Shown here: positions 1 through 26,067 of the stretch, one piece after another | Numbering within the stretch: the stretch's first letter is position 1 | How the letters are laid out: every line of letters begins with the position of its first letter | Origin: Hondaea fermentalgiana | Lineage: Eukaryota; Sar; Bigyra; Thraustochytrida; Thraustochytriidae | Direction: 5' to 3' | NCBI GenBank assembly: GCA_014084085.1 | Contig: NPFB01000166.1 | Coordinates: 169,832-195,898 of the forward strand | DNA: 26,067 bases | Notes under the pieces: model-generated | Told to the model about the DNA's origin: nothing | Databases searched by the model: none | What the model saw: only the letters and a program-made list of their open reading frames with translations | Made by a program: the position numbers and the translations under genes

Positions 1-1449
1 GCGCACGCGGCAGGCGGCGGCGGCGGCGGCGGCGACGGCGGCGGCGGCGCGGGAGAAGAAGTCCAGGACGCAGACAGAGCCGCGGAGATCTGGGCCCTCG
101 AGGAGAAAGTCCGAGCGCTCGAGGAGAAGAACAAGGCGCTCTCGCAGGAGAACTTCGATCTCAAGTCCGAGCTGTGGATGAGGTCCGCCGAGGAGAAACA
201 CAGCAACGCGCCCATAGTCAAGTCTTTGCAGGAGGAGCTCAACTTTAAAGAGCGCGAGCTCAGGGAGAGCGATAATGCGATGCGTAAAGAGCGAGAATGG
301 CGTAAGAAGTTGCAAGAACAGCATGAGGCGTTGCAGCAGCAAATTCGCAAGCTAAAGCGTGCGCAGGTCAACGCGCAAGCAGGACCGACGAGAGGTCGCG
401 CAAACCTGCGCGAAGGCCAAAGCTCGCGTCCGGGCGAGGCGAGACCGCTGCAAATGCAGCCCAGACAAGCACTGCACGCGAACGCGACACCAGTCTCAAA
501 TCGAACGCCAGGACAAGCTAGGAGCGGACCCAATTCGCCCTTGTCGCCGCCTCCGAGCCTCACAGCTTCTTCGTCGACCTTGTCATCGACTTCATCCGTC
601 GCCTCGTCGTCTGCATCGTCCACACTTACATCGAGCCCGCCCCTTCCTCCTCAACAACACCCAGGGCCCGCTTCTGTAAAGTTGCCGAGCTACTTTACGT
701 CCGAGGACCACGTAATTATCCTTAGGCATCTAGAGCACTCGAACGCCGTGGCGCTGAGTGAAGGCCAAGTCGAACGCGTTCTTATTGACGAAGTCGCACT
801 CCGTTTGGACAGTGGCCGCATGGACGCCTTGGAGGCAGTCCTGCGCGTTCTAAGCAAGTGTATTCGTCAGCGTCGCCCCTCGTTAGCTGACGGCATCGCC
901 TCTGCGCTGCTCGTCCCAGCATTTGTGAAATACTATGAGCGCTCCAGAACTGCGGTTCCGACCCATCTTGAGATGCAAACTTGCGCGGCCATTGCCGGCT
1001 TTCTCACTCCGCTCGCCCGACGTACGCGCAAACCTTGTGCACAGGGCAAGGCCTTGGCGCAAGGCTTTGCGAACCTTGTCAATGGCCAACAAGGCCATCT
1101 CGAAGCATGGCTCGAGGCCCCCGGGAACTGTTGGGCTCAAGTTCTCGAATTATTTTCTGTTGTCACCGCTGTGCAAGCTCCCCAGCTCGAGGCTGCCACG
1201 CTTCCAGACATGTATAGACTGCTCGACTTGCATCGGCAGCAAACTTCCTTTCACCCCATGCTCACGCCAGTGCTCGAATTTTGTGCGTCCCTGGTACTTG
1301 TCAAACCGTCCAGCATCAGTGCTCGTGGCGACGAGGATCCAGATTGGCGGTCGCGACTGATCGAGCTTTTACAAGAGCTTGCCGATGCCGGTTTTGAGTC
1401 GGCCACCTGGATTCGAATCACCATCACCAAGGCTGCAATGAAGGCATGA
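1..1449 (+). CDS. coiled-coil protein of unknown function, 5' end missing
   Basis: The frame is open from the first base to a TGA at 1447-1449, so the gene starts before the window; about 482 residues are visible. It begins with a Gly-rich stretch, followed by a charged heptad-like region (roughly residues 19-125, rich in E, K, R, L and Q) that reads as a coiled coil. A Ser/Pro/Thr-rich low-complexity linker follows (about 130-225). The last 250 residues form an alpha-helical domain with Leu/Ala-rich helices such as EAVLRVLSKC and LIELLQELAD, resembling an ARM/HEAT-type fold. I do not recognise the family. A coiled coil followed by a helical repeat domain is also the layout of ATRIP-type checkpoint proteins, but no diagnostic motif was seen and I do not call it that. 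No transmembrane segment is visible. The protein could be a scaffold; the function is unknown. The first internal ATG is at 178, but the coiled coil clearly extends upstream of it. Confidence 0.8.
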   Translation, partial: AHAAGGGGGGGDGGGGAGEEVQDADRAAEIWALEEKVRALEEKNKALSQENFDLKSELWMRSAEEKHSNAPIVKSLQEELNFKERELRESDNAMRKEREWRKKLQEQHEALQQQIRKLKRAQVNAQAGPTRGRANLREGQSSRPGEARPLQMQPRQALHANATPVSNRTPGQARSGPNSPLSPPPSLTASSSTLSSTSSVASSSASSTLTSSPPLPPQQHPGPASVKLPSYFTSEDHVIILRHLEHSNAVALSEGQVERVLIDEVALRLDSGRMDALEAVLRVLSKCIRQRRPSLADGIASALLVPAFVKYYERSRTAVPTHLEMQTCAAIAGFLTPLARRTRKPCAQGKALAQGFANLVNGQQGHLEAWLEAPGNCWAQVLELFSVVTAVQAPQLEAATLPDMYRLLDLHRQQTSFHPMLTPVLEFCASLVLVKPSSISARGDEDPDWRSRLIELLQELADAGFESATWIRITITKAAMKA

Positions 1450-2206
1450 GCATGGCGCTCAAGTTTGTAAGGCGTGTAGGCTTTTCATTCATGTAGTGCG
1501 GCCGTTCTCCCATCAGCCAGCCTGAATACAATTGGTAGAATAGAGCCAGCGAGTTCTGGGAAAGCGGCTTGTCTCACTTCAAAAAGATTCTGCAAAGTCC
1601 CTGACGAGGCGAAATGCTTTTCTGCCTGCGAGATTCGCAAGTGTCACAGATTTCTGTCATAAAGTGGTCTCGAGCAAGACATATGTTTCCCGGCGCAGCT
1701 GAGCAAAGCGTTGTGTCTTCTTTATCCCGATCACATTAAAAAACTATTGTGGGTCAAGGCTCTCTTCTCCTCACCTTTTTTTTTTCATAGTAAATCAACA
1801 CAGAGTTTAACCAGCCAGCGGACAAAACTTCGTTTCCATGCATCGCAGACATCACAAAAATATGACGAGATGATTGCTGCTCGTGACGGCGATCTTTGTG
1901 TTCTCCTCCCCCTGCCCCCTTATAGTAAACGGCACAAGGACAGTGCAAGCTTGGAGCTCAGTATTTCGATTATCATCGTAAAGGTCAGCTTGCGCTTTCT
2001 CTCAATTACCTCGCCTTTGCAAGCTTTTAGAAAACGTGAACGAGACCAGACGTCAGACAAGCAAGGCAGCCAATCTTCTGAACTCCTGTGTATCGAAAGC
2101 ACGCTACGAATACGAAGTCAACGAGGACAAGTTCTGGAGATCCTCGAGATTTTCCGACCGACGCAACTGACCGAGAGCAAAAGAAATGTCAAAATTATAT
2201 ATTGAA
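1450..2206. other. intergenic spacer between convergent genes
   Basis: This 757-base spacer lies between the stop of the coiled-coil gene and the stop of the PA200 gene, so it should hold two 3' UTRs. It is visibly more AT-rich than the flanking coding DNA and has a T run near 1776-1785. An open frame at 1711-2205 (+) starts on TTG and has a low-complexity, non-conserved look; I do not treat it as a gene. The only clear structure is the copy of the PA200 3' end at 2104-2154, listed separately. No tRNA was seen. Confidence 0.7.
2104..2154 (-). repeat. degenerate duplicate of the PA200 gene 3' end
   Basis: Read on the minus strand, 2104-2154 aligns without gaps to the last 17 codons of the PA200 gene (2207-2257), with 40 of 51 positions identical by hand count. 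Both end in TAG in the same phase. The gene copy encodes EELEDLQDSSASTSHS and this copy ENLEDLQNLSSLTSYS. The offset is 103 bases. A pyrimidine-rich stretch ending in CAG lies just upstream of this copy on the minus strand (near 2167-2190) and looks like a 3' splice acceptor. No good phase-compatible donor was found inside the last part of the gene, so the copy is probably untranslated. Confidence 0.75.
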
Positions 2207-5200
2207 CTACGAGTGCGAAGTCGATGCCGACGAGTCCTGAAGATCCTCGAGCTCTTCGGTGGTAAAAGCCTGCTTCGTCTTCTCCCAGGTATCGGCGTGC
2301 GTGCGCTTGAAATTAGCCACGGCCTTTTTCGCCTCATTGCCGACGCCGGCGGGGTCGTTGACGCGCCGAGCGAGTGTGACCACAGCCTGTGGGAACGGAA
2401 CCGTGTACGGAAAGGCGTTGACAACCGCGGCAAGACCGAGAACTCCAGTCATGCGTTTCTTGAGCTTTTCGCGACCCTCATCCGTCTTGTACTGGTCGCG
2501 CTTCACCTTGGTATTGGCCAATTTGATGTAGCGGTCGCGCGTCACCTCGAGTGAGGCAGACTCTGCCTTATACGCGGAGAGAACCTGCATGAGCATCACG
2601 CTTGCAACCGTTTGCACCTCGACCTGAGGATCGCGCAAAAGTTTCTCAATTTCTTTGCGCGTGTGAATAGCGCCCATAGCGTACCCGAGGGAGAACATGT
2701 TGAGCGAAAAGAGTGCGCCCAGTAACTGCACGACCGCCGCGCGAGCGTGCCACAGCTCCACAGGAAGGGAGAATTCGCTAATAGCCCGCACAAGCTCAAG
2801 AGCAGTCGTGCTACTCACGAACGAGACGCTCGCCATGCAGCCTGCAGCAGACTTGGCCTTGTTGCCGACGTCCACGTTCGGGTGCCCTTGGGCCTCGAGC
2901 ACCACAGGCACGCACTTAACCAGATAGCGATCGACAGCAGGTCCTCCGCACATGACGATGGAAGCCGTCAAGTGCATTGACGTTTCATACGAGCGAGTTG
3001 TGGCGCTTGCTTCCTTTTCGCGAGGTGTGCCCACCACAGCGTCAAAAACACCCGCGAGCATCTTGTCAGCCCACGAGGTGCACTCGAGCTCGCGGCGCAT
3101 GCAGACGTCAATGAGGGCAGCCATTGTCCTGCCGAGCTCGCGACGGACAGTTTCGTAGGAATGCCCGGCGCTCTCCGCCAGTCGAGGCGCTAGCTGCGCA
3201 CACGTGTCGGAAAGCTCCGTCGAAGGCTCTGACTCGTAGACAAGCGCCCGCACCACGCGCAGCATGTTGGTTGTCTTGACCGAATCCGAGGTGTCGAGCG
3301 CAGCGTTCAATACCGCCGTAAGACGTTCCGCAAAGACACTGAGATGCACGCCCTCTGCGGGCGCCAGCCGAAAAGCGTCGAGCCATACCTCGGCGGTATC
3401 AAGACTGGTATCATCAAAGGCTCGCAGCACCATGTCGAGCAGACCGTCATGGCCTCCAGCGCCGCCATTCACCAGACCAGCAAAGATCTCCGCGGCGGCG
3501 CTCACGCGCGACTGGTGCTCGGCCGTCTCCTTGCCTTCAAAGAGTAGCGACTCGAGGTGAGGAAGCAGGGCCGAAACGCACGCATCGGCGCCGAGTGCGT
3601 CAGTGAGACCTCGCATCATGAGCATGTGCGACGTATTAAAGTTCTTGGCGTGAGAAGGCATACAGGTACGCGGGTAGAACCGCGACCCTGGGTACCGCGC
3701 CAGGCGCAGGAGCTCTCCGACACCAGCGGACCAGTCTGACTTTTGTTTGATGCCCTTGGCATTGCCGTCCACCGATACGGTAGCGTTGCTGTGATTTTGC
3801 GCGAGCGTCTCGGCCATGGAAGCAAACTCAGCGGACCCGAGATTCAACTTTTTCACGGCCTTGGGCTGCTCCGAAGCAGGAATCACCTGCAAGAGCTTGA
3901 CCAGTGTCGATGATGCAGCAGAACGGAGCGGCAGAACATCGCTTGTTGTACGCGAAGCCAGCCACGCCAGTACATCAGCATCTACCGCCTTGTCGTCCGC
4001 GCGAGCGATCGTGCCCGCGAGGACGCAGGCTGCAATTTCGTTCCGCCATGAAAGCCCGCTTGGCGCTTCGCAAGTAACGTCGCGAAGAAGCTTGGCTCGC
4101 AGCGGCTCAGTGTCGTCCGTGACAGGAATGCGCGTCCACGCTTGGAGGATGAGGACCATGAGACCGCGAATGCCGTCGGCAGCAACGCGCTGCTTGTCCT
4201 CTGGCAGGTCAGACACGCTCGCCTCGAGGATGAGCGCACGCATGCACTGGTCGTACAGGCGCCAATCCGTGGTGATCCAGCGGACAATTTTGTTCCACGA
4301 GAGCAAATCCCCTGCTCCCAGCACGCGGCCATGGAGTTTCTTTTCCAAAAGGGAGTCGAGCAGATCCGGGACTTGAATCTTGCCAAACCAGGGCGCACGA
4401 GAAATGATGTCCTTGATGGCATCGGCAGCGCTCTTGCGGGTATCGTCCCAGTCGTGCTCATTGGCCTTGACGAGTGCATTGAATACCTCTTGAAGTGCAT
4501 CCTCGCGGCGGTCATCCTTGTCAGCGCGAGCAAACTCATGCGCCCATTGGTGTTTTTGCAGGCTGTAGAGAGTCTGCACAGCGTCAATCTGGTGGAATCG
4601 CGGGACAACCCAGTCCTTACGGTCGGGAATGTCCTCGGACCGCGATGCTCGCACTTCTTCGGCAAAGGCTAGGGAGTTCATCATGTTGCGCATGTAACTA
4701 AACCACATGCCTCGGCCCTGAAGATTCTTTTTCGACCGAGAACTCGCGCCATAGGCGCTAATGACCATGCGAATCGTCTTGATCACCCGACGGTGCGAGA
4801 CTGTGTCCGTCTCTCGCTCTTTGAGAAGGGTCACGAGCATGTCGCCGAGCGTGCGAAGTTGCTCATGGCGCTCGGATCTTTTCTCGCACATGGCCGAAGC
4901 GGCACGCGTGACTTGAAAGAGAATCTCGAGCTCTTTGCGCAGGGCCGTGCTCGAGGCATTTTCGGCCATCACCTTGTTGTAGCCGTCCATGGCGCGTGTA
5001 CGGTACTGCTCCATGAGGCGCTTGGCCATGTCGATTTCCTTCTTGCTCGGCTCGTGCCATTGCACCGAGGCGCACGTGTCTGTCCAAGCCTGGGGCTGAC
5101 CCCACATGACTGCGGCGCGAGTCATGGCCTCCTTGTCCGCATCGTCCTCCATGAAAAAGGAACTGCGTGTGGGAATGTATCGTTCGCACAGACCACGCGT

Positions 5201-7492
5201 GACACGACGCAAGAGCTTGCCGCCGAGCTTGCGCACGCCCGCATCCTCGTGCTCAAGCGCAAGGTCGATCGCACTGACAAGGTCCTTTTCGTACGGCAAA
5301 AGGTACGGACCAAGCACACGGGCCATGGCACCAAGGATGGTGAGCGCCCACTGCAAGGTTCGTTCGGAAGCACCAGACGAGGTTGCGCGCGAGAGCATCG
5401 GTTCGAAGAGCCCATCAAGCACAACTTTCTGGATGGCCTTGTCGTCCTTGCCGGCCACAAAGCTTGCCGTGTAGGAACGGACCAGAGACTTGGACTCGCG
5501 GTTTGCGTCGAGGTACACTTTGTCGAGTGCCCATTCGTTGATGCGTTCGCCTGCACGAGCGCGCACGGCAGGACTCATCTGGGACATGAGCAGCCGGCTC
5601 GTAATGGCAATGCCGGAAAAGACTGCATTGTCGAGCTGGCCGGCCATGCCACCCTTGGCGCGCTTGACCTGGTTTCCAATGAAAATGAGCAGGCGTTCGA
5701 GACAGGCCAGCGACCACTCGACCAAGATTGCGTTTCCGCGCCACATGGCGTCGCGCATCGGGGCCTCATCGTTCGTCTGTGCCTCCTTGTCTGGGTCGTC
5801 GATGCCAAAACTCACAGAGAGACCCTCCTTGATATCCTTGGAGTCGCCAGTCAGCGTCGGCGGCTTGGACGGGTACTCGAGCCCTTCGGCTTCGATGTCA
5901 ATGATGGGAATCCAGCTCAGCACGACTTGATAAAACATGCTCGTCGTCACTGTCTTGAATACGTCATTTGAGTCAATACCTGGCAGGGTGAGCTCGAGGA
6001 ATTCCGGAAGCGCTTCGGCGAGCACCGGGCGAACCTGCAAAAGCGGCTGCAAAAGTACTGTCAGCATTTTGATTGCAGCAGGGGCATGGTGTGTCTGGTT
6101 AAGATTGTTTGGGTCAAGTGCCTCGGCAACAAGGGTGATAAAGTGGTCCGCGACTGTGAGCGGCGCCACGTACGCGAGCTGACCAATGCTGACCTGAGCC
6201 AGGTGAACGACAGAACGAACCTTGGAGTACATGCCCATGGATACAAGCGGAAGCATTGTCGCGACAAAGGCACGCTTGTCCTCGACGGAAAAGGGCTCGT
6301 CGCCGGCAGGGAGCTCACCGACGCGCTCGCGACCGAGGTAGCGCACGAAGGCCTCGCAAAGTGCTTCCGCAAAAGATGCAATGCCCGTCGTGTGCCGGTC
6401 AGCATTACTCGGGTGAAAGAGCGTCTGCGTAGCCGTGAGAAGCCTGCGGAGGTGCAAAAAGCCCGCCGAGAGATTCTTATCACTCTCCAGACAGCTCGCA
6501 AGCTCGTCGCGGCTGTTGGAGGTGAGCAGGACTTGTGCCTGGTCCACACCTCCAACATGCGTGCCGTAATAGTCCGTGGCAGAGCACTGGCCCATGAGAC
6601 GGACGGCAATGCCTGCGCCGTAGGCAGATCCGGCTGTTTTCGTGCCAAAGGGAGAAAGGTAGAGGGGTCGCGAGGTGCGCACAGGCGGCGTGAAGCCACT
6701 GGGCGAAGGCAAGCGCAGAGAAAGCTGCACGCGCCGCATCAGCTCGGCCACGAGGGCTGCATCACCATCGACGCAGGCGGTGGCCCCACCCCATTTGAAT
6801 GCGCGACGAATGACACGAAGCCAGCCAGCATCCCAGTCAGCGCAGTGCTCGATCTTGGGCCATTCATTGAAAACCCAGCGCTGCACGTGAGGGGCATAGA
6901 CGGCTCCTTGAACAGAAGGCAAAAAAAGCGTCAACACAGTCTGGCCGATAAAGAGGTCTCGTGAGAGCGGGTCTACCATGTACGAAGAGGCCTTGTCGCA
7001 TACTTCTTCGACAATGTCTGCGCTGTAATAGAATCGTGCCGCGCGGCAAACATCCGCAAGCGCGCCTGCATGTCCGGCAAGAACTTTCGACGACCCGAGC
7101 TCGCCTTCTTGGGGCGAGCGCTCCTTCCAGTGCACGTTTTCGGCGAGATTGAGCAAGTCTTTCCACTCGAGCTTGGTCAGCTTGGGCGCAAGCCCTTTGC
7201 GGCGTTCTTTAAGGAATTGGTGAAGCGCTTTAAGCGTCTTGATCTGCTCGTTGAGCGTCTGACCCTCAAGCTTGAGAAGCTCGAGCAGCAAATCTACGAT
7301 CGCTGCATGGTCGTCTAGCGAAAGATTACCCTTGAGTTCCAAAAAGGTGGTCAAGCCACGCGCCGCAACCAAGGCGAGCGTGGCATTCTTGTCCGCAACG
7401 GCCTCGCGCAGGTCTACGAGTGCCTTTTCCGCTGCCTCGGGCTTGGCGCTCAGGCTCCGCTCCGGGAGCGCGTCCACGAGCACGTGCTCCAT
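2207..7492 (-). CDS. PSME4: proteasome activator PA200/Blm10 (PSME4 family)
   Basis: This encodes a 1761-residue HEAT-repeat solenoid, close to the usual 1800-2100 of the family. PA200/Blm10 caps the end of the 20S proteasome, opens its gate in an ATP-independent way, and acts in nucleus and cytosol in DNA repair, histone turnover and proteasome maturation. The N-terminal region has the Trp-rich signature of the family (VFNEWPKI followed by a WDAGWL segment, about residues 207-230). A middle block around residue 500 reads ALPEFLELTLPGIDSNDV, close to the family's Leu-Pro-Gly-hydrophobic-Asp-Pro-Asn-Asp block. The C-terminal domain (about 1670-1761) carries GVLGLAAVVNAFPY, then NDP and NFKRTHADTW, the hallmark of the DUF3437 tail. 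The start is the ATG at 7490-7492; the frame runs on to a GTG at 7513 but has no earlier ATG. Oddly, the protein ends Thr-Ser-His-Ser, whereas animal and yeast members end in a hydrophobic-Tyr-X gate-opening motif. It is transcribed towards the coiled-coil gene and away from the ROCO gene's 3' end. Confidence 0.93.
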   Translation of the reverse strand: MEHVLVDALPERSLSAKPEAAEKALVDLREAVADKNATLALVAARGLTTFLELKGNLSLDDHAAIVDLLLELLKLEGQTLNEQIKTLKALHQFLKERRKGLAPKLTKLEWKDLLNLAENVHWKERSPQEGELGSSKVLAGHAGALADVCRAARFYYSADIVEEVCDKASSYMVDPLSRDLFIGQTVLTLFLPSVQGAVYAPHVQRWVFNEWPKIEHCADWDAGWLRVIRRAFKWGGATACVDGDAALVAELMRRVQLSLRLPSPSGFTPPVRTSRPLYLSPFGTKTAGSAYGAGIAVRLMGQCSATDYYGTHVGGVDQAQVLLTSNSRDELASCLESDKNLSAGFLHLRRLLTATQTLFHPSNADRHTTGIASFAEALCEAFVRYLGRERVGELPAGDEPFSVEDKRAFVATMLPLVSMGMYSKVRSVVHLAQVSIGQLAYVAPLTVADHFITLVAEALDPNNLNQTHHAPAAIKMLTVLLQPLLQVRPVLAEALPEFLELTLPGIDSNDVFKTVTTSMFYQVVLSWIPIIDIEAEGLEYPSKPPTLTGDSKDIKEGLSVSFGIDDPDKEAQTNDEAPMRDAMWRGNAILVEWSLACLERLLIFIGNQVKRAKGGMAGQLDNAVFSGIAITSRLLMSQMSPAVRARAGERINEWALDKVYLDANRESKSLVRSYTASFVAGKDDKAIQKVVLDGLFEPMLSRATSSGASERTLQWALTILGAMARVLGPYLLPYEKDLVSAIDLALEHEDAGVRKLGGKLLRRVTRGLCERYIPTRSSFFMEDDADKEAMTRAAVMWGQPQAWTDTCASVQWHEPSKKEIDMAKRLMEQYRTRAMDGYNKVMAENASSTALRKELEILFQVTRAASAMCEKRSERHEQLRTLGDMLVTLLKERETDTVSHRRVIKTIRMVISAYGASSRSKKNLQGRGMWFSYMRNMMNSLAFAEEVRASRSEDIPDRKDWVVPRFHQIDAVQTLYSLQKHQWAHEFARADKDDRREDALQEVFNALVKANEHDWDDTRKSAADAIKDIISRAPWFGKIQVPDLLDSLLEKKLHGRVLGAGDLLSWNKIVRWITTDWRLYDQCMRALILEASVSDLPEDKQRVAADGIRGLMVLILQAWTRIPVTDDTEPLRAKLLRDVTCEAPSGLSWRNEIAACVLAGTIARADDKAVDADVLAWLASRTTSDVLPLRSAASSTLVKLLQVIPASEQPKAVKKLNLGSAEFASMAETLAQNHSNATVSVDGNAKGIKQKSDWSAGVGELLRLARYPGSRFYPRTCMPSHAKNFNTSHMLMMRGLTDALGADACVSALLPHLESLLFEGKETAEHQSRVSAAAEIFAGLVNGGAGGHDGLLDMVLRAFDDTSLDTAEVWLDAFRLAPAEGVHLSVFAERLTAVLNAALDTSDSVKTTNMLRVVRALVYESEPSTELSDTCAQLAPRLAESAGHSYETVRRELGRTMAALIDVCMRRELECTSWADKMLAGVFDAVVGTPREKEASATTRSYETSMHLTASIVMCGGPAVDRYLVKCVPVVLEAQGHPNVDVGNKAKSAAGCMASVSFVSSTTALELVRAISEFSLPVELWHARAAVVQLLGALFSLNMFSLGYAMGAIHTRKEIEKLLRDPQVEVQTVASVMLMQVLSAYKAESASLEVTRDRYIKLANTKVKRDQYKTDEGREKLKKRMTGVLGLAAVVNAFPYTVPFPQAVVTLARRVNDPAGVGNEAKKAVANFKRTHADTWEKTKQAFTTEELEDLQDSSASTSHS

Positions 7493-7865
7493 TGTGATGG
7501 ACGATGGATGCACTCTCCTCGATCAAAAATGGGATTTGGAGTTGTCTGTCTATCACTGCTGCGACAAGCTCGACGAGAACAGGAACGAAGCTTCTTTCTC
7601 TCGACGGCGTGCTGCAACCTTCGCTAGACTTCCTCCGCTCTTCTCACTTTAACAAGCAAGAAAGAAGGCACGTACGTACACACGCAAGCACGCGCACAGA
7701 CAAGATTTCTTGACCCGGGCCGGGAAGCTTCGCTGTACGTAGTGCAATCGCTGTCGGAAATGCAGCGAGAGTGACGACTGACAAGTCCAGCCCCGCCTGC
7801 TGCCAGCGAGTTCCTCGGGTTCCTGCTCGCTCGAGTCGAGATCCCGGCGAGTTCGCGTCAAGCCT

Positions 7866-7991
7866 GCTTGCTTGCTTGCTTGCTTTCTCCTGGCGCCGTT
7901 TGTTTCCTGTGAACTCGAATCCGAATCTCGCTCGTTCGACCCGAGAGCGTCCCTCCCCGCGACCTGCCGCGACGCAAGCAAGCAAGCAAAG
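7866..7991. repeat. inverted repeat of GCTT and GCAA tetranucleotide runs
   Basis: Five GCTT units at 7866-7885 are complementary to four GCAA units plus AG at 7974-7991. The arms could pair over about 16-17 bases around a loop of roughly 88 bases. The element lies about 375-500 bases upstream of the PA200 start codon. It may simply be two independent microsatellites. Confidence 0.6.
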
Positions 7992-8094
7992 CCCGTCCCA
8001 GAAACCGCTGTCGCGCGCGGCGCCTCGCGGACGGCGTCGTCTCCCAGCGAGTTCCGAGCGTCTGCCGAAGCGGTTTGGGTTTGAATTTGCTTTT

Positions 8095-8136
8095 GCTCGC
8101 TCTGCTCGCTCTGCTCTCTCTGCTCTCTCTGCTCGC
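8095..8136. repeat. 9-base tandem repeat GCTCGCTCT/GCTCTCTCT
   Basis: Two copies of GCTCGCTCT are followed by two copies of GCTCTCTCT and a partial unit, all in register. The tract is a pyrimidine-rich minisatellite. Confidence 0.9.
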
Positions 8137-8147
8137 GCTTTGCCAAA

Positions 8148-8165
8148 GGGAAGGGAAGGGAAGGG
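8148..8165 (+). repeat. canonical G-quadruplex motif (four GGG runs, AA loops)
   Basis: Four GGG runs are separated by exactly two A residues each, inside a longer AAGGG run (8146-8165). This fits the standard intramolecular G-quadruplex rule with very short loops. It lies about 400 bases past the ROCO stop codon and about 650 bases upstream of the PA200 ATG. Both genes are read on the minus strand, so the G-rich strand is the template strand and their RNA would carry the C-rich complement. Confidence 0.8.
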
Positions 8166-8568
8166 AAGAAGCTTCGCAATTGAAATGGGTTGCGCGGTTA
8201 GGTTTGGCTAGGGCGGGGTCTCGGAAACCGCCGAAACGGAGAACGATGTAACCGAGAAAGGCTTCTCTCGACTCGGACCTCTTTCAAATAACCTGAAAGA
8301 AGGAAGGACTCGACGACCCGACTGCAACAGCAAACTTAAAGGAAAGATGAAGCTGGCGGGGAGAAATGAAATGGAAAAAGCGAAGGGCGACACGAGAATA
8401 ACGAATGAATGACTTTCCTACTTCTTTTTGCTAATTTTCTCTGCACGTTAGCTTGCGTTGCAAAGGCGATCCTTTGCCCTCCCATTGCAGCGAAGATAAG
8501 TTTAACGTTCGCGATGATGTCCAAAGTTGCCCGGGTCAGAACTTTCTTCTTACATAGTGTAACCTCAA

Positions 8569-11500
8569 TCATGATCTGTACGCAAGAGAACCAGCAGGAT
8601 ACCACTTCAAAAGCTCTTTCCGGGGTACTGACTCATCGTAAGGAAAGATCTCGGTCAGGATTCTCTCCACCAAATAGTCCAGATTTTCCTGAATTTTCTG
8701 TGTGCTGGATAGGTCGACCCAAATTCTGCCAACAAGATCTGGCGCACCTTGCTCGCTAATGGTCTCCGTCTCCGTCATGTGGGCTCGAATGATCGTGTCC
8801 TCCATCGAGCCAGTGTCTTTTCGATGAATTGCATAATTGTACTCGAGCTTGCAATAGTTTCTCCTGGCAGTGACTTGGAGCTTGTCCATGAAATTTGGAG
8901 TAAGACAGAACATAACGACATGGGAATCGTCAATTCCTGATGCCATCCAATCTACCATGTTCTTCCTTTTCAGGTCCCTTCCATCAAACCAGGTACGAAT
9001 ACCTTCTCTTTCAAGGCACGCTGACAGGTCCCCAACGCAAGCATGATTGATCTCTTCATGTTCGCCGGAAAAGTTGTTCCAGCTGTGTGACAAGAATACG
9101 TCTCGATCGGTTCGCATGCGAGTTTCAAATATGGCCACAGCTTTGGTCATTTCCCTCGCCTCGTCCAAGCCAATGCCTTCGTTCCAAATAAGCTTCACGA
9201 ACTTTTTCAGTGTCTGCCACAGCTGCACGTCATGCTCGTGCAGCCCAAAAGCGGAAGGAGAAGCGGACTCATGTACAGCGGCTCTGGAGACATCGCGAAC
9301 TCTTAGCATGCTGAGCAGGTATCTGACGGCTTCTGTGAGCATATCCCGAGGCGTGACATCTGTACGAGCCAGCAACGTCTTTAATGCTCTCCGAACTCGA
9401 TACTTGAAAGACCACAGAGCTTCCCCTCCTTGGTGCTCCGTAGGCTCCGCAAGGGTAAGCAAAGACGAAACGGGTGCGATGCGCGTTCGTGCTACCTTCT
9501 GGACAATTTCTGAACATCCTGCATCGATATGGCGCTGTGGTACTTCACCATATGGGCTGCTAATAATGTTGACACTGCTCAAAATCACTTCCGATTCCCG
9601 TGTGGTTTTATTCACCTGACGATGGGCAACAGACTCCAAGAGCTCACGCAGTATTCCATACTTGCCTCCCGATGAAAGAAAGAGTTGCGTGCCCCAAGAA
9701 TGCAGCTTTTGCTCTTGAAGGTACACGTCGACATGACGCAACACGACACTAAAGCTATCAAACAATGCAAAGCGATGCGATTTATCTGATGATGAAGACC
9801 ATGCTTTAATCTCGAGGCGTCCAGAACCTTGCAGGTCATATCCCTGTGCGAAGGCAAAGTACGATACGATCTCACCCTCATCCTGATTGACATCTTTGAC
9901 TGTGGTGGTTCCAGTGAACCTGAACTCATCGAGAACTGAGAGGTTCTTGATCACGCGATAGCAACGCGACGCCAGGCGTAAAAAGAGGCTCCTTGGCAGC
10001 ACGAGATCGAACTCACAATGCCAATGAAGGATTGCCGATTCTGGGCAGGGTGTGCTCGCCAAAGTCCGAGACATCTTCCGAGTATGCTCGTCTTTATACA
10101 CGCGAGGAAAGTTTGATTGGAACAAAAGCGGAACCATGTATTCTGTCCCAAGGTCTAGCCCGCTTGTTCGTGATGGTAATGTGAATAACAAATCGTGCTC
10201 CATGAAGAATTCCAAATACGTTTGCTTGTCGTCCCCCAAATCGCTCCACGTTTCAAGACATTCGCTTGTCATATTTGGCCCAGTGCGCGTTCTGCAAGGG
10301 CTGATCGGAATCTGATCGAGAAGTGCATCTGTCAGCACACATTCCTGCTCAAGACGCTTTTGACCTACTTCCAACTTCTTGGCCCTTAAGTTGGCGAAGT
10401 TCGTCGGCACATTTGAGTTCCCGATCTTGTAAATTACGCCTCTTTCTCCTGTTTCCGGGTTTAAGAACAGATCGTGACGAAAGACAGAGCGCACAACGTC
10501 GACGAGCCACACGGGGTCGGTAAAAACCAAGTGAGCGAGGTTTGGATTCTGGCTGCACCACACCACCTGCCCGAGGTCATTGAGCAGTTGCAACGCCCGT
10601 TCAAAATCCTCGTTGCCATCGAGGGAAAGGTACCCCAACGCCTTCATTTGACGTCGTACATTTGAAACGTTACGCACGGTGACGCGCATGTCGCGCACCT
10701 TCGGCTCAGGGGGCAGCACATGGTCAAAGAGCATATTGCGAAGCGCGACATACGGTTTGGGCAGGCGCAATGCGATACGATACTTCGGGTCGCAGGTAAA
10801 CGTATGAAGCATATTGTAGAGATCTTCAACGCCATCAGGGGTCTCGTTACTCAGGATGAATGATTTCTTCAGAGGTGCGAAGGTCATTTCGCAAAGCGCT
10901 CGAAGTCCGCGTCGAAGCACGGCTACTCTATCCATAATTTTTCGAAGCCGGTCCTCTGAACTTGGACCGGCGAAAGACTTGGATACTAGATCAGATTTAG
11001 TCCCAACAATGACCAAATGCACTCGAGATGTTTGGACAGCCAGAGCGCGAAGCCAGCGCCCCGCAGTATTCTCGAAGTATTCGTCAGAATCCCTGTATGC
11101 GTTGAGGTCCATTACGAGCACGACGAGGCTTCGACTTGAAATAAAGAGAGAGTGGGTCATGTAATACTCTTGCTGTCCACCAAAATCCCAAAGCGATACC
11201 TCCCCGGGAATCGTCCCATGGCCGCCGGTATCGAACTTTAGCTTCCGGATGTCCACGCTAATCGTCGCGCGATCAGGGCCTATCATCGTCAAGTCTGAAG
11301 TCATACCTTTCGAAGCAAGACAATTTGCTAAACTTGTCTTGCCGGAGCCCTGTGGACCCACGAGAAGGACCTTGAGTTGCGCAAGCGAGCTCGTACCATT
11401 TGCTAGATCATTGAAATACTTGCGTACGACAGCAAGACCAGAATACAATATTTCCTCGGGTATATCCACCACAGCTTCCGTTCTACGTCTTTGGCATTCC

Positions 11501-12777
11501 TGAGCGTAGCTTTGTGCTATCGAGTAGAGTTTATCATTGCAGGCGACGCGCTTACAATCAGGTCTGAGAATAGCGAGTGCAACAGACCCTTCCTTGGTGT
11601 TTCCGCTGAAATCGAGGCGTTCGAATGAAGAGTTTTTCACTAACGCATTCGCCAGGGCTCTGCTCCCTTCAGCGCCAATCGAATTCTCTCCAAGATCCAG
11701 CGACTTCAAGGCTCTTGCGTCGGCGATCGCTTTCGCCAGGCAAACGGCCCCCTTTGAGCGAATCTTGTTATCGTGTAAGCTCAAAATTTGAAGTGATTCA
11801 TTGTATGTAAGAGCGTCCGCCAGCGCTGCAGAACCTTTGTCATCAATACCATTAGACCGAAGATCGAGCTCGAGAAGAAATTGATTCACCTTTAGCGCCT
11901 CCCCAAGTGACTTCAAGGCGCCGTTGCCGTTGTCAGTGCCGATGCCAGTGCGTCCAAGACGAAGTGTGTGCAGCGATCCGTTCCATTTCAGCGCGGCTGC
12001 CAATGCTATCACCCCCTCATCACCAAGTGCATTCCCACAAAGAGAGAGCAGCTGCAGCGAATTATTCCTCGCGAGGGTCAACCCAGAACCGGATCGGGCC
12101 CACGATGTAAGAAGATATTGTGTTGACCTTTTCGTAGCGAGCGCGAGCGCAAATGCCTTTGCACCGACATTCGAAATGCCACAGTGATCAAGAAAGAGCT
12201 CTTTTAGCGAATCTTTCATATATATCACGTGGGCAAATGATTTTGCTCCCTCGTCCTTGATCCAGGTATGGCAAAGGCAAAGCGTATGCAATGAGTCATT
12301 GGCCATGGAAAACTCCGCAAGTGCTTTGGCGCCATCCCGAGAAACCCAATTGGGCCGCACATCAAACTCAAATTTGTCCTGTAATGAAGAATCTGGGTTG
12401 CTCAAGTCGATACTTTCCAGCGATCGATTCTGCATGAGAGCCTGCACAAGATCCTTGGTGCCTGTGTCGCTAATCCCAGTGGCATTGAAACAGAGTCTTT
12501 TCAGTGTCTGGTTTTCCTTAAGCGCATCTGTCAGCCACATAACTCCATCGTCTCCAATAAATGTAAATGCTGCGTCGATTTCCTCCGTTACGTCATCTTC
12601 GATCAAATCACGAATCTCCTCTACTTCATCACTTTCGAATATTTCGTGCTCAATTTCGTGCTCAATTTCGCGCGCACGTTTTTCATGCGTTGTCACAGGC
12701 GACGGCGCGCCACCGCTCGACAGATCCGCGAGCGACGCTGCTTGGTCAGCAACAAAGGAATCGGAAGCAAGCGGCAT
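8569..12777 (-). CDS. LRR-ROC-COR-TIR multidomain protein (ROCO GTPase with C-terminal TIR)
   Basis: From the ATG at 12775-12777 this encodes 1402 residues. An acidic N-terminal region (EIEHEIEHEI repeat near 38-46) leads into ribonuclease-inhibitor-type leucine-rich repeats (about 75-400), with recurring GA-x-x-LA-x-AL and L-x-L-x-x-N-x-I patterns. A ROC GTPase follows: P-loop GPQGSGKT at 474-481, switch motif DFGGQQE at 531-537, and G4 motif TKSD at 593-596. A COR-like dimerisation region spans about 660-1050 and a linker region reaches about 1225. The C-terminal TIR domain (about 1225-1375) has DVFLSHSW, WFD and SGIDDS, then CKLEY, whose Glu at about 1312 sits where NAD+-cleaving TIRs have their catalytic glutamate. 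There is no signal peptide or transmembrane segment, so it is likely cytosolic. ROCO proteins are GTP-regulated dimers; TIR domains signal by self-association or NAD+ hydrolysis. A sensing-switch-effector role is my inference. The gene is visibly more AT-rich than its neighbours. The frame continues to a TTG at 12858, adding 27 basic residues without an ATG. Confidence 0.93.
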   Translation of the reverse strand: MPLASDSFVADQAASLADLSSGGAPSPVTTHEKRAREIEHEIEHEIFESDEVEEIRDLIEDDVTEEIDAAFTFIGDDGVMWLTDALKENQTLKRLCFNATGISDTGTKDLVQALMQNRSLESIDLSNPDSSLQDKFEFDVRPNWVSRDGAKALAEFSMANDSLHTLCLCHTWIKDEGAKSFAHVIYMKDSLKELFLDHCGISNVGAKAFALALATKRSTQYLLTSWARSGSGLTLARNNSLQLLSLCGNALGDEGVIALAAALKWNGSLHTLRLGRTGIGTDNGNGALKSLGEALKVNQFLLELDLRSNGIDDKGSAALADALTYNESLQILSLHDNKIRSKGAVCLAKAIADARALKSLDLGENSIGAEGSRALANALVKNSSFERLDFSGNTKEGSVALAILRPDCKRVACNDKLYSIAQSYAQECQRRRTEAVVDIPEEILYSGLAVVRKYFNDLANGTSSLAQLKVLLVGPQGSGKTSLANCLASKGMTSDLTMIGPDRATISVDIRKLKFDTGGHGTIPGEVSLWDFGGQQEYYMTHSLFISSRSLVVLVMDLNAYRDSDEYFENTAGRWLRALAVQTSRVHLVIVGTKSDLVSKSFAGPSSEDRLRKIMDRVAVLRRGLRALCEMTFAPLKKSFILSNETPDGVEDLYNMLHTFTCDPKYRIALRLPKPYVALRNMLFDHVLPPEPKVRDMRVTVRNVSNVRRQMKALGYLSLDGNEDFERALQLLNDLGQVVWCSQNPNLAHLVFTDPVWLVDVVRSVFRHDLFLNPETGERGVIYKIGNSNVPTNFANLRAKKLEVGQKRLEQECVLTDALLDQIPISPCRTRTGPNMTSECLETWSDLGDDKQTYLEFFMEHDLLFTLPSRTSGLDLGTEYMVPLLFQSNFPRVYKDEHTRKMSRTLASTPCPESAILHWHCEFDLVLPRSLFLRLASRCYRVIKNLSVLDEFRFTGTTTVKDVNQDEGEIVSYFAFAQGYDLQGSGRLEIKAWSSSSDKSHRFALFDSFSVVLRHVDVYLQEQKLHSWGTQLFLSSGGKYGILRELLESVAHRQVNKTTRESEVILSSVNIISSPYGEVPQRHIDAGCSEIVQKVARTRIAPVSSLLTLAEPTEHQGGEALWSFKYRVRRALKTLLARTDVTPRDMLTEAVRYLLSMLRVRDVSRAAVHESASPSAFGLHEHDVQLWQTLKKFVKLIWNEGIGLDEAREMTKAVAIFETRMRTDRDVFLSHSWNNFSGEHEEINHACVGDLSACLEREGIRTWFDGRDLKRKNMVDWMASGIDDSHVVMFCLTPNFMDKLQVTARRNYCKLEYNYAIHRKDTGSMEDTIIRAHMTETETISEQGAPDLVGRIWVDLSSTQKIQENLDYLVERILTEIFPYDESVPRKELLKWYPAGSLAYRS

Positions 12778-13390
12778 CTTCGTCCAGACTGGCGTCGTCG
12801 TTCTCGTCCAACGTCCTCGTTGCTTCGCTCGGGTTCTTATTGCGCTCTCAACCTTCAACTCCGTGGGCCGGACCGGCGCAAAAAGTTGAGCCTTCGTGTA
12901 GAGCCTACGCGGTGTCTAGCTATAGCCGCCCGGGCGAACGCTGCACGCGCGGTCGCTCCGCGGGTCGCAGTCGTTCGTCGCTTCGTTCGATCTTTGCCAT
13001 CGTTGTCGTTGTCGGAGAACTCACTCTCCCGGCCCCAATTGGAAAGACAATCTTGTGTCTTCAGCCCCAATACCACCAATTATTTGTTCTTAGTAAAGTC
13101 CAGTATGAGGTTGTTTCTCTTGTAAACATTCTTGTTTCCGAGCACCTGCGAGAGATGGTGCGTGGAAAACGCGCAGCGCGACATTTTGCGTTGTCCACAC
13201 GAAGCTCTCAAGCGCCAGAACGAGATCATCGATCTCCGCCGGCGAGGGCTACGTGGACGCGGACGTAGAAAGCCGTCGTCGCGGGCCGGCCGAGGCGTCT
13301 CGAGGACGGGCCCCGAGCTCTTGCGGAGAGAAAGACAAAGGTGCTCTGAGGACCGCCTGTGCGAGGGGACGAGTGAAAAGAGAAGAGAAG
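12778..13390. promoter_or_regulatory. shared divergent promoter region of the ROCO-TIR and HtrA2-like genes
   Basis: These 613 bases separate the two head-to-head start codons, so both promoters must lie here or overlap. CCAAT-like sequences occur near 13030 and 13067-13080, and an AT-richer patch lies around 13070-13130; neither is a proven element. A short ATG frame at 13155-13268 (37 codons, basic and Ser/Arg-rich) lies upstream of the HtrA2-like start and could be an upstream ORF in its leader. No other gene was seen. Confidence 0.5.
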
Positions 13391-14707
13391 ATGTCTTCCG
13401 TCATGGCGCGGCGGTTCGCGCGCCGAAGCCTCGCGAGCGTGGCGAAGAGGGCACCGCAGATGCCCAAGGCAGGGGCCGTGGGCTGCTGCCGCCAGGGAAC
13501 GCAGCGCATGATGAGCTCCCTGCCGCCCCAGCCAGCGGGCAAACGGTCCGGCGAACAGAGTTTCTCGTCGTCATCTTTTGCCAGGGGCGCAGCGTTTGCT
13601 CTCGGCGGCGTCCTTCTCTTCGGCCTCGCTGCAGGATCCTACAACACGGATGAGAAGCGCACAGAGACGCGCAACGAGGTCCGCTGCGAGCAGCGCAACA
13701 GCATGCTTGCAGGCTACGATGTAGCACAGCCGGGATCGACGGAAAAGGCCTCGCCGGCAAACTTTGGACCGCATTTCATCGCCGATGCTGCAGAAAAGGC
13801 CATCCCTGCGCTCGTCAACATTAGTTCCATCCAGAATGGTCCGTGGGGCCAGATGGTCCAGTCCGCTGGTTCTGGCTTTGTCATTCGTTCGGATGGTCTC
13901 ATCGCCACCAACGCTCACGTTGTCAAAGGCGCATCCAGCCTTACCGTAACGCTCAACGACGGCCGCCAGTACCAGGGACGTGTCTACGCTACGGATCAAA
14001 CGTCGGACCTTGCGCTGGTGATCGTCACTGACATTCTTGAGGAGCCTTTGCCCATTATGCACATTGGCGACTCGGGCCTCTTGCGCCCCGGAGAATTTGT
14101 GGTGGCCCTCGGTTCGCCGCTCAACCTCGGCAACTCCGTCACGGCAGGGATTGTTAGCTCGACGGCACGTGCCGCATCCGAGATTGGTATTATGCAGGCT
14201 CGCACGGACTACATTCAAACCGACGCTGCCATCAACCAGGGTAACTCTGGCGGCCCTCTCATCAACCTTGACGGTCAGGTGGTCGGCATCAATACCATGA
14301 AGGTCGCTGGCGGCGACGGCATTGGTTTTGCTATTCCCATCAACACGGCGTGGGTTGTTCTTTCTCAGCTTCGCGACACCGGCAAGGTCATTCGACCGTA
14401 CCTTGGCTTGCGCATGGCTGCTCTCAACCGAAACCTCGCCCGCTTCGAGCGACGCGTCTCCAAGCGTTTTCCGGATGTTGAGTCGGGCTTGCTCGTCGTC
14501 AAAGTTGCGCCTAACTCGCCTGCGTCTCGCGCTGGGCTCAAGCCGGGTGATGTCATTGTAGAATTCGACGGTAAAAAGGTCAAGTCTGTAGCAGAGATGA
14601 CCACGCGCATGGCCTACGAAGTTGGCAAGACCTTCGATCTTACCGTTGTGCGGGAAGGTGGACAGAAGATTTCCATGTCTGTCACCACCGAGGCTCTCAA
14701 TCTCTAA
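13391..14707 (+). CDS. HTRA2: mitochondrial HtrA2/Omi-type serine protease
   Basis: This encodes 438 residues. HtrA2-type proteases are trimeric PDZ-regulated serine endopeptidases of the mitochondrial intermembrane space that degrade misfolded proteins and, in animals, promote cell death when released. The N-terminus is rich in Arg, Ser and Ala and lacks acids (about 1-25), like a mitochondrial presequence. One hydrophobic segment (about 64-82) should anchor it in the inner membrane. The trypsin-like domain (about 130-325) has the full triad: His176 in TNAHVV, Asp206 in TSDLALV and Ser286 in GNSGGPL. Blocks such as YIQTDAAINQGNSGG and GINTMKV match the eukaryotic HtrA2 branch. A single PDZ domain follows (about 335-435), with GLLVV as carboxylate-binding loop region. 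The ATG at 13391 is chosen because the presequence begins there; the longer frame starts on GTG at 13253. No AVPS-type IAP-binding motif follows the membrane segment. It diverges from the ROCO-TIR gene. Confidence 0.95.
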   Translation: MSSVMARRFARRSLASVAKRAPQMPKAGAVGCCRQGTQRMMSSLPPQPAGKRSGEQSFSSSSFARGAAFALGGVLLFGLAAGSYNTDEKRTETRNEVRCEQRNSMLAGYDVAQPGSTEKASPANFGPHFIADAAEKAIPALVNISSIQNGPWGQMVQSAGSGFVIRSDGLIATNAHVVKGASSLTVTLNDGRQYQGRVYATDQTSDLALVIVTDILEEPLPIMHIGDSGLLRPGEFVVALGSPLNLGNSVTAGIVSSTARAASEIGIMQARTDYIQTDAAINQGNSGGPLINLDGQVVGINTMKVAGGDGIGFAIPINTAWVVLSQLRDTGKVIRPYLGLRMAALNRNLARFERRVSKRFPDVESGLLVVKVAPNSPASRAGLKPGDVIVEFDGKKVKSVAEMTTRMAYEVGKTFDLTVVREGGQKISMSVTTEALNL

Positions 14708-15016
14708 TTGTTTACCATACCAACAAGAGCAATGATGCCGACCTCAAAACGAATGGCGCACGGTACTGTTTGGAGCAGGTTGCACTACAGAAAAGTAGGA
14801 AATTGTGCAAAAGCAAATACAAGAGAAAGAATTCTTTGTTCACATCAGTAAAACAACAAATCCCAACGCTCGTTCATTTCCTTGACGAATGACTTGGGAT
14901 ACTGCACCAGCCAAGTCTCATATTCCTCTTTTCAAAGGGAAAGGGTGTTCGAAGAATGGAAAAGTGAAAGAGAAAAGCGACTCAGGAAAGAAAGGTAATG
15001 GGTCAATAGTAACACA
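14708..15016. other. intergenic spacer between convergent genes
   Basis: This 309-base spacer lies between the 3' ends of the HtrA2-like gene and the F-x-P-x-I-N gene. It is moderately AT-rich and should contain both 3' UTRs. I see no repeat, RNA gene or clear polyadenylation signal. Confidence 0.7.
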
Positions 15017-16426
15017 TTAAGGGTAACGGACGTCAGCTCCCATACTGCGAAGTCTCTGGAGAATAAAGTCGTGTTGCATGGGCACATACGGGATCTCATT
15101 GACTTCCATATGTCGTGGAGACCGTGGCGAGGCAGCGCCACCTGTAGCACGGGTTCCCTCTGCGCTCGCGCACGTCGGGGGCTCATCCAGGCGTAAATCT
15201 GTAGCAGGTCGTGACGACTGTGATGCGGTAGACTGCTGAAAGAGGCGCTCATGCACTGGGCCCTCTCGCACAATTTGCCTTGACCGCGGATTAATTTGCG
15301 GGTGAAATGGTGGCTCAGGTGGCGCTGCAGCAGCAGCTTTGGCAAATCTCTTGGGGCTCGCCTCCTCGATAGGCTGTCTGCGTCCTTCCTCGCTGGCGCG
15401 CTCTGCCATCTGGAGCGAGCGAACATTCATCAATGGTGCAAAGGTCAGATCTGTGCTGGGCGCACGAGCCTCTTCGAGAGCGGCGTCAATGTATCTGCGT
15501 GAGACCCTGGGTTTCCATCGCTTCGTATGATTAATGCGAGGCGCTCCTGTACATCCCGCAATCTCTTCTTCTTCAAGTCGTTGCCTTTCTTGGGCGAGAC
15601 GAGTCTCTCGCTCCTGAATAATGGATTGCAAACGCTCTTGAATGGGCTTCACACGTGCCAGCTTCCTTGACCGTTTGTTGATCCTGGGCCGAAAGTCCAG
15701 ACTCGCGAGCTCCTCGACTAAGGCTTCGTCCTGCGCTCGCTGCCGTCGAAGGTCCCGCGTAATTTGATGTGCATACAGTCTCTCGGAGAGTGCTTCGACC
15801 TGTTTCGGCGTCAACTCTTTGACGACAGGGGCCTCTGTTTGCCGCCAGCGCGCTGCTTTCCAAATTTCGTATGGTGTGAGCGTTTTCGCCTTGGTCGCTT
15901 GGGACGTTTCGCTCCGCTGCGTCAGCGTATCTCCTCCATGACGAGCTTCGCTGCAAGAGCTCAAATAGCTCAGAATAGAGTCGTCCTCTTCGAGTGCAGC
16001 AGCGACTTTTGCTTCGAGACGCAGCGTGGACATGCTTGACGTGCTGAATCTGCTCCCCGACTCGCTGCGCGTGCCCTCGCTTTTGCACTCTTCTACGGCT
16101 GGTTTTTCCGGCGTCAGCTCGCCTTCTGTCCCTGAGAAAGCGACCATGCGGTTGATTTCGTCCGCAATGGTTCGTACGAGCGACTCGGTTCGCTTTTTCC
16201 AGTCTTCGTCACCGCCTCGAGGCTGCATGTCGTCGAGCAGAGCTGCCAGTTCCTCTGCAGATTTTTCGAGCATCATTTCCTCTGTCTCCCGCTTCATATC
16301 TCGCTGTTGCGGTCCTTTTCGCGAGATGTAGGTGGACGCAGCATCTGCCTTCAACCTCGTCTCCGACGTCGCCGTCGTCGTTGCTGCCGCTGCCGCTGCC
16401 GCTGCCGCTGCTGCTGCTGCTGCCAT
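15017..16426 (-). CDS. uncharacterised protein with four F-x-P-x-I-N motifs
   Basis: This encodes 469 residues from the ATG at 16424-16426. It opens with 14 alanines in a row, then a Glu/Lys-rich helical region (about 40-95). A Ser-rich part follows, then TPYEIWKAARW near 184-194 and a strongly charged coiled-coil-like stretch (about 205-290). Four spaced copies of a short motif follow: FRPRINKRS (about 245), APRINHTK (about 295), FAPLMNVRS (about 329) and FHPQINPRS (about 374). The motif shape is aromatic-x-Pro-x-Ile-Asn-x-x-Ser, with basic residues after it. I do not recognise a named family; such arrays resemble those in some protist cytoskeletal or flagellar proteins, but that is only an impression. 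No transmembrane segment or catalytic motif is visible. The gene is head to head with the CFAP92-like gene, which weakly supports a shared ciliary role. The frame stays open upstream to a TTG at 16537, so the true N-terminus is uncertain. Confidence 0.75.
   Translation of the reverse strand: MAAAAAAAAAAAAAATTTATSETRLKADAASTYISRKGPQQRDMKRETEEMMLEKSAEELAALLDDMQPRGGDEDWKKRTESLVRTIADEINRMVAFSGTEGELTPEKPAVEECKSEGTRSESGSRFSTSSMSTLRLEAKVAAALEEDDSILSYLSSCSEARHGGDTLTQRSETSQATKAKTLTPYEIWKAARWRQTEAPVVKELTPKQVEALSERLYAHQITRDLRRQRAQDEALVEELASLDFRPRINKRSRKLARVKPIQERLQSIIQERETRLAQERQRLEEEEIAGCTGAPRINHTKRWKPRVSRRYIDAALEEARAPSTDLTFAPLMNVRSLQMAERASEEGRRQPIEEASPKRFAKAAAAAPPEPPFHPQINPRSRQIVREGPVHERLFQQSTASQSSRPATDLRLDEPPTCASAEGTRATGGAASPRSPRHMEVNEIPYVPMQHDFILQRLRSMGADVRYP
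16382..16423. repeat. GCN trinucleotide repeat encoding poly-alanine
   Basis: Fourteen GCA/GCG codons (read on the minus strand) follow the start codon directly, as an alternating GCTGCC and then pure GCT tract on the plus strand. It is a length-variable site at the very N-terminus of the F-x-P-x-I-N protein. Confidence 0.9.
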
Positions 16427-16979
16427 CGTGATCGACGCCAAGCTTGCCTGTGACCGCGGCCCGCGACGGGCGGCCGCGTCCGCGCTCGCAACCCGTGTCG
16501 TCTCTCTGCCTACGACCCGCGCGTCTGCCGTTGCCAATCGAAAAGGCTCGGTATCGCCATCGACCTGAGCGAGACCCTTTGCACGTTTCGTACCCCGACG
16601 CCAAAGACAATATTCCTATTCTGGTGCCATGTAATTAATATATTTTCCGATGCAGTAACATTACAAGACACAGCGAAATCAACGGATAGGAAAAAGACAT
16701 GTGCTCGGCAGTACACACCCGTTTTAGCACACACGCACATACACACACGTGCACGCACACGATAGTAGCTGTAGTTGGTTGTCGCGGGCGATCGGGCGCG
16801 CGTGCGCGTACGGTCCTTGGAGCCTTGCAGCGCCAATACTTGCATCGCGATCGACAGGGGCGCAGCGCAGTTCACTCGCTTGCTTGCTTTGCCGTGACAT
16901 TTAAATCGTCGCGGGCGGGCGACGTTTGCGCGGGGCAAAGGGTGGCGACGCGATTCATCAAGTCAAAAAACCAAACGTC
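16427..16979. promoter_or_regulatory. shared divergent promoter region with CA-rich tract
   Basis: These 553 bases separate the start codons of the F-x-P-x-I-N gene (minus) and the CFAP92-like gene (plus). A CA-rich imperfect microsatellite lies at 16727-16762, an AT-rich patch (TAATTAATATATTTT) near 16632-16648 and a short GCTT run at about 16878-16889. Transcription of both genes must start within or near this region. No extra gene is supported. Confidence 0.5.
16727..16762. repeat. imperfect CA dinucleotide microsatellite
   Basis: The tract alternates CA with occasional CG and TA interruptions. It lies in the divergent spacer, about 220-250 bases upstream of the CFAP92-like ATG. Confidence 0.8.
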
Positions 16980-19900
16980 ATGGCGGATGACAACAAGCAG
17001 CCGCAAGAAGACGGCGACGAAGGCAGCAGAGGCGAAGTAGATGATGTTGCTACAGAATCGCTCGAAAAGGACACAGATGTGGACGAGAAGATCAGCAACG
17101 GTGACGGAGATTGTGAAGATGATGAAGAAGAAGAAGAGGTCGAAAAGATTGTTGAGCAGGACGTGACGCTCGGCTTGGTGCTGAGCGTGGCGGGACTGAA
17201 ACCACCCAAAGTGGACGAGGATGCTACATTGACTCAAGAAGACGACCCGGTCGGGGGAATTCGCTTCCGATTCATGATACCAGGTATGCAAGAGCCCGCC
17301 GAAACCACCGCGGTGTCATGCTGGGACTTTGTGCACGCAGACGCTGTAGATCCTCTCGCAAGCGATGACGATGCCAAACCAGACGAAATCACAGAAACGC
17401 CAGCAGATGGAGATGTTGCACAGGAAAACGAAAACGTTGAAAGCGCCGATAGTCATCTCGAAGGGACCACAAAGGATATCGTGGAGCCAACACTCACTTT
17501 CAAGCTGAATGTCGCCGTCCACGTTGACCTCGCATGGGCCCGAGCACTTGACAAAAACCCTTATCTCGTTCTAACAGCTGTCGGACCTGCTGATGATGCC
17601 GACAATGTTGCCGAGGGAGATGAAACGGGTTCTGCTCCGAGTGTATCGAGGATTGGCGCTGTGTCTCTCGACCTGAGTCCCCTGCTGGATGGCGAGACAT
17701 CCATTGCGGGCTCGTGGGGCAGCTACCCCGGATGTGAGCAGCAATATTTGTCACCGAGTGGTCTCTTGGATGGTAAATTGCAAGGTTTGAAAGCCCGCGT
17801 CGTTGCGAGCATGCCATGTCTGACGCCCGATCTCTGCGAGGTCGTTAATCCTCTCACCATTGCACTCAAGACGGTTCGTCCTTTGCCAGGACTCATTGTC
17901 GAAGAAGGTAATGCAGCGCTCGAACCCTACGTAACAGACCCCATCACCAAGGACAAGGACGCCTTTCTGCTACAAAAGCGATACTGCGAGCCTGTTCATG
18001 CACATTTTTACGTGTTGCCACGCCTCTTGGGAAATCATCGTCGCGTGCAGACTCCCGCATATTGCCAGGGCAAGAACAAGGTGGCTTTCTCAGCTACGAC
18101 CACGGTCCTGGTAGGTGAACTCGATCGAGATCTCGTGGCAGAAGCGCTCGAAACCGACCCTGTTAGGGTCTGTCTTCATGATCGGGATGTTCCGCTCATT
18201 TCGACAGACCGATCGCTCGAAACATTGCGACAAGGCATCCCTGCACGCTATGCAAAGCTCGACGGAGCAGCCGATGAGGAAGCAGAACTTGACGCAGACG
18301 CGAATGGACAAGCTCCCGAGATTGATGACGTCGATGCAGGCCTTGGTGGCGCTTCAAACGGCGCAGAAGAGGTTGAGAGCACCCCTGCACTGCGAAGACA
18401 TCGGCTTGAGGAAGCAATCTATCGCGAGGAGTGCGATATCCTCGCCCGCCACGCAGCCCAGCAAACCTTTGGTGAAGCCATGTTTTCTCTTGCCGAGCTG
18501 TGGACAAATTCAAGCGAGATTATTGACAGACATCGTCTCGATCTCTATCGTCGCAAGCCTGAGCGATTCGGGAATACTCGCAAAGCCGTTTCCATCAAGG
18601 TGCGGGCTGGCGTGACACCTGTGAAACGAACCTTTCAGCTCCACCCAGATGTGAAAAAGGCTGACTTGGATCTCGATGCGGCAGAGCGAATGGTTCGCCA
18701 GCCTGGGCGCTACATGGAAGCCGGCACCGAGATGCGACTTGCAGCAAGCATTACCTTCCCGGTCCATCACCACGAAAAGTCGATTTTTGCACGGAGGGCG
18801 CGGAAGCGACGCGAGCTTGAGCAGCGTAAGGCCCCTTTCGAGAGAGTCGTCTTTCTCTTCGAGTACAAGTGTGGAGCCTACATGCAGGAGCTGCGTGCAG
18901 TCTTGCAAGACGTCAATGCTCGGGCCCTCCCGGAAGCAGTGTCGCTGCGTTCGCACCAGCTATCCGACGAGGAGCGAGCTCGTGCCGACGACGGATCTTT
19001 GGATATTCTCACCGGGTTTCAAGTTGTAGACGATCATTTTCGCGTCGTCGTCATTGAAGGTCTCGCCGCCGGTGCGATTGAAGAGCTAACGCGTCGAATG
19101 CCTCGTCGTGCCGCCAATACTGAGCAGCTGCGCATCCTGCGCAATGCTCGCATTCGGTTTCATCAGCGCTTGTACACGTGCTTCGACGTCGATCTCAAGA
19201 TTATCCGCTTGCGAGACCCCCTTTGCTACATTATGCAGGCTGCGGAGATTTACGACTCTTTCAAGGTCGATCTCGAGTGTCACAACGCCCTCTGCCGGCT
19301 GTCCGAGATGCGCAGCACGCTTCGGGCCAAAACGCTTTTCCGCTCGAGCCTCTTTCCGACACCCGCAATGCTCACCAAGCTCGAGTCCAAGTACGGCGAG
19401 TCCGTCTCTGTCGAGGACATGGATGGCGTGCCCAGACTGCCTCGACGTGGGTCTCGTCGAGGTCAGAACCAGCTGGAAGACCAGCAAAAGCAGGTCGATG
19501 CCGAAGGCCAGTTCGCAATTCAGAATGGGGAGGAGGCTGCGAGCGACAATGAGCCCTTGCGCGCGCATTCGGCAGGTGCCTTGCGTCGCAAGGCGGCGAC
19601 GGACTCGAGAAACGACGCTTACTTGGCTTCAATTGCAGCGCGTGTTGAAAAGGACCATCTGGCTGTTCACCGAAAGACGCGGCAGCGCATCAAGCGGTCA
19701 ACCAAGGCGCGCATGGCGGCTCGGGCTGAAAAGGACCGCGCACTTTTGCAGGCTTTGGGTCAGGACGACAAGCAGATCTTCATGTACTCTGGCCAAAAGC
19801 TCAACTTTGTTGAAATGCAGCAAGACAGGCTTCGCCAGCGTCTTGCCACGCACGCAAATGTCACATATACATATTCAAAGGACTTTCAGTCGCTCGCGTT

Positions 19901-20513
19901 TCCTTTGGTCAATGAAGAGCGCGTTGCCAAGAACGAGGCCGAGGCCCAGCGAGCAAAATTTATCACGAAACGCGGCTTTGTGTATCCTGCGCCGCGCGAA
20001 TCGAGTGAGGCCCGAAAGGGCAAGCGAGAGATTAGCGAAGCGCGCGCGGAAGAGCTCAAGGAACCTTGGGAAGACCCGGCATTGATGCACCGGCCCGCGC
20101 GATCCGACCACGAGCTTGACTTCGACTGCATTCCAACCAATGACAATACGGTTTTCGGAGGCTACCACAAGGATGGGTCGCGGAATCCAGAGTTTTTTCG
20201 CTCGGTGCATTTGTCTGGCGACGGCGTCGAGGCCGAGGCGCAAGCTCGCAAGGCACAAGAGCATCAAGAGTGGCTCGATCGCGTGGTCGTGGACACGCTC
20301 GACTTCAAGGCGCATCAAGGCGTCAAGGGCGAGAAACCTACGCAGCTCGACAAGATCCGCGACATTCTCGACTCCAAGCCTCGCAAAAAGGGCATCTACA
20401 TGGTGCGAAATGTTACACTTCCTTCTGGCAAGCGAGCGCCTCTACGCGCGCCGCCGGTATCAATCATGGGTCCATCCGCGCCGGTGCCGAAATCCGTTTC
20501 GTTCTCGTCGTGA
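16980..20513 (+). CDS. large acidic protein, CFAP92 (KIAA1257/DUF4550)-like, probable ciliary protein
   Basis: This encodes 1177 residues from the ATG at 16980 (context GTCATGG); the frame extends 18 codons upstream only to a TTG. The N-terminal 60 residues are very acidic (an EDDEEEEEVE stretch). A beta-rich region follows (about 60-330) with acidic insertions. A charged region around 600-640 (ARRARKRRELEQRK) leads to the best-conserved-looking core at about 670-800: ILTGFQVVDDHFRVVVIEGL, a basic helix with HQRLYTCFDVD, and LFPTPAMLTKLESKYG. That order (GF-x-V-x-D-D, then EGLA, then LFPT-x-x-M-L) matches what I remember of the CFAP92/KIAA1257 family, but I could not align it, so the family call is tentative. 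A basic C-terminal region has SKDFQSLAFPLV near 965 and a short tail. No transmembrane segment or enzyme motif is visible. If correct, it acts in the axoneme, consistent with a flagellated zoospore stage. It is divergent from the F-x-P-x-I-N gene and convergent with the next gene, with a 98-base gap holding an AT dinucleotide run. Confidence 0.82.
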   Translation: MADDNKQPQEDGDEGSRGEVDDVATESLEKDTDVDEKISNGDGDCEDDEEEEEVEKIVEQDVTLGLVLSVAGLKPPKVDEDATLTQEDDPVGGIRFRFMIPGMQEPAETTAVSCWDFVHADAVDPLASDDDAKPDEITETPADGDVAQENENVESADSHLEGTTKDIVEPTLTFKLNVAVHVDLAWARALDKNPYLVLTAVGPADDADNVAEGDETGSAPSVSRIGAVSLDLSPLLDGETSIAGSWGSYPGCEQQYLSPSGLLDGKLQGLKARVVASMPCLTPDLCEVVNPLTIALKTVRPLPGLIVEEGNAALEPYVTDPITKDKDAFLLQKRYCEPVHAHFYVLPRLLGNHRRVQTPAYCQGKNKVAFSATTTVLVGELDRDLVAEALETDPVRVCLHDRDVPLISTDRSLETLRQGIPARYAKLDGAADEEAELDADANGQAPEIDDVDAGLGGASNGAEEVESTPALRRHRLEEAIYREECDILARHAAQQTFGEAMFSLAELWTNSSEIIDRHRLDLYRRKPERFGNTRKAVSIKVRAGVTPVKRTFQLHPDVKKADLDLDAAERMVRQPGRYMEAGTEMRLAASITFPVHHHEKSIFARRARKRRELEQRKAPFERVVFLFEYKCGAYMQELRAVLQDVNARALPEAVSLRSHQLSDEERARADDGSLDILTGFQVVDDHFRVVVIEGLAAGAIEELTRRMPRRAANTEQLRILRNARIRFHQRLYTCFDVDLKIIRLRDPLCYIMQAAEIYDSFKVDLECHNALCRLSEMRSTLRAKTLFRSSLFPTPAMLTKLESKYGESVSVEDMDGVPRLPRRGSRRGQNQLEDQQKQVDAEGQFAIQNGEEAASDNEPLRAHSAGALRRKAATDSRNDAYLASIAARVEKDHLAVHRKTRQRIKRSTKARMAARAEKDRALLQALGQDDKQIFMYSGQKLNFVEMQQDRLRQRLATHANVTYTYSKDFQSLAFPLVNEERVAKNEAEAQRAKFITKRGFVYPAPRESSEARKGKREISEARAEELKEPWEDPALMHRPARSDHELDFDCIPTNDNTVFGGYHKDGSRNPEFFRSVHLSGDGVEAEAQARKAQEHQEWLDRVVVDTLDFKAHQGVKGEKPTQLDKIRDILDSKPRKKGIYMVRNVTLPSGKRAPLRAPPVSIMGPSAPVPKSVSFSS

Positions 20514-20611
20514 GGATATATATATATGTAAGACAAGGAGAAGAGAGATATCGCCCTCACCTATACCCTGAATACATCCACGACACCACTTGTCTGCCGC
20601 GTCTTTCTTGA

Positions 20612-22237
20612 TCAAATCGCGGCAATCACTTCCTTTTTCACAGCCTCGAATTCTTCTTGCGAGATCTCGCCTCGATCGAGCTTCTCCCGCGCCTCCTTGA
20701 TTCTCTGCAAAGGTGACAGAACGGTACCGGAGGCATCGGAACTTGCTGCCGGCATTGCTGCCGTTGCGGCTTCGAAAGCACTACCGGTGCCTTGCGCGCT
20801 AGAGGTCTCTTGAGACTCTACTCCGAACGAGAGTAGGTCATTCGCGTCACTGCTTGCGACGGCGGACTGTGCTCCGGTACCGGGTGAAGGGGTGCTCTCC
20901 TTGGGAGTAGAGCTTTCCTCCGCGGCGCCAAAGTCAAGCAGATTATCATCATTGTCATCAGCACTTGTGCCTTTCGGCTCACTTGACTGAGCATTGTAGT
21001 CAACGTTGTAGTCTTCGCTCCCAAGCAGGTCCTCGGAGGAGAACGTGCTCGAATTTTGCTCCTGAGCCCCGACCTTTTCGTCCTGCCCGTAATCGCCAGA
21101 CAAAAAGTCCTCGTTGGTCTCTTCTTGCACGGTTGTCTCCTGGTAGCTCGGGGGCGCCGGCGCTGAGCTTGACGCTGTTGGATATGGCGGCGCCTCTTGT
21201 TGTTGTTGTTGTTGTCGCTGCTGCTGCTGTTGCTGCTGCTGCGCTTCCTGCGCAAGAACTTCTGCACGAAGATCCTCAGGCAAGGCGGCGAGAAAGTCCT
21301 CTCGCTCTTTACGTTCAGCTTCAGACATTGGTGGCGGCGGTGGTGGAGCGGCTTGCTGCTGGTGTGACTGCTCATGCATGGAGCTAGCTGCAGGGGCTGG
21401 TGTTGGGGCCGGCGCGGCAGCGAGCTGTGCAGCCTCACTGGCCATAAGCTCAGCACGAATATCCTCAGGTAGCGCTGCAAGAAACTCTTCGCGCTCCTTG
21501 CGCTCCGCTTCTGTCATGGGGGGTGGTGGCGGAGCTTGCTGCGAGGAAGGCGGCTCGCCCGTAGGAATGTCAAGCTCGTCACCCGGTTGGCAACCATTGG
21601 GCACGAGGACAGAGACCCTCGTCCCCGAGGGGAGAACCACGGGAAACGTGCCGCCTGCAGAGACGCCCTGCGGAATGCGCACGCGGACCATCTGCGAAGA
21701 CGATGCGTTGGCCATGGACTGCCCTTGTGATCCGTTCACGCCAGAGGTGACGTAGGTAAATGACATGCCCGGCTGGAGGCCCGGAGGGACCTGGACCCGC
21801 TCAACACCTGCGCCAGGAATCTGCACGGCGATAAATTGGCCCCCAATTACGCCCGCAGGCACCGTGCACTGGATCCGGAGCGCGTTCGATTGCCCGCTGA
21901 GCTCCTCCTGAAGTCGCTGCGCGAGTTTGCGATCTTCTTCTTCAATGATGCGTCTCGCGCGGATCTCAGAGTAAATCTGCTCTTCTTCGCGACGCAGGTC
22001 CTCCTGAAACTGCTCATTATTGCGCATCTGCGCAGAGAGGGCCTCGTCGGCGCCCGAACGCTGGCTATGCACCCGCGTCGGGGTCACCCTTCGGACGCCG
22101 GCGCCGTCGTTGTCGTCGTCACCGCCGCCCTCCACGCCCAGCAAGCTCTCGTTGAGGGGCATCGCGTCTAGCAGGCCGCTATCTCCATCGTTTCGCACGC
22201 CCCTGTTCAGGCCCACGGCGTTACGGAATCTGTCCAT
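20612..22237 (-). CDS. ubiquitin-binding adaptor-like protein (MIU, two UBM-like motifs, PPxY, SHOCT-like tail)
   Basis: This encodes 541 residues from the ATG at 22235-22237, in a near-ideal context (GCCATGG); the frame continues to a GTG at 22486 without another ATG. An Arg/Glu helix with EEEDRKLAQRLQEEL (about 99-113) fits the MIU/UIM-like ubiquitin-binding pattern. Two beta repeats follow (about 119-166 and 183-226), each with V-x-V-P-x-G and PG turns. Next come two copies of a module (about 241-268 and 304-332) with poly-Pro followed by EREEFLAALPEDIRAEL or its variant; the LP-x-D-I/L-x-x-E core is that of UBM/DUF4414 ubiquitin-binding motifs of HUWE1-type ligases. A poly-Gln tract (about 333-347) precedes PPSY (362-365), a WW-domain ligand. 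The acidic C-terminal half has LLDFG and LLSFG (about 433 and 468), resembling clathrin-box motifs. The last 34 residues (QRIKEAREKLDRGEISQEEF) look like a SHOCT domain. Together this suggests a ubiquitin-linked trafficking or ligase-adaptor scaffold; no catalytic domain is present. Confidence 0.85.
   Translation of the reverse strand: MDRFRNAVGLNRGVRNDGDSGLLDAMPLNESLLGVEGGGDDDNDGAGVRRVTPTRVHSQRSGADEALSAQMRNNEQFQEDLRREEEQIYSEIRARRIIEEEDRKLAQRLQEELSGQSNALRIQCTVPAGVIGGQFIAVQIPGAGVERVQVPPGLQPGMSFTYVTSGVNGSQGQSMANASSSQMVRVRIPQGVSAGGTFPVVLPSGTRVSVLVPNGCQPGDELDIPTGEPPSSQQAPPPPPMTEAERKEREEFLAALPEDIRAELMASEAAQLAAAPAPTPAPAASSMHEQSHQQQAAPPPPPPMSEAERKEREDFLAALPEDLRAEVLAQEAQQQQQQQQRQQQQQQEAPPYPTASSSAPAPPSYQETTVQEETNEDFLSGDYGQDEKVGAQEQNSSTFSSEDLLGSEDYNVDYNAQSSEPKGTSADDNDDNLLDFGAAEESSTPKESTPSPGTGAQSAVASSDANDLLSFGVESQETSSAQGTGSAFEAATAAMPAASSDASGTVLSPLQRIKEAREKLDRGEISQEEFEAVKKEVIAAI
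21197..21241. repeat. CAA/CAG repeat encoding poly-glutamine
   Basis: On the plus strand a TTG run passes into a CTG run with a single CGC interruption. Read on the minus strand it encodes about 14 Gln interrupted by one Arg, within the ubiquitin-binding adaptor gene. Confidence 0.9.
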
Positions 22238-22997
22238 GGCGCTCTCCTCGTCGCCGTGCTGGTTCAGGTCGCTGCTGTCGAAGCTCGGTCGCCTCCGTGG
22301 GCTTTGCCCGCGCCGATCCAGCCGTCGATAATGGGCGAGCGTGCGCGACGCGGCTCGCGACGAGCCTCTCTGCGCGTCCTCGCGCGTGCAGCGGTCGCCC
22401 GCGCCTCCGGCTCGAGCTCGATCGAGATTGCGGACTTGGACGAGTTGAGTTTTTGCACATCGCGACGAAGTCAATTCCGCGCACACGAAGATACTCTCCA
22501 GGGGGGCACGAGAAGAATGTCATTTCTCCGAGGGTGGGAATCTTGTATTGTCAATTTGCAGTCGGATAAATAAAAAATTGTATAATACCCCTGCCATCTC
22601 GGCAAGAGAAAGCTGGCTCTGCTCTGATGTTGATGCGGAGAACGTGCCGGGGCGCATGGCGGATGATGGCTTTAATAATGATGACGATGATGATGACGAT
22701 GATGATGTTGTTGTTGATGATGACGCTGTCGAGAGCGCCTAAACCTTCTCTTGGAAATGATAGAAGGGGATGGAAAACAGGTCTCGGGGAAAGAAGAACA
22801 AGAAGAGGGAGGACGATGTGCTGTTTGTGGTGATGGCAAGATGTTGCACGTCCAAATTCCAAGATTGCCTGAAACGAACGGCAAGGAATGCTCGTAGAGG
22901 GAAAAAGTCTGGATTCAAGAGAGCAGGGAACAAAACGTAGACGAGAAAAGACATGGCTATCGTAGTAGAGGCATTCGGGAATGTCGTGAGACTTACA
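22238..22997. other. spacer: adaptor gene promoter region and ADA2-like gene 3' flank
   Basis: This 760-base gap lies between two minus-strand genes. The part next to 22238 is GC-rich and stays open in the adaptor gene's frame to about 22517, so an earlier non-ATG start or an upstream exon cannot be excluded. The rest is less GC-rich and carries the GAT/GAC repeat at 22674-22724. Small open frames there come from the repeat. No RNA gene was seen. Confidence 0.6.
22674..22724. repeat. GAT/GAC/GTT trinucleotide microsatellite
   Basis: The tract is an imperfect run of ATGATGACG and TTG units. In one plus-strand frame it would encode a poly-Asp stretch, but no gene is supported there. Confidence 0.85.
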
Positions 22998-24503
22998 TCA
23001 CTTGAGGAGATGCTCCGCGACGACCTCGGACTTGAGAAAGTTTGACCAGTCCTTGTCAAACTGGGCCTGCGCCTTGAGAACAGCGTCGTGATCGAGCGTG
23101 GAGCAGCGGAAGCTCGCGCGCGCAAGGTGCTTGAGCTGCGCAAGCGTCAGGCCCCAGGCCTTGGCAACCAGCGCAAAATCGTAAGTCACGTCATCATACC
23201 CAAAGGTGGCTGCGTCGTCGGATGAGATGGTGATTTTGACGCCAGCGTTAAGCATCATGAGACCAGGGTGATTGCGAAGATCATCAACATAACCAAGGCA
23301 CTGGTTGGACATGGGGCAGCACTCGACAGTAATACCGCGCTCCTTGACGATGCGCACGAGAGACGGATGCTTGGGGAGCGCATAGGCGTGGCCAATGCGC
23401 TCGCAACCGAGGGCGATCGCGTCGTACAGCTGCTCGTTGTTGGGGTCAATGGTCTCGCCAGCGTGAAGAAGGAGGCGGCCGCCGCGATCCTTGTAGTACG
23501 CAAGGGCGTCGACATAGGTCGAAATGGGCTTGAGAGAATCCTCGTGGCCCACCAGATCGAAACCAGCAATCCAGCCGGGGTACTTTTCCTCCAGTCTCAA
23601 CACAGTGTCTACATTCTCGCGCACAACTTCAGGGGAAAAGACCTTGAGCGCAGACCACACCATCTTGGCGCCCACAAAGGTCGGGTTTTCCTTTTTGAAA
23701 AGCTCGACAGTAGCAATGAAGGTGTCCATGAACTCGTCAATGGTGGCTTCCCGGTTGATTCGCTCGCCGTTATTCTCTGGTTTGACAAAGCCCACCGGGA
23801 TGAGCTGCTTGATCTCTACGTAATTGACGCCGGTCTTGAGAAGCTGCGTGAGAATATCCCAAAAGTAGGAATCGCGGCCGTCCCAGAGCGGCAAGGCGTC
23901 CGAGAGCTCGCGAACGCGGTTCCAGCAGTGCTGAAAGACTGTCCAGCGCTTGTCGCGCGGGGTGTCGGGCGGGACCTGCAGATATGCGAGCACCTCGACC
24001 TCGTCGAGGTCGCTGATCGGGACCCAGCCTCCGCGGGTCTGCATGTGATTGGTCGCCTCGCGGTTGGTCATGTACCGGATTTCGCCCTCGATCGCGGTCT
24101 CCTCGTAGTGCGCCTCGGAGCCTGGCGCACGGGCTGCCACGTCGGCGGCTCCGTCTTCGTCCAGCTCGGGGCCCACGTAAATGTACACGAGGTCGTCCGC
24201 TTGGAGTCGTTTCACGAGTGATTCAAAGGGCCCAGTGGCGATGCCGTGCGTGTGCAAGAGGGCACCCTTGGGCATCTTTTCGAGGACCTTGAACACGGGG
24301 CTCTCTTGCGCGGTGCGTCGAGTGTGCATGAGGTGGTCGCTGGGGTCGAGGCCTTCATCGTTGCGCAGCAGCTCGTCAAAGGCCTTCTCCGCGCGCTTTT
24401 CGACCTCGCTGTCTAGCAGGTCATAGTCCACGCTGTGGAACGACTCGAGCAGCACCTGCTTGCGCAGCGCTTCCTTGCGTTGCTCGAAGAGCGCCGACGA
24501 CAT
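22998..24503 (-). CDS. ADA2: adenosine deaminase, ADGF/ADA2 type
   Basis: This encodes 501 residues from the ATG at 24501-24503; a longer frame begins on GTG at 24560. The enzyme deaminates adenosine (and deoxyadenosine) to inosine in purine salvage. The N-terminal helical region (about 1-70) resembles the ADGF N-terminal domain. The TIM-barrel metal and catalytic motifs are present in order: MPKGALLHTHG (77-87, with metal-binding His84 and His86), FDLVGHED (about 315-322), LLLHAGET (His347 and catalytic-type Glu350), ERIGHAYAL (His372), ECCPMSNQCL and ISSDDAATFG (Asp429/430, metal ligand). The MPKGALLH and CPMSNQ signatures place it with ADGF/ADA2 rather than classical ADA1. Animal ADA2 is secreted, but here the start (MSSALFEQRKEALRKQ) is polar and charged with no signal peptide, so it is probably cytosolic. 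It is transcribed towards the adaptor gene, with a long gene-poor flank upstream. Confidence 0.95.
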   Translation of the reverse strand: MSSALFEQRKEALRKQVLLESFHSVDYDLLDSEVEKRAEKAFDELLRNDEGLDPSDHLMHTRRTAQESPVFKVLEKMPKGALLHTHGIATGPFESLVKRLQADDLVYIYVGPELDEDGAADVAARAPGSEAHYEETAIEGEIRYMTNREATNHMQTRGGWVPISDLDEVEVLAYLQVPPDTPRDKRWTVFQHCWNRVRELSDALPLWDGRDSYFWDILTQLLKTGVNYVEIKQLIPVGFVKPENNGERINREATIDEFMDTFIATVELFKKENPTFVGAKMVWSALKVFSPEVVRENVDTVLRLEEKYPGWIAGFDLVGHEDSLKPISTYVDALAYYKDRGGRLLLHAGETIDPNNEQLYDAIALGCERIGHAYALPKHPSLVRIVKERGITVECCPMSNQCLGYVDDLRNHPGLMMLNAGVKITISSDDAATFGYDDVTYDFALVAKAWGLTLAQLKHLARASFRCSTLDHDAVLKAQAQFDKDWSNFLKSEVVAEHLLK

Positions 24504-25683
24504 GATTGACGCGCGATGCCTTGCTCTTCGTACCTTCACTTCAGCGACCGGCGACGGCACGGGCGTTCTCTTCCGCTCGCGATGCCTCTTCGTGCGCGAG
24601 GAGGTCTCGCCGAGCCTTGCCCGCTCGCCTGCACGTCTGCTTGCTTGCTCGCCAGCTAGCTATTCGCGCCCAGGTAAGTTGAGGTTTTGGTCGTCTCCGC
24701 ACGGTCTCTCTGTCTGTATCCGTCACCGCACAGGCTGTCGCCAAGAACAACAACAACAACGCCGCCCGGTCTGTAACACTGTCGTCAAGAGGAAACTGCT
24801 GCTGCTACGGAGCAGGCCGCAACAAGGTCTTGCGGCCTCGTAGCTTGCTTGCTGTTGCTGCCGACATGACATCTGCGATCCGCTGGCGGGGCGGAAGATG
24901 CTCGCGCTCTCGCCGATGGACGAGCGAGAAGAACGCCATACCCGTGCATCGACCGACAGCGACAGCCTATGAGGCATGGCTTGGATGGATGAACAAATGG
25001 ATGGCAGCAGCATCATCACCTCCATCAGCACCATCACCAGGAGGAGCCTCAGAAGGATGTCGCATAGCGAACGCATTCTTCGAGCATCGTGCCGCGATGG
25101 CGGCGACGATTCAGCAGCAGCGCGTGTCAGGAATGGGATTTGTGATTTGTGATGTAAAGACTATGGATGGAACGGAGATCGTGGGAATCGCAGGCTCACA
25201 CCGGGATCAGCATGCAGCTGCAGAGATTCTGATCCGGTCTGACAGTGAATCAGAAGCAAAACTTGTTTGCTTACTTGTTGTGTTGCATGGAAGGCAAAAG
25301 GCCAGCAGCCGAGTGGACGGCCGCAGCGATGAAGGCTCGGACAGCGTCCAGGATTGTGGACGGACGAAGGAACAGGGTGCTCGAAGAACGAACGAGGAAG
25401 CCGGGTTGTGGCGTGCAGGGTCCAGGAGGCCGCAGAGAAGCAAAGTTTTCTCGCTGCCGCTGTGCTGCCATGGCGCTATGGCGGGGGAGGGTCTGGACTA
25501 GAAGAGGTGTTGCGCCAGTCGTATGATTACAAGCTTGAGGTGTGCGAATAGACCTTTTGCTGGGTGGGAGAGTGAGATGAGATGACGGACAGTAAGGTGT
25601 TACCTAATTACTCTGGCAGAGAGAAGCGGCGAGATGTATAGGATGACGACGTTGTGCGCGCAAAGCCTGCCATGAAAGAGAAC

Positions 25684-25710
25684 GAGAGAGAGAGAGAAAG
25701 AGAGAAAGGG
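25684..25710. repeat. GA-rich microsatellite
   Basis: A run of GA dinucleotides with two AAA interruptions lies in the gene-poor flank. Confidence 0.85.
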
Positions 25711-25980
25711 TAACCACCCTTGCTCGACCGAGATTCTGACAATTCTCTTGGTGCGCATGCTCCAAGGCCACCTCATCTCGTTCACGATTGATGCTGCAAA
25801 ACCATTCCAGCTCGAACGAAGAGTGTTTCCCAACCTGTAGCTGCTCCTCTAGCGACCAGCAAACGAGTCGCCCACGGCAAGAAAAACCTCACCCGCAAAA
25901 TGTCAAATCAACATGACAACATAATCATCATAATGTGCGACGCGCACTCCGTTCTCGTTCTCGGCCACGTCGTCTCCATT

Positions 25981-26067
25981 CGTCTCGTCTCGTTTCGTTT
26001 CGTTTCGTTTCGTCTCGTCTCGTCTCGTCTCGTCTCGTCTCGTCTCGTCTCGTCTCGTCTCGTCTCG
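25981..26067. repeat. TCTCG/TTTCG pentanucleotide tandem repeat at the window edge
   Basis: From 25981 to the last base the sequence is a 5-base repeat: two TCTCG units, then four TTTCG units, then TCTCG units without interruption to the edge. The repeat is cut by the end of the window, so its full length is unknown. It may be the place where an assembly stopped. Confidence 0.95.

Follow-up and report, generated by a model that had tools for sequence, protein, structure and literature searches.

The window, as we call the whole 26,067-nucleotide stretch of the Hondaea fermentalgiana genome analyzed here, contains a minus-strand gene in which RNI-type leucine-rich repeats (LRRs), a ROC GTPase, a COR region and a C-terminal TIR domain are joined in one reading frame (Table 1). 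The initial annotation had described this fusion from the sequence, and our analysis confirms it. The frame has no internal stop across 1402 codons and, read from stop to stop, is 1448 aa long, 46 codons beyond the ATG-started gene. A divergent HtrA-like gene lies next to it, starting at 13391. By Pfam, the flanking genes include PSME4-like, HtrA-like, UBM-bearing and adenosine-deaminase-like ones, and three further flanking genes are without a match.

Table 1. Features of the LRR-ROC-COR-TIR gene (positions in the window)
Feature	Position	Strand	Remarks
LRR-ROC-COR-TIR gene	8569..12777	-	1402 aa, single frame, ATG start
RNI-type leucine-rich repeats	11569..12504	-	residues ~92-403, 28-residue period; LRR_6 E 1.5e-17 and motif spacing; limits approximate
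ROC GTPase domain	10990..11373	-	residues 469-596; Pfam Roc E 5.4e-15
P-loop (GPQGSGKT)	11335-11358	-	ROC motif
DFGGQ	11173-11187	-	ROC motif (DxxG)
TKSD	10990-11001	-	ROC motif ([N/T]KxD)
COR-A + COR-B region	9610..10770	-	residues ~670-1056; outer limits approximate, read off predicted model
COR-TIR linker	9127..9609	-	residues 1057-1217; part low-confidence, then helical
TIR domain	8686..9099	-	Pfam stretch, residues 1227-1364
Glu1312 codon, putative catalytic glutamate	8842..8844	-	near start of helix alphaC

A fusion of this kind could be an artefact: a pair of adjacent genes, a chimeric assembly or a pseudogene in decay. The GC3 of the gene (0.529) is lower than that of the seven other frames compared (0.557-0.763), and the C-terminal half of the TIR domain is divergent. 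However, GC3 stays similar from one full 200-codon block of the gene to the next (0.49-0.60), the long stop-free frame retains the P-loop, DFGGQ, TKSD and the TIR glutamate, and the domain order recurs in 27 more frames of this genome and in the database proteins P0002-P0004 and P0019. Given one frame and an identical order in relatives, we reject two genes or a chimera, and we consider an artefact of any of these kinds very improbable.

Profile searches and structure prediction, both proposed at the outset, identify the parts of the protein. Roc scores above its Pfam cut-off. COR-A (residues 718-768) falls below its own, but the predicted model contains the COR fold, and aligns with the ROC-COR of LRRK2 and of the C. 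tepidum and M. barkeri Roco proteins. As is characteristic of ROCO proteins, COR immediately follows ROC, and the P-loop, DxxG and [N/T]KxD motifs are intact, in agreement with the P-loop, switch and TKSD motifs first noted. The model has a pLDDT below 50 at residues 1050-1119, and helices follow. In a scan with defence models, the only matches were weak ones of TIR type, to bSEFIR (28.4 bits) and ThsB (21.4), plus one of P-loop type; a scan of NCBIfam returned small_GTP alone, under its cut-off. No kinase is found among the 23 Pfam families that match the protein at E <= 0.1. We rejected two other receptor classes. An NLR is contradicted by the absence of NB-ARC from the Pfam search of the protein and from the genome search; a NACHT match (13.7 bits) covers the P-loop only (residues 470-490). 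A TLR is contradicted by a simple 19-residue Kyte-Doolittle scan, in which no transmembrane segment is seen between LRR and TIR and the highest mean (1.31) falls within the LRR. In excerpts of published work, the bacterial CtRoco is dimeric when nucleotide-free and monomeric with GTP, and by analogy the ROC-COR of the window protein might act as a dimer switch.

The predicted TIR fold resembles SARM1 and SPARTA in structure comparison. Glu1312 is residue 95 of the model, within the helix at 91-104, and occupies the catalytic position that the initial annotation had assigned to it. The glutamate column of the family, where 33 of the 34 TIRs in the alignment have E, aligns with the glutamate of Cat1 and AbTir in a profile search of the PDB, where these two NADases rank first and TLR15 (36.1 bits) stands above SARM1 (30.6 bits). 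We take the SARM1 counterpart of Glu1312 to be E642. SARM1 (W638), AbTir (W204) and plant TIRs have a tryptophan four residues ahead of this glutamate. The window protein has Tyr1308 there, and none of the 35 TIRs compared (31 from this genome and 4 from databases) has the tryptophan. Based on the sequence and the model, NADase activity of this TIR is plausible. The glutamate alone is weak evidence for it, because a TLR TIR also has one at the aligned position, and because much of the conserved sequence past the glutamate helix has been lost: the TIR is changed at 12 of 33 family-conserved columns overall and at 7 of the 9 that follow residue 1316. No TLR TIR is known to be an NADase.

These same observations would suit a non-enzymatic TIR, in which ROC-COR governs homotypic contacts between TIRs, and these contacts recruit other TIR proteins of the cell (of ankyrin-TIR, kinase-TIR and ROC-COR-TIR type), comparable to TLR/MyD88 signaling. 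Signaling TIRs match the predicted fold about as well as the NADases do (fold scores of 14.5 for IL-18R-beta and 13.9 for MyD88), and the genome encodes many candidate TIR partners, including kinase-TIR and ankyrin-TIR proteins. In addition, the closest paralogue in the genome, C30, combines an intact P-loop with a degenerate TIR that has alanine at the glutamate column. On the other hand, the glutamate has been retained in the window's TIR, and almost throughout the aligned family, despite diverged surroundings, and the top rank of Cat1 and AbTir also favors an enzyme. We regard a non-enzymatic TIR as a real possibility, and not as the favored one.

The gene is one of many with this architecture. 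In the 36-Mb genome, 28 of the 73 TIR_2 matches sit behind ROC and COR in one frame, always in this order, and all 28 triples were checked to be in the same codon phase. Matches were paired by contig, strand, equal open-frame length and a distance of < 6 kb. The pairing drew on every TIR_2 row (73) and COR-A row (33), and on 34 Roc rows, chosen from 93 by setting aside ordinary small GTPases and the majority of split fragments. Matches were taken at E 0.001, and a few of the 28 have one under the Pfam curated cut-off (COR-A of the window gene; TIR_2 and Roc of C15); the genome counts of TIR, Roc, COR-A and LRR are lower bounds. TIR_2 is in frame with 29 of the 33 COR-A matches and is lacking from the other 4. 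The TIRs of the family are of two diverged types. A profile search, which a very divergent NB-ARC would escape, found no NB-ARC match in the genome, and none of the eight NACHT matches lies within a TIR frame. The initial suggestion that ROC-COR stands where NB-ARC stands elsewhere is thus in keeping with the composition of the genome.

The large family to which the window protein belongs may consist of immune-type receptors. Alternatively, the window protein could be a ROCO signaling protein for housekeeping or development, like Dictyostelium Roco, its TIR serving as a localization or partner domain unrelated to immunity. The roles of ROCO proteins are highly diverse, according to excerpts of a published account (PMC6337361), and no defence genes are seen among the flanking genes, although neighborhood is weakly informative in eukaryotes. 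However, at least 28 frames, and the two groups that 19 members form in a ROC-COR tree, would rather suit a receptor or conflict family, and we find a housekeeping role improbable.

The nearest named relative is P0021 (FCC1311_117802), a partial Hondaea fermentalgiana ROCO protein that is 42% identical by BLAST (70% of the query part covered) and 46% identical in the alignment; unlike the window protein, it stops before any TIR. P0021 is also the nearest row to the window gene in the ROC-COR tree (SH-aLRT 83), a quick tree with several long branches (C30 included) from which 12 of the 86 hits were omitted as too short. P0002-P0004, which from their naming style are probably also from Hondaea fermentalgiana, have Roc, COR-A and TIR_2 within a single protein, as does the window protein, but are shorter and have no LRR in the precomputed Pfam list; P0019 shares the ROC, COR, TIR order as well. 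The domain order that had been suggested as a search target thus occurs beyond this genome, and eight database proteins have an LRR followed by Roc, COR-A and TIR_2, four of them from named bacteria (the LRR match of one of the eight, P0032, is marginally below the cut-off). A recent transfer of the window gene from bacteria is unsupported, because in the quick ROC-COR tree the gene groups with Hondaea/ENA rows and away from the remaining database rows that have a TIR. The acyl-carrier matches lack the tight clustering that a thraustochytrid PUFA synthase would be expected to show. Of 25 database proteins, the TIR profile failed to detect 18, and therefore the TIR tree (16 of 38 inner branches weak) says little about the TIRs of bacterial ROCO proteins.

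Proteins with the same domain order are already known from prokaryotes, and the initial view that the combination is in itself unusual is not supported. In the excerpts used here, Kaur et al. 2021 (eLife, PMC8195603) describe prokaryotic conflict proteins with N-terminal LRR, an AP-GTPase (ROC-type), COR and a C-terminal effector, an order identical to that of the window protein; TIR is among at least 24 effector domains, and the defence role is a prediction. Such systems are also marked by several paralogues in a genome that differ in their effectors; of the many paralogues here, most carry TIR_2. In contrast to those systems, the window protein comes from a eukaryote and carries RNI-type LRRs, and in the tree its ROC-COR group stands apart from the remaining database rows that bear a TIR. 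Other eukaryotes combine similar parts, likened here by description alone and from excerpts. The red alga Chondrus crispus has a TPR-ROCO-TIR protein (PMC11378527), in which TPR replaces LRR. Among animals, Aplysia has ROC-COR in proteins classed as TLRs or MyD88 (two of which also have MBT or EF-hand domains; PMC9334734), and a figure legend lists TIR for Trichoplax ROC-COR proteins (PMC4104024). LRRK2 and CtRoco share the ROC-COR fold; unlike the window protein, LRRK2 ends in kinase-WD40 and CtRoco consists of LRR-Roc-COR only, neither having a TIR in the descriptions consulted. Conversely, the NADases SARM1, AbTir and SPARTA share the TIR fold, and AbTir also the glutamate column, but lack ROC-COR. 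Among CC-licensed PMC papers, "TIR domain" with "thraustochytr" had no full-text match, and no paper on thraustochytrids with "roco" or "TIR domain" was among the matches listed. What is new is the setting, a eukaryotic genome with 28 in-frame ROC-COR-TIR frames and no NB-ARC match.

We postulate, with a probability of roughly 0.5, that the window protein is an intracellular ROCO-type receptor with LRRs as sensor, ROC-COR as GTP switch and a NAD+-cleaving TIR as effector. The observed basis is one reading frame with these domains in this order, GTP-binding motifs that are intact, a TIR with the predicted fold and Glu1312, and membership in a large family. The LRRs would be the sensor, and the nucleotide and dimer state would most likely change when the LRR/ROC-COR body is modified or binds a ligand. 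The TIR would thereby be released or clustered, and could then cleave NAD+ or a related nucleotide, producing a signal or killing the cell in an immune or cell-death conflict. A broader and rather doubtful proposal is that ROC-COR-TIR proteins replaced NB-ARC/NACHT NLRs in this protist lineage. In at least 28 genes, TIR NADases would then be controlled by a GTP switch of the Ras type and not by a STAND ATPase, and the window gene would be the LRR-bearing form of this family.

Should ROC-COR control an enzymatic TIR, the window protein would offer a testable system in a single protein, in which an LRRK2-like GTP switch gates NAD+ loss, and the question of how LRRK2 switches would be tied to TIR immunity. 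The size of the family may also be informative: excerpts of one study put the ROCO count at no more than four per species for several SAR species, brown algae not among them (PMC11378527), fewer than the 28 ROC-COR-TIR frames found here. If our reading is correct, a TIR-rich protist with this many such frames and no detected NB-ARC would represent an independent eukaryotic solution to intracellular sensing, and would extend the predicted bacterial conflict proteins to a free-standing eukaryotic family.

The initial annotation joined RNI-type leucine-rich repeats, a ROC GTPase, a COR region and a TIR domain in one reading frame, and this holds: 1402 codons run uninterrupted on the minus strand, which it had left unstated, and Pfam recognizes LRR_6, Roc, COR-A and TIR_2 in the product (Table). 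The stop-to-stop frame (1448 aa) is just 46 codons longer upstream than that from the ATG. The proposed P-loop, switch and TKSD motifs are all intact (GPQGSGKT, DFGGQ, TKSD). The LRR motif recurs with the 28-residue period of the RNI type, and solved structures matching the repeats include ribonuclease inhibitor and NLRP LRRs. The gene has a GC3 of 0.529, fairly even along its length; the seven other frames compared have 0.557-0.763. No defence cluster was seen among the neighbours in the window (PSME4-like, HtrA-like, UBM-bearing and adenosine-deaminase-like).

Table. Features of the window and of the LRR-ROC-COR-TIR protein.
Feature	Position	Remarks
LRR-ROC-COR-TIR gene	ATG 12777, stop ends 8569	minus strand
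LRR_6		Pfam
Roc	residues 469-596	Pfam
COR-A	residues 718-768	Pfam, below cut-off
TIR_2	residues 1227-1364	Pfam
PSME4-like proteasome activator	2207-7492
HtrA-like protease with PDZ	13391-14707	starts at 13391, transcribed away from the LRR-ROC-COR-TIR gene
Protein bearing ubiquitin-binding UBM motif	20612-22237
Adenosine-deaminase-like protein	22998-24503

The TIR glutamate, Glu1312, is intact, and the domain is a putative NADase. In the predicted structure, helix alphaC spans model residues 91-104 and has Glu1312 close to its start. Glu occupies its column in 33 of 34 aligned TIRs (31 from this genome and 3 database proteins), and also in Cat1 and AbTir, the best PDB matches of a profile of 27 own-genome TIRs, as aligned in that search. 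Other results speak against a catalytic role. TLR15 outscores SARM1 in the PDB search with the own-genome profile; the window TIR alone gives one weak match (E 0.4), a TLR15/TLR2 entry that likewise has Glu at this position. Of 33 conserved TIR columns (those shared by 60% or more of 26 paralogues), the window TIR retains 21, and beyond residue 1316 seven of nine are altered; Ile1340 replaces a common Trp of the paralogues. A Trp precedes the catalytic Glu by four residues in well-studied NADase TIRs, and in none of the 35 TIRs checked. According to passages of PMC11052575, CtRoco adopts an open, monomeric form in the presence of GTP. By analogy, GTP binding to the window protein would move the LRR and COR regions and uncover the TIR, which follows a linker modelled in part at low confidence. 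Exposed TIRs, once clustered, would then act as NADases, with a probability of roughly one half, or as a docking platform, an appreciable but smaller chance.

The domain combination, treated as unusual in the initial annotation, is already known. Passages of Kaur et al. 2021 (PMC8195603) describe prokaryotic proteins, framed as counter-invader systems, with LRRs at the N terminus, then an AP-GTPase and COR, and 24 or more kinds of C-terminal domain, TIR among them; N-terminal LRR, ROC-type GTPase, COR and C-terminal TIR are common to these and the window protein. Related forms appear in parts of other reports: TPR-ROCO-TIR in Chondrus (Teng et al. 2024, PMC11378527, where ROCO copies number four at most in several SAR species outside the brown algae), TLR- and MyD88-like proteins with ROC-COR in the Aplysia immunome (PMC9334734), and TIR in a Trichoplax ROC-COR figure legend (PMC4104024). 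No report of a TIR domain in thraustochytrids was found in the openly licensed full-text literature searched.

Database searches agree that the domain order occurs in other genomes, as the initial annotation had suggested checking. Roc, COR-A and TIR_2 were present in three of 17 proteins from a first search and, by Pfam lists, in at least 22 of 60 proteins from a profile search (7996 candidates scored), including those of Psychroserpens, Sphingobacterium, Chitinophaga, Tenacibaculum and other bacteria. All nine of the 22 that were tested for position had this order, with LRRs ahead of Roc in eight (one match just below cut-off). The nearest relative is P0021, a partial H. fermentalgiana protein (FCC1311_117802; 42% by BLAST, 46% in alignment). 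Pfam calls no TIR in another database ROCO protein, P0022, yet its residues ~819-931 (YDVFLSYRW...) resemble a TIR and score 13.8 bits against the family profile, so Pfam probably undercounts ROC-COR-TIR proteins.

The genome (36.0 Mb, 238 contigs) is very TIR-rich, with 73 TIR_2 matches at E 0.001, 68 of them over the Pfam cut-off; it also has 33 COR-A and 93 Roc matches, ordinary small GTPases included. Matches were paired when they shared contig, strand and open frame, with 34 of the 93 Roc matches covered; this placed both Roc and COR-A ahead of 28 of the 73 TIR matches, all 28 in ROC-COR-TIR order and a single codon phase. One additional frame has COR and TIR without a ROC match. A run of unknown residues lies where part of ROC is expected in COR-TIR frame L019 (C198:179183-181063). 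Among ROC/COR-TIR frames, LRR_6 was matched in the window gene only, a lower bound from 150 of 213 LRR_6 candidates scored. The Pfam profile search gave no NB-ARC match in the genome and eight NACHT matches, none within TIR frames; ROC-COR is therefore the commonest NTPase switch found alongside TIR. The suggestion that ROC-COR replaces NB-ARC is supported as architecture, but functional equivalence lies beyond these counts. Other TIR frames bear ankyrin repeats or a kinase: L069 (C233) and L065 (C59) are ankyrin-TIR fusions, and L071 (C152) is a kinase-TIR with an intervening Cys-rich stretch. L008 (C6) and L023 (C72) have other N-terminal parts. L061 (C106) and L072 (C183) are long frames with LRRs and a stretch resembling a kinase, which in C106 scores below cut-off. 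Each has the same open-frame length as a TIR_2 match lying beyond it (below cut-off for C183), and they are probable LRR-kinase-TIR proteins.

A quick ROC-COR tree was built from 74 rows, with 12 hits excluded as too short; in it, the window protein groups with C30, its closest own-genome paralogue (C30:110432-113743; 33% over query 438-951), and six Hondaea/ENA rows (SH-aLRT 95). A second group holds 17 own-genome rows (support 93), and other TIR-bearing database rows fall outside both. The TIR tree again places the window protein with C30 and four Hondaea/ENA rows (support 87). The simplest reading, provisional because of long branches, is that the window's group descends from one old fusion and the others represent separate ROC-COR-TIR lineages. 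C30 retains ROC, its sole Pfam match, and COR by alignment; its TIR has Ala at the Glu column, lacks the FLSHSW start and matches only 9 of 34 conserved columns, and C30 is possibly a pseudo-TIR ROCO.

We conclude that the window gene is a real, well-formed eukaryotic representative of an already known protein type, and that its chief interest is the family surrounding it in the genome.
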